Source of the DNA: Alopecurus myosuroides
Taxonomy: Eukaryota > Streptophyta > Magnoliopsida > Poales > Poaceae
NCBI GenBank assembly: GCA_028641055.1
Contig: CM054060.1
Location: forward strand, 315,817,344-315,881,343
Reading direction: 5' to 3'
Length of the DNA stretch: 64,000 nt
The notes under the pieces are model-generated. The model did no database searches and was not told the DNA's origin. It saw nothing but the letters and a program-made list of their open reading frames with translations. This document shows, piece after piece, positions 1-64,000 of the stretch (the first letter of the stretch is position 1; each line of letters starts with the position of its first letter). The position numbers were made by a program, and so were the translations under genes.

Positions 1-573
1 CATCTCCGTTCCCTCCCCCGTGGCCAGAATCGTCGGAATCGCCGGAGACCCGAGAGCCTAAACTGCCACCGCCGGCCACCGTGTGACGCCAGGGGTGACG
101 TCATCATGACGTCACCTGGCCACGTGTTGACGAGTTTTTTTTAATGATGTCATCATGACACGTGGGGCCCACTGTATATGGAATTACAGAACATAATTAA
201 ATCTTCTAAATTAAATAACTTTTAATTTATAATTCCAAAAATTATGGAAAAATATGCAAAATGTTCACAAAAATGTAAGCTATCTGTTTATATCATTATC
301 ATTCATGTTTGACAAAGTTTAAAATGAGACCATATTTGAATTTGAGTTAAATTCATTAAAATAATGAAAGTAAGAGTTTTAATTCAATAAATTCAGAATA
401 TTAAGTGTAATATACCAAAATGACCAGAAAAGCAAATGCAACCTAGCTATGGGGTTCTTCAAGTCATTTGAGCGACCCTACCAATCTGTTTTCCCTCCTT
501 CTACGACAATATTTGCTAAGTCTCCTATATACTTAATTAATTTTTACTACATGCATGTCTGCAGGAGTGACAT
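1..573 (+). other. Non-coding internal DNA of CACTA A
   Basis: GC-rich up to about 130 (contains two 'gtgacgtcatcatgacgtcac'-type palindromic stretches around 95-160), then AT-rich. No reading frame of note. It lies between a presumed upstream transposase gene and the first ORF at 574 and is probably intergenic or intronic sequence of the element. Confidence 0.5.
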
Positions 574-963
574 ATGGCAGACAATAGAGACCTGACGGCG
601 GAACAGGTGGCTGAAGGTTATATATTAGACATCATAGCCGGAGGAGGAACAGACATTGTCGATGATGTAATCTCTTCTTATCTGAACCTTGAGGATCAAG
701 AAGGTGAAGGAGGAACAGACATTGTCGATGATCAAGGAGGTGAAGAAGGAACAGACATTGTCGATGATCAAGGAGGTGAAGGAATGGACATTGATGACGG
801 AGGTCAACCGTCGACAAACGACGATCTCCAATTGCAAAGAACAACCACCTCCGGCGAGGTATATATTTTAGCCCTCGGTCTTATTTTAGCCCTCGGTCCA
901 ATTGCAAAGACTAACGCGCGCGACTCTCTTTCTTATTTTAGCCCTCGGTCGGATCTAGTATGA
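574..963 (+). pseudogene. First exon/ORF of CACTA A second gene (acidic N-terminus)
   Basis: Opens with ATG at 574 after 'gcaggagtgacat' and encodes about 95 residues of very acidic protein. It begins MADNRDLTAEQVAEGY and carries three copies of a GTDIVDD motif. A donor-like 'gaggtatata' at about 858 and three copies of 'ttattttagccctcggtc' (864-955) suggest that 860-959 is an intron rather than coding. This would make it exon 1 of the protein that continues at 960. The residues are of the type seen at the N-terminus of CACTA ORF1 proteins; I cannot assign a biochemical function. Confidence 0.5.
699..797 (+). repeat. 36-bp coding minisatellite (GTDIVDDQGGE)
   Basis: About 2.7 tandem units of 36 bp, in frame with the acidic ORF. 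A further half unit lies at 641-669. Each unit encodes a GTDIVDD core, so expansion changes protein length without shifting the frame. Confidence 0.85.
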
Positions 964-2999
964 CAAAGCGTGGCAAATCCAAGGCGATGAAAGATTCCGA
1001 AATATATACCATCGAATCAGTCAGTGAAATCGGCAAGCCCCTACAGCACACCACAAAGTTTATCAACCAATGCGGAGTCATTGTTAGAGACATCGTCCCG
1101 ATCACCGTCCAGGAATGGAAGGAGCCAAAGAAAGCACGTATTGGTTTCAGTTATGTCGACAAGAGAACGAAAAAGATTATGTTTAGAAAGCTTATTGCAC
1201 ATTTCATTCTACCTCCGGAATACAACAAAAAAGATGAATTCGGTCAGGACGTTCCGGGTGGACGTGAGAGGAGGAGGATAGTCAAAGAGTTCGCTCTTCA
1301 GAAGATGGCCGAAGCATTCCGGAACTTCAAGAAAAAATTGTTCCGTGAATATGTCAGCAAGGGCAAGACTCCGATTTTCACTGGACAATATGAGAAACTG
1401 AGAGATGATTGGACAGAATTTGTGACGCAACATAAATCGGAGCATTTTAAGGAAATGTCGGCAAAAAATAAGGCTAATGCGGAAAAGAAACAGTACCATC
1501 ATGTTATGGGGCCAGGAGGATACCGCGTTTCGGCGCCTAAGTGGCAGGCAATGGAGGACGGCCTAAGGGCAAGAGGAATCCGTCTAGGTACAGAGGGATG
1601 GGACGAAAGAGCCAAAATGTGGTGGTACGGGCATGGGGGATCGCTAGACCCGGAGACAGGGGAGTGTGTTCACCGGCAGAAAAAGTTTGCTCCCACAAAA
1701 GACCTTGTTGACGCAATGACCAAAGCTCAACAGGGCAAGATCACGTTCAACAGAGAGAGAGACCAACTGACAGTTGCCCTCGGAAATCCTGAACACGGAG
1801 GACATATACGAGGCAAAGGCAGATTGCCGTGGAAAGTAGGGTTTTCCCAGGAGGGTGACCCGTACTGTTACAGAAGCCGTAGGAGAGGTACGGACCGGGC
1901 TGCAGATGAACTGTCAAATCTTGCAATGGAAGTTTCTGAACTGAAGAAGGTCGTGGCGGGAATACTTGAGAAAGAAAAAGCGTCGGCTGCAGGGCCGCAT
2001 CAAGAACATGCAACGGATCTCGGAAGCCAGCAGCGGAGAAGCAGCGTGGCTTCCACGGAGGCCTCGACTGCAGGTGATAATGCACCGATGATCAAGAGTC
2101 GTGCACCGGAGCCTCACTACCCCGTGGATGACATAAAGGAGATGAAAGAATGTGATCTGCATTATCCCGTGGGGAACATTTCCATGAAGGTGGCTACCGG
2201 CAGTGCTTTACCCTATACACCTGGAGCACTCCATCACAACAACCCCATTCCATATGGCTATGCTCGTGTCACGGTGGAAGACATAGTCCAAGCGTTTGAG
2301 GACCTGGAGATTGACATAGCTACACCCGAAGGGGAGAGAAGACTTGGAGATGTCAAGCGCCAGTTCATTCTATGGAAAAAGAAGTACATAGTGTTTCCAG
2401 GCGAGACGCCAAGGCTAACAAGTCCACCCCCCTACGATGGTGCAGGTGCTGGTGGTGGTGGTGGTGGTGCTGGTTCACCTACGCCTCCTTCACGCCATTC
2501 GACGCCGTCCCCCGATCTTCCTCCTCCGGCGGTTAAGCAGCCGTCGCCCACGATTCCTCCTCCGGCGGTTAAGCAGACGTCGCCCCCCATTCCTCCTCCG
2601 GAGGAAAAGCAGACGTCTCCCACTATTCCTCCTCCGGAGGAAAAGCAGACGTCGTCGCCCCCCATTCCTCCTCCGGAGGATAAGCGGACGTCGCCCCCCA
2701 TTCCTCCTCCGGAGGATAATAAGCGGACGTCGCCCCCCATTCCTCCTCCAGCGAAGAAACAGAAGCAGGCGGCCAGCAAGGGAACCCGCTCTTGGTCTAT
2801 TAACCCGGAGCCTTATGTACCTAAGACCACACGGGTACCGGAGCCATCACTGAAGCCTCTCCCCCCAAGGCCTTGGGAACTTAGTGATGCTGAAACCAAA
2901 TTGGTCGTGAAGGCTGACGTTGACAAATGGAAGGGCAAACTGAAGGCGCTAAAGGAGCCTGAGCCCAAGGAAGTATTCCCTCCGATTGTAGACTATTAG
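960..2999 (+). pseudogene. CACTA transposase-associated protein (Ptta/En/Spm-type), N-terminal part
   Basis: A 679-codon frame with no internal stop. Residues ~40-330 resemble the plant Ptta/En/Spm transposase family (basic, Trp-rich, with RLPWKVGF and a Cys/Arg tail). A coiled-coil-like stretch (ELKKVVAGILEKEK) follows at ~335-350. A DUF8039-like block lies at ~390-490, with HYPVDDI and HYPVGNI pairs and YGYARVTVEDIVQAFEDLEI. A proline-rich repeat region is at ~510-600. The frame ends at a TAG (2997-2999), but the same frame continues directly (ATDFLSTVSQSVKNL) into the peptidase part, so I read the TAG as a nonsense mutation in a longer protein. Family role: thought to be an accessory DNA-binding protein for element transposition. 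ATG 960 follows the putative intron; an exon from 574 may be spliced onto it. Confidence 0.75.
2521..2757 (+). repeat. Proline-rich coding repeat, 36-39 bp units
   Basis: Six to seven units of 'attcctcctccggagga..aagcagacgtcgcc' type encode PPPxEKQTSP-like peptides. Two units carry in-frame 3-bp insertions, giving 39 bp. The opposite strand is open as well, which produces shadow frames. Confidence 0.85.
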
Positions 3000-3002
3000 G
3001 CT

Positions 3003-3622
3003 ACGGATTTTTTGTCGACAGTGTCCCAATCCGTGAAGAATTTGCCTAAAGACTATGATATTGAACTTCGTAAGCAAGCAGGAATATTGGAGGAGGAGAA
3101 AGAAAAAGGAAAAATGATAAAAAGCGGGAAACAAGTTGCCCAGCTCGGGATGCAGAGTAAACAATCGATCCCCCCCCTCATAGTGAAAGCCGCTCCGGAA
3201 CAGGACCCCGAGGTCATGAATGCTTTGGCAATAGTTGGAATGACTATAGAGAGTGCCATGAAATATGCGTCCGAGATGGGTGTGTCTCTTCGTGCCTCGT
3301 TAGGCCTGGACGAGACGCCAATGGGTGAGGTAGCATTAAAATATGTGAAGAAAGGGCCTCTCGTCGAGCCTGCGAAGGAAAAGGATCTACCACCACTAAT
3401 GCAAAGTCTGCTACGTTGGTACAAAGATTTCATAGCATTTACCGACAAAGAATATGTGTATGTGGATTATACAGAGGAGCATCACACCAAAAAGTACTCT
3501 GTAACTGTTGAGTTGAGTGAATTGTTCCAGCTGTTCAATATGCGTGAGCTCGACAAATCTATCCTGAGTTGCTACGTTCTGTAAGTGATTTATTTCTACC
3601 TCATCTCGTTCTTCATTGCCTA

Positions 3623-3657
<35 letters not shown>

Positions 3658-4505
3658 CCTAACTATATTGTTCCGTACGCTATTATGCAGATTGAAGATT
3701 TGGGAATGCAAAGTAAGACTCATCCATGATGTTGGGTTCATTGACCCACAAATCATTAATGGAACTATGTTAGAAAATCATCCCAAAGACGTGGAGAAAG
3801 ACTTGTACAAATTTTTTAAAAAGCATGAATCCAAAAGATATATTCTATTTCCTTACCATTTTGGGTGAGTGTTTCTCTCATGTTCCCATTCTCTTTTGTT
3901 TACTCCATGCATGGTATGTCCAATCGATAAATTATGCATGACTCTGCATCTAATGTGTCCGCAGGTACCACTGGATTCTGCTAAAAATTGATCTTCACAA
4001 GTCCTTAGTTTTGATCATTGACTCTATGAATTCAAATACAGATCTTTGGGTCAACATGAGAAAAATGATGCAAAAGTAATTATTTTTCAATCATTTGCGC
4101 TCTATATCGATCGGTCTCTTTTGTTCATTTTCTAAGCTAATAACTCCCTTGTTCATTTAATTTTATTTGCATTGTAGAGTTTGGAGACGGCTCTCACTTC
4201 AACATGTCGGTGAATTCAAAGATGCGCTACAATTTTAAAATGTGGTCAAAGGTGTGGATAAGCAGCCACCGGGGACCGGTCTATGTGGATACTATGTCTG
4301 TGAGAACATACGGAAAGAAATATCTGAGAGGAAGAAGGACGAGGAAACGCGGAGGGGTCTCAATAACTTGCGGAGGGCGCTTACTCCAGAAGCTCGCTTC
4401 CGACCAATTCAAGAGGAAATAGCAGGATTTTTCCTTAGGCATGTCATCCAGAAGAAAGGAGAGTTCCATGCGTCCACCGACGATGACTATTATCCGCATG
4501 TATAA
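3003..4505 (+). pseudogene. Ulp1/C48-like cysteine peptidase part of CACTA A protein
   Basis: Continues the frame after the TAG at 2997. Four exons with canonical borders can be traced: to 3580 (gtaagt), 3691-3864, 3965-4075 and 4178-4505. The catalytic layout of Ulp1/SENP peptidases (clan CE) is visible: His in YHWILL (exon 3), Asp in IIDSMNS (exon 3), Gln in KQPPGTG and Cys in GLCGYYVCENIR (exon 4). The second exon carries the family-typical block IWECKVRLIHDVGFIDP. A TAA at 4236-4238 breaks exon 4 just before the Gln/Cys block. The stop after DDDYYPHV ends the protein. Ulp1-like domains are common in plant CACTA and Mutator elements; whether they remove SUMO is not known for this family. 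Confidence 0.8.
3626..3654 (+). repeat. (TA)n microsatellite in intron
   Basis: About 29 bp of uninterrupted TA in the first intron of the peptidase part. Confidence 0.95.
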
Positions 4506-4643
4506 GCCCTGAGTACTTTGAAACTTGTGCGAATTTGTGTATGCTCGTCCATCTTAATTGTGTAATATGGAAACTTGTTCGAGGTTGTATATATGGTCAC
4601 CCGATATTGAATATATTATATATTCCTATTGAATTCTCCTTGT

Positions 4644-4653
<10 letters not shown>

Positions 4654-4681
<28 letters not shown>
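4654..4681 (+). repeat. (AT)n microsatellite in 3' region of CACTA A
   Basis: About 28 bp of alternating AT, 150 bp after the stop codon. Confidence 0.95.
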
Positions 4682-4684
<3 letters not shown>

Positions 4685-4770
4685 TGTATATGTGTACTGA
4701 AATTAAAACAAAACAAATTAAAAAGGAAACAGGTTTAGGGGGCCTAAAACCCTAAACCTGCGCAGGTTTT

Positions 4771-4974
4771 CAGTCCCGGTTAACCACAAGAACCGGGACT
4801 AAAGGTCCTCCGCCGCGACGGACCCCTAGCGCCCACGTGGACGGGCTTTTAGCCCCGGTCCGTAAGTGGCGGGACTATAGGGGGGGCCTTTAGTCGCGCA
4901 TAGCTAGTCCCGGTTGCCCGGACGGGATTAATGGGCCTGGCGAACCGGGACTGTAGGCCTATTTTCTACCAGTG
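4771..4974 (+). repeat. Subterminal repeats and right TIR of CACTA A
   Basis: Inverted copies of 'agtcccggtt'/'aaccgggact' (4771-4800 form a hairpin) precede the terminal ttttctaccagtg. Such subterminal repeats are known transposase binding sites in CACTA elements. Confidence 0.85.
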
Positions 4975-5342
4975 TGTGTTTCTTTAGTCAATTTGAATAA
5001 GAAAATGTCGTTGCATTATTTTGAATGTTTTCATCTCAAAAAATATATGTTGATGTGGAGGAGAGAGAAAAGCTGATGTGGCGAAGAGAGAAGTGAGAGT
5101 GGGGACTATAGCCCGTGCACTGGCACCGTGCCGTGAAAGTGGCGTGAGAGTGGGGTGATAGTGAGGGAAAAAGCTGACGTGACGGGACTATAGTCCGTGA
5201 TAGCGGGTGATGCACCGGCACCAGCCTTATCGGGGACGATGAGGAGAAGAGATTGCGATCGTTTTTCTGGGCCCATACAATGGGCTGACATACCAACGTA
5301 CGAACGATGGGTGCATGCGTGCATGGGCTGACATCTCTACTA
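4975..5342. other. Spacer between CACTA A and the Stowaway MITE
   Basis: No gene. Around 5055-5230 there is a diverged direct repeat ('gctgatgtggcg...gggactatagcccgtg' followed by 'gctgacgtgacgggactatagtccgtg'). Otherwise nothing recognised. Confidence 0.5.
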
Positions 5343-5431
5343 CTCCCTCTGATCCTTAATTAGTGTCGAAAGACACTAATTTGCATGTAAGTAGGCTACT
5401 CCCTTGGACACTTTTTTTGGATTGGAGGGAG
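5343..5431. mobile_element. Stowaway-like MITE (Tc1/mariner)
   Basis: 89 bp with inverted ends ctccctctgatcc and ggattggagggag, flanked by TA on both sides (5341-5342 and 5432-5433). The interior pairs for most of its length (agtgtc motifs). Confidence 0.85.
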
Positions 5432-5828
5432 TATTTAAAAGAACAATTTAGTTTCTCTTTCTGCAAGCCACTGGTAGAAAATCGGCCTACAGTCTGGGTT
5501 CGCCAGGCCCATTAATTCCGGCCGGGCAACCGGGACTAAGTAGGCGCGACTAAACCCCCCCCCCTTTAGTCGCGCCTCTTACGAACCGCGGCTAAAGGCC
5601 GGCCACGTGGGCAGGTGGCGTGAGCGGGGGCGGAGGACCTTTAGTCCCGGTTGGCCAAACCGGGACTAAACTTTATTTCGTAATTTCTTTAATTCATTTG
5701 GGTTTCTAATTATTTTTCACACCAATTTTTCTCTCCCTTTTTTCACTCCTTTTTTTTTTCAGAATTTGTATTATTTGCTTAGTGTCTAACTACAATTATC
5801 TCTAGTCAAATTACTTACTCGTGGTTAA

Positions 5829-5908
5829 ACTTCCCGCTCGGTCACCCATCCTCCCACTACTCTAGCACTAGCACGCTTAACTTCCGAGTTCCATCTCGTC
5901 CCGCATCC
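5829..5908 (-). pseudogene. 5S rRNA-derived segment inside CACTA B
   Basis: Read on the minus strand, about 75 nt align with the middle and 3' half of plant 5S rRNA. It contains ggaagttaagcgtgct (box A region), agagtagtg and aggatgggtgacc (box C), and ends gggaagt. The 5' third of 5S is missing and the lower stem is replaced, so it cannot be a working 5S gene. The polymerase III internal control boxes are well kept. Comparison is to 5S rRNA as I know it, not to a database hit. Confidence 0.75.
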
Positions 5909-6094
5909 AATTGTTTCGCACGCATGTATGTGATAATAGTATCATATCAATCTTATTAACATGTTGGTCGATGCCACATTTCTTTATTGTTTGAATTTCA
6001 AATAAATCTATTAATAAACAAAAGTAATGATGTAATTAATAATTTTGAATAAATAAATAAATAAACATTAACTTTTTAATTTGTATTATTTCTA

Positions 6095-6516
6095 AAAATA
6101 CTATTAATATATCAAAATATTCAGAAAAATAAAACTAATTCATTTTTAAATCTTAAAAATACAAATAATATATCAAAAAATTAAGAAAATAGAACTAATT
6201 CATTTTAAAATCTTAAAATTAAAAAAATATATCAAAAAATTAAGAAAAATAATACTAATTCATTTTAAAATCTTAAAAATACAAATAATATATCAAAAAA
6301 TTAAGAAAAATAATACTAATTCATTTTCAAATCTTAAAAAGACTAGTAGGCTCTTCTATTATTTTTAGAATGAGTTCAAAAATAATACTAATTCATTTTA
6401 AAATCTTAAAAATACAAATAATATATCAAAAAATTAAGAAAAATAATACTAATTCATTTTAAAATCTTAAAAAGACTAGTAGGCTCTTCTATTATTTTTA
6501 GAATGAGTTCAAAAAT
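6095..6516. repeat. AT-rich tandem repeat, ~60-bp units
   Basis: Five to six diverged copies of a unit running 'actaattcattttaaaatc' followed by 'ttaaaaatacaaataatata' and 'tcaaaaaattaagaaaaata'. A 44-bp block starting 'gactagtaggctcttctatt' is duplicated at 6340 and 6472, showing segmental duplication within the array. Confidence 0.85.
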
Positions 6517-6828
6517 GTATTTTGAAATAAATCCAACTGATGAGTTTGGTATTGACTAGATAATGTTTTCATGGCTTAGATTAATTTTTGGTGAACAAAT
6601 ATATAGAAACTGTAGTTTTTCTGTTTTGTTTTCTTGATGTGTTTTTGTTTGTTTTCTTGATGTGTTTTTGTTTGTTTGTTTTGAAATGTGTGTTTGACAT
6701 AATATAGAAATAGTATAGCTAGGAATTAATATAGAAATAATATCCATTACATAATAATATATCCATTACATACTAAGGTATCCATTACATGCATATATTG
6801 AACGCAAGATGCGGTACACAAACTACAT

Positions 6829-7539
6829 TTACTCGACATCCGTCGAGTAGATGCGGAACAACTCGTAGGAAACGTATGCATCTATGGCTGGATACTTGGC
6901 GTTGGTCCAGTCCAGTGGGGTCTTCTCCCAATACCTGTGATTCCTGGAGGGGAAACCAGACTTCATGGTTTCGTAGCCGTCGTGGATGAAGGTAGTTGCC
7001 ATGGGAGCTATCCCGGTCTTGTGCCCGTACAAATCATCAAAATGGATAAGTTCCTGAAGATCAATGTAGTGATCTTCAGGTATCACAATACCCAAGCGCA
7101 TCAACTTCTGACGGTCTTGAGTGATGTCAACGCTGCAGAAGTCAAACCCCATGTTGACAAGAAAATCAACAAGTGCCGGAGAATGCTTTGAACTACCGCA
7201 ACAACAAAAATTTGATACGTGTTAGATATGTTGCAACACATGTATTCTTCAGATGCAACAAACAAATCGAAAATGCAAGATTGTACGTGTGCGTTACCTT
7301 GACCATTGGAAGACCAAAACGACCTCCTTGAACGCAATCTGGATGACGGCAACATCCCGTTGATCCGCCGTATACTCTAGATCAAGTCCGTAGAACCGGT
7401 GTTCATCGGGTTCTTCATAATAGAGATCGGTGAAATGCTCAATTAAACCGGGGAGCCTCTCGCAATTGTTTGTGTAGGCCACGTCGAGACTCTTGCCGCA
7501 TGGTTTGGGCACACGGAATGTCTTCCAAACTTCATCCAT
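6829..7539 (-). CDS. Captured DEDDy 3'-5' exonuclease (Werner-like) gene, two exons
   Basis: Two exons on the minus strand, 7539-7298 and 7192-6829, joined by a GT-AG intron that keeps the frame, give a 201-residue protein with no stop. Motifs of the RNase H-fold DEDDy exonuclease family are present in order: Exo I D-x-E in FYGLDLEYT (~50-57), Exo II Asp in FCSVDITQDRQKL (~105-117), Exo III Tyr-x3-Asp in KYPAIDAYVSYELF (~180-193). All four acidic residues and the Tyr are kept. Family role: removing nucleotides from 3' ends of nucleic acids. There is no helicase domain, as is usual for plant Werner-like exonucleases. The gene lies wholly inside CACTA B, reading opposite to the plus strand, with 5' flank up to the right end of the element. 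It is most likely a transduplicated host gene fragment that has kept its frame; expression is unknown. Start chosen at the first ATG (7539), upstream of MDEVWKTFRVP. Confidence 0.72.
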
Positions 7540-7932
7540 CGTGCTTGGTGGAGGAAGATCGAAGAGAGGGAAGAGAAGAGAAGAGAAGAAGAAACAGAGA
7601 CTCGGGTGCGCACTGTAGCAATGGCGCCCTTCTGCCTCTCTTCCCGAAATAAAAACCGCCGCGCGGGAGGCGAGCAGTTTGCATCTTTAGTCCCGGGTGG
7701 CCAGGCCAACCGGGACTAAAGACTGGGAGGCCAGCAGACTGGACCATTAGTCCCGGTTGTCCAGGCCAACCGGAATTAATGACCTCCATGCGCCTCCACG
7801 CGCTTCCCAGCCCGCGACGCATGACCTTCTGTCGCGGGTCTCCTCCCGACCCGGGACTAAAAGCCCTTTAGTCACGGTGCGCGAAGTTTGGGGACTGATG
7901 GGGGCGTATGGAAGGCCTTTTTTCTACCAGTG

Positions 7933-9361
7933 AGCAAAACGTTTCGCTGGTACCTTCGTCCAACTCCCTTTCGTACACCCCCAACACAGGTATTTTCCCG
8001 CACCCATTTACCCCACGCTATTTTTCTCAAGCACAGAAATAAACGAGCAATCAGGAGTACATTATGCCATCGGTTTTGATCAGATAAAGACAATCAGCAC
8101 ATTAATTACAAAAATTCGATGACCAATCCATTCACCGTTAATTCTGCCATCCAGGTTTCTCCCAACGAGTCACCCGATAAATCCACGCAGCCGCCGCCGT
8201 CGCTCTCTCCATGTTTCCTCTAGGACGTCGCCGCGCCTGACCTCTGCCCCCATCATACCGTGCCTGACCGCGTTCTCTCTTCCAAAACCGCATCCCCTCC
8301 CTCCTATTTCCGGACAACGACACGAGTATAGGCCTGACCATCCCTAACGAGCCTCTGGTGCAGGCCTCCTTCGTATCATTCGTGGCAGGACTCAAGTTGC
8401 CTCGGGCTCGCGTGGAGGAGGCCAAAGGCGCAGCTCGTGTAGCTACAGTAACCGGCGAAGGCGAGCGAGATGGTGAGTTGAGGTGCTCTCTGAATTGCTT
8501 GACGGACTGTAGCCGACATCAATGCACCTCGCTTGAGCGTGAGATGGGCCTCCCAGCTTGATATACACTCCTTCCTCTCACCCTCTATATTACTTTTGTG
8601 CAAAGATTTGGCAGACAGAAATGCTCTCATATTGATGTTGTTGCTAGGAAGGCTGCATAGCGGAGATAATCATGGTCTTGGCTAATTGATCCATGGCTCA
8701 ACGGAACAGACTCCCTCGTGCGCGCCAAGATGCTCAGCATGTTTCTTTTCTCATTGCACCGCTGCCCGTTTTCACAAGCCTTATGGCTAGAATCGATCAC
8801 GCATGGCCTTATGAGATATGAAGGTAGTACTCCATGTACTCTTTGTAGAGTACCAGGGTACTGTAAAAGTAGTCCAATAGAATCACCACCAGAACCACCA
8901 GGCAAAGGACCACGAGGAGAACCACCGCCATGATCTAATGTGATTTCATGCGAACCAGGCGAGCCACTAAGAGAAGCCCGACCAAAGTATGGGTTCTCCG
9001 AACATCCAGTTCTCTACATGTTTGAGCAAGAGTTATCAACCTGCGAGGCAAAAAGAAATCAGTATCCAGTGGTTTGGCAAATAACTGACCGAGGTCGATG
9101 AGTAGTAAGTGAGAGCGAACTCTTCCTTCGATGGGAGTGTAGCTCAGATACGCTTGAGGCTCGTGGTAGCTTTGGCCACCTTCTGAAGAATGAGAAAACG
9201 GCCATGCTACCTTCCGTGCCCCGCCAAGATCAACGCGGTCTTGTCGTAGTCCTGCTAAATGCGGTCATCCACCTCCTGGTACAAACCCTGGACCGTCAAG
9301 CAGTAGGACTGCAAGTCCTTTGGGAAGTGCCATAGTACTCTGGAAGCACGGGCTGAGGTTT
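7933..9361. other. Unassigned spacer between CACTA B and reversed CACTA C
   Basis: No complete gene recognised. 8160-8560 is GC-rich with many short frames on both strands and one exon-like block (see 8364-8472). 8600-8950 holds nothing I can name. Confidence 0.4.
8364..8472 (+). other. Candidate orphan exon
   Basis: 109 bp open in one frame, bounded by a good acceptor (tctggtgcag) and a good donor (atg|gtgagtt). It encodes a peptide beginning ASFVSFVAGLKLPRARVEEA. No neighbouring exons were recognised, so this may be a captured gene scrap or chance. Confidence 0.25.
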
Positions 9362-9657
9362 CTATAGATCGGGCTTCTTCTCCTTCATCTTATGCCACGC
9401 TGCCAAGTCAGTAACAGGATCCCCCCCCTTTCGGCCTCCTACATCGCGAAAATAAATATTATGCTTATCAAGTAGGAACACGGCGAGAAATAAATCCAGA
9501 TCTTTACATGTATGTATATACCAGCTTTTTCTTGAAGCGGTCATGGTTGCAGTTTCCCCCACCATGTGTTTCCGATTGCTCACGGCGTCAAAGTCGGGGA
9601 CTTCCCCAACCCACCTCCTAGACAACGTCTCCCATGCGTCTTCTTTCTCATGGGCCT
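9362..9657 (-). pseudogene. Ptta/En/Spm transposase-domain fragment
   Basis: A minus-strand frame with AWETLSRRWVGEVPDF, a basic stretch (SNRKHM) and a GGDPVTDLAAWHKM tail. This resembles the 'ERNKANR...D.P...LW...H' region of plant CACTA ORF1 proteins. The frame is broken upstream by introns or decay. Confidence 0.5.
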
Positions 9658-9951
9658 AGTTGGGAATAACCTGAAAATGCAATACTTAGGTAAAGAATAG
9701 ATAATGCAATGACAACTTAGCAGAAATATAGAATCTTGTTGAAAGCTTACTTACCGACATGTAATCATCGACTAACATATTTGGCGTGTCCTTGACATTG
9801 TCCTCCTTCCTGGCCCTCTTTTCCCTCTCAGACATGAAGTGATTGGCGGCCGTATGCTTTTGGTTACTACTGCCATGTCAACCTCATACAAGTCCCACGA
9901 AAAGTTCGGGCCGCCTGTCCCTATCCTCCTCTAGCACCCAAAATAAGCACT

Positions 9952-10680
9952 TCAATCATGCGTAAAGATATTGTGAGAGTCATGAGTTAGCACAGTGGGG
10001 TCATCAACTATGAACGAAACTCGAGAAATATTTATTGACCAAAACTTGGTGATCACGGTATTAGAAGCTTTCCCGAAGCCCGGGCAGTCGACAACCTCAT
10101 AATCTAGCCAAGTAGTGGCTAGCTTCTTCTCGTTGCCGCGAAGCGGAGCGTAGAATCCAGGCCAATACTTCCTAACCAAAGCTCCAAGCAAGCTCAAAGG
10201 CTGGTGGGTCCCATCAACATATGTCCAATTGTTGCATAATAATCAAACATTAGTACATATGACAAATTTTTATGAACAAAAAAAGATACAAGTTCAAAAT
10301 TACAAAATTAGTACACTTACTCAACGCCGTTTGAATAAAGGAGGCATTTCCCCTCCTCGATTGTCGTCTTCTGGTCCTAATCGGGGACTCCCGCTTCCCC
10401 ATTAACCGGCAACTTCTTAGTTGTTGCGTCCACCTCCACCTCTTGTCTAGACTCCGTCTCGTCCTCATCTCTAGACAAGGCCTCCAACTACAACCCGGAA
10501 GCCATGTCGCTAGAAGCATAGGATGGAGGATCCACGTCTACTCCACCTCCCCCGCCACCTTCACATCGTCCTTGTCCTCCACCTCGACCTCAACGTCCAT
10601 GTTATCCTCATCGTCCTCGTCCTCGTCCTCCTCCCGCATTGTTGTCCTCGGGGTAACGCGGATTGCAAATTGATGGTCTT
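9952..10680 (-). pseudogene. CACTA ORF1 fragment, acidic N-terminus plus LLGxLVRKYWPG domain
   Basis: Reading leftwards, an acidic start (MREEDEDEDDEDNMDVEVE) is followed by decayed sequence. The conserved block SLLGALVRKYWPGFY, ATTWLDYEVV and ASNTVITKFW at 10197-9952 is characteristic of the plant transposase (Ptta/En/Spm) family. There are several frame breaks between the pieces. Confidence 0.6.
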
Positions 10681-10789
10681 CCACTACGTGTAACCTTCTA
10701 AAGCAAGGACGTCGTTGATTCCTTGTCCTGGTTGATATTGTTCAATCATCTGCATTAAGAAAAATAAAACAATTAATCATAAAGAAATA

Positions 10790-10884
10790 CTCCCTCTTAT
10801 GTGGATTTAATGTCGTGGAAAGAGAGTTGCGATAGTATAAAACTGTAGTACCACTTGCTACATTTAAAACGGATCAGAGGGAGT
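10790..10884. mobile_element. Stowaway-like MITE
   Basis: About 95 bp with inverted ends ctccctcttatgtgg and ggatcagagggagt, flanked by TA (10788-10789 and 10885-10886). Inserted in CACTA C. Confidence 0.75.
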
Positions 10885-11814
10885 TATAAAATGTAGACAC
10901 AAAGCATAAAGACGTAGTGCACTTAATAGGCATGTTGAAAAGATAAATACTAAGCATAAAGACATAAAAGACCATCACCTTGAATCATGACTCTCATAAC
11001 TATGTGGGTTCTCATTCTCACTATCACCATCACATGAGTACTAAGTTGGAGGCTCATCGAAAGATTGAGACAAATTATCGTTTCCATTGTCCGCATGTAA
11101 CTTCGATAACATATCCATGTCCTTTAGATCAACCACTCACTCACCACGAGTTTGTGCATCGTTCTAGGGGTCCTCAAGACCATCCATTTGTAAACCAAAA
11201 TCCCCAAAGTCCTCTAGCTCTTGATAGAAAATTCCCTCATATGTTTTAGGGTCAATGTTGTTGTAATCATCGGCATGGAATATTGTAACCAAAATTTCAT
11301 GAAGAAGTTTTTCTTTGATGCTCAGCCGTATGTGAATGTCTCATGGTGCCAAGAGTGGTTCAAATCATCGACAAGCAGCTGCAGGTAGATACTCAAATTC
11401 TTCCTCGGGTATTCGGACCAGGGGAATGATTAGCGACAGAAATATAGTATTCCTTTGCATTCATACTCCGGGAGGGAGATGGATCGGAATAAAAAACGCG
11501 GGCCAGCATCTATAGGAGGTAGTTTACATACCATATGGATTGAATCCATCTCTTGATATCGCAATCATGACATTCTGAGCCTCTGCCTCCTTATCGGGTG
11601 TTCTGCATCGGAATTCTTCCATGCCTTACCATCAGATGGATGTTCCATCCTTTTCCATATGTGTTGGTCCTTGTATCTCTTCCCCCTCTTGTGCCAAATC
11701 ATCTATGTGGAAGTATCCCCAGACAAGTAAAGTCGCTGGATTCTTTTTATAAATGGACATATCGAAGAATCTTCGAAAGGACTTTTGTCGGCGTCACCTG
11801 GCCGTCGACTCCCA

Positions 11815-12543
11815 TTACCTCGTGATACCTAGAGGCCCCACAAATGCTACAGTACTTGTCATCCGAAACTGTTTCAAAAAAAGGCAACCTTTTGGATAAC
11901 AATCTATCTTTATATAATCCATTCTGAGCCCTTTCATGATTTTCTTCGCTTCGTGCAGAGTTTTAGGCAGATAATGCGCTTCTAGCAACATGTTACCAAA
12001 TGTTTCTAGATTAGCTTCAAAGCATGCACGAGTGGTGGAGTACCGGGCCTTGTCGACTAGTGGTTGAGAGATGGCATCGAGCTGAGAAACCTTTGCAACC
12101 TCGTATAGAGGCCTCTTAGCCGAGGCCATCATATCAAGGAAGGCATTCGTTCTTGGCTAAGGTTCCTCCGGTTCTGGCGGTTCCTCCTTTTGAGGTTGTG
12201 AATCCGGTATTTCGGCATCATGGAGATCTTCTAGCAAGTATATAATCCCGTCGCACTCATTCTCATTGATCCGCTTTATCACCTCACCTCTATCACGTTC
12301 GTACTAAGCAAAGCCGAAAACCATGACGTAGTTCGGAATCTACCCGTACAACCGGTGTTTAGTCATTTCATCCTTTCCCTGACAATGCCGCCTCCCGCAA
12401 TGAGTTCAAGGGAAACGGGGACAAACCACTAACTTTGAACTACACGCTAAGTCCTTCACTAATAAATTAGTCTTCCATTCCTACTCATTTCTTCTTTTAG
12501 TCGCAGAGATACGACCACTTGACATCCACCTATTACCAGCCAT
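11815..12543 (-). pseudogene. TNP2-like CACTA transposase, N-terminal fragment
   Basis: Starts with ATG at 12543 (MAGNRWMSSGRISATKR), like the transposase-associated domain at the N-terminus of TNP2. It is followed in shifting frames by LVVCP, MTKHRLYG and NYVMVFGFA, and then a 105-residue frame (12132-11815). The latter carries LLEAHYLPKTLHEAKKIMKG and LRMDYIKIDCYPKGC, equivalent to the 'LPxxxYxxKKLL..LGMDYEKID.C..NC' region. At least one stop (after KRRNE) and several frameshifts are present. The zinc ligands after the second Cys and the DDE core are absent. Confidence 0.65.
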
Positions 12544-12701
12544 CCTCTGCTTTATTGATAGAGCCAAACAACAATGCATTTCATACCATGCAACAAATAA
12601 TAATAAACTTATTCAATATCACCAGATTAATTGCGGCCAAATTTATCTTTTACAACATTTAAGGGTTTACCGACATCTCTAATAGGTAGAGACTACCCAA
12701 A

Positions 12702-12907
12702 CGAGTATGTTTAGACTGAGTCGTGTCCCATGTTCTACCCCGACTTGAGACGGAATTTCAATAGCACTTCCCTGCTCTTCTTTAGAATACACGTCTCGAG
12801 CTTTTGAAATCGAGAGGGTGTGCATCCATAGAACAACGGGGTGTGCTACCAGAATCCGTCTCTGGAAGGAGTATACCATGGGACACGACTCGATCTACAC
12901 ATACTCG
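12702..12907. repeat. 206-bp foldback (imperfect inverted repeat)
   Basis: Positions p and 25609-p pair along the whole length. The outer 31 bp (12702-12732 with 12877-12907) have three mismatches, including a perfect 15-bp block gagtcgtgtcccatg. The inner blocks gagacgga/tccgtctc and tctcga/tcgaga also pair, leaving a loop of about 10 nt. No TIR or target duplication recognised. Confidence 0.75.
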
Positions 12908-14383
12908 GGATGTACAAAACAAGGACAATTCGGAAGAGCTACAGTTATAAATATGTAGAGATGGATAGTCTTGCATATTTATAAATTTGCAACTCTCCCG
13001 GGCGGGATACGTCTAAGGTTAGACGACTATACAGGAATGTAAATGTGACATCGGCTCGAAGGACGGGGCAGAGCAAGGCGCGAAAGGGCGGAGATGGAAA
13101 TGTAGCTAACCTCAAGCCTAGAGGACGAAAACGGAGGTCGCCGAAGCAGCGAGGCAGAGGGGGCGGCTGAACATGGGCACCGAGGCTGCTCATCCTGAGC
13201 TCCGAAAGAAGCCCCGCAACGACGCTCGGGATCAATGGTCGTGGGTAGCGGGTTTCTACGACATCTGATAAGAAAACAAACAGAAAAAAAATCATCAGTC
13301 TAATCGAGTTTTATCAATTTCCATCAATTTCAACTAATTTAAAATCACAAGCCTTCCTAAAAAAAAATCTCTAGTTGGGATCGCCACCAGCGGCATCGCT
13401 ACCATAATTTGGACTCTTTTTTTTATAACAGTTGCAATTTGAACTAAATTTTAATCAATTTGGGAAAATCACTTTCTAACATTTCATCTATTTGTAATTT
13501 CTAATATTTCAAACATGAAAAACTAGAAAAAGGGGAAGAGGGCTCACCTTGCTCTCTCGGTGGAGGAGGTGGTGTGGTGCGGGGGAGGTAGGTGTAGGGG
13601 GCGGAGACGACGTGCTCGTGGCGGAGGAGCCAGGGATGGCGGTAACATGCTCGTGGCGGAGGAGCTGCAGGCTCGCCGACGGTGGCGGCACGACTACGTC
13701 GGAGAGAGGAGAGGGGGCCGGGGAGGGGAAAGGGAAAGGACCAGAGAGGGGAGGCGAGGAGAGGGTGACAATGCGAGCACGACGGTCGGAGGCGGGAGGA
13801 TCCATGCTAGGACCAGCGGAGGGCACGAGATCTCGGTGGGGTGGGGGTAGGGGCCGGTGGCGGCGGCGCATGCGGGGCGGATGAGAGCGTGATGGCATTA
13901 GGGGAGTGGTGGCAGCGTCGATCGGGCTGTTGAGGGGGTCGATTTGGGGAGAGAGGAACAGACAGCCTCCCTGACCAGGTGGAAAACATTAAAGGGACTA
14001 TGCCGCCAACATAGCTGTCTGCGTATCCTCCGTATTTTTTAAAGATACCTATACCGACGGAAAAGCAGTCGGTGTAGCCCTGTGTCTTTTTTTTCTTTAC
14101 CTACATTCCTATTTTCCATTCTTATATATATTTAAATAATTTTTCCACGTTACCCGTGAATGAATTCAAATGTATAAAAAATATACATGACCATTTATGG
14201 AATCAACATAATTGACAGAATTCGGATTTATAAAATATAACAAATCTAGAAACTCGATAGAAGAAGACGTCGGTGAACCCGATCATAGGGTAGCTCCTAG
14301 GAACATCCAAAACAAAGTTATACCACAATTGTTCACAAGATTCCCTCTGGTTATTCCGAAGTGGGAGTTTTTTTGCTGTAAGT
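12908..14383. other. Unassigned, with GC-rich low-complexity block
   Basis: 13540-13890 is GC-rich (over 65% by eye) and open in several frames on both strands, which is a composition effect. 14045-14078 contains a short palindrome ('accgacggaaaagcagtcggt') of the kind found in CACTA subterminal regions. No gene recognised. Confidence 0.4.
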
Positions 14384-14906
14384 CACTAGTACAAAACCAA
14401 ACATCTAAGACGGGACCTAGACCCGGTAGAGTAGAAAAAATTCTAACCGCTTGTACTGCTATACCTGGGACGGTCAGAAATTCCTTTCCGTCTCTACTAT
14501 TATTAGAGTCGGGCGGTAGTACTGACCGTCTCTAATAAGCTGCAACCGGAAGTGCTTTAGATGGCTATTATTTACGGCCATTTCCAACATTAATTTTTAG
14601 AGCTGGTTGAGATAATTAACCGGCGTGTTGTTTCAATGCATAGTTATTTCTATGCTTTGGAAGGGGAAGCCAATCGATCCACGCTCGATCATAATCAATT
14701 TTGAATGCCGTGTGTATTTTGTGACCATGTTCATACTGTTATTCCAGTAATCAAACGTGTTTTACTATATGATCAGTATTTATGGTCGTGCTTTGGAAGT
14801 GTGTAACTTGATCGATCCGCGCGCGTCACACATTAGCTTGCATGCCGGTGCATGCATTGTTCATACTAATCGCACGTATTCGGATTGATATACCGAACCA
14901 TTTTCC
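14384..14906 (+). mobile_element. Left end of a CACTA element D
   Basis: cactagtacaaaacc at 14384-14398 fits a CACTA terminus. It is followed by subterminal-like motifs (gacgggacc, gggacggtcag, gaccgtctc in both orientations) up to ~14540. LINE 1 is inserted at 14907. I did not find the matching right end, so the extent is unknown. Confidence 0.5.
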
Positions 14907-15093
14907 TTTTTTTGATAAAGGGATATTTTATTACTTAATGTAATATTACACCCAGCCTCTGCATATCAAGATGCACACAGTCGAAATTTAAGAACACAAG
15001 AAAAATAAGGCGAACTACATAAGTAAGTAAGATCGCCTATGGTGCTAGGGTCCAATCCGCAAATTATGCTGCCACCCATGCTGGGATAAAAAA

Positions 15094-16182
15094 TCACTCG
15101 CCGTATCCTCCAGTCTGGTACACACCTCCAAGAAAAGGTCTCGGTGCTCCAAACGCTGCAGTGGAATCCAAGTATGGAGTATAGCTGTAGTTAAAGATAA
15201 TCTGCATCAGAGAAAAAAATGTATCATTAAAAACCTTGTCGTTTCTACACAGCCACAACGACCAAATCACGGCAAGCGCTGCCACCCTAATAAGTGTCTT
15301 AAACCTCTTATCAACACCGTTAAACCAACTCCCAAAAATGTTGTCAATACTTATCGGTGGATATAAGGTAGAACCTATTTGAATGATCGACCATATAGAA
15401 TTAGCAACTGCACAATCGAAAAACAAGTGTTTAATTGTCTCATCTTTATGACAGAAAACACATTGTTTACTCCCTTGCCAGTTGCGTCTTACAAGGTTAT
15501 CTTTAGTTAAAATTACACCATGACGAAGATACCATGCAAAAACCTTAGTTTTCAGAGGTATTTTCATCTTCCAAATTTTATTATTATTTTCAATTGGCAT
15601 CTCAGGTTGTATAAGCGCCTCATACATCGAGCTAACCGTGATTTTACCATTCGAGTATAAATTCCAACGGAACTCATCGACACCCTCTGTTAGCTGTACT
15701 ACCATCAAACGATGTAATAGTTTGTTCCGAGCTAACAGGCGGGGACCAACTAGGTCTCTCCTGAACGTCACGTTTGGTGGGAAGGTTTCCATCACCTTAG
15801 CGATAGTATCACTTTTTTGTCGTCCAAGCACTATTTTGTATAAAGCTGGATATTGTTCCCGGAGTGTGTTATTATCTAACCACTTATCCTCCCAGAACCG
15901 TATCTCTGAACCGTTGTTAATGGAGAATGATCCCAATGGGAAGAAGTATTTCTTTGTCGCCTTGAGACCAACCCAAAAGTGTGAGTCCCCAGATTTCCAT
16001 GAAACCTGGGAAAGCGCTTTTGAACCTATATACTTCCTCCTCAGGATAGTTTGCCAAATCCCATCCTCGGTAAGCAGTTTAAACAACCACTTTCCGAGTA
16101 GAGCTCTATTCTTGACCTGAAGGTCATGAATCCCTAGCCCACCATGTTCTTTAGGACGGCATACCACATTCCATTTAGCCAA
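15094..16182 (-). pseudogene. LINE 1 ORF2, C-terminal part with zf-RVT domain
   Basis: A 362-codon open stretch. Typical plant LINE ORF2 features: MAKWNVVCRPKEHGGLGIHD near the start, KALSQVSWKSGDSHFWVGL, FWEDKWLDN, and the zinc-binding zf-RVT region (FAWYLRHG...CVFCHKDETIKHLFFDC...W). It ends about 180 bp before the A tail. It is separated from the reverse transcriptase core by a broken stretch at 16200-16830. Confidence 0.85.
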
Positions 16183-16199
16183 TCGATATTTTTTCTTCT

Positions 16200-17680
16200 C
16201 ACCATCCCCTTGCTAAAAAAATCTTGATCGAAAATAATCTAATCGATGCAAAACTCCTTTTGGTAGTTGGAAGAAGGAAATAATATACAGTACCATATTG
16301 GTTAATACTGAATTTATGAGAACCAATCAACCACCCAAGGATAGTAATTTCCCTTTCCAACTACTCAACCTTGCTTGAAGTCTTTCCTCAACATGTTTCC
16401 ATTGGGCAATCGTCAGCCTCCTGAAATGAATCGGGATGCCTAGATAACTAATAGGAAACTAACCCTGACCACATCCGGAAAGCTCAGCGTATTGGTCATC
16501 ATGGTCTCAAGCATCGCCAAAATAATACAATTCACTTTTATGATAGTTAATCTTCAGACCAGAGAGCTGTTCGAACGCTGAAAGAATCAGTTTCAGGTTC
16601 ATTGCTTTCTCCAAGTCATGATCCATAAAGAGAATTGTATCGTCTGCATATTGAAGAATGGACAACCCCCATCCACAAGATGAGGTATTACCCCTTCAAT
16701 ATGACCCTCAAGTTTAGCATGTTCTATGATAACGGCTAACATATCAGCTACTATATTAAATAATATAGGTGATAATGGATCGCCCTGACGTAACCCTTTT
16801 TCGTTTGGAAGTATGCACCAATATCATCATTGACCTTTATAGCCACACTCCCCCCCCCCCGAAACAAAGTTACGAATCAAAGACCGCCACTCCTCGGAGA
16901 AACCTTTCATCATCAGAGTCTGCTGAAGAAAAGACCACTTGACTTTATCATAAGCCTTTTCGAAGTCTACCTTTAATATTACGCCATCCATTTTCCTACG
17001 GTGTAACTCATGGACCGCTTCATGCAGTACGACCACCCCATCAAGGATGTTCCTACCTTGCATAAAAGCTATCTGAGACGGCCGTATGACATGGTCAGCA
17101 ACCGAATTTAGCCTTAATGTCGCGGATTTGGTGAAAATTTTGAAGCACACGTTAAGAAGGCAAATAAGTCTATATTGTTGAATCCTATCCGCCTCGTTAA
17201 CCTTTGGCAACAAAATTACCTCCCCAAAATTAATGCGAAATAACTCAAGTTGTCCCTCATGCAAATCATGAAACAACTCAAGCAGATCCTCTTTAATCAG
17301 TTCCCAGAAATGCTGATAAAATTCAGCTGGGAATCCATCCGGACCAGGGGCCTTATTATGCTCCATTAAGAAGACCGCCTTCTTCACCTTCTCCTCGGAA
17401 TAAGGGGCGGTAAGATATGCGTTCTCCTCATCTGAACCTGAGGAATATCATCTATCCGGGATTCATCCAATGTGAAATCACTCTCATCACGTTCTCCGAA
17501 CAATTTTTTATAATACCTCGTAATATAATTTTTTAATTGATCATGGCCTTCAATCCTGCCCTCCTCCTGATCCAGAGAATGAATAAGTTTCTTCCTATGT
17601 CTGCTGTTAGCAATACTATGGAAGTGTCCATATTCGAATCTCCTTGCAGTATGAATTGAGCTTTTGATCTTTGCTACCAC
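16200..17680 (-). pseudogene. LINE 1 ORF2, reverse transcriptase core
   Basis: The N-terminal RT blocks are open from 17387 to 16827 (HNKAPGPDGFPAEFYQ, GEVILLPKV, QIAFMQGRNILDGV, ILKVDFEKAYDKVKW). The catalytic YADDT motif is still readable at about 16620-16645 in another frame, followed by GLKIN. A homopolymeric C-run at 16849-16860 marks one frame break. The 17680-17384 part is the linker between endonuclease and RT. Multiple frameshifts and stops make it inactive. Confidence 0.85.
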
Positions 17681-17685
17681 TTAAT

Positions 17686-18600
17686 CTACTCATCACGAAG
17701 GATACCCACCATCTCCGCATTTGATTGTTTTTTAATTTCAATCTCATCCGGGGACAGGGGTCGCCATTCGGCTAGAGACTCAAGTTCATCAATAATCGAT
17801 GAAAGCCGTAATTTTTCTTTTTTAAGTAATCCAACCAAATGTTTAGCCCATCCCTTTAGGTGTTTACGCAAAGCGCGTATTTTATTGTTCCACCTGTCTA
17901 AAGGAGTGACTCCACCGACAGGACGTGCCCATACCATCTTAACCATATCCTCAAAACCATCACGGTTTAGCCAGCCAGTTCAAAATTAAACTGGTGGCTA
18001 TGGTGGACGTTATGATTCCCTGTGGATATTAAAATGGGAGCATGACCTGATAATGCTTCAATACGTTCTAGGACCCTTACTGAGGCCATTGGGAATTTCG
18101 ATTCCCAATCAGAGTCCATCAGTACACGGTCCAATTTCTCGTATGTCGGCTCTGGGAGATTATTAGCCCAAGTGTACTGTTTCCCAGGCATTGATACCTC
18201 TTTTAAGTCAAGACTGTAAATTACAGCGTTGAATAAAAGAGGCCAATGATTATCGAATCTACCTCTACTCTTCTCATGTGGAAACCTCAACAAATTCAAA
18301 TCCCCTCCTATAAGTATAGGATATGGATTGTCTTTTGCTAGGTTTACCAAATCACGGAGAAAAGCTGATTTTTGAGCATCCTGGGCAGCACCATACACAG
18401 TGACAAGACTCCATTTGAAGTTATCAGCTTTATTGCGGATGTGGAACTTAATATGAAATTTCCCTTCCAACGAAGCTAACAATTCCATGGTATCCTTTCT
18501 CACACCGAGTAGAATGCCCCCTGATCGTCCCCGAGGTGGACGTGAGACCCATGTAAAATCCACACCACCAGATCGGGAAACATTTGGAGTAGTGGGAACC
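17686..18600 (-). pseudogene. LINE 1 ORF2, APE-type endonuclease remnant
   Basis: Frame 18600-17967 carries the C-terminal half of an apurinic-like endonuclease: SGGILLGVRKDT, VTVYGAAQD, ILIGGDLNLLRFPHEKSRGR and YTWANN. The final motif reads LSGHAPI, where the family has SDH, so the catalytic Asp is lost. The N-terminal part of the domain is missing: ORF1-like lysine-rich sequence runs straight into the middle of the endonuclease, suggesting an internal deletion near 18580. 17946-17686 is the downstream linker. Confidence 0.8.
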
Positions 18601-18973
18601 TTAGCCTTTTTCTTAGGCGATTTTTTCTTTCTCAAGGAGTCAGCTTTGGACTTTCGGCTTGATGCTTTAAGATCATAAGCTGAGCTAAGCATAGCCTCCT
18701 CCAAACCCCCCTCCGAGACATCTCCAACTATATGAGTTAGGAGTTGGACATCAATCGTGTCATGCAACTCATCCTCATCCAGCTGGGGAGAATAAGACTT
18801 CGCCGAAACTTTAGGAATGACTGTTAACCTGTCATATTCCATCCGTTTCAAGGCCTTAGTCGAAATATCTATCTCATCATTATTATTGCCCAAACAGAAA
18901 CCAACCGACGACAACTTTGCAGAAATGGAATCAGACGATAAAGATAGAAACGATTTATTGCATGCTTCCGTAC

Positions 18974-20390
18974 CTACGTAGTCATGAAACTCTCGGCCTT
19001 CCGCCTCATTGCGCGTGTCATCGCGTCCTCGTCCGTGCAAGATGCCCCGTAGTGGGAGACGGGATTCCTCGTGCTCCTTCTCAGCGTAGACGTAGCAGGG
19101 GTCGGAAGAGTCGAAGTCGATGATGCCCCCACGTCCCTGCCGAGAGCAACAATAGCCTGCTGGAGCTGTGGCAACCCGCTGGGCTGAAATGCCCCAGCAG
19201 GCAACTGAACAGCCGTGGGCGGCGAATAGGCCGGAGCCGCCACCCGGCCAGCCGAATCCAGCGCTTGGCCCGCCAGAGAGCCACCCGCTCGGTGCAGCCC
19301 GCCCGCCACTGCCGTCGGAGTGTGCGGCCCGCAGCTGCCTGCCGCCCCGAGTGGCGCCGAAGGCACCCAAACTAGCGCACAGTCACGTGGAGAAGCAGGC
19401 TGGCCAGCCGCCGACAGCCCACCCAGGCCCGCCAGAGTGCACCTTGGAGAGCCCACCGCAGCACCAGTTAGTGCTGATGTATCCTCTGAATGCAGCCCAC
19501 CATCACCGCTAATGGACCCTGCAGAATACTTCACAGAATCAGAAATATTTTTTTTTCCAGTTTGTGACAGCTGCAACTTCCTCGCAATGGCCACTATCTC
19601 CTTTCCCCTCGGAGTTTGAGGATTTTGGTTCAAAGGAGTCACCGCATAACCATCCGGAACCTTCACAGGAGATAGCAGGCTAAGTGACGACGTCCCCGTA
19701 ATATTAGTAGACTCGACTTGGGGCATAGAAGTATCCCCATCAGTCACTTCAGTCTCACGAACACCAGGATTGTTCATATTTTCCTCCTCCAAACCATGAG
19801 CATCATCCTCCCTATCATTCCCCCTCCACATAAAGGGAAAAAAATCCGGTTCTGGCACATAATCATCAGCTTCCTTGACAAACGGAATGTGTATCCTTTT
19901 AGGAGAAGAAAAGCATCTGATTTCACCACTTTTGATTGGAAGAGATCCACACTAGTCATAGCCACACGGATACGGAGAACATTGCGCCTACGCAGTGTCA
20001 AAGATCCACGTCAAGAGTCTTACCAATAAGCGTACCCACAGCCCAAATCCCCTGAAAGTGTCGAAGCGGATGAGGCACCCCCGACACATGTACCCAAGTG
20101 GTACCAAGCTCATCATTGTGCATCACTTCCTCCTGTCTCCAGGCCTTGAAGGTAACCCTGGACTGACTATTAGGCACCCGTAGCTCAAAGTCATCAACAC
20201 TCTCCAATTCTGCCATAGACGGGAAATTAATAAGAAAAGAATTCTCGTCCTGAGGTAATGCCTCCCATCTCCAAGCAGTCTGAACCGGACACAGCCTAGC
20301 CACAAGGCGCTGAATCACCTCCGCAGTAACCGGAGGCCCATAAACCGTCACTCTAGCAATGGGCGACGAACTTGGGGCTAGATGAGCCAT
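18974..20390 (-). pseudogene. LINE 1 ORF1, 3' part (DUF4283-like and C-terminal tail)
   Basis: 20390-19998 encodes a DUF4283/RRM-like block (SSPIARVTVYGPPVTAEVIQ, NSFLINFPSMAEL, TTWVHVSGVPHPLRHFQGI). After a frameshift, 19858-18974 continues with a Ser/Pro-rich region and ends with RRSTRNPVSHYGA...MRRKAESF, typical of the ORF1 C-terminus. Copia 1 is inserted just upstream at 20393, splitting the ORF from its 5' half at 28394. Confidence 0.75.
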
Positions 20391-20393
20391 AAA
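20389..20393. repeat. Target-site duplication ATAAA of Copia 1 (left)
   Basis: ATAAA immediately before the 5' LTR; the matching copy is at 28389-28393. Confidence 0.97.
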
Positions 20394-21724
20394 TGTTGGG
20401 AATATGCCCTAGAGGCAATCATGTATGATGTAATTCCCACTGTATTCATAAAGTTATTAAGTTGTCCTTGTTTTGAACATCTGATATATGTCATTGAATA
20501 TGTGATTCGATTGTGGAACTATATATTCATGTTGTTCATACTAGATTGTCCTTGGTCATTTAGGTTGTGCTGGACACACACCCTAGACTAATGTGAGTGT
20601 TGGCTGATGACACGGTTCCACTTGTCATGGGCATGGTGATGCCATTCCAACATTCACGGACTTGGCTAAAGAGTTTAGCAAGTCGGACTGACCCACATTG
20701 AGATGCAACGATCAAGTCGTCATTTGCATGTCTCAATCAATGTAATCCTTAGACCTGAGATTGTCGCACAATCCGAGTTGTGGATCACCGACTTAGGTTC
20801 TGTCAAACGTTGTTCTGTGACAAGGCAACTATAAAGGCAGAGTTCGGGTCGAATGAGAAGCAAGCTGCGTGATGTGGATAATCAAGATGGGATTTTGCCC
20901 CTCCGATTGGAGAGATATTCTCTGGGCCCTCTCGAGTGATATGATTCAGGAAGCATGGCCATGCGCGACTCAGTTAAGTGTTAACTGTGTCGGTTGACTA
21001 AAGAGTTAGTCAGATGAATCGCATATCACGGATCGAGAAGAGAGTTGAACTATTTAAGGGATGACGATAAATCGCCTATAGTTCGACAAGGTATATCGTG
21101 AGGCAAAAGGGACTAAGATGAATATCACATTGAAAGGTATGTCGTCATGACTCAATGGTACTTGGGAGTCGGCACGTTCTGCTAGGAGCCGCTACCGATT
21201 GATCGATTGGGAGTTGGACTCCAATCGTGTCCAAGTCGCCATGAGCCTGCAGGGTCGCACACTTAAGAGCGGGAGCAAGTATTGGTTGGGTTGGACCCGA
21301 ACCGGAAATGGACTGAGTTAGTGAGTCGGACTCACAGAGGGAATGGGCCACAAGTGTTGTGCAGCCCATTACCATACGCTATATAAAGAGGGGCGCAGGT
21401 TGCCCAACGGGCACGTTAGTCCACTCTCCCATGCGTTGGGAACCCTAGCCCCACTCAGTCCAGCCGCCGCACCGGACCTAGCAGTCCGCCGTCGGAGCTC
21501 CTCCTCGTACGTGTGGATACCGGCAGAGGTGATGTACGTTCAGCACTTCGACGTTCGAGGGATTGGATCGGCCGGACCGGATCGTGGGACTGCACTGCCC
21601 CGACGCGCTGCACCGATAATCCGCACCTGCGCGTCTAGTGGTAATACTCGTGGCCTTCTACCTCGGCTAGATCTTGGGAGCATTGCGTAGGAAAAGTTTT
21701 CGTTTATCACTACGCGACCCAACA
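20394..21724 (+). repeat. 5' LTR of Copia 1
   Basis: 1331 bp, starts TGTTGGGAATATG and ends CGCGACCCAACA. Contains the promoter; short frames inside are not genes. Confidence 0.97.
21380..21388 (+). promoter_or_regulatory. TATA box in 5' LTR
   Basis: tatataaag in the context acgctatataaagagg, the best core-promoter match in the LTR. The copy in the 3' LTR is at 28044-28052 and would read outwards into LINE 1 sequence. Confidence 0.6.
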
Positions 21725-21725
21725 G

Positions 21726-21737
21726 TGGTATCAGAGC
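21726..21737 (+). other. Primer binding site (initiator Met-tRNA)
   Basis: TGGTATCAGAGC one base after the LTR, complementary to the 3' end of plant initiator methionine tRNA. Confidence 0.95.
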
Positions 21738-23080
21738 GGTAGCTTCTGGTATTAGGCCCAAGATCCGTACATATGTGATATGTAGTTAGCGTTAGATGTG
21801 ATCTAATTGCTGTTTTGGTGGTCGGTCTATGAGATAGATCGGTTTTGTACAAGGTTGATTGGATCAATCGTACTCGGGGTTAATGGATGATCTGGTTTCC
21901 GTGATCATACTGCTAAGGTCGTGGAACAACTTACCCCTACCGGTCGGTTTCCGCCATCGGGGTATACCGTGACACATAAATCCAGTTGCGGTGATCGAAG
22001 ATCAAAGAGTTTGGTCTAGTCGGAATACGGATCAGATTCGGGTAAAATCGTTTTATCCGATGAAGAAATCCATGATCGGAATGCAGATGAGTGGTATGGC
22101 TTAGATGTCGTTGCGAGTTGCGAGTTTCACAGATGAGGGACCGCCGTCGTCCTGTCGTAGCGCCTTAGATGTCATTGCGAGTTTCACAACGCCGGTAGAT
22201 ATCGTATCTATGCATAACTTGTTTTTGCAGGAAGTTGTGAATGGTATGGCTTATGTGCATGTGATGTGTGTAATCCATACATGATCTGCGTATCATGTTT
22301 TTGTCAGCCGGCTGGAGCCTAGGTGCTGTCATTTTATTGTATACCGGCCTGCGTGTCGGATTCTCTATGTAAATTTCATTTACTTAGCTAGCGTAGCTTG
22401 TTGGAGAACCCGGAAGGCATGCAAGTCGATGTACAAGTCGGCTACATGGAGCAAGATGGCACGTGACAAGAGTTGGCACGAGCCGACTTGCAAGCTTCGT
22501 GGAGATGGAGATCACCATGAAGAGAGCCATACCATTTCACATTATAATTGCTTTATTTGTGTTATTGTTATGTCTCTATTTACCTCTATTTAGATAGTTG
22601 GTAGATTCTTTAATCCCTCAAAGAAGGTCTAGTCGGTCGCCCCGCCAGTGCTGCACCATCACAAGTCGGACATTCTTGGTAGTGGGCTCATAAAATTGAG
22701 GTGCTACCAATTATTTCCGGTTAGGTGGATTTGAGTCGGACTCTTACACGCAGAAGCACTTGGTAATCTAGACGAGTCCATCACAACGGTTGTGGGGCTC
22801 GGGGCGAGGTAGGTTGGGAGCCGGGGCATGTGATGTCACCCAACTAACAGGAGTCGTATAGAGATACGATTGGCAAGGTGTTGCCTACCTAGATCACTTG
22901 ACGGCTAGCGGTGATGCTAAAGCTCACTAGTCGGCTTGCTTATTTAGGGTCCTGAATCACTTAGCAACCATCGGAGGGATGTTGGTTCTAGTGGGAGCAT
23001 AAGTATTAAAACGTTTAATATGCCTGCTCTTTTATGAATACATGTCTTAAGTGTTTTTGCGTATTTTCTGTTGTAGATCA
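21738..23080 (+). other. Untranslated leader of Copia 1
   Basis: 1.34 kb without a long frame. A ~30-bp phrase (cttagatgtcgttgcgagtt) is repeated at about 22101 and 22164. Probably contains packaging and dimerisation signals, but none can be identified by eye. Confidence 0.7.
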
Positions 23081-25054
23081 ATGGCACCTAGCAACCTTCC
23101 TCAGCTGTCCTCTTTTGCGTTGAGGTCAATCCTAGAGAAAGATAAGCTTAATGGAATTAATTTCACCAACTGGTATCGTAATCTGAGGATAGTCCTCAAG
23201 CATGACAAGAAAGAACATGTTCTAGAAACTCCACTTCCAGAAGAGCCTGATGATGATGCGACTGTCGCCGTCACAAATGCCTACCGTAAGACTAGAGATG
23301 AGTCTACGGAGATTAGCTGTCTTATGCTTGCACACATGGAACCGGACTTGCAGCAGCAGTTCGAAAATGTTGAGGCCTACGATATGATCGAAAGCCTCAA
23401 AAGTATGTTCCAGGCTCAAGCAAGGACTGAGAGGTATCAAGTCTCTCAAGCTTTGCTTGGCTGTAAGCTGAAAGACGGCGATCCACTGAGTCCGCATGTA
23501 ATCAAGATGATTGGTTACATACAGTCTTTGGATCGCTTGGGCTTCTCAATTAAAGAAGAGATCGCCACTGATATAATTCTGAACTCTCTTCCTAGTGCGT
23601 ATGGTCCGTTCATCTCGAACTACCATATGCATGGCATGGATAAGAGTATCACTGAATTACATGGGATGCTCAAAACGGCAGAGGCTGATATCAAGAAAGG
23701 CACCAGTCAAGTGTTGATGGTGCAGAATAAGGCTAAGTTCAAGAAGAGTTCTTGGACTAAGAAGAAGAAGGATAAGTCAGGAGGTAGCACCCATGGCCCT
23801 GTCCAGAGTGCTCCCTCAAAGACTAAGCCTTCTCCTACAGCCGGAGCCAATTGCTTTTATTGCAAGCAAGATGGCCACTGGAAGAGGAACTGCACCAAGT
23901 ATTTGGCTGACAGAGCCAAGAGTGGAGGTGTGACTTCCAACTCAGGTACGCTTGTGTGCAATGTTATAGACATTTATCTTGCTGATGCGCCTAATAGTTC
24001 TTGGGTATATGATACCGGATCAGTTATTCACATATGCAACTCGTTGCAGGGACTGGTAAGAACTAGGAGCGTGGCAAGAGGAGAGGTTGACATTCGGGTC
24101 GGCAACAAGGCGAGAGTCGCTGCGTTGGAAGTCGGCACGATGCAACTTCATTTACCTTCAGGATTTATTTTGGAACTAAATAATTGTTATTATGTTCCAG
24201 CGCTTAGCCGAAACATTATTTCCGCCTCATGTTTGATGAGACAAGGTTATGAGTCGAATATTAAGAATAATGGTTGTTCTTTATATTTGAAAGATATGTT
24301 TCATGGCTTTGCACCCGTTCAGAACGGGTTATTTATTTTAAATCTTGATAGTGAATCGGTCTATAACATAAATGTTAAAAGGTTGAAACCAAATGATCTG
24401 AATATGACTTACTTTTGGCACTGTCGGCTTGGTCATATAAGTTGGAAGCGCATGAAGAAGCTCCATGATGATGGACTTCTAACTTCGTTTGACTTAGAGT
24501 CATTCGAGACATGTGAATCATGCCTATTAGGCAAGATGACCAAGACACCTTTTGCAAGGAGTTGTGAAAGGGCGTCTGACTTGTTGGAACTAATACATAG
24601 TGATGTATGTGGTCCAATGAGCACGACAGCCAGAGGTGGTTATGAGTACTTCATTACCTTCACTGATGATTTGAGTAGGTATGGATATATCTATTTAATG
24701 AAACACAAGTCGGAAGCCTTTGAAAAGTTCAAGGAATTCCAGAGTGAGGTACAAAATCAACTCGGCAAGAAAATAAAGTTTCTACGGTCGGACCGTGGAG
24801 GCGAGTACATGAGTCATGAGTTTGATGACCATCTAAAGAGTTGTGGAATAGTTCCTCAACTCACTCCGCCGGGTACACCGCAGAGAAACGGTGTATCGGA
24901 ACGGAGAAATCGGACCTTGTTGGACATGGTACGATCAATGATGAGTCGGACAGATCTACCTTTATCATTTTGGGGTTATTGTCTAGAAACTGCAGCTTTC
25001 ACACTAAACAGAGTACCATCAAAGTCAGTAGAGAAGACACCACATGAGATGTGA
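23081..25054 (+). pseudogene. Copia 1 gag-protease-integrase, ended by a nonsense codon
   Basis: Start at ATG 23081 (MAPSNLPQLSS). An upstream in-frame ATG at 23051 has no family support. Gag is followed by the zinc knuckle CFYCKQDGHWKRNC (~260). Then come the protease motif DTGSVIHIC (~315), the GAG-pre-integrase region with WHCRLGHISWKRM (~450), and the integrase with Asp in HSDVCGPM, Asp in RSDRGGEY and Glu in NGVSERRNRT. The frame stops at TGA 25052-25054, a position normally occupied by Trp, and the same frame goes on without interruption to 27022. This is therefore a single point mutation rather than the end of a gene. Truncated protein about 658 residues. Confidence 0.93.
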
Positions 25055-27022
25055 ACGGGCAAAAAGCCAAGTTTGTCTTTTCTTAAGATTTGGGGTTGTG
25101 AGGTATTTGTCAAGCGACTTCAGTCGGACAAGCTCACGCCCAAGTCGGATAAGTGTATTTTCGTGGGGTATCCGAGGGAAACCTTGGGGTACTACTTCTA
25201 CAACCGGGAAGAGGGCAAAGTGTTTGTCGCTCGGAACGGTGTCTTCCTTGAGAAAGAGTTTCTCAGTCGGGAAGTCAGTGGGAGCACGGTGCAACTCGAA
25301 GAAATTCGAGAGGAACCGGCTAGGGGCGAGTCGGCGAACGCCTTGGAGGCTGAGCCGGTCGTGGTACCTACACCGGTAACAGCACCTGAACCACGGAGAT
25401 CTGCCAGATTACAGAGTGCTCGAGATGTTTTACTGTTAGACAGTAATGAGCCGGCAACTTATTCGGAAGCGATGGTGGGATCTGATTCCGAGTCATGGCT
25501 TGGAGCCATGAGATCCGAGTTAAAGTCCATGGATGAAAACCAAGTTTGGAACTTGGTTGATCTGCCTGACGGTGCAAGACCCGTCGAGTGCAAATGGGTC
25601 TTTAAGAAGAAAATTGATATGGATGGAAATATTTCCGTCTATAAAGCACGACTTGTCGCGAAGGGGTTCCGACAGGTTCAAGGAGTTGACTACGACGAGA
25701 CATTCTCGCCTGTAGCGATGCTTAAATCAATTCGGATCATGTTAGCTATAGCAGCCTATTTCGACTATGAGATATGGCAGATGGATGTCAAGACGGCTTT
25801 CCTTAATGGAAATTTAACTGAGGACGTGTATATGATACAGCCCGAAGGTTTTGTCGATCCAGCTAATGCTGACAAGGTATGCAAACTTCAGAAATCCATT
25901 TATGGGTTGAAGCAAGCATCTCGGAGTTGGAACATTCGCTTTGATGAGGTAGTCAAATCGTTTGGCTTCATCAAGAGCGATCATGATTCTTGTTTATACA
26001 AGAAGTTTAGTGGGAGCAAAGTGAACTTTCTAATCTTATATGTGGATGAGATATTACTGATTGGAAATGATGTCATGATGTTGCAAGAAACCAAAGAGTC
26101 ATTGGAAAGGAGTTTCTCAATGAAGGATTTGGGTGAGGCAACTTACATATTAGGAATCAGGATCTATAGAGATAGATCAAGGCGGCTCATTGGATTGAGT
26201 CAGAGTACTTATCTGGACAAGGTTTTGAAGAAATTCAAAATGGAAGAGTCCAAGAAGGGATTCTTACCGATGTCCCATGGCATAAAACTTAGCAAGACTC
26301 AGTGTCCTTCGACGACTGATGAGCGAAGTCAGATGAGTGTGATTCTGTATGATTCGGCAATCGGATCCATCATGTATGCAATGATTTGTACTAGGCCAGA
26401 TGTTTCCTATGCTCTAAGTGTTACGAGCAGATACCAGGCTGACCCTGGCAAAGCCCACTGGGCAGCGGTTAAAAACATTCTTAAGTATTTGAGAAATACT
26501 AAGGAAATGTTCCTAGTTTATGGAGGTGATGAGGAATTCAGTGTAAAGGGTTACACGGATGCGAGTTATCTCACCGACTCAGATGATTCTCGTTCGCAAT
26601 CTGGATACGTGTTCGTGATGAACGGAGGGGCTGTGAGCTGGAAGAGTTCCAAGCAAGATACGGTGTCTGCATCTACAACAGAGGCTGAGTATATTGCTGC
26701 CTCAGAGGCGGCAAAGGAAGCTGTTTGGATCAGGAACCTCCTGATTGATCTTGGTGTGGTTCAGGGCGCGTCCAATCCTTTGGACGTATATTGTGACAAC
26801 AATGGTGCTATCGCACAGGCCAAGGAACCTAGACAACACCAGAAGAACAAACATATACTCATGCGGTACCACCTCATTCGCCAGTTTGTCGAACAAGGTG
26901 ATATCAAGTTATGCAAAGTACACACGGATGCAAACATTGCAGATCCGCTGACAAAGGCGCTACCACAGCCTAAGCATGAGGCGCACACGAGAGGTATGGG
27001 CATTAGATGCCTAGGCATATGA
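25055..27022 (+). pseudogene. Copia 1 reverse transcriptase-RNase H, downstream of the nonsense codon
   Basis: Same frame as the upstream part, open for 655 codons. It contains the integrase tail (FLKIWGCEVFVKRLQ, IFVGYPRETLGYYFY), RT ([60 protein letters not shown]) and RNase H (VKGYTDASY, SSKQDTVSASTTEAEYIAASEA, YCDNNGAIAQAKEP). The RT active-site motif reads YVDE, where the family has YVDD, so the second catalytic Asp is changed (GAG at about 26047-26049). Ends with TGA 27020-27022. Confidence 0.93.
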
Positions 27023-27044
27023 TGCCAGGATGATTGACTCTAGT

Positions 27045-27057
27045 GCAAGTGGGAGAC
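27045..27057 (+). other. Polypurine tract of Copia 1
   Basis: gcaagtgggagac directly before the 3' LTR; initiates plus-strand DNA synthesis in LTR retrotransposons. Confidence 0.8.
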
Positions 27058-28388
27058 TGTTGGGAATATGCCCTAGAGGCAATCATGTATGATGTAATTC
27101 CCACTGTATTCATAAAGTTATTAAGTTGTCCTTGTTTTGAACATCTGATATATGTCATTGAATATGTGATTCGATTGTGGAACTATATATTCATGTTGTT
27201 CATACTAGATTGTCCTTGGTCATTTAGGTTGTGCTGGACACACACCCTAGACTAATGTGAGTGTTGGCTGATGACACGGTTCCACTTGTCATGGGCATGG
27301 TGATGCCATTCCAACATTCACGGACTTGGCTAAAGAGTTTAGCAAGTCGGACTGACCCACATTGAGATGCAACGATCAAGTCGTCATTTGCATGTCTCAA
27401 TCAATGTAATCCTTAGACCTGAGATTGTCGCACAATCCGAGTTGTGGATCACCGACTTAGGTTCTGTCAAACGTTGTTCTGTGACAAGGCAACTATAAAG
27501 GCAGAGTTCGGGTCGAATGAGAAGCAAGCTGCGTGATGTGGATAATCAAGATGGGATTTTGCCCCTCCGATTGGAGAGATATTCTCTGGGCCCTCTCGAG
27601 TGATATGATTCAGGAAGCATGGCCATGCGCGACTCAGTTAAGTGTTAACTGTGTCGGTTGACTAAAGAGTTAGTCAGATGAATCGCATATCACGGATCGA
27701 GAAGAGAGTTGAACTATTTAAGGGATGACGATAAATCGCCTATAGTTCGACAAGGAATATCGTGAGGCAAAAGGGACTAAGATGAATATCACATTGAAAG
27801 GTATGTCGTCATGACTCAATGGTACTTGGGAGTCGGCACGTTCTGCTAGGAGCCGCTACCGATTGATCGATTGGGAGTTGGACTCCAATCGTGTCCAAGT
27901 CGCCATGAGCCTGCAGGGTCGCACACTTAAGAGCGGGAGCAAGTATTGGTTGGGTTGGACCCGAACCGGAAATGGACTGAGTTAGTGAGTCGGACTCACA
28001 GAGGGAATGGGCCACAAGTGTTGTGCAGCCCATTACCATACGCTATATAAAGAGGGGCGCAGGTTGCCCAACGGGCACGTTAGTCCACTCTCCCATGCGT
28101 TGGGAACCCTAGCCCCACTCAGTCCAGCCGCCGCACCGGACCTAGTAGTCCGCCGTCGGAGCTCCTCCTCGTACGTGTGGATACCGGCAGAGGTGCTGTA
28201 CGTTCAGCACTTCGACGTTCGAGGGATTGGATCGGCCGGACCGGATCGTGGGACTGCACTGCCCCGACGCGCTGCACCGATAATCCGCACCTGCGCGTCT
28301 AGTGGTAATACTCGTGGCCTTCTACCTCGGCTAGATCTTGGGAGCATTGCGTAGGAAAAGTTTTCGTTTATCACTACGCGACCCAACA
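27058..28388 (+). repeat. 3' LTR of Copia 1
   Basis: 1331 bp, three differences from the 5' LTR seen by eye. Followed by the duplicated ATAAA at 28389-28393. Confidence 0.97.
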
Positions 28389-28393
28389 ATAAA

Positions 28394-29833
28394 GAGACTA
28401 TCCGGCAGATGGCTAAACATGGTGTCTTCACTCCCAATACCTCCTAGACCCGCATACGGCTTCGGCAACCTGAGGATTGGGCAACGGAAAGTTGGATGAA
28501 CCACTCTGTCACAAATGAGGCAGTAGTGATCCACCTTACATTCCTTGGTATCATGTGAATCCACTTTGCAGGACACGCATTTTTCTTCTTCTGCCGCGCC
28601 ATACCCGTACTAGCATCCACAGTAGCCGTGGGTACAGTAACCTGCCGCAATCCTGCTGCCAATACATCGGTCCCAGAAGGAGGAACAGGCACCGACGTCC
28701 CCCCCCCCCCGCATCCACCTGCTGCACCGCCTTCTTCTTTTTCGGTTTACGCTTGTTGTTTTTTTGGAGCTGGGACCACCGTGCCCAAAGTGAACGGGAC
28801 CGTGACCACCGGGTTTGCACTCGCCTCTGCGTGTAACTGAGCCGCAAAAGGTGCAGTCACCGTCTGCACCGGCGCCGCCGCTAGAGCCGACACAGGACCC
28901 GCCGCACGTCCGAACAGCATCGGCGGCCGAGTAACCGCGGCCGCGGCCGGTGCAGCCACTGTCGCCATAACCCCAGCCATGGACTGCGCTTGCGCTTGCT
29001 GATTCCCTGCTATCGATCCTTGAGATCTCGCAACGACCGCTGCGAACGAGATCGGAAAAACCCTCCCAGGCGACGAACGTATCCAAGTTGATTCCCGATC
29101 TACGTGAACAGGAAACTGCGCAGCTAACCGATCCGTACACGGTGCCTTGGTGGCAGACTTCCATAGCCCGGCAAAACGGCGGCCCAGGTAGGCCCATTTT
29201 CCTTCTCACCCATGCGACAGCGAAGGCCCATCAGCGAATTTTTGAACTGTCGCGAGCTTCGCATGATCTGGATCCCCGATCCGCCGGAGCTGCTCCGGCG
29301 AGGCCGCCACGTCGACTACCTCCACCGATCTTGGGAAGAATTGGCCCAAAACCAGCAGCGGCGTGATCCTTGGCGGTGGTAAGGGACCCCTCCAGCCCAA
29401 ACGCACCGGTTTGGTGACCCCAAAAACCAGAGACTTGGGCGATGGACGTTGCATCTGAACCTCCGGGCTGGCCGGACTTGGCCGTGACGACGCCGACCCT
29501 TGCTCCCAGACCATGGATGCCGGAGTTGGATATCCGATGTCTGTCCAGAACTCCGCCGCGATTTCCTCGTCAGATTTGCCCACCGGAGACCGAATCGACG
29601 TAAAAACTTGCCGCCGGTGAGCCCTGAACCGCTGACTCATCAAGCACCATGAGCGCCGCATCGAAAGGAGCCGGAGATGAGCACTCGTCATCCTCGGATT
29701 GCTCCTCCACCAGAGCAGAGAACCTCGAGCCGCCGGAAACTCCCTCAGGCGAGCCACTGAGATCCACCGATCCCGCAAGGCCTTCCGGTGGTAGAGTTAA
29801 ACGCCGCCCCCGCCCAACCCTTGTCTCCGGCAT
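28394..29833 (-). pseudogene. LINE 1 ORF1, 5' part with zinc knuckle
   Basis: Begins near 29833 (MPETRVGRGRRLTLPPEGLA, then RFSALVEEQSEDDE) and continues in shifted frames (29700-29206) as a Ser/Pro-rich N-terminal region. At 28580-28400 lies a Cys/His cluster (CKVDSHDTKEC, CLICDRVVHPTFRC), the retroviral-type zinc knuckle of plant LINE ORF1. The frame runs into the Copia insertion site at 28393 and resumes at 20390. A C-homopolymer at 28700-28710 marks one frameshift. Confidence 0.7.
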
Positions 29834-29884
29834 CTCCGCCGGTGAGCTGGTTAAGTCGCCTCCGGCTGAAAGGCAAGGTTCTTA

Positions 29885-31958
29885 GGCCCCGTTTGTTTGG
29901 GCTTCAACTTCAGCTTTTAGGGTCTAAAAGTAGAAGCCCAAACAAACAACATGAGGTTGAAAAGCGCTGCCTAAAAGCGTTGTGCCAAATTGCACTAACC
30001 GAGCGAGCAAGCGTGGAAGCAGGAAGGGAGCTGCTTCCCGCAGCTTCTAACTTCATATCTAAATCGGTATTCCTTACTGCCCCTTCTATTGCTTAAAACT
30101 ACATGCATACAACCACCGTGAGAAAAACCTTTTTACTTCCTTCGCGTGCACGTCTACAGTGCACCACGTCCAGCAGCTGCACTCCCGCAGACACACATGT
30201 ACGATGCATCTATCCCTATAAGGGCATCCCCAGTCGCCCCCCCAGTCGCCCCCCCCCAAGCGGCCTTTTTAGCGCCGGAAGAGGCGAATAGCGCCGTTTC
30301 CGCACCAGTCGCCCCCCCCCAGAAGGCCAAATAGCGCCGAAACGGCGCTATTTCGCGCCGTGGCACCCAGGCCAAACCCAGCCCGCTGGGTTCGGTTTGG
30401 GGGGGCAAAACTGCGCTCCAGCTCGCGCGGGCCAGCTCTGTCAGTGACGCGGCGAAAAAACGTGGGAACATAAACCCCCGTGATCATCTTCTCGGCTCCC
30501 GTGTCGGTTAAAGTCTGCCGGCGTTTATGGTGTGGCGGCCGCCCAGTGCATGCGCCCGTTCAAAGACTGCCGGCGTAATGGCGTGGCGGGCGGCAGCGAG
30601 GGGACGCGACGCAGTAAATGCCCGGCAGGCTACAAAAAGCCCCCCGCCGCTCGCCGCCCTCCCCATTCTTCCATCTCGCTGCTCCCTCGCCATTCTTCCT
30701 CGGCGCTCTCCTCTGTCCCCCGTGCTCTCTCCCTCCTCCACGCAGATGGCCAAGTACGATGGCGCCGCCGCCGCCAACGGCTGGGTTCGCCGCCACCTTC
30801 ACCGGAATGAGGCGTGGGCGTTGTACCGGACGTCGACTACAGCCAGGCGATCGCTGCGCGCCTAGGACTGAAGTAGTTTAGTTTGTTTTAGTTTAAATTT
30901 GCGTCGAAATGTATGAACTTTGCGTGAATCAATAAAATGCGTCGAGTTTCATAACGAGAGTTTTTTTGGGCCGAAAGTTGGGCTCGGGGGGCGACTGGAA
31001 AGCCTGCCCCCCAGGTTCCATATTAGCGACGTTTAACGCCACGGCGGCCCCAAAACGGTGGCGTTTTGGGTCCTGGGGGCGCAATGGCGGAAGATGCCCT
31101 AACAAGTGCATCCAGCATCAACAGTACCACATGTACCATGCGTACGGCAGCTGCGGATGCTATTATGCATGCTCAAAGCCTCAAACACATATTCAATCTC
31201 ACAAAAATATACTTGTATTCAAAATAATTTGTATAAAAAATATAGGTATGTCGATGAGTAGGTTTAATTCTCTAATCAGTTTTGAGTTTCGTGGTCTGTA
31301 GCTTCTTATATCATACCAAAGTGTGCACCAATTTTAGACGAATTTGTCAAATTTTCCTCACTCGATCGACTGTTTGATATTCCTTTCACAAATAGATTGA
31401 CCTCGCAATTTTCCACAAGTTTCATGTAGTAACATTTTCGTTTGGTCGGATATAAATGAATGAATAGATTTTATATATGTATATAAGCAGATTTTATATA
31501 TGTATATAAGCGTGTACACTCTCCTTATCGTTTTGTTGCACCAGCTCATGGTGTGGTTGTGTTTGGTGTCGGACGACACCACCGTTTGGCCAGACGCCAT
31601 TCCCCGTCGCCATCGCCATAAGCCAAAAGTTAAAAGCCGAAAGCCATAAGCCAAAAGCTAAAAGTCAAAAGCCAAATTCGTTTTAGTAAAAAAAATGTCA
31701 AATTGAGATAATTCAGCTATTAAGCATGGCAACTATGTTAAAAAAAAATCAGAGTTAGCTAAGTCGTTTTGAATCATCGCTAATACAACTTTTTCAGCAT
31801 TCGAGACATTCCATACTTCAAACCAGCAGCAGCTGCCATCGACAGCAGTTCCTGCCAAACATCTAATCTCAGAATCATCAGCTGCTTCTCACAGCTGCTT
31901 CTCACAGCTCAACAGCTACGGCTGCTTCTCCACAGCAGCAGCTCAAACAAACAGACCC
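29885..31958. mobile_element. PIF/Harbinger-like non-autonomous element with TTA duplication
   Basis: Ends ggccccgtttgtttgggc (29885) and, inverted, gggtctgtttgtttgagc (to 31958); TTA at 29882-29884 and 31959-31961. No transposase. About half the length is a second element (30222-31099). The interior is rich in 'agcttct'/'agaagct' motifs and includes an array of ~10-bp 'aaaagccaaaagc' repeats at 31618-31675. Inserted in the 5' untranslated region of LINE 1: 31962-31993 is the LINE's first 32 bp. Confidence 0.75.
30222..31099. mobile_element. Small Harbinger-like element nested in the previous one
   Basis: 878 bp, inverted ends gggcatccccagtcgcc and, inverted, gggcatcttccgccattgcg, with TAA on both sides (30219-30221 and 31100-31102). 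The subterminal regions are full of 'agtcgccccccc' and 'agcgccg' repeats. An internal short frame beginning MAKYDGAAAANGW (30746) has no recognised family; a poly(A)-signal-like aataaaatg lies at 30930. Confidence 0.7.
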
Positions 31959-31993
31959 TTAGACAGTTGCTTACAAAAATAAGTTGGTTTTTC

Positions 31994-32007
31994 CCGAACC
32001 ATTTTCC
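31994..32007. repeat. Target-site duplication of LINE 1 (right copy)
   Basis: ccgaaccattttcc, identical to 14893-14906. The next base (t) may belong to either the duplication or the A tail. Confidence 0.85.
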
Positions 32008-32010
32008 TCC

Positions 32011-32017
32011 ACACACA

Positions 32018-32049
<32 letters not shown>

Positions 32050-32058
32050 CACACACAC
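32011..32058. repeat. (ACGC)n/(AC)n microsatellite
   Basis: Uninterrupted acgc repeats with AC-only borders, directly right of the LINE 1 target site. Confidence 0.95.
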
Positions 32059-32171
32059 AGTTGCTACAGTATTGCGTACATCGATATTTGGGATCGGCTT
32101 TAGGCTCTGCGTCCTACTCCCGCGCTGCACAGGCCACAGGCACCCATCGAGTCAAAAAGCGGGGGACGCGG

Positions 32172-32968
32172 GTGACTTCTTTTGGGGCTTCTAGCTTGCT
32201 TATAGGTCCAGAGAAGCATAAGCACAAAAGAACTCTCTAGTTTCTAGACAGCTTATTTCCACCGAGAAGCCAAAATTGTACACAACTCCAGAAACTGCTA
32301 GGTACCTCCTTCCCGAGCTTCTCCGATCGGACGCGAAGGGGTATCGAGGAAAATTACGGGCAAATTGCCACCGCAGCCATCCGTGGGGGCAACAACCGAA
32401 CAGGAAAACGTTTCGTAAAAAAAAACAGAAAATGCATCGTCTCTTTCCCTGAGCGATAGGAGGCCGACACCCAGCAGACCACGCCGCCGCCGGTGAAAAC
32501 CGCACCACCGTCGCCGTCCCAGCCACTCCCCGGCCAGATCCGGGCGTGGAACGAACGGATCCGTCGCCTCCTCTCCGTTCCCTGCAAGATCAAGGCCGTC
32601 CCTCGTCTCCAGCTCAGATCCCGTCCAACCGCTTGCAACTCCGACGCCGGCGCCGTGCGTTCACACGTCAGGACGTCGACGAGCAACTCAACCATCGCAG
32701 AACCGTCGACCCACCGTCCTCAACAAGCACCGTTCGCCGTCCTCAATGTCGACCTCCGGAGCAGCGGTAAGGAGCTCGAAATTCCTCAAGTTTGTGTGCT
32801 CTCGTGTGATGTTCCCGTATTGTGAGATGTACGTGAGCAGTGAGGTGTGCACTGATGTTCCTGAAAAATGGTCCTTTGTACTGTGATGTTTGTACACAAT
32901 GTGGTGTTCCATGTACATGTTACGGGTTTGGTCTGATATGCTCTAGAGGAGCTCGAAAATGGTCATCT
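32172..32968 (+). promoter_or_regulatory. 5' terminal region and putative first exon of the Harbinger derivative
   Basis: AT-rich terminal part, then a GC/CT-rich segment (32470-32766) resembling a plant 5' untranslated region. It ends with a short coding start, ATG at 32746 (MSTSGAA), and a consensus donor gtaagg at 32767. Transcription from here would pass into the palindrome. Promoter activity is inferred from position only; I see no clear TATA box. Confidence 0.45.
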
Positions 32969-33617
32969 AGTGTGACTTCTTTTAAACTTCTGCTTATGCA
33001 GAAGCCAGCTTCTGGATTTTGGTGGGGAGAAACTGCGGTGGGCAGAAGCTGCCAGAAACTGCTCGGGAGAGTTCTTTTGTGCTATACTGTTTTGGCTTAT
33101 TTGCTAGGATGAATTTTCAGATGTCTGTTATGTCCCTTATTTTCATATACGCGTGAAATAAAGCGATATATACTAATATTAAATCGAAAATAAGCTACAA
33201 ATAAAATATAAATATTATGAAAAGGTAAATGATAATAAAAAATACGTTATGGTAGTGTAATTAAGTACGTGTCAAAATAATACAAATGTCAAAGTTATTT
33301 AGAAATAAAAATAAATAAATGCTCAAGCTACTATTGAGCGAGCGATGCTATCTCGAAGTGCACCCATGATGCTATCAGATGAGGAGGGAGCAGATCCACC
33401 AGTCCAAGATGCGCTTTCCTCGTGAACATATGGGCCTCGCTCAAAGGTTTCAAAATGTTGATCATATAGCTTACTGTCACGGATGAAGTTATGCAAACAC
33501 ATGCATGCAGTGATGATCTTTGTTTGCGTCAGAGTGTCATGGAAATGTGGTATTGCAAGAAGAATGCGCCACTTCATCTTCAGAACGCCGAATGCTCTTT
33601 CAACAGCATTTCGTAGA
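32969..33617 (-). repeat. Left arm of the 649-bp inverted repeat
   Basis: Pairs with 33636-34284 (position p with 67253-p). Only one mismatch noticed (33026/34227), so identity is about 99.8%. The spacer is the 18 nt caaccatcttcattcatt at 33618-33635. Confidence 0.95.
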
Positions 33618-33733
33618 CAACCATCTTCATTCATTTCTACGAAATGCTGTTGAAAGAGCATTCGGCGTTCTGAAGATGAAGTGGCGCATTCTTCTTGCAA
33701 TACCACATTTCCATGACACTCTGACGCAAACAA
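33323..33733 (-). pseudogene. Harbinger transposase C-terminal fragment, antisense copy
   Basis: Shares the family block NAVERAFGVLKMKWRIL, IPHFHDTLTQTKIITACMC and LHNFIRDSKLYDQHF. The Glu of VERAFG is the third acidic residue of the DDE nuclease in the DDE_Tnp_4/Harbinger family. The first two Asp and the MYB-like partner ORF are absent. The N-terminal ~45 residues of this frame come from reading through the palindrome centre out of the other arm and are not protein-like. Confidence 0.85.
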
Positions 33734-33930
33734 AGATCATCACTGCATGCATGTGTTTGCATAACTTCATCCGTGACAGTAAGCTATATGATCAACATTT
33801 TGAAACCTTTGAGCGAGGCCCATATGTTCACGAGGAAAGCGCATCTTGGACTGGTGGATCTGCTCCCTCCTCATCTGATAGCATCATGGGTGCACTTCGA
33901 GATAGCATCGCTCGCTCAATAGTAGCTTGA
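33520..33930 (+). pseudogene. Harbinger transposase C-terminal fragment, sense copy
   Basis: The mirror image of the minus-strand fragment: the same protein apart from a few residues at the centre (VDNHLHSF instead of VEMNEDGC). Ends SIARSIVA with TGA 33928-33930. It lies in the orientation of the element's 5' region, i.e. as expected for the original transposase gene's last exon. Confidence 0.85.
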
Positions 33931-34284
33931 GCATTTATTTATTTTTATTTCTAAATAACTTTGACATTTGTATTATTTTGACACGTACTTAATTACACTA
34001 CCATAACGTATTTTTTATTATCATTTACCTTTTCATAATATTTATATTTTATTTGTAGCTTATTTTCGATTTAATATTAGTATATATCGCTTTATTTCAC
34101 GCGTATATGAAAATAAGGGACATAACAGACATCTGAAAATTCATCCTAGCAAATAAGCCAAAACAGTATAGCACAAAAGAACTCTCCCGAGCAGTTTCTG
34201 GCAGCTTCTGCCCACCGCAGTTTCTCGCCACCAAAATCCAGAAGCTGGCTTCTGCATAAGCAGAAGTTTAAAAGAAGTCACACT
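33636..34284 (+). repeat. Right arm of the 649-bp inverted repeat
   Basis: Inverted copy of 32969-33617. Includes the transposase 3' end, an AT-rich 3' untranslated part and the element's terminal repeat. Confidence 0.95.
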
Positions 34285-35047
34285 TTATCCTGTGTGCGCT
34301 GCACAGGCCACAGGCACCGATGGGAACAATTTTATCAGTTCCCATCGTCGGCGAGCAATGATGCGAGCCGAACAAGTTTTTAACTGATTAATTTTGGAAT
34401 CTGTAGGCTTATATAATTTAGCCGGGGATTAATTAGAACACTTTGCTAGATATGGTACTGAACTGATGCCGCGCAGGTACTGAATCACAACGGCCCAGCA
34501 CAATGAACCGCGTAAAGGAATTTCATTTAAGCACTCGTGGTTAGATAATTAGTACATTTGATAATGTCCAAGAACTAGGTCAGGTGCTTGATGGTACATT
34601 TTGGTGTCCTATTGGACAGTGTATTGCAGTTGTCTAGTTCTACCTATATATCGGTGTATCTGATTGTAAAATGAACATGTGATTCTTAAAGTTGTTCTGT
34701 TGGTGTACTCATGACGTGTTCCATTTCTTTATCAGGTTGTGCCGTTCGTGAGTTCGGTTGTTTGAACACGGTGCAGAATTCATGTTTTTCAAGGTACTGA
34801 TCCCTTTAACCATGAGCGGAGAACCGTTCCCTTCAAGGTACTGATCCCTTGCTGTGTTGTGCTCTGGCTCATGCTGATAAAGCACGCATAATAAACATCT
34901 GTCATCTGATGCGGTCTTCATGCATGTCTTATTGCCTAGTAGATTCCTTGTGTCAATTCATGAAAATAAACTTGCTCTTTCTCCGATTCTCTTCCTCTCT
35001 CCGTGGATAATCCTTTTCTGCTCAACTCAGATGGCTTATTTTTATTA
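34285..35047. other. Unassigned spacer
   Basis: No gene. Contains a hairpin gatgggaac/gttcccatc (34319-34346) next to the 23-bp direct repeat, and a duplicated phrase ttcaaggtactgatccctt (34788 and 34831). The recurrent 'ggtactgaatcacaac' wording near 34475 reappears at about 50312. Confidence 0.4.
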
Positions 35048-35064
35048 TGCCGTTTTTTGTATAT
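35048..35064. repeat. Target-site duplication of LINE 2 (left)
   Basis: tgccgttttttgtatat, identical to 41516-41532. Confidence 0.93.
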
Positions 35065-36858
35065 CCTCCTCGAAACAGGCTTTACGCCCCACTTTATAAA
35101 TAAAGCACCCAGTAACTGCCAGGTGAAGATCTTAATCTTCAAGGGCATAGGCGCTTTCCACATATGGGTCGCCCAAGGAGTCGTGGGCCCTCTAAATAGG
35201 GCCCGGTATGCCGACCCCACCGAGAAGTTCCCCGAGGGTGCTAGGGACCACGCAACCGCGTCTGGCATGTCCCCTAATGCCCGGGGGAGAGAGGCAAGAA
35301 GTAGCTCCCACTTTGCGGCCTCCACCGGGCCAAACGTACGACGGAAACCAACATTCCACTGCCCGTTCTGGACCGCCCCCGCCACCAACACTCCCGGCTC
35401 TGAGAAGATCGCAAACAACTTCGGGAATTCGTGACGGACGGAGCGGGCACCTAGCCAAGGATCCATCCAGAACAGGATCCCTCTTCCGTCCCCTACGGAG
35501 AAGGAAATCCCACGGCGGATCTCATGCTTGATAGCCTCTATGGTTCGCCAAAACTGTGAACCCTTCTTCCGCTCACACGCCATAAGCGGGAACCCCCTAA
35601 GATATTTCGCCTTAATAAGTTGGAGCCAAAGGCCCCCGTCGTTCCGTAGGATCCGCCACACCCATTTTAGCAGAAGTGCTTTATTCATTTGGCGGAAGGC
35701 CAGGATCCGTATGCCCCCAAGCTGCTTAGGGGCGCAAATATCCGCCCATTTCACCATATGGTAATTTTGGTGACCCTGCGCATCCTGCCAGAAGAAGCGA
35801 GATAATTCCTTATCGAAGCTGGCATGGACGCCCTCCAGAAGCAAGTATAACCCAATCATATACATGGGGAGGCTAGACAGGCAGGAATCAATAAGAATAG
35901 TCTTACTCCCTTTCGATGTGAACCGCCCTTGCCATGGTTCAGATCTAGTTTTGAACCGCCCTACCAGCGGGTCCAGATCCTTGATAAGGATCCTAGAGCT
36001 ACGAATAGGCACTCCCAGATAGGATATTGGGAGCCGTGTCAACCTACAATTAAGGTTGTCGGCAATCTGTTGTTGGTCCTCCGCGGAGTAGCCAAGAATC
36101 ACAACTTCACTCTTGTCAAAGTTGATCTTAAGGCCTAACATGGATTCAAAGCACAAGAGTAGGAACTTTAGATTGATACTGTCAAGTTCCGACCCCTCGA
36201 CCATGCTCATGGTGTCGTCCGCATATTGGAGGTGGGTCACCCCTCCTCCAGGGACCAAATGTCCAACCACCCCAGAGATGTGGCCACAGGTCTTGGCGCG
36301 CTCCAAGATCTCTGCTAGGACATCCACCGCCGCGTTAAACAGTAAGGGTGAGATGGGATCACCCTGTCGAACCCCACACATGGCTTTAAAATAGGGGCCG
36401 ACTGTCCCGTTAATATTAATAGTGGTATTCCAGCTCATGACCAATTGCATAATCCAGCAGATCATCCGGTTATCTACTCCCCTTCTCTACAAAGCTAGGC
36501 GGAGGAAGGGCCACTCCAAGCGATCATACGCCTTTTGGAAATCCGGCTTGAGAAATACGCCCTTCTGGCGGCGTGATTTCACCTCATGAACAATTTCATG
36601 GAGTGTCAGGATCCCATCATGGATGTACCAGCCTTTTAGGAAGGCGAATTGGTACGGATGTGTGAGGCGTTCCAAAATCAGAGCAAGTCTGGTGGCGCAC
36701 ACTTTGGAGAAGATCCGACAGATGACGTTCAGGACAGTAATCGGTCTAAATTGGCGGATGTCCGAGGCCCCCACTATCTTGGGGATCAAGGTAATCACGC
36801 CAAAATTAAGGGGGGACATCACCAGAGTTCCAATGTAGAATTCTTGAAACATCGGCAT
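35065..36858 (-). pseudogene. LINE 2 ORF2, reverse transcriptase and truncated C-terminus
   Basis: 36858-36487 carries RT blocks GVITLIPKI, FRPITVLNVICRIFSKV, YQFAFLKGWYIHDGIL and FLKPDFQKAYDRLEW. After a frame change, 36465-35065 is open for ~470 codons. It holds GVRQGDPISPLLFN, the catalytic YADDT, GLKINFDKSEVV, YLGVPI, and the downstream region with FFWQDA, HMVKWADICAPKQLGGIRI and FWMDPWLG. It ends at VSRR where the LINE stops; the following IYKKRH... residues come from the flanking target site. The RT active site is intact in sequence, but N-terminal breaks make the copy inactive. Confidence 0.9.
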
Positions 36859-36869
36859 GATGACCGCCT

Positions 36870-38415
36870 TGATCGTCTCCCAGGATTTCTGGAAAAAAGG
36901 TCACTGGAAGGCCATCAGGCCCAAGTCCGCCTTCATATCCATGACCGCGCGGGCCACCTCCTCCTCCAGGAAGGGGAGGGTAAGGCCTGCGTTTTCCGCA
37001 TCCGAGACCTGTGCCCCAGCTGGCCACGAGTCCTGGAGTAACGAAGTCCCCGTGCGTGGACCCGCGGCAAATAACTCCTTATAAAAGGAGTAAATATGGG
37101 TGGAGATCTCTCTCGGCTCCTCCAAGAGCTAATCGCCCTCTCATTGTAAAGGAATAGAGCATTTCGTCGCGATCGCATGGAAGTATGCTGTATTAGCCTC
37201 GCTCCTAAGGATCCAGTTCTGGCGACTCCGTTGTCGCCAGGAGACCTCTTTGCCTTCGTAAATCTCCATAAGGGAGTCCTCAAGGGCGTATCGCTGGAGC
37301 CAATCCTCCGCAGTAAGCCCTACCGAGTCCGAGGAGCGATCGAGGGACTGGATCTCTTCCAGGATTGTCGCTTTCCTCCTCTTCACCTCCGCTCTAAGGT
37401 TAGCACCCCAAGCCCTCATGAATTTGCGGGACATCTGAGCGCAGTGATGCCATGCGTCCACCACATTAAACATGCGAGGCGGATTACCCGCAGCCTCAGT
37501 CTCGAGCCTGGACCACTTCCACAAAACCTGGTTTCTCAAGTCAGAAGTTTTCAAAGTGGAAGCGATTCAATTTCGGTGGAATAGCGCCGCCAGACGACAA
37601 CAATAGGGGAGTGTGGTCCGAGCCAATCCTAGTTAGCGCCACCGAGACAAGGATCTGATCCAGCACACACCGGACCGGGTCCGCCTGGTTGCTAGTCCAG
37701 GTGTATCTAGCTCCTACCCGCCTAATCTCCTTAAGTGCAAGGTCAGCGATGCAGTCATTAAACAAATCGATCCGTCGATGGTCTACATTAGCCATACTTT
37801 TGTCATCCGGGGACCTTATGAGGTTAAAGTCCCCGGCAATAACTATCGGCGTTGAGCATCTGTCTACCTTGCCGCGTAACTCTGCAAGGAAGGCCAGCAA
37901 TCTGCTGTGGTCCGCGGGGCCATAAACAATAATCACCTCCCATTGGAGGGAGGTATGTCTATGGGTAAGTAGCATACTACGAAGAATTCCCCGCGGTCCA
38001 TGTCCTCCACATCAAAGGTATCCTCCTTTGCACCAAGGAGGATCCCGCCTGAGTGACCCGTAGCCGGCAACCATTGACAGGCAAATTTGAAAGGGCTAAG
38101 GCGCTGTAACTCATGGATGGAGAAATCCTGCCGAATCATTTCCTGAATCCCCACAGTAGCAACCTCTTCCCGTCCCATATATTCGCTCAGCTGCTTTGAC
38201 GAGCCCTCCCGCGCGAACCCCGCATGTTCCAAATTAATGATTGGATAGGGACATTCATTGGGAAACACTATCGGGGGGCGTCCCTTTATAGGGGACAGAG
38301 CGGGCCCTACCAGAGGTCGAGGGCCGAGACGGAGCCTTGGGGACCTTGGGAGGCCTCCCTCGCGGTCGCCCCATCTGGGAAACCCGCTGAGGATCCTCCG
38401 TCCCACTAGGCACAC
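36870..38415 (-). pseudogene. LINE 2 ORF2, endonuclease and linker
   Basis: 38415-37933 includes the N-terminal half of an APE-like endonuclease (VATVGIQEM with the metal-binding Glu, FACQWLPATGHSGGILLG). 37975-37541 has the second half: VIIVYGPAD, VIAGDFNLIRSPDDKS, YTWTSNQ and a terminal IGSDHTPLLLS with the SDH motif kept. 37554-37141 is the linker to RT. Frame changes occur at about 37950, 37550 and 37130. Confidence 0.85.
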
Positions 38416-38416
38416 T

Positions 38417-40453
38417 CTAGGAGCTACTACTCAGGCCCGATGCCAACTTCATCAGGGTATCCGAGGTGGAGGCCGTCGTCCGCACCAGCTCCCCCTGAGC
38501 TTGTGCGGCATCAAGGGCTCCGTCGTAGATCTCCTTTGTCTTAATATCTGCAATCTTCTCAAGCCGGGGGCCACGCTCACCCCGGAACACCACCCCACAA
38601 TCGGCGGCAACCTGAGCCAAGTGGTCCAAAGGGACCTCATCGAGAACTGAATATCTAGACCCGGAAGAAGGGGAGCAAGGATGAGGAAGATGCGTACATG
38701 TAGTCTCCCGGCGGGAAGCGGTCAGCTGGATCGCCTGCTCCTCCACAGTCGGAACCGGCCCGTCTAGTCCACCCCTGGCCCGGGCCAGGCGGGCGCTGTA
38801 TTGGGACGGCTAGAGAGGCTGCATGGCCGACCGCTGCGAGGGAGCCTGAGACGAGGTCACAAGAGTGTCACGGACGAGTGTGACCTGCTCACTGGGGGCC
38901 GAGGCTGGGGTGGCCGGGACCGTAGGTGGAGTACCCGCCGGCGAGGTAGGTGACGAGCTTGCGGAGAGGGTGTAGCAGAGCGCCCACCCCCCCCCCCCCC
39001 CAGAGCGTGAGGAAGATGGAGGCGCCACCTCCAACCCGACACTGTCACAGTCCTCCTCCTGGTCTCCACCCCCAAGCTCCAAGGTGGCCGCGTCCAGCCC
39101 CTGCAGACCGAAGTTGGAGCCATACTGGGAGAATGGGAGCTTGGCTGAGGTACATACCCCAGTCAGCGTCACCGATCCCCCAGCGGCCCCCGTATCAGGC
39201 AGGGGTGGCGCAGTGGAGTGAGGTGCTGTGGCCGTCGGCGGGGGAGCGTCAGTCATGGGGTCCGGCTCCTGAGATCGCCTCGCTCCAGTCGTGTCGTTGT
39301 CGTCATCCGAGGAGTCCTCCTCAGAAGAGTCCCCTTCCTGCTCGGAGGGACCCCCATCATGGTGCTGAGGGGGAGGAGAGGGTGGGGGCGAGCATCGTCC
39401 AGCTCCACCCACACAGTCGCACCCTCATTCCCACCCCGGCCACCAAAGTAGACGGGGGGAGGAGGCCGGGGAGGAGGCTCGGGTCAGGGCAAAGAACCTT
39501 AAGGCGAACCGCGCCCGAACCAGGAAGCGAGCCCTCATCCATCTCAGCCACCCTGCCCAACGCCTAAGATAGGAGCTCGAGGACCTCTGTCGTCCTCGCC
39601 TCGTCAGGAAGGCCATACAAGCGGACCCAGGTGGAGTGTATCACATTCGTTGAGATGGCTGCAGTCGAGGCCTTGGTAGCAACCTGGATCTTGTTGAGCG
39701 GAAGAGTGAACATCGACCCCATGGAGCACAGACGGAGCATCTCTGCCGACGGGAAGACCACTGCGAACTCAATGGGGGAGACATCGCGTACCTTCCACTC
39801 GTGGCCATGCATAATCTGAGCTAGCTCATCTCTCAGAATCTCCACCGAAAGGCCACCAGTCAGAGCCGACAGCTGGTCCGGAAGTACGGACACGCGTGCC
39901 AGGTTCTCGGGGACTACCATCGGAATTCCTCCCAAGTTAATGTAGTAGAAGATCGACTCCACCCCGTGGCCAAGAAGCTCAAGGCGCGGTCGATGAGGCG
40001 GGGCCGCCGGGACCGAGCACATGGTCAGGCGGTGGTTAGGGTACCCACAATGCAGACATCACTCCGGCTGGGTGCACTCAGACCGGAAGTGTCCGAACAC
40101 CCGGCAGTTGCCCCACCCTCAGCCTGAGAGTGGGATGTAACCAGGCCCCCTGGGCCAGGTCTCCCCTCTCCGCCTAAGAGCGCGAGCCGATCAACCGTGT
40201 GGCCCGGAGTAGTGCGACTCCCCTCTCGAAAATCTCCACAACTACCAACCCGACCCACTCGCGCCTCCCCATCCCGAGGGCGACCGGGCGAACGACGCCA
40301 CTCCGGCGACGATGCACCGGCCGGCTGGCGCCCCAAGAGGCGCGCCCGGGCGGCCACCTCCTGCCGCAGCCCTCCCGGCGACGACCGTTGGAGAGGCGAG
40401 CATGGTGGGGAGCGACCATGGCGACGCCCCTCGGGCGGACGGAGAGCAGCCAC
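38417..40453 (-). pseudogene. LINE 2 ORF1
   Basis: In transcription order: an N-terminal Arg/Pro-rich part (40453-40150), a Cys/His zinc-knuckle remnant around 40120-40040 (CRVFGHFRSEC, CLHCG), and a DUF4283-like block (40022-39564). The last carries VRDVSPIEFAVVFPSAEMLR and STWVRLYGLPDEA. A Ser/Pro/Asp-rich C-terminal region (39412-38417) follows, with poly-C/G runs at 38989-39001. Frames change several times. Plus-strand GC-rich frames here are shadows. Confidence 0.75.
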
Positions 40454-41515
40454 CGGAGCCGCGCGGCGCTGCGGCGAGGCACGCGCGGGCGCCCGGTCGC
40501 GTCTGGCCGGCGGGAGGTAGGCGAGGGCGGCCGGGGAACAGGAGTGGCGGCGCAGGTTGATGGATTTCGGGGACAGGGAACGGGGCCGCCGGAGGTGATG
40601 AACATCCAGGTCGTCGTCCTCGCCGCGGTTCCTCTATATGGCGACGACGACCGCGTAGGAGACGGTGAGAGGCAGCAACGACGGGGTTGGGACGACGGAG
40701 CGTGCGGTGGTTGCGAATTTCCTAACAGAGTCGACGGGGGCCAGAAACCCTAGGGTTAAATCCCTGGACCCCCGCGGGATCCAAAGCCAGGGTCCATTGG
40801 GCCGCCCCAGGCTCGGTCGCCTGGCCCAGTCAGTCTGCGGCCTCCCCTTGGCCCGTGGCCGTCGCCACTCCAAGGTCTGATGGGCCGACCCAAGAGAAGG
40901 GCTAGGGTTCGTCTCCGCTAAAGCGAGGTCGACCAGGCGATGTCCGGGTTACCCTCAAAAAAACAAAAATGCGATGCCCGGGCGCCGCCGCCGTCTGCGG
41001 CCGAGCGGCTTCTACCGCGGCCACGCCGCCAGTCGCCGGGGGGATCCCGTCACGCACCGAGCTAGGTGAGGTCTCGAGCGCAGGCGACACCTCAGGGAAG
41101 TTCCCCAAGGGCGGCACTACGCCCCCGTCTCTCCCCACTCGGCGGACAGGTTCCCATGGCCGAGACGGCGCCGCCGCGGGCCGTTCCTGGCGTCCTCCAC
41201 AGGGCCGGCGTCCCACTAGCGAACCTTGCCTACGTCTCGGACCCGCAGTCCTCCTTGCGCGCACCAGGTAGTCCCCGAGCGTCGGTGAGGGCGGGATAGC
41301 GCACCTCGCAGCCAACTCTGCCGCGAGCTCCGCTTCCTCGTCCGCCTCATCCGCGATGTCGTCCCACCGCAGGCCGTGGAGCGAGCCCGTCGTCATCCCC
41401 GACTTTGATGGGAAGGTCTGGCCACGATCAGGGCACCACCGGGAACGGGCCTCGCCGGTCACCGCCGGGGGGAGCCATCGTCCTCAGCTGCGATCTTGAC
41501 GAAGAAGTTGTATCC
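40454..41515 (-). other. LINE 2 5' region
   Basis: GC-rich, with long open frames on both strands through composition. No domain recognised. In transcription order it precedes ORF1 and probably comprises the 5' untranslated region and the extreme ORF1 start. Confidence 0.5.
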
Positions 41516-41532
41516 TGCCGTTTTTTGTATAT
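41516..41532. repeat. Target-site duplication of LINE 2 (right)
   Basis: tgccgttttttgtatat, identical to 35048-35064. Confidence 0.93.
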
Positions 41533-41667
41533 AACTCTGGTCATTATATGTCTCTCAAGAAGACATTTATGTATAACTGAAAAGAATGTGAAATCGTACA
41601 TCTTGATTGATAACCTGAGCAATATAACTCTGATCATTATATGTCTCTCAAATAGACATTTATGTAA
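41531..41667. repeat. 94-bp direct repeat
   Basis: 'ataactctggtcattatatg' followed by 'tctctcaagaagacatttat' at 41531 recurs with few changes at 41625. Confidence 0.8.
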
Positions 41668-41724
41668 CGGCCACTAAGTCCACTGGTACTAAAACCACGC
41701 ATTAATATTTGTGGTCTATTTTTG

Positions 41725-42175
41725 GATACTTAGTAACAAATGGTAGGGAGCTGAATTGGATCTATCAGGGTATTGAATGATCTAAATGATGAGTACTTAG
41801 TAAGACATAGGATACCGGAAATGATCTATAAGGGTGTTGAATGATTCAAATGATGGGTACTTACTAAGACATGGTGGGGTGCCGAATCGGATCAATCGGG
41901 GTGCTGAATAGTCCAAACGATGAGTACTTAGTAAGACACCGTGGGGTGCCAAGTCGGATCTATCTGGCCCGCTGAATGGTCTAAATGATGGGTACTTAGT
42001 AGACATAGGATATGGGAAATGAACGGGCGTTGAATGATCCAAATAATGGGTACTTATTAAGACATGGTGGGTCCACACGATGGATACTCAGTAAGACACG
42101 GTGGGGTGCCCATTCGGATCTATGGGGCCGCTGAATGGTTCAATATATCTGTACTTAGTAAGACACGGTAAATTG
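41725..42175. repeat. ~67-bp minisatellite
   Basis: Six to seven diverged units of the type 'gatgggtacttagtaagaca' / 'cggtggggtgccgaatcgga' / 'tctatcggggtgctgaatgg'. Anchors ('gtacttagtaagaca') lie at about 41790, 41853, 41920, 41988, 42047, 42080 and 42147; one unit is half length. No coding frame. Confidence 0.8.
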
Positions 42176-42286
42176 CTGAATGACTTAGGAGGGTGCAATT
42201 TAAGGCGGGGCAATATTTTTGAAACTTTTACAAATTCTAACCTTTCAAAAAAAATCTGAATTTTCGTAATTCTCCAAAGTTGTTTG

Positions 42287-42446
42287 TATCAAAAAACGTA
42301 AGCGGAACCGATGCCCACCAAGGGGTCGGGTTGTATGAATATATGGGTCAGGAAAAAACCCTGACGTGGTTTACATAGAGTAGGAATCGGAAACGTATAA
42401 GGGTCGTATACGGGTTGTATACGGACAGATATTACGTTGCTTAACA
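42287..42446 (-). repeat. 3' LTR of Copia 2
   Basis: 160 bp, on the plus strand tatcaaaaaacg...gcttaaca. The adjacent polypurine tract on the minus strand (aagggaggc) lies at 42447-42455. Confidence 0.95.
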
Positions 42447-42453
42447 GCCTCCC

Positions 42454-43293
42454 TTAATCTAAACTTGACACAAGATTTAGATTACGTCTAAACTCATGTA
42501 AGTTTCTAACTGGAAGAGCCTTTGTGAAACCATATGCAACCTGGTCCTTGCCTGAGATGAATTTGATGTCCAACCTTCTGTCTGCTACTCTTTCACGTAC
42601 AAAGTGGAAATAAATTTCTATATGTTTTGTGCGCGCATGGAAAACAAGATTTGCTGAAAGATATGTTGCACCTAAATTGTCACACCACAAACATGGCTTC
42701 TCTTGTAACTTGATACCAAGCTCACCAAGAAGTGCTTCAACCCATATCAGTTCAGCTGTGGTATTAGCTAATGCCTTATACCCTGCTTCAGTACTAGACC
42801 GAGAGACTGTAGCTTGCTTTCTGGCACTCCAAGAAACTAAATTTGGCCCTACAAAGACTGTAAAGCCTCTAGTAGAGCGTCTATCATCAAGACAACCTGC
42901 CCAATCTGCATCAGAAAACGCACTCAAAAGAACAGAGGAAGAAGCCTGAAAGTAAATCCCAAGGTGTAAGGTATCCTTGACATATCTCAAAATCCTTTTC
43001 ACTGCCGCCCAGTGAACTGTAGTAGGAGCATGAAGGTACTGACATACTTTGTTAACAGAGAATGACAAATCTGGACGCGTAAGAGTAAGATATTGCAGAG
43101 CACCAACAATACTGCGATATTTTGTACTATCCTCTGGTCCAAGCAACTCTCCAGTGTCACGTGAAAGAGGCTCTGTCGATGATAAGGGGGTTGGTGTTGC
43201 CTTACAAAATTCCATACCAACCTTATCAAGTAACTCTGAAGCATATTTCTCTTGTGTCAAAACCAGAACATCTTTTACCTTTTTTAACTTCAA
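42454..43293 (-). pseudogene. Copia 2 RT C-terminus and RNase H
   Basis: Open for 279 codons: [53 protein letters not shown] and the tail ADPLTKAL-like [13 protein letters not shown]. The RNase H Glu motif reads STEAGYKA, where the family has STEAEYKA, so a catalytic Glu is lost. Separated by a frameshift at about 43290 from the upstream RT. Confidence 0.9.
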
Positions 43294-44419
43294 TCCCTAA
43301 GAAGAAGTGCAATTCTCCAAGATCCTTAATGGCAAAATCTTCATTAAGACTTATGAGTAAAGCTGTAATAGCATGATCTGAAGAACTGGTCACAATAATG
43401 CCATCAACATAGATTAACATGAATATGGTAACATCTGGCCTATGTAGAAGAAATAATGATGTGTCTGCCTTGGAAGGAGTGAAACCAAGTTCAACCAATT
43501 TTGAACTGAGACGTGAGTACCATGCTCTAGGGGCTTGTTTCAATCCATAAAAGGCTTTATCAAGTTTGCAAACATGATTTGGAGCATTAGGATCTTCAAA
43601 ACTAGGAGGTCGCTTCATATACGCTTCTTCTTCAAGAACACCATGCAAGAAAGCATTTTTAACATCTAACTGTCTTAGCTTCCATCCCTTGGACACTGAG
43701 ATAGATAGCACAGTTCTAATAGTGGCTGCTTTCACAACCGGGCTAAATGTATCATCATAATCAATACCATATCTTTGCTTGAATCCTTTTGCAACAAGAC
43801 GAGCCTTATATCTATCAAGTGTACCATCTGCATTTTTCTTAATACGAAAAACCCACTTGCAGTCAATCAAATTTCTGTTGGAACAAGATGGAACTAGATG
43901 CCATGTTTTATTTTTAATCAAAGCATCATACTCTTCCCCCATTGCTTTGTGCCAATTTTCATCTTTAAGAGCTTCTGAAAAAGTTTGGGGTGTATCTATG
44001 GTAGCAGCCATGGTTGTTCGTTTAAAAATATTTGGTTGCCTTACATAACGAATAGTGCCATCTTTGTAAGATCGAGGTTTTTGTATACCTTTTTGTAGAT
44101 GAGTACGAATACCAGACACAGCTGGGGAAGTGGGGATGTTCGGAGCAGAAGATCCAGCTGCTGCCAAATTCTCATCAGGATCAGCGCCAGCAAATTCCGC
44201 GCCAGCTCCAGGTGATACTTGTTGTGACAGTGTGGCATGCAGGGGGACATCACGGGCGCGCAGGGGGACACGAGCATGCAGGGGGACATCACGGGCATGC
44301 AGGGGGACATCGCATCCTGTAGGAGCAGCGCGTGGGGTGACGCGTTCTGTGGCTGTCGGAGATGCAGCGGGTGAGGTTACGCGTTGTGTGGCTCTCGGAC
44401 ATCGCATGCGTGCATGCAC
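43294..44419 (-). pseudogene. Copia 2 reverse transcriptase
   Basis: Contains [78 protein letters not shown] and [14 protein letters not shown]. The active-site motif reads YVDG instead of YVDD (43395-43415 region), abolishing the second catalytic Asp. The N-terminal part has a ~27-bp repeat encoding PLHARDV-like peptides (44230-44310), in the variable linker between integrase and RT. Confidence 0.9.
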
Positions 44420-44526
44420 CGACGTGTCTGCACCACATTGGTGCGCACCAGTTTGATCAATTCCACCAGGCGCATGCGACGAGGAGGACAGAGAGCCACT
44501 GCCAGAACCAGCGCTGCCAGAAAAAT

Positions 44527-45773
44527 CTACTTCGGGACCACCAACAGAATCTGCAGCAATATCAACCTCGGATCCAGTATCATCATTGCTATTTTGTGCT
44601 GAATTTTGATCCTCCTCTTGTGAATTATTTCTTCTTCATTTTCAACGAAATTTTCACCATTTAACTCCTCACTAGAGACACCATCTTGAGAGTTGTCATG
44701 AACATCATTTTCCTGAGTAGAATTAGTAACAACAGGAATAATAGGCAATGGCATATAGTCATCAAGTTGTAAATCCCCATTAGTAGATGCATTCAAATCT
44801 TTTGGTAAGAGAAGAATTTCTTCACGTAGACGTCTACCAGCATTGGGATGGAGTTCGGGAAAAGGAAAAACTCTCTCATCAAAGACAACAACCCGAGAGA
44901 CATAGACACGACCCGTGGAGACATCTAAACTCTTGACACCCTTATGACGAGGACTATATCCCAAGAAAACATATCTTATAGAGCGGTATGCAAGTTTCGT
45001 CTTATTGTATGGACGAAGGTTAGGCCAACAAGCACATCAAATATGCGAAGAGAGTCATAATTTGGTTTTGTGTGAAGAAGACACTCAACATGGGTCTCAA
45101 GGTGAATAACTTTGCTAGGAAGTAAATTTATGAGAAAAGTGGCCGTAAGAAAAGCTTCATCCCAAAATTTTAGAGGCATAGAGGCATTAGCTAACAAAGC
45201 TAGACCTACTTCTACTATATGGCGATGTTTGCGTTCAGCAGATCCATTCTGTTGGTGAGCATGAGGACAAGAGACATGATGAGTGACGCCAACTTTCTGA
45301 AAGAATCCATTAAGTTTTTCATATTCACCACCCCAATCTATTTGGATTGTAATTATTTTCCTATCAAACTTGCGTTCAACAAAAGCTAGAAAGTTGAGAA
45401 AAACTTGATAAACATCAGCACGGCTTTTAAGAAGATATATCCAAGTAAACTTGCTAAAGTCATCAATAAAGCTTACATAATAGGAGTGTTTTCCCACAGA
45501 AATAGGTGTTGGACCCCAAACATCCGAGAAAACTTGTTCCAATGGAATAGTGGAAACACTAGATGATACATGGTAGGGTAATTGATGACTCTTAGCTAAT
45601 TGACAGGAATCACAAATATAGGGGTTTGTTTCTGGAGTATAAGAAAGCTGATGTTTCCTAAGGATCTGCTGAACTACAAATGAAGAGGGATGTCCTAAGC
45701 GACGATGCCAAGTAGATGAAGTAGACTTTATTGTGATGTAAGCTTGCTTGGAAGCCCCGGTGGACGAAGGCAC
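44527..45773 (-). pseudogene. Copia 2 integrase
   Basis: 45773-44976 holds the zinc-binding pre-integrase region (STWHRRLGHPSSFVVQQIL, CDSCQLAKSHQLPY) and the catalytic core, with Asp in FSDVWGPTPIS, Asp in QIDWGGEYEKL and Glu in QQNGSAERKHRHIVE. A frame change at about 44975 leads into the GYSPRHKGVKSLDVSTGRVY tail (44964-44527). Confidence 0.9.
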
Positions 45774-47368
45774 TAAGGGATAAATTCCACCATGGCATGG
45801 CCCTTCAAACAGAATTCTTCGAGTGACCTGATCCTTAATAAGAAAGAAATCAGGATGAAACTCAATGAATACATTGTTGTCAAGTTTAAGTTTATGGATT
45901 GAAACAAGATTTTGGATGCACTAGGAACATGAAGAACATCATTTAAATGCAATGTACTAAAAGGGATTTGCAAATTTGAATAACCAATATGTTTTATAAC
46001 CATACCATTACCGTCAGCAGTGTGCACATGATCACATCCTTGATACTTGTCATGAGTAGAAAGCTTGCTCAATTGTCCCGTGATATGATCTGTAGCACCA
46101 GTATCAGAATACCAGTTTGTGTCAACTCCATAAGAAGCAATATTGGCACCCTTCTTGTTCTTATCATCATCTGAATCATCATTGTAACGCCACCAATAAT
46201 CAGCAGCTGGGTGACCACGAATTTTGCAAATTTGGCACGTAGTATCAACATATGGAGTGGGTACACGTCCATGTCCACGACGGCGACCTCTGTCATCTCG
46301 TTCACGGCGTGAATCACGACGATTATCATCAGAGCGAGAATCATCATAACGACGACGGTCTCGGTCATCCTCACGACGCATGTCATCAGAACGACGGCGA
46401 TCCCAGCGTCCAGTGTCTTCACGGCCTCGTCCATAGTCTTCCCGTCCACGTCCACGGTCGCCGCGATCACCGCGGTCACCGCGTTCGGGCAAACGAACAC
46501 GACGTTCTGGCGTCCTAGCACGATTGTAGTAACCATACTCGCGATCACGAGAACGCGCTCGTGTGTATCCTCTGTCAGGTGAGCGTGCTGAGTACCCCCG
46601 GTCTCGGCGCCCACCATCACTTCCTCGATCTCGTTGTCCACCATCGTCACGTCCACGACGCACAGCTGCATTAGCTGAAGATATGAACCCAGATCCCTGT
46701 CCTCCTTCAGCTAGCATGTCTTGCCTAGTATCATGAGCACAAATCTAAGAGTAAAGATCATCAAGTGTCACATGATCATTGCCATTGACGGACGATACCA
46801 CTAAGTTATAACTGGCATCAAGACCGTTTGTAATATACCCTATCATCTCATCCTCTTCCACAGGTTTTCTAACCGCAGCAAGTTCTGATGAAAATCCCTT
46901 CATCTTTGCGAAATACTGAGCTGCAGACATATCACTTTTCTTTGTGCTGTTAAGTGCCCCACGAAGCTGATTGATCCGAGTGCGAGACGAGACATTGAAC
47001 ATCAGAGTTATAACTGCCCAAACTGCTGTAGATGAATCGATGCCGACCACATGAGCAATGATTTATGGTGACAAGGAGTTAACAAGCCACCCCAGGACAG
47101 TTTGTTCCCTGGAGAGCCAAGCAGAATGGGCAGGGTTGACAGTTTTCTTTTCTGTATCTTCGGTCTGCAGGAATTTCGCCAGCGCTGGTTCATTGCCTTC
47201 TAACAGATCAAGAACTTGGGCACCACGCAAGGGCGGATACACCAGCGTTTTCCAGAACAGATAATTTGTCCTGGTGAGCTTCTGAGTTGGAGGAGTTCCA
47301 AGGTTGGCGATGAGAGACGAAGCAGCTGTGGAGGAGGTCCTGGTGTAGGCTTGCTTGTTTCCGATCAA
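45773..47368 (-). pseudogene. Copia 2 gag and protease
   Basis: Starts near ATG 47368 (MIGNKQAYTRTSSTAASSL) with gag wording LTRTNYLFWKTLVYPPLRG and LGWLVNSL. One frame is interrupted by TAA at 47063-47065 and TAG at 46745-46747, then continues. An Arg/Asp-rich linker (RDRGYSARSPDRGYTRARSR) is followed by the zinc knuckle CQICKIRGHPAADYW (the last position is Trp rather than Cys, so the knuckle is damaged). The protease motif is WYSDTGATDHIT. A frameshift near 45915 separates it from integrase. The linker's repeated 'cgacgacgg' codons give an SR-like protein segment. Confidence 0.88.
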
Positions 47369-47374
47369 ACGATC

Positions 47375-47700
47375 ATGAGAGCTTTTTCAGTTTCCGGACG
47401 ACAGCAGTAGCGATCGATCGTGAGGAAGTCATGAGAGCTTTTCCAGTTTCCGAACGACATCAGTAGGGATCGATCGTGAGGAAGAGTCTTCTGTTTTCCG
47501 AGCGACAGCAAGGGCGATCGATCGTGAGGGGTCTTCTGTTTCCGAACGTCTGTTTCCAGATGACAACAGATGCGATCGATCGTGAGGGGTCTTCTGCGGG
47601 TCTTCTATTTCCGAACGACAGCAGATGCGATCGATCATGAGAGGTCTTCTGTTTCCGATCAGCACGGATCGTGAGCGAGTTCTTCTGTTTCCAATCGAGA
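47375..47700 (-). repeat. Tandem repeat in the Copia 2 leader
   Basis: About six units of 45-60 bp sharing 'gatcgatcgtgagg' and 'tcttctgtttccgaacgaca'. Lies between PBS and gag. Confidence 0.85.
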
Positions 47701-47757
47701 CGAGATCGATCGTGGTCGTAGGAGATTCGGCGGCTTGATTTCAGGAAGCGAAAACTT

Positions 47758-47769
47758 GCTCTGATACCA
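47758..47769 (-). other. Primer binding site of Copia 2 (initiator Met-tRNA)
   Basis: On the minus strand TGGTATCAGAGC, directly adjacent to the 5' LTR. Confidence 0.95.
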
Positions 47770-47929
47770 TATCAAAGAACGTAAGCGGAACCGATGCCCA
47801 CCAAGGGGTCGGGTTGTACGCATATATGGGTCAGGAAAAACCCCTGACGTGGTTTAGATGGAGTAGGAATCGGAAACGTATAAGGGTCGTATACGGGTTG
47901 TATACGGACAGATATTACGTTGCTTAACA
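47770..47929 (-). repeat. 5' LTR of Copia 2
   Basis: 160 bp, six differences from 42287-42446 by eye. Followed by GTTTG at 47930-47934. Confidence 0.95.
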
Positions 47930-47934
47930 GTTTG

Positions 47935-48240
47935 GAGCAGAACTCACATGTTCTTCGTTCCTTATTATCTCTCCTTCCCTCATCTTATATGGACGTGTGT
48001 TGTGGACAGGAAAAAGGGTAAGTAGACACTAGGTGGGACCCGTCAATTGCAAGTTGTGTGTTGCCTGTTGTAGAGAAAATGAGAAAGGAAAGTGGAGGTA
48101 ATTAGCACATGCATGTCGGTGCAAAAGAGAGAGAGAGCAAGAGAGCCAATTAGGTACGGACAGGACAGCGCTGGGCCTGGGGATCAAACTTTTCCAGCCC
48201 CGGGTCCCCAAGCCGACACCTGTACAATTTTTTTTGTTCA
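47935..48240. other. Flank of Copia 2, no gene seen
   Basis: Continues the sequence interrupted at 42286. A short GA-rich stretch (48126-48147) is the only simple feature. Confidence 0.4.
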
Positions 48241-48269
48241 AATCCCGCTTTTGTTTCCGTAGTAAAAAA

Positions 48270-48620
48270 AAGTCTCGCTTTTGCTCATATGTAGCAAAAA
48301 ACGTTTCACCCCCAAAAAGAACAGGAAAAGTCAGACCTCGTCGGAGACTTCGCAGGAGACCTCGTCGGAGTTACTGTAGCAAATCTTTTTGCTACAGTAG
48401 CAAAAAAGTCGATTTCGCCGTAGCCGTCACTGGAGACTTTTGCTCGCCCGAGAGCAAAAACATTATTCTAAAAAAGCAAAAAAAATAACATTATTGTAGC
48501 AAAAAAAATTATGCTATTAGAGCAAAAAATTGGACCTCGCTGGAGTTATAGTAAGCAAAAAATTTGTAAAAAGAAGCAAAAGAAAAAACCTATTGTAGCA
48601 AAAATTTGTACACAAAAATT
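48270..48620. repeat. Irregular 'gtagcaaaaa' repeat region
   Basis: More than ten copies of 'agcaaaaa' or its complement (tttttgct), some as palindromes such as tttttgctacagtagcaaaaa (48389-48409). No period; no coding. Confidence 0.65.
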
Positions 48621-49896
48621 AGCAAAAAACTGCGGCCGTCCGTGACCGTAGAAGGGCACCCACAACTCGTCGATGGGAGCATCTCCTCCCGTCGCCGGTA
48701 GCACTGCATCCCTGGGAGCACCCCCGTCGCGCTGGCGGAGCTAAAGCAGAGGGAGCAGACCGGGTGCAGCTCGGAGCAGACCGGGTGAGCGCCATGGATG
48801 CCAGACGCCTCGACCTCGCCTTCTCCCGAGCAGGCGCGCGCTGCCAGCCTCGTCAACCTCCGGCCGCCCACCAAGAGGTCCTCTAATGCCCGGTTTTCTG
48901 CCTCGCGCCGGCAGCCGGAGCTCGCCGCGACGAGGTGCTCCTCGGCCACGGTCTCGGCCTGCTCCACCGTCGAGCTCGCATCCTCTATTTCCGAGTGTTG
49001 CAGAGCAGTCTGGCCTCTCCCCCACCTCCGCCCGGCTCGCCGTCTTCCCCGCACGTGACCCCGGCCTACTCCACCGTCGAGCTCGCCCGCCTCTGCCGCT
49101 TCGCTGGCTCCTTCGTGGTCGGGGAACGGTGCGGCCAGGGGATGAGTTGGCTTCGTCGTGGCCTCCCTGCCGCGGCGAGATGCGCGTCGTCGTCGTGGCG
49201 GAGCTTGAGGAGGTCGCGCCGGTTGGAGGTCGTCGCCGGGCAGCGTACGCGCCGCCGCCCTGCTGCTGCTGCTGGGGCTGGAGTTGGGGCGGCTGGGGCT
49301 GGAGCTCGGTCGCCGGCGGCGCGTTCCTTCCGGCCGCCATGGCAGGGCGGAGCTCGCGGAGGCGCGGGAAGGATTGGCGGTCGACGGCGCGTCGGGGAGC
49401 CGCATTGGCCATCGCCCATGGGACCACCGCCGCGGGAGGAAGGCGAGGACGAGTGAGGGCGCCGTGGTCTCCATCTCCGACGCTGCCGCCTGGCCTTACA
49501 CGGGCCGTCTCCATCTTCGACGCCTCCGCCCCGCGACCACCACCGCATGTCGCACCGACCATCGTCCGTGGAACCATCACCGGCGGCGCTGCCGCACGCC
49601 GCACCGGCCGTTTCCCATGGAACCACCACCGCAAGAGGAACAACCGCGAGTGGAGGCGCAGATCACCGGTCATCGGAGGTAGGGGATCCTGTAGTTTGGT
49701 AGACGCTGTAGCGGCGATAGGATGAGCGGAGAAAAAATGCATCGGAGTGAAGGGATAAGATCTAGAGAGTGGTGGGTCCTGCCACGCATGTGGTCTGGCT
49801 TTTGGTTCAATACGAGTGGACGCGTGGCGAGCGTACGACCCGGAGAATGGATCGCGCACGAGCCTCCGGCTGATGTGCAGCGTTTTCCATTAGGTA
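48621..49896. other. GC-rich segment with long bidirectional frames
   Basis: 48741-49859 is open for 372 codons on the minus strand and 48886-49725 for 279 on the plus strand. Both proteins are Arg/Ala/Pro/Gly/Ser-rich with a short poly-Gln and match no family I recognise. The high GC explains the lack of stops. I do not call a gene. Confidence 0.5.
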
Positions 49897-50001
49897 CTCC
49901 CTCCGTTTTAAAATAGATGACTTCCATTTGTCAAAACATGCATGTATGTAGACACTAAAACATCTTTACATACATACTTGTTTGGACAAACAGAGGTTAT
50001 C
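49897..50001. mobile_element. Stowaway-like MITE, right end missing
   Basis: Starts ctccctccgttttaaaatagatga after TA. The expected inverted right end is absent; sequence runs into the next Stowaway. Confidence 0.55.
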
Positions 50002-50003
50002 TA

Positions 50004-50116
50004 CTCCCTCCGTTTGAAATTAATTGTTTCAAAGTTGGACAAAAGTGGAGGTATTTAACACTACAACAAGTCTAGATATACCCACTTTGAGACAATTAAT
50101 ATGGGACCGGAGGGAG
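50004..50116. mobile_element. Stowaway MITE
   Basis: 113 bp with ends ctccctccgtttgaaattaa and (inverted) ctccctccggtcccatatta, TA on both sides (50002-50003 and 50117-50118). The interior pairs (aattgtttcaaag/ctttgagacaatt). Confidence 0.9.
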
Positions 50117-50403
50117 TAAGAGAGAGTGAGCGCGAGCATGTCCGTCACATGCGTTTTTTTCTAGCTAAAAGAGAGAGCATGTCCATCACATCCATTCACA
50201 TGCATGTCCGTGGATACATGCTCACCCAAAGAGAATAGGCTTCTGCCAGATGCAGTAGGCACCGTGTACTGAATTACCGAATGGATGTGCCACTGAACCA
50301 AACAGGCGTTGGTACTGAATCACAACCCTAGCGAGCTCGCCGTTCGGTACTAGATCAGCGTATTGTTATTCGGTTCACCGATATCTAAATAGGGAAGCAA
50401 TTT
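50117..50403. other. Spacer, no gene
   Basis: Contains a duplicated phrase (gagcatgtccgtcacat / gagcatgtccatcacat, 50136 and 50176) and 'ggtactgaatcacaac' shared with 34475. Confidence 0.4.
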
Positions 50404-50964
50404 AGAGCAAATTAAATAGTATAGCCAACAACAGGCTATAAGGACTTGCCACGTCGTTTATAGCCAACTATAGAGCTAATATGTACAATAGTTAGATGAA
50501 AAGGTAGGTTGCTTTATCAAGAGCAAATTCAGTAGTACAGCTAGCTGCCGACTATAAGAAATTGTCACTGTCACCAATAGCCAACTATACAGTCAACATA
50601 TACAATAGTGAGTTATAAAAATGGGTTACTTTATTGATACATGGCTCACCTCTCACTCTCACAAGGTGCCTAGGAGCACGTGCTACAACTAGCTCTTGCA
50701 TGAGAGCCCATTCTCCTTCTCTCTCCTCTTCTCTCTTCCATGTCACCACAAAAATATTATTGTAATCATTATAGCCCGCTTACATAAGTTTATTGTACTT
50801 GCTCTAAGACATGATCCACATTCCACTCTCACAAGGTGCCTAGAGCACGCGGTGCAACTGGCTGTTGCATGAGAGCCCACTCATCTTCTCTCTCCTCCAT
50901 GTCATCACAAAAATGCTATTTTAATCCTTATAGCCTGCTTACGTCATCTTATTGTACTTGCTCT
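50404..50964. mobile_element. TIR element with a second copy nested inside
   Basis: Outer copy 50404-50519 plus 50806-50964. Inner copy 50520-50805 is of the same family. Both start agagcaaattnan...tagcc and end ...ttattgtacttgctct. Both share 'cactctcacaaggtgcctag', 'gagcccactc' and 'atgtcatcacaaaaat' blocks. Non-coding, MITE-like; superfamily not determined. Confidence 0.65.
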
Positions 50965-52826
50965 TAAACTCGTCTGGAGTTAGCCCGGTCTAGGAAACTA
51001 AAAGGAAAATGCTTAAGATAGGGCGACCTACGTCGCCCCAGCGTAGGTCGTTGTGTTCCGCGCGCGTCCTGGCTCCTTTGCTCGTGTAATTTCGACCCAC
51101 TAGGCCTATTTTATGTGGAAAAGAGGCCAACAGTCCAGATTCAACGAGGTATTTTGCCCGATTTTTTTTCAACAGTCCAATGTAATAATTTCGTGCATCC
51201 ATATATATGCTAAGTGTTTTCTCCATGTTCGATCATTGTGGCGTACGCCTTTAAAATTTGTAACATTTTCGCACATTTTTTGTTGAGAAAGCACAAATGA
51301 GACGTTGCAATGTTTTAGGATGATTTTCTACAAAATACATATATGTTTTAAGAATTCATTTGGAATGATATGTTTTTGCGCTTCTTTCACATGTTGTAAA
51401 CATGTGATCTCATTGTTACTATCAATTTACTTTTTTTTTTTGGTTGAAATAGGGGATAATTTTTGTTGCAATTGGAACGGTGACAAATTATTTTGTTGCT
51501 TACCAACTTTTTAATTGATGCAAATATTTTGTTGTTGTTGCAATAGGTTGTGAATTTTTTGTTGAATTGGTTGAACTTTTTTGTTGCAACGTAATAAACA
51601 CATTGTTTAACTTTTCTTTGTAACATTAATTTTTTTTCGATTTGTTTTGAAATAAATTATTGCAATACTTTTTTTTTGTACACGGTGTGATAATTTTTGT
51701 TGCGATACCAGTGAATTTGTTGTAATGACGGTTTTGCTGTAATTATCGAGATGACCAAAGTCAACATAATATACCCTTTCGTTTTAAGTGGTGCTGCTGT
51801 GGAGTGCGGGTTTTATATCCGGTAAACAGGAGGGTAAAATGTAAAACTGCGATGTGTTGATTCTCGCCATTCGATGAAGATCTGAGCGCTTACGAGGGGA
51901 CCTATATTTAGCATTTGTAGGGGACCTAGGCAGAGCACGCGCCAAACTAAAATAGGGAACTGGCGGGAGTAATACAGGAAATGATTCAGTACTCAGGTAT
52001 GGGTTGGGTGCCGAATGTCGGGTTCTTAACGAGGATACAACAGGTACTTATTTAGTAGGGGTTGGGCTTGACTGTTGGGTGCTTAATGAAGCTATCTGAG
52101 ATACTTAGTTTGTAGGGGTTGGACTACCTATTTTCACTGAGCTCCTGGGTGCCGAATGCATGCAAGATCTACCATTTCTAGTTTTCTAGGTATTTAATTT
52201 GCAACCAGGATGTCAGTTGTATTCTTATGAGAGTGCTTGACAAAGACATCTTTGTGGTGCAGACCAACCAGCCTGTCGATGCTTTCTTAGTTCTTACAAG
52301 GGTGCTGAATCGGTGATATGCAGTTTTCTTAGTTGAAGTTCCATGCTCTGTGCCTATGAGAACTGTACGTGAGATTAATTACTGCTAGGACTGTTTTAGT
52401 TGAGCAGCTTGAGCTATGAAGCTAGCTGAAATTAGTGTTGTACTTGGAGTTTTTCCCTGTTTACACTGTAATAAATTTCCCTTCTACCATTGAATTGACT
52501 GGCCACCGACCTCCATCTGGAAGCCTGTTTGGTGTGCAGCATGCTTGATAATATGGTTCTTGGCCAAACCTGTAATAACTCTACCAGAAAAGGTTATTAA
52601 TTTGAATTCGTTGCTGACCTCAATGAGTTGGACTTACCAATGATGGCAGATACCAAACTATGTTATCCCATGTGCCGAATCAGAAAAGGTTTGGCCTAGG
52701 AAGAGGATCCCACAATCCCCGCACACGAACCTCCAATTCATTCCTCTCGGTACCAAAATAATGACCTAGCACTCGGTACTTGTCTCTAAACGAAGCTGTA
52801 AATTCGAACCAGTTTGTAGTTGGCCC
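50965..52826. other. Unassigned intergenic DNA
   Basis: 51240-51740 is T-rich with many 'ttgttgcaa' motifs (non-coding, seen in some MULE-like repeats). 51975-52160 has phrases related to the 67-bp minisatellite (tacttagttt, ggggttgg, gggtgccgaatg). 52160-52826 is unremarkable. No gene. Confidence 0.45.
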
Positions 52827-53407
52827 AGATCACTACGGGACGGCAAAGGCAGCAAAACACACGACAACGTCTTTACCGTGTGCTTTTCATCGTGGCACAC
52901 GGAAAAGATTACACGGTAGAGAATTGCATGGCAACAAACTCTTTGCCGTGTGTATTTTTTCGTGGCACACGGCAAAGAAATAAATTGGGTCCCACCCCCA
53001 CTTTGCCACGCACGAAACGGGAACGAAAAAAAGTGGGTCCAACATGTAATATCTTTGCCGTGTGATTGCACCCGGCAAAGACTGACAGATGGGCTCACAC
53101 AATTGTGTCATCCGTGCCGATCTTTGCCGTGTGCAAGCACACGGCAAAGAATGACAAAAAATGAAAAAAAAAATTGGAACCTCTTAAGTCACCTAAAAAT
53201 AATTCTCAAAATAAAATGTTTTACTAGGTTACAACATACCAATAACCAAATACAGCAAGATCAAGCTAGCTAGGATTTTGAGCATAATGTAACAACTAAA
53301 TTGAACTTTTTTTGGCAGAAAATGAATACAAAAAAAATGATTAGACACTACAATTTGGCAGCCTAAATAGATAGGTGCGCTCCTTTGCCACGGACGGACA
53401 GACGCGT

Positions 53408-54590
53408 TCACTCTTGGTGCAAATCCACATATGTACCCTCCTTGCTCTGCTTGCCGCCGCCGTGCCGAGGGAAACAACGCTCGAGAATCCGCCACCCTAG
53501 GGATACTCTGCTGGATGCGGAGTCCATCGGAGATGGACGCACATCAACCGCAGCAGGTTCAGCAACCTCATGCCGACGGATGCCAGGCTGCTGGAGACGG
53601 AACTCATACCTCTTGGATGCAACAATGCTAAATAGGTCAGCTCGGTCTTTAGCATCAGGCAGCAATAGTAATAGGCAATACAAATATAGCGTTGAACATA
53701 TTAACATCCGGCATTAATTCAACTATTTATAAAGTATTTGATGTATTTAGAAAAGAAGCAGCACATTAATCCAGTCAACATATACACAAAACCAATGCTC
53801 ATGTGTACTGCACGTGATTGATTAACCAGCAAGAAAATGAACGAAAGAGATGCATCGGTCAGTGTATCACCTAAGTTTTCAGACTTCAGCATCAAGGGGG
53901 CTAGCCATGATTTAGACAACCAGCAACATGCAAGGATAATCAAATTTCAGTCTCATATGGTTAATTCTCAACTGACTGCAGCAAGCATAATTAAGTTCGA
54001 TCTCATCTATCACAGGAATACAAACAGAGTAATGGAGCTACTAGCACAAATGGTAACCAATCTACTAATAAATGGGCAAAACACTTGATCAGTTTCAGTA
54101 AATTTAATACATAGAATTCCATCACATAAATATCAAACAACTCTGACCAATGAACTACGGAATACATCGCCAATGCCAAATTATTTGAAGCAAAAGTATG
54201 GAATAAAAAGAAAAGGGAGTATGCTTTCTGTTAAAAAGAAAGGCATGTATCTAGTAATTAGTAACCCACATAGCAGCCATACTTGACACATGAGTTCGGT
54301 CTAATATATCACAGAAATTCTAACAGAGTAAGGAAGACACTAGCATGAAATAACAAAGGCTCCATGGCTATGATGGCCTCGCCAGAGAACCCATGCAATT
54401 AGAAAAGCAAGTATTTATTTAAGCTCGACACAAAAGCGGTTCTCCTTGTGTAAGGCACACAATTAACCAAGAAGAAAATAAAGGAAAGAGGAGTATCGAT
54501 GAGTGTGTCACCACTGTTCAGCATTAGAAGTATTCTCGTCTCCAAAATGTTTCCAAGCAATCTTCAAACCCTCATCCTGCACAATGACAT
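53408..54590 (-). pseudogene. Possible captured gene fragments in CACTA E
   Basis: On the minus strand a block at about 54578-54516 starts after a good acceptor (tgtgcag) and reads DEGLKIAWKHFGDENTSNAE. Another at 53660-53410 reads DAKDRADLFSIVASKRYEFR. They look like exons of an ordinary plant gene separated by AT-rich introns, but I cannot name the gene or join the pieces. Confidence 0.3.
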
Positions 54591-54904
54591 ATACAGATCA
54601 ATTGAAAACTGAAAACAGTGACACACAAATAAGAACACTACAGAATGCATCCACCCAGTCGAGAACGTGACAAAATGGCAGGCCATGTTTTATGGGTTAC
54701 TACTGAATGGTGACAATAATCTGCTACATAATACATCACTATTGCTAATCCCACAAGCAGAAACATAAATACAAATTTACCAAGCATTGACCAAACTAAC
54801 GAAAATGTTTGCTAACTGATGGACTAACAAGACTGAATATATATAAAAAGCTACAGCTAGCAGTGGAAACAGATGTGCTCAATTCTTTTTGTCTGTTTGC
54901 TGTT

Positions 54905-56460
54905 TATGTCATAGTTTGTTTAAAGCTGACCATATTTCACACAAATATGCATATTGGTACAACTAACAATGTTCACGAAGAAAGTTTTACTTTTCGTTGA
55001 ATACAAATACCATTTTCCCTTTCCGGAGTGTCAAAACTGGGTTCTTTTTGTGAAGCACATACACAAAATATGTTACAAAAATGTACAAAGTAAAATTATA
55101 AATATATTATGTCATATTTGATCTACAAATAACAAACTTACTACCTCTCAACAACTCAAAATACACCTCTTTCGAAAAAGACAAATTTCTGCTGATTCCG
55201 TTGAAACCGGGCCAAATTTGAACTACAGGTGTCTCATAGTTTGCTCATGATTTTTTGTAAAAATCATTTTTAGGTATCCAAGTACCTATTTCAACAGAGA
55301 TACACCAAGAGTTCATCCAGATTCAGCACCTAGGTACGAACGGTCATGCCCCCCTTTTGACCGTTTCCCGAAACCGGCTTAGAAAATTACAGAAGATTCA
55401 CAAATACTCGAAACGATGCAAGACATTCGCGTGGTGTTGTTTATATATGTCCTAGTATCCACCAAAAACAATAAACTTGGAATACGACAATTTGGTAGAA
55501 AATGTGTTCACAGAAATGAGCTATCTCGTACGAAGATTCATGGCTTTCGGGCCAAATGACGGATGTTTTGGCCACATTCATGGAATAGTTTGTTTAAATC
55601 TGACCATATTCCACGCAAAGATTCATATTGGTACAACTAACAATGTTCACGAAGAAAGTTTTATTTTTCGTTGAATAAAAATACCATTTTCCCTTCCCGG
55701 AGTGTCAAAACTGGATTTTTTTGTGAAGCACATACACAAAATATGTTGCAAAAATGTACAAAGTAAAATTCTAAATATATTATGTCATATTTTATCTACA
55801 AATAACAAACTTACTACCTCTCATTACCTCAAAATACACCTCCTTTGAAAAATACAAATTTCTGCCGATTCAGCTGAAACCGGGCCAAATTTGAACCACA
55901 GGTGACTTGTAGTTTTCTCTTTATTTTTTGAAAAAATCATTTTTAGGTATCCAAGTACCTATTTCAATATAGATACACCAAGAGACCATCAAGATTCAAC
56001 ACCTATGCACGAACGGTCATGTCCCCCGTTTTGACCGTTTTCCGAAACCGCCTTTGAAAATTCCAGAAAATTCAAAACAACTCGAAACGATGCAAGATCT
56101 TCGCGTAGTGTTGTTATATATGTCCTAGTATCCACCAAAAATAATAAACTTGGAATACGACAATTTGGTGGAAAATGCGTTCACATAAATGAGCTATCTC
56201 GTACGAAGATTCATGGCTTTCAGGCCAAATGACGGATGTTATGGCCACATCCTTGGCATAGTTTCTTTCAATGTGCCCATATTCCAAACAAACATTCATA
56301 TTGGAACAACTAACAATGTTCATGAAGAAAGTTTTATTTTTCATTGAATACAAATACCATTTTCCCTTTCCGGAGTGTCAAAAAACGGGTTATTTTGTGA
56401 AGCATCTACCAAAAATATGTTGCAAAAATTTACCGAAAAAAATTATAAAGCTATTATGTC
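54905..56460. repeat. 674-bp tandem repeat, about 2.3 copies
   Basis: The phrase starting 'atagtttgtttaaa' recurs at 54911, 55585 and 56258 (spacing 674 and 673), followed each time by 'caactaacaatgttcacgaa' and 'ataccattttccctttccgg'. The third copy breaks off at about 56460. Confidence 0.9.
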
Positions 56461-56462
56461 AT

Positions 56463-57495
56463 AGAGAGAAGTGGATGCCGGTGAATCGGCCCACACTCCG
56501 ATACGGGAGTTTCACCCAATAAGCGCGTGTAAACTCACGAGAGAGAAGTGGATGTCGGTGAAGCGGCCCACACTCCGGAGTGCAATATTTGCCATAAAAA
56601 TCACACAACACACCTATACTAACATGGTATGGAACCCCCTAGCTTTTGTTGGGATCCAGACGCTCCGTAGCCCCCCCCTCCGGTGAAACCCTACCTCCGC
56701 TGGAGAAATACCGGACTTATACGGAAACACGCGGTAACGGCGTCGAAAGGGGGTAGCAATGTGGAACTAGTTGCTTTTTGTATTAGGGTAGTCCATAGCA
56801 ACCCAATACAACAAGGTAGAACACAACTCTTTGGAAGATTCACGATGTTTCGTCCGATACGCGAGTTTCACCCTATAAGCGCGTGTAAACTCACGAGAGA
56901 GAAGTGGATATCGGTGAACAGGCCCACACCCCGGAGTGCAATCTTTGCCATCAAAATCACACTACACAACTATACTAACATGTTATGACACCCCCTAGCT
57001 TGTGTTGGGATCCAGACGCTTCGTAGCCCCCCTCCGGTGAAACCCTAGACCCGTTGGAGAAATACAGGACTTATACGGAAACACACGGTAACGGCGTCGA
57101 AAGGGGGTAGAAATGTGGAAATAGTTGCTTGGTTGTGTTAGGGTAGTCCATAGCAACCTAATACACATTGGTAGAACACAGCTCTCCGTAAGATTCACGA
57201 TGTTTCTTCCGATACGGGAGTTTCACCATATAAGCGCTTGTAAACTGACGAGAGAGACGTGGATGCCGCTGAAGCGGCCCACACCCCGGAGTGCAATCTT
57301 TGCCATCAAAAGCACACAACACACCTATACTAACATGGTATGGAACCCCCTAGCTTGTGTTGGGATCCAGACGCTCCGTAGCCCCCCTCCGGTGAAACCC
57401 TACCTCCGCTCGAGAAACATCGGACTTATACGGAAACACGCGGTAACGACGTCGAAAGGGGGTAGAAATGTGGAACTAGTTACTTGATTATGTTA
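56463..57495. repeat. 355-bp tandem repeat, about 2.9 copies
   Basis: 'gggatccagacgctccgtag' recurs at 56651, 57007 and 57363 (spacing 356 and 355), together with 'gtaacggcgtcgaaaggggg' and 'cgcgtgtaaactcacgagag'. A 76-bp sub-repeat at the left edge is duplicated. The frames inside are repeats of one another and not genes. Confidence 0.9.
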
Positions 57496-57991
57496 GGGTA
57501 GGCCATAATAAACAAGGTATTATTATAAATCGATAAATAAAATTAAATATTGTAAATATAAATTTAACAAGCTTTTTTGGAAGAAAAAAAAATTCTTTAC
57601 CGTGCACACGACAAAGAACTGAAGAAAAATTCTTCCCACGGGCACAGAAAAGTGGGATTCAATGTCAGTTATTTGCCGTGTGCATGCACACGGTAAAGTA
57701 CATATCTTTTCCGTGTGCATGCACACGACAAAGAATTAAAGAAAAATTTCCATTCCGTCCGCAACGGAATGGCCACGTGGCAGTTATCTTTGCCGTGTGT
57801 TTTCTTTACCGTGTGTTTTTCTTGATATTTGTCGTGTGCCTTTCTTTGCCGTGTGTCTTTTTCTGTACTAAACCGTGCATTTTTCTTTACCGTGTGCGAC
57901 ACACGGCAAAGAAAATCAATGCCGTGTGCCCGATGGAATGCACACGGTAAAGATTCGAGCACACGTGAAAGATGTGCTCCCGTAGTGAGAT

Positions 57992-58461
57992 TGTTATGTT
58001 ATAAATGGAAACTGGTGGTCCAGCAGGGATAGTGGTCTGATACTTTGATATGAAAAGATATTTGAATTTTGAACACACCGGCCCAAGTAAGAGGTGTCAG
58101 ATCTGCAGGCCCACTGCCTTTGCTACAGTGAAGTCTGCATCTCACTCTATTTTTAGGTTTAAAAGTTCAAACTTCACATTCTTTCCAACCCAATCGAGGA
58201 AAGTATTCAAACACTTTAGTCCCATCTTACACACCTATGAAACAGAGATAAAAGGTTTTCCATAATCCGTTAGAAAGGAGAGCAGGTACTAAATGGAGGG
58301 TGAAAGCACCAATGCCAAAACAATCAGATGGTAGGGAAAGCATCGTCACACAAGTCTGGACGGTCCATTTCCGCTTCCTATATACATACATAGGGCCTGT
58401 TTGAGTCGTGGCTTGCAGTTGCCACGCAAAAAATTTGGCGTTGATTGGTGGCCTGGGAAAA
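57992..58461. other. Spacer with a possible TIR-element start
   Basis: No gene. 'gggcctgtttgagtcgtggc' at 58393 resembles the end of a Harbinger/hAT-type MITE, interrupted by the Gypsy LTR at 58462. Confidence 0.4.
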
Positions 58462-59011
58462 TGTCGAGACATCGTAGTAGTTTTCATAGACGGGGGTGCC
58501 ATGAGACTACGGTAGAGACGTGGGCTAACGGGATCGCGTGGTGGATAGTGAACACAGGATTTACCCAGGTTCGGTACGTCGCGACAGTACGACGTGCCTA
58601 CTCCTGCACTTCTCACTAATCAGGACTAAAGCCTGGATATAGGATTACAATGTGAGGTTTGGATCTAGGCTACTCGAAGAGGATTGACTTCTCGGCGAGT
58701 TGGCCTAAAGCTTCTCTGTTATTCGTTATCTAATCTATCTCCCGTCCGGCTTTATATAATAGCCGGATTAGGGCTTACAGAATAGGAAACCTAGAAGACT
58801 ACGGTAACTTGTAACTTGGAAAGAAAGGAATCCGTCTTCTCCTCCAAGCCAGATCACGTGGGCCGTGATCCGGGTTCTTCTAAAATCCGGCTTCTGTGCG
58901 TCGGATTACTGGGCCGCCCAATGGATCAAAGAACACTACCACTTGGGCCACCCTGGTGATCCGGCACTTTGTCTACCATCTAATATACCCCTATTTGGTA
59001 TATATCCGACA
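58462..59011 (-). repeat. 3' LTR of the Gypsy element
   Basis: 550 bp, tgtcgagacatcg...tatatccgaca on the plus strand. A TATA-like motif on the minus strand (tatataaag) lies at 58751-58759. Without the second LTR the borders rest on TG..CA and the polypurine tract. Confidence 0.75.
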
Positions 59012-59023
59012 GTAGCCCCCAAG
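59012..59023 (-). other. Polypurine tract of the Gypsy element
   Basis: cttgggggctac on the minus strand, immediately upstream of the LTR in element orientation. Confidence 0.75.
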
Positions 59024-59406
59024 AAGGATTAAAACTCTGATTCTCCGTCTTTCGCCAAATATACTTTGTCAGAGAAATATCGATTCAGCAGTCTTGATTC
59101 TTCTTATTCTTCTTTTGAAAAGAGATGGTAACACGAAACTCGGAATCCTGAAAGTCCGGCTTTTCTCTCGCGATCCTTCGCGGAGAAGGATCTCCTTACG
59201 TCAGCGCCTGAGTCATGCTGACGTAAGGGACGTTTGGGTTTCACGCGGGAAACCCTGCAACGTATCTCTGACAGATTCTCACGGGAAACGAGGAGATAGC
59301 CATCATTACCCTATCGTTTCATTTCCCGGATTTTCCGGCGAGTGACACGCGTTGATCATCCAACGGTCAAAATAGCCGTTGGCACGTATCTTGACGGATT
59401 TCCGGC

Positions 59407-59414
59407 TATAAATA
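59407..59414 (+). promoter_or_regulatory. TATA box of the antisense gene
   Basis: tataaata in the context ccggctataaatagccgtc, 141 bp before the ATG at 59555. This is a textbook plant core-promoter position and points to independent plus-strand transcription. Confidence 0.7.
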
Positions 59415-59554
59415 GCCGTCTTCGTCTTCGCTGAAATTCTTCCGCACTCTCACTCCTCACGCCATTGCTGCGCACGAGCCCCCGAGCGAAGAAATCGTCC
59501 CGAGCGCACCTAGCACCCAGAGCACCACCGGAAGCGAAAACGCGCCGCCACCAA

Positions 59555-62514
59555 ATGGCATCCTCGCCGTCGTCCCCCACTCGCTCCGCCGCGCACAGCA
59601 TCGATAATATTATCAGCGACCTAGCTCTGCAGCTAGGATCGCCGAAGCACGCCGACGACGAGCAAGAAAAGACCGCGGCCTATGCGGCGGGCGGAGGAAA
59701 TCCTTCCGCCGCCGCGAATGCTGCGGGTTCGAGCTCCGCGCCTCCCTCGCCGTTTGCCCCTGAAACGGCGGAGGAGAAGATCCAGCTTCATGTCGACGAG
59801 CACGCCGCTACCAGAGTCAACGAAGAAGCGGAATTCGTCGGCAACTGGAGTCCGAGTAATTCTTCTCTCCTCCTCCTTCGACGAATGTCAAGAGAGGGAT
59901 TAATAGTTAAAGGCAAATGGCGGAACTCGGAAGGTGAACTCGAGCCCAAACCGAAAGACGGAGAACGCGTCCTCCTTACCTCTCACATTGCAAGAGGTAT
60001 GGGTTTACCTCCTTCCGCTTTTTTCGTAGACGTCCTTAACTATTATGGCGTTCAACCACATAACCTTTCTCCGAACTCCATCCTCTATCTAGCTAGTTTC
60101 CAAGCCCTTTTTGAAGGGTACCTCGGAATAGCTCCTAGGTCTAGACTTTTGACAATATTGCTTTGAGGTAAAACATAACATCACAAAAGGCATTTCTCCT
60201 ATCTGTGGAACTATATCTTTCACCCTTCGGAAGTTTAGGGAAGACTGGTACCCGAGGATACAAATGCCAGAACCTACCCAATCTTGGCTGGGTTCTTTCT
60301 TTTACCATCAGGACATCCCAATCCCTGGCAAGGAAATCGGGGTTCCTCCATTTGTTAACTCCGTTGCCATCCCTCGAGAGAGTTGGACAGTTGAAGCAGT
60401 TGAGACATTGCCGGAAAACCTGATGAAGATAAAACGTTGTATTGCCAAGCTTACTTCTTCCAAGCCTTCTTTAACTGGAAAGGACACTGTTTTATGTTGG
60501 TTTGGACGCCGTGTTCAACCCCTTTCCTTTCGTTCCCGGCTTCTTTGCGAATACAAAGGGCCAGAAGATAGCATGAGGGGAACAGATAAAACCTATACCA
60601 AGAATAATTTTATAAAGCGGCTTAACCAACTGGTCGCCACCAGCGATCAAATCGAAGAAAGCCTAGCCATTTATCACGTGGAGAATCTGGTCCCTAAGGT
60701 ATTTATACTTTCCTCGTTTCCGAGTTTTCCTCAGATTAACCTTTTTCTCCGCTTTTTAACATATTGTTAATTCTTTCCTAGTTCGATGAACTTGGAGGAA
60801 ATGATCTTGCTTCCGACGCCGAACTCAGCGAATTACATGCTGCATTTTACAATGATAAGAAGCGCAAAAGGCAGGTGACTTTCGGGAAAACGGTAACTGT
60901 TGACGGAATTCCTATCGCCACATCCAGGTATTTTACTGGAGTTTCCCTAGTTATCATTCTCCTTTGGTTCTTCGAGATGTTTATTTCTCGGATATCCTCC
61001 TTTCAGCCTTGCTCCGACTCCTCTGAAGACAAAGAAGTTAAAGAAACATAAAGCTGCTATCAAAGAAGAATCTTCTTCTGCGACCATGGGCATGAGGGGA
61101 AGAACATAAACACAGATGGGTGGAAATCCTCGGTCATCTGTTGGAAACGAACCCATTCCCAATCTGGACAGCGATATCCGGATAAAAGAAGAACCATTCG
61201 ACGACCTCGGATATATTCGTCCAGAGGCTAAGAAATTCTTCGTTACTGCCCCTCTAATTCGCCCTTGGCCACAAGGCGGATTAGTTGTTCGCAATGATAT
61301 CGTATTTTCACCTCGTCAGGTCATACAAGATGGCCTTCATCACGTTGGGACTTTTTTCTCGGATTATGCAAAAGAATTCAACGATACCTTGGCAAACTTG
61401 CGAGAAATGAGCCAGGTATTACATCTAGACCCCAAGCATTAAGTTGAAAACCTGATTTCTTCTTAATGTTTCTTACTATGCTTGTTCATACTTAAGCATT
61501 TGGTTTTCATTTCCGAGTTTCAGCATTCTGCCGATGCTATAAACTTAGAAGTTTTTAACAAGCTTAATATCAAGAATGAAGAAGTGAGAACTCTTCAATC
61601 TATTATTGAGTTAAAAAAACAACGAGCTGGCATCGTCTCAGCTACAGCTATCAGAAGCAATAGGTATTAACTCTCTGCAGTCTTTCTCTGGAAAATGTTT
61701 TCCGAATTTTTGTAAACTCGGAATATTTTTCTTGCCCTCCAGCTGCTTTAGCTAAAGCCAAAGAATTAGCTGAGGACGCCATCAATGCCTCTCGGCTCCG
61801 TGAGGAAAACTCGAACCTTCGTAAGGAGCTTATGAAAGTTCAAGAAGACCTGGAAGCCAGTAATCTGGCCCTTGGGATTGCTCGATCCAAGGCTTCTTTG
61901 CAGGCGGTGGAAGATAAGTCTATTATCGATGATTTGGAAAGTATGTTATTCCCGCGCATGAAAGAAGGCACCGAGATTGACAAGGTTCTTGGTAAGTTAA
62001 CTCCTTTTACCAATATCTCCGTGTCTTATTTTCTGCATTTTTTCGCCTAACCTTTGCTTTTTTCGAAAAAACAGGAAATTTTCGAGGGATTTCTCGGACT
62101 GAGAAAATCCGAGCTTTTGGGGAGGTATGGAACGCAATCAGAAATGCAGGAATGCAGCTGATTAACAAATTCCTTCCCACAAGTACTATAGAGTTCTCGG
62201 AAGTTTACAAACTTCCGGGTGCCATCATGGAGGTTGCGGAGTCGAAAGAATCCATCCTACGCTCCGCTGCACGAGGTGGTGCGCGCATGGCTCTCGGCCT
62301 TATGCGTCTACATTACCCTGATGCGAAATCTTGGCACGTAGCATCCGGTGTCCCTCAAGGATATACAGAAGCCCAACGGAATACAATCTTTGATGAAATC
62401 AAAGGGCACGCCACCAAGATTGCCTCTATGGTTAATATTTCCATCACCTATCCAGAAGAAGAAGTGCCTGCAGCCCCCGAGGATGATAGCAGCGATGCAG
62501 ACTCGGATGCTTGA
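59555..62514 (+). pseudogene. Antisense multi-exon gene of the Gypsy element (putative gypsy-type 'Transposase_28' protein)
   Basis: ATG 59555 (MASSPSSPTRSAAHSIDN). Exon 1 carries the block GMGLPPSAFFVDVLNYYGV, LSPNSILYLASFQALFEGYLG, characteristic of the plant PF04195-type protein (function unknown despite its 'transposase' name). It is broken near 60164 (TGA). Further exons with GT-AG borders: ~60264-60698 (WLGSFFYHQDIPIPGKEIG), 60782-60927, 61007-61415, 61524-61663, 61743-61991 (coiled coil) and 62075-62514, ending EEEVPAAPEDDSSDADSDA. An in-frame TAA at 61107-61109 and the exon 1/2 break make this copy a likely pseudogene. Gene-like features (TATA box, seven exons, acidic tail) suggest a gene once acquired by the element lineage. 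It converges on pol. Confidence 0.75.
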
Positions 62515-63137
62515 AGGAGTGCACTTGACCTGGATGGTGGATTTGCATAGGAGCATTGTTTTTACAATGTAATTCATATTGTAATGCTTCTATTCCGTTT
62601 GTCGAAACAAGAACTCTGCCTTTTGCAGCTTTGAATTATGAAATTCCTTGCAAGGTTTTCGGGTTTGACTATTCCTTTATCTTCTAAGTTCTCTGGCATA
62701 TGCGTTTTAACTGTCCTTTAGTGTTTGAAAAAATGACTTAATAGTATTATGAAGCATCATGCTGAGTAACTGGATATAACCAATCAGTTTAAACTCGAAA
62801 ACATGGATCATACTAAAGACATTTTTACGAACTAGCTTTAGTGACCCGACGCATGACCAATCAGATGATGCTTAGAGAAAGGTAAGGAATTTTTTGAAAC
62901 TTGGGCACGTAGGCACAATCCGAGTTTCCTTTAGCCGTTAGCAGGCTGAATCATTCAGCTTTCAAACACCGAGCACGCAGGCACAATTCGGGTTAACATT
63001 GAGTATTTTGTGAGATCATTGGGAAATAGATAAGGTCGAATCATGCTTTGTACTATAATGAACTTGTAAAAACATGGATATCAGAATTCCGACAGCTTTA
63101 TTTCATGATCTCAAAAGATGTTTACATATACATTGAA
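62515..63137. other. Region between convergent genes of the Gypsy element
   Basis: No frame. A 50-bp phrase about 'cgagtttcctttagccgtta' has a partial echo 60 bp on (cacgtaggcacaatccgag / cacgcaggcacaattcggg at 62907 and 62968). Probably the 3' untranslated regions of both transcripts. Confidence 0.5.
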
Positions 63138-64000
63138 CTAAGTATAGAAGGGACGTAACTGCTGGATGCTCCAAGGCCTTTTTGTCTCTCCTAGCTCAAC
63201 ATCTATCTTTCTCTTTCTTTTGCGATTCGGCTTCTCTGGATCATCTTCCATATCTCGAATATCGACAAGATAATACGATCCATTCTTCATGGCTTTACTT
63301 ATGACGAATGGTCCTTCCCAAACTGGGGCTAATTTGTGCTTCCTTTGCTGCACCAGCCTCAGCACTAGGTCACCTTCTTTAAAAGAATGATGCCTGATTT
63401 TCCGACTATGGTAACGTCGCAAGCCTTGCTGGTAAATGGCGGATCTTTGAAGCACAAGCTCTCGCTCCTCTTCTAAGAGGTCGAGGGCATCCTGTCGTGC
63501 TTCTTCGGCATCTGAGTCGTCGAAATCCTGCACTCTTGGAATGTCATGGATCATGTCCGTTGGAAGAATAGCTTCCGCACCGTAAACTAGGAAAAACGGG
63601 GTTTGCCCAGTTGACCTATTTGGCGTCGTTCGAATACTCCAAAGCACGGAAGGTAATTCCTCTACCCATGCTCCAGCTGCTCTATGAAGAGGAGATTCGA
63701 GTCTTGGGCGTATTCCTTGCAGGATTGAGCTATTCATTCTCTCAACCTGCCCATTGGATTGCGGGTGCGCCACAGATGCAAGGTCTAGGCGGATTCCCGT
63801 TTGTTGGCAATATTTTGCCAACTCTCCAATGGAGAAATTTGTCCCATTGTCAGTTATTATGCTGTGTGGGACGCCGTACCTCATTACTAAGTAGATGATG
63901 AAATTTCTGGCAGTTGCACCATCCAGCTTTTTGATGGGTTTGGCCTCCACCCATTTGGTATACTTATCTACTGCTACGAGTAGATGTGTAAGTCCGCCTC
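63138..64000 (-). CDS. Gypsy integrase, C-terminal part (partial)
   Basis: Open from the window edge to TAA/TAG at 63138, about 287 codons; the frame continues beyond 64000 (GGLTHLLVAVDKYTKWVEA), so no start is assigned. The catalytic triad is visible: Asp in VAVDKYTKW, Asp in SIITDNGTNF, Glu in NGQVERMNS. Downstream lie the GPY/F-like module (WEGPFVISKAMKNGSYYL) and a basic tail (KPNRKRKRKIDVELGETKRP). Role: inserts the cDNA into the genome. The visible part has no stop or frameshift, so this element's pol may be younger or better kept than its antisense gene. Confidence 0.9.
   Translation of the reverse strand, partial: GGLTHLLVAVDKYTKWVEAKPIKKLDGATARNFIIYLVMRYGVPHSIITDNGTNFSIGELAKYCQQTGIRLDLASVAHPQSNGQVERMNSSILQGIRPRLESPLHRAAGAWVEELPSVLWSIRTTPNRSTGQTPFFLVYGAEAILPTDMIHDIPRVQDFDDSDAEEARQDALDLLEEERELVLQRSAIYQQGLRRYHSRKIRHHSFKEGDLVLRLVQQRKHKLAPVWEGPFVISKAMKNGSYYLVDIRDMEDDPEKPNRKRKRKIDVELGETKRPWSIQQLRPFYT

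Follow-up and report, generated by a model that had tools for sequence, protein, structure and literature searches.

An inverted duplication of a transposase 3' end follows a transposon 5' end

We analyzed a 64-kb stretch of Alopecurus myosuroides DNA, which we refer to at its full length as the window, and focused on a palindrome of 1316 bp (32969-34284) identified by repeat finding. The palindrome consists of two 649-nt arms separated by a gap of 18 nt. When the arms were compared directly, they were complementary at 648 of 649 positions, and the sole mismatch was a C/G transversion (33026 versus 34227). Repeat finding and direct comparison therefore bore out an earlier note on this DNA, which had described 649-nt arms with one mismatch and an 18-nt spacer. 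In a self-comparison of the window that listed matches of at least 60 nt at E 1e-10, this was the only long near-perfect inverted repeat; the next-best inverted repeat with two separate arms was 185 nt long at 84%. Neither a second copy of the palindrome nor a further copy of this transposon family was found within the window, and no Rfam match in the window reached the gathering score. Table 1 lists the features of the locus. In this order, the parts make up a rearranged, non-autonomous copy: the 5' end comes first and is followed by the 3' end twice, once inverted and once direct, while the central portion of the transposase gene is gone.

Table 1. Features of the rearranged element and its edges (positions in the window).
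Feature	Position	Strand	Basis
Left copy of the 23-bp exact direct repeat (25/26 if extended to 32147)	32122..32144	+	repeat search
27 bp between left direct repeat and element terminus	32145..32171	.	word search
Single-copy 5' part: terminus, leader, candidate first exon, intron start	32172..32968	+	sequence, arm comparison
Element 5' terminus GTGACTTCTTTT (12 bp)	32172..32183	+	shared-word test
Candidate first coding exon MSTSGAA, phase 0, then donor GTAAGG at 32767	32746..32766	+	sequence, Festuca relative
Left arm: 3' end in inverted orientation, its outer edge lying 3 nt past GTGACTTC	32969..33617	-	repeat finding, direct comparison
Six AATAAA hexamers (33157, 33200, 33234, 33304, 33310, 33314)	33157..33319	+ (of left arm)	motif search
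Spacer of 18 nt, coding sequence native to the right copy (NHLHS)	33618..33635	+	aligned relatives
Transposase C-terminus of the right copy, ERAFG	33619..33927, stop 33928-33930	+	profile match, relatives
Right arm: 3' end in direct orientation, including the 3' untranslated region and 3' terminus	33636..34284	+	repeat finding, direct comparison
11 bp TTATCCTGTGT, starting TTA, between right arm and second direct repeat	34285..34295	.	sequence
Right copy of the 23-bp direct repeat	34296..34318	+	repeat search

The arms encode the C-terminus of a PIF/Harbinger-type transposase

Each arm encodes a C-terminal transposase block with an ERAFG motif, the glutamate of which we take to be the third catalytic residue. 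The right copy together with the spacer (33619-33927) translates as NHLHSFLRNAVERAFGVLKMKWRILL and onward to the stop. The 97 amino acids tested from the right arm matched the Pfam families Plant_tran (E 3.8e-6) and DDE_Tnp_4 (E 1.4e-5), both above the curated cut-off, and the right arm with the spacer was 87% identical to two Alopecurus aequalis proteins (P0001 and P0002). Of 87 candidates in a protein search, 14 were hits, all of them with PF13359 on record, and the best relatives came from Alopecurus aequalis (88% in the search table), Lolium perenne, Puccinellia, Festuca and Hordeum. Over two query proteins, the named relatives were mostly from grasses, including Alopecurus, Lolium, Puccinellia, Festuca, Hordeum, Aegilops and others. 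These profile matches and 87% relatives agree with the earlier claim that a C-terminal Harbinger transposase block with its glutamate lies in each arm. Sequence comparison thus supports a PIF/Harbinger-type transposase of a grass family as the source gene. The locus resembles PIF/Harbinger elements and Tourist MITEs in carrying the transposase C-terminus of that superfamily; what is present of the DDE/DDD transposase is the C-terminal part with the glutamate only. Two overlapping 5' open reading frames were tested for ORF1, the Myb-like second gene, and gave no Pfam match; ORF1 may have been located in the deleted middle of the element.

The alignment of relatives also assigned the spacer. It comprised 11 of the 14 hits. 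In the direction of the right copy the spacer reads NHLHSFLRN, and NHLHS is present in 7 of the 11 relatives with close variants in the other 4. We conclude that the spacer is native to the right copy and that the left copy ends 18 nt earlier. As a continuation of the left copy, the spacer gives MNEDGC, which is found in 0 of the 11 relatives. The earlier note was right about the length of the spacer, and the relatives add that it is coding sequence of the right copy. In the same alignment, P0001 and P0002 have VNSGY in what is presumably the second catalytic block, where the other nine proteins have DSGY or DAGY. Judging from this motif, these two closest relatives may be inactive.

The single-copy part carries the element's own 5' end

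The terminal 12-mer GTGACTTCTTTT recurs in both arms, set in by 3 nt from the outer edge. A second 12-mer, CCAGAAACTGCT, is common to the 5' part (32288) and the arm (33052), with the order kept. Among 2000 shuffled 5' ends, one shared 12-mer occurred in 6 and two in none, and none of 2000 random window segments, drawn with those near the locus skipped, shared 12-mers. Gapped alignment of the element's two ends, global or local, was not better than that of shuffled sequence, so the assignment of the 5' part and the arms to a common family rests on the exact shared words. The candidate exon, ATG TCG ACC TCC GGA GCA GCG, is followed directly by GTAAGG. A Festuca relative, P0005, has the N-terminus MSTPAPSQMNSS, and its start appears compatible with a short first exon here, an argument that is weak on its own. 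A search for a few TATA-like patterns in the 5' part returned only TTATAG at 32200. The two shared 12-mers, together with a candidate MSTSGAA exon that reaches its donor in phase 0, support the earlier reading of this part as the element's own 5' end with a first exon and donor site.

The insert lacks a target-site duplication and is bracketed by a 23-bp repeat

Both arms run to AGT/ACT, 3 nt past GTGACTTC, and stop there. That the palindrome halts at the element edge suggests a transposase-cut end. The position of the edges also bears on whether the palindrome could be an assembly artefact, in which a read or contig has folded back on itself. Single-molecule reads are known to produce artefacts in the form of near-perfect palindromes, and the locus resembles that form. 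A fold-over, however, would be expected to mirror the flanking DNA too, whereas this palindrome ends at the element edge on both sides with different sequence beyond. In addition, the arms differ at one arm-specific base, the left copy is 18 nt shorter, and a separate 23-bp direct repeat surrounds the insert. We therefore regard an artefact as extremely unlikely.

No target-site duplication of 2-9 bp, and hence none of 3 bp, was found around the element at offsets 0-5, and the same search around the palindrome gave one 2-base match only. The trinucleotide TTA is present 3' of the right arm only. The parts of PMC2213677 that describe PIF/Harbinger elements give them 14-25-bp terminal repeats that bear G(N)5GTT and a paired TTA/TAA duplication, both of which are lacking here. 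The ends of the element share the 12-bp GTGACTTCTTTT, and neither end has G(N)5GTT within its first 27 nt. In the same excerpts, G(N)5GTT serves as a rule for mining a single legume, and the authors state that such termini were lacking in half of the transposase ORFs they first found (PMC2213677). Of the features of Tourist-like MITEs, neither many copies nor a 3-bp duplication was found, as the window holds no second copy and the element no duplication. Because a target duplication is missing, we name the element a rearranged derivative of a family with a PIF/Harbinger-type transposase and not an intact member. Just upstream of the insert is a Tourist/Harbinger-like element (29885-31958) with the ends GGCCCCGTTTGTTTGGGCT and AGCTCAAACAAACAGACCC; it has G(N)5GTT in both ends and TTA on both sides, the classical ends that are absent from the hairpin element.

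The true end of the element is either AGTGTGACTTC, in which case TTA would be what is left of a duplication, or GTGACTTC, in which case the 3 extra bases would be a copy of the target site. Under either end, the inverted copy would terminate at the position of the transposase cut. If the 3 extra bases are a target-site copy, this would fit an excision that takes one copy along, and according to the portion of PMC2836001 on excision, PIF/Harbinger excision, where analyzed, usually removes the element plus one 3-bp target copy.

A feature that the earlier note missed, along with the missing 3-bp target-site duplication, is an exact 23-bp direct repeat, GCGCTGCACAGGCCACAGGCACC, that brackets the whole insert and is absent elsewhere in the window at up to 3 mismatches. 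Among 2000 random segment pairs of the same spacing, the one pair with a 23-nt shared word was this locus, and the next longest word was 13. In the stretch that separates the left repeat from the element, 24 bp (32148-32171) were tested and contained no word of at least 11 nt that recurs in the window. A flanking duplication of this length suggests repair of a staggered break. A small perfect inverted repeat, CGATGGGAAC...GTTCCCATCG (34318-34347), adjoins the right 23-bp repeat and is possibly the fragile site where the break occurred.

These edges can also be read as those of a mobile element with long inverted repeats, similar to a fold-back MITE, in which the 1316-bp palindrome with its two perfect 3' termini moved as a unit into a relative's copy. 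Such an element would explain the identical outer termini on both sides. Against it, the search around the palindrome found no target-site duplication apart from the 2-base match, and the window has no second copy. The right copy has native coding sequence at its inner edge, as would fit an element that broke and was fused, although this is not decisive alone. Taken together, we find movement of the palindrome as a unit very unlikely.

The rearrangement is young and lies among other transposable elements

Rates of 6.5e-9 to 1.3e-8 substitutions per site per year are used for grasses. At these rates, one difference in 649 positions corresponds to an age of roughly 60-120 thousand years, with a wide interval of 1.5-660 thousand. 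The arms may look too young because gene conversion between them is possible. Unless gene conversion kept the arms alike, their near identity (648/649) supports a recent rearrangement, as had been proposed from the sequence before.

A Copia-type retrotransposon, typed from its translation, occupies 20394-28388 and has two 1331-bp LTRs with 3 differences and ATAAA on both sides. By its sequence it is a young insertion, and thus the palindrome is not the sole young feature of the window. To the right of the palindrome, degenerate LINE-like reverse transcriptase ORFs on the minus strand (34936-38011, labelled from translation) end about 650 bp away. Two long sets of direct repeats lie at 54903-57507 (889 nt at 90%, offset 674; 657 nt at 89%, offset 356). 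A long ORF with a proline-rich repeat run (942-2999) gave no Pfam match of its own at E 0.01; its relatives, with identities of at most 84% among the 7991 scored candidates sharing most words, carry PF26133 (DUF8039 in several), and one of them is named CACTA En/Spm-like.

A transcript through the arms could form a hairpin or a short antisense RNA

In the structure predicted for 32460-34284, the arms pair with each other at 648 of 649 positions, and the predicted fold of the arms alone is -1210 kcal/mol, which upholds the hairpin potential claimed earlier. A transcript entering from either side meets antisense 3' untranslated and transposase sequence first and the sense copy second. On the plus strand, the left arm contains six AATAAA hexamers and the right arm none; when the left arm was shuffled 500 times, six were never reached. 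Transcripts that start in the 5' part may therefore be polyadenylated before they fold back, leaving plain antisense RNA. On this sequence evidence, a short antisense transcript is as plausible as the full hairpin. Several acceptor-like sites are also listed inside the arms, and splicing from 32767 to one of these could cut out part of an arm.

The silencing that such RNAs might cause depends on what the arms contain. The promoter-side (5') end of the family is absent from the arms, which hold the 3' terminus. Silencing of a promoter would therefore need spreading, and the expected targets would be the transposase mRNA and 3'-end DNA rather than the promoter.

Considering these results together, we propose that the rearranged copy acts as a silencer of its family through hairpin or antisense RNA, and we put the probability of this joint reading at about 40%. 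About equally likely is that the locus is an inert relic. On this reading, a transposon copy was misrepaired within silent DNA rich in TEs, and its hairpin exists on paper, is untranscribed and silences nothing. Rearranged TE copies are common, and TE sequence lies all around this one (Copia, LINE-like and Tourist-like), which suggests silent chromatin. An inert copy would also be in keeping with the internal deletion of the element, with a 5' part in which no convincing promoter element was recognized, and with the poly(A)-like signals in the path of a transcript. On the other hand, the structure is young, its arms are intact and its 5' end is kept, so that it still has the means to be transcribed. 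Transcribed long inverted repeats of plants usually yield small RNA. Examples are described in the relevant sections of PMC11390486 and PMC8005961.

Discussion

Among natural cases in which an inverted transposon copy triggers silencing, Mu killer of maize is the best known. In the excerpts of PMC3440606 considered here, it is an internally deleted transposon derivative with an inverted duplication of terminal repeat and transposase sequence, for which a hairpin RNA was proposed and antisense transcripts were found. An inverted duplication of a terminus with transposase sequence is likewise present at our locus. Mu killer derives from MuDR (Mutator) and has halves of about 1.3 kb that both start with TIRA, with a center left unsequenced in that paper (PMC3440606), whereas our locus is PIF/Harbinger-type, has 649 nt of the 3' end in each arm, keeps a separate 5' end upstream and has a readable center. 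The promoter-side terminal repeat is not in both halves here; the 5' end is single, and the arms carry the 3' terminus. The parallel with Mu killer drawn in the earlier note thus holds for the inverted duplication of terminus and transposase, but does not extend to a promoter-side end in the arms, as far as the excerpts of PMC3440606 allow the comparison. The kind of structure is known from Mu killer; its build differs in the duplicated 3' end, the single 5' end of its own upstream, the other superfamily and the readable center.

Other grass hairpins offer further comparisons. Tpd1 of teosinte and the hairpin loci of maize pollen, in the passages of PMC11390486 that present them, are similarly long and near-perfect hairpins that would feed Dicer-like enzymes, and more than half of pollen-specific 22-nt small RNA in maize comes from hairpin precursors. 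Tpd1 is directed against a host lipase gene and is backed by small-RNA evidence (PMC11390486), whereas our locus would target its own transposon family. Iw1 of wheat, as summarized in excerpts of PMC8005961, is likewise an inverted repeat in Pooideae whose transcript is a long hairpin resembling a coding gene; it differs in targeting a carboxylesterase-like gene, in its identity of more than 80% and in a reported 21-nt miRNA-like RNA. Among the literature matches listed, none was a PIF/Harbinger inverted-duplication silencer, judging from titles and the starts of abstracts, which is no proof of absence.

We envision the following model for the origin and action of the locus. A break within the element would have been followed by tail-to-tail joining or fold-back, with 18 nt lost from one copy. 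The other end of the inverted copy would be an end freed by transposase that kept 3 nt, these being either one copy of the target site or the element's final bases. The product of about 2.15 kb would then sit in a break-repair patch with its 23-bp duplication. Transcription, whether begun outside or at the element's own 5' end, would enter the arms antisense first and yield a long hairpin or a short antisense RNA ending in the left arm. Dicer products could act on family copies at their 3' ends and on the transposase mRNA in its 3' half. As the family's own 5' end is used, this brake would switch on together with the family. We conclude that the structure is probably real and young, and that it appears similar to Mu killer but differently built; from its sequence, a silencer role is credible.

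A more specific proposal is that the family's own 5' regulatory end and first exon, standing ahead of the inverted transposase tail, make a promoter-matched self-brake, in which the signal that wakes the family also makes antisense or hairpin RNA. We consider this proposal unlikely. If it were true, the trigger would need no neighboring gene, unlike in the read-through model for Mu killer, and silencing could work despite a transcript end before the fold-back, as antisense is read first.

How plants first recognize an active transposon is an open question. A second case that is independent, fully readable, differently built and from another superfamily would reveal if triggers of this kind arise repeatedly, and if the antisense-first order or the hairpin structure matters. 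The breakpoints of this locus, with arm edges at the element edge, an asymmetric center of 18 nt and a 23-bp bracket, record how triggers may arise from botched transposition and repair.
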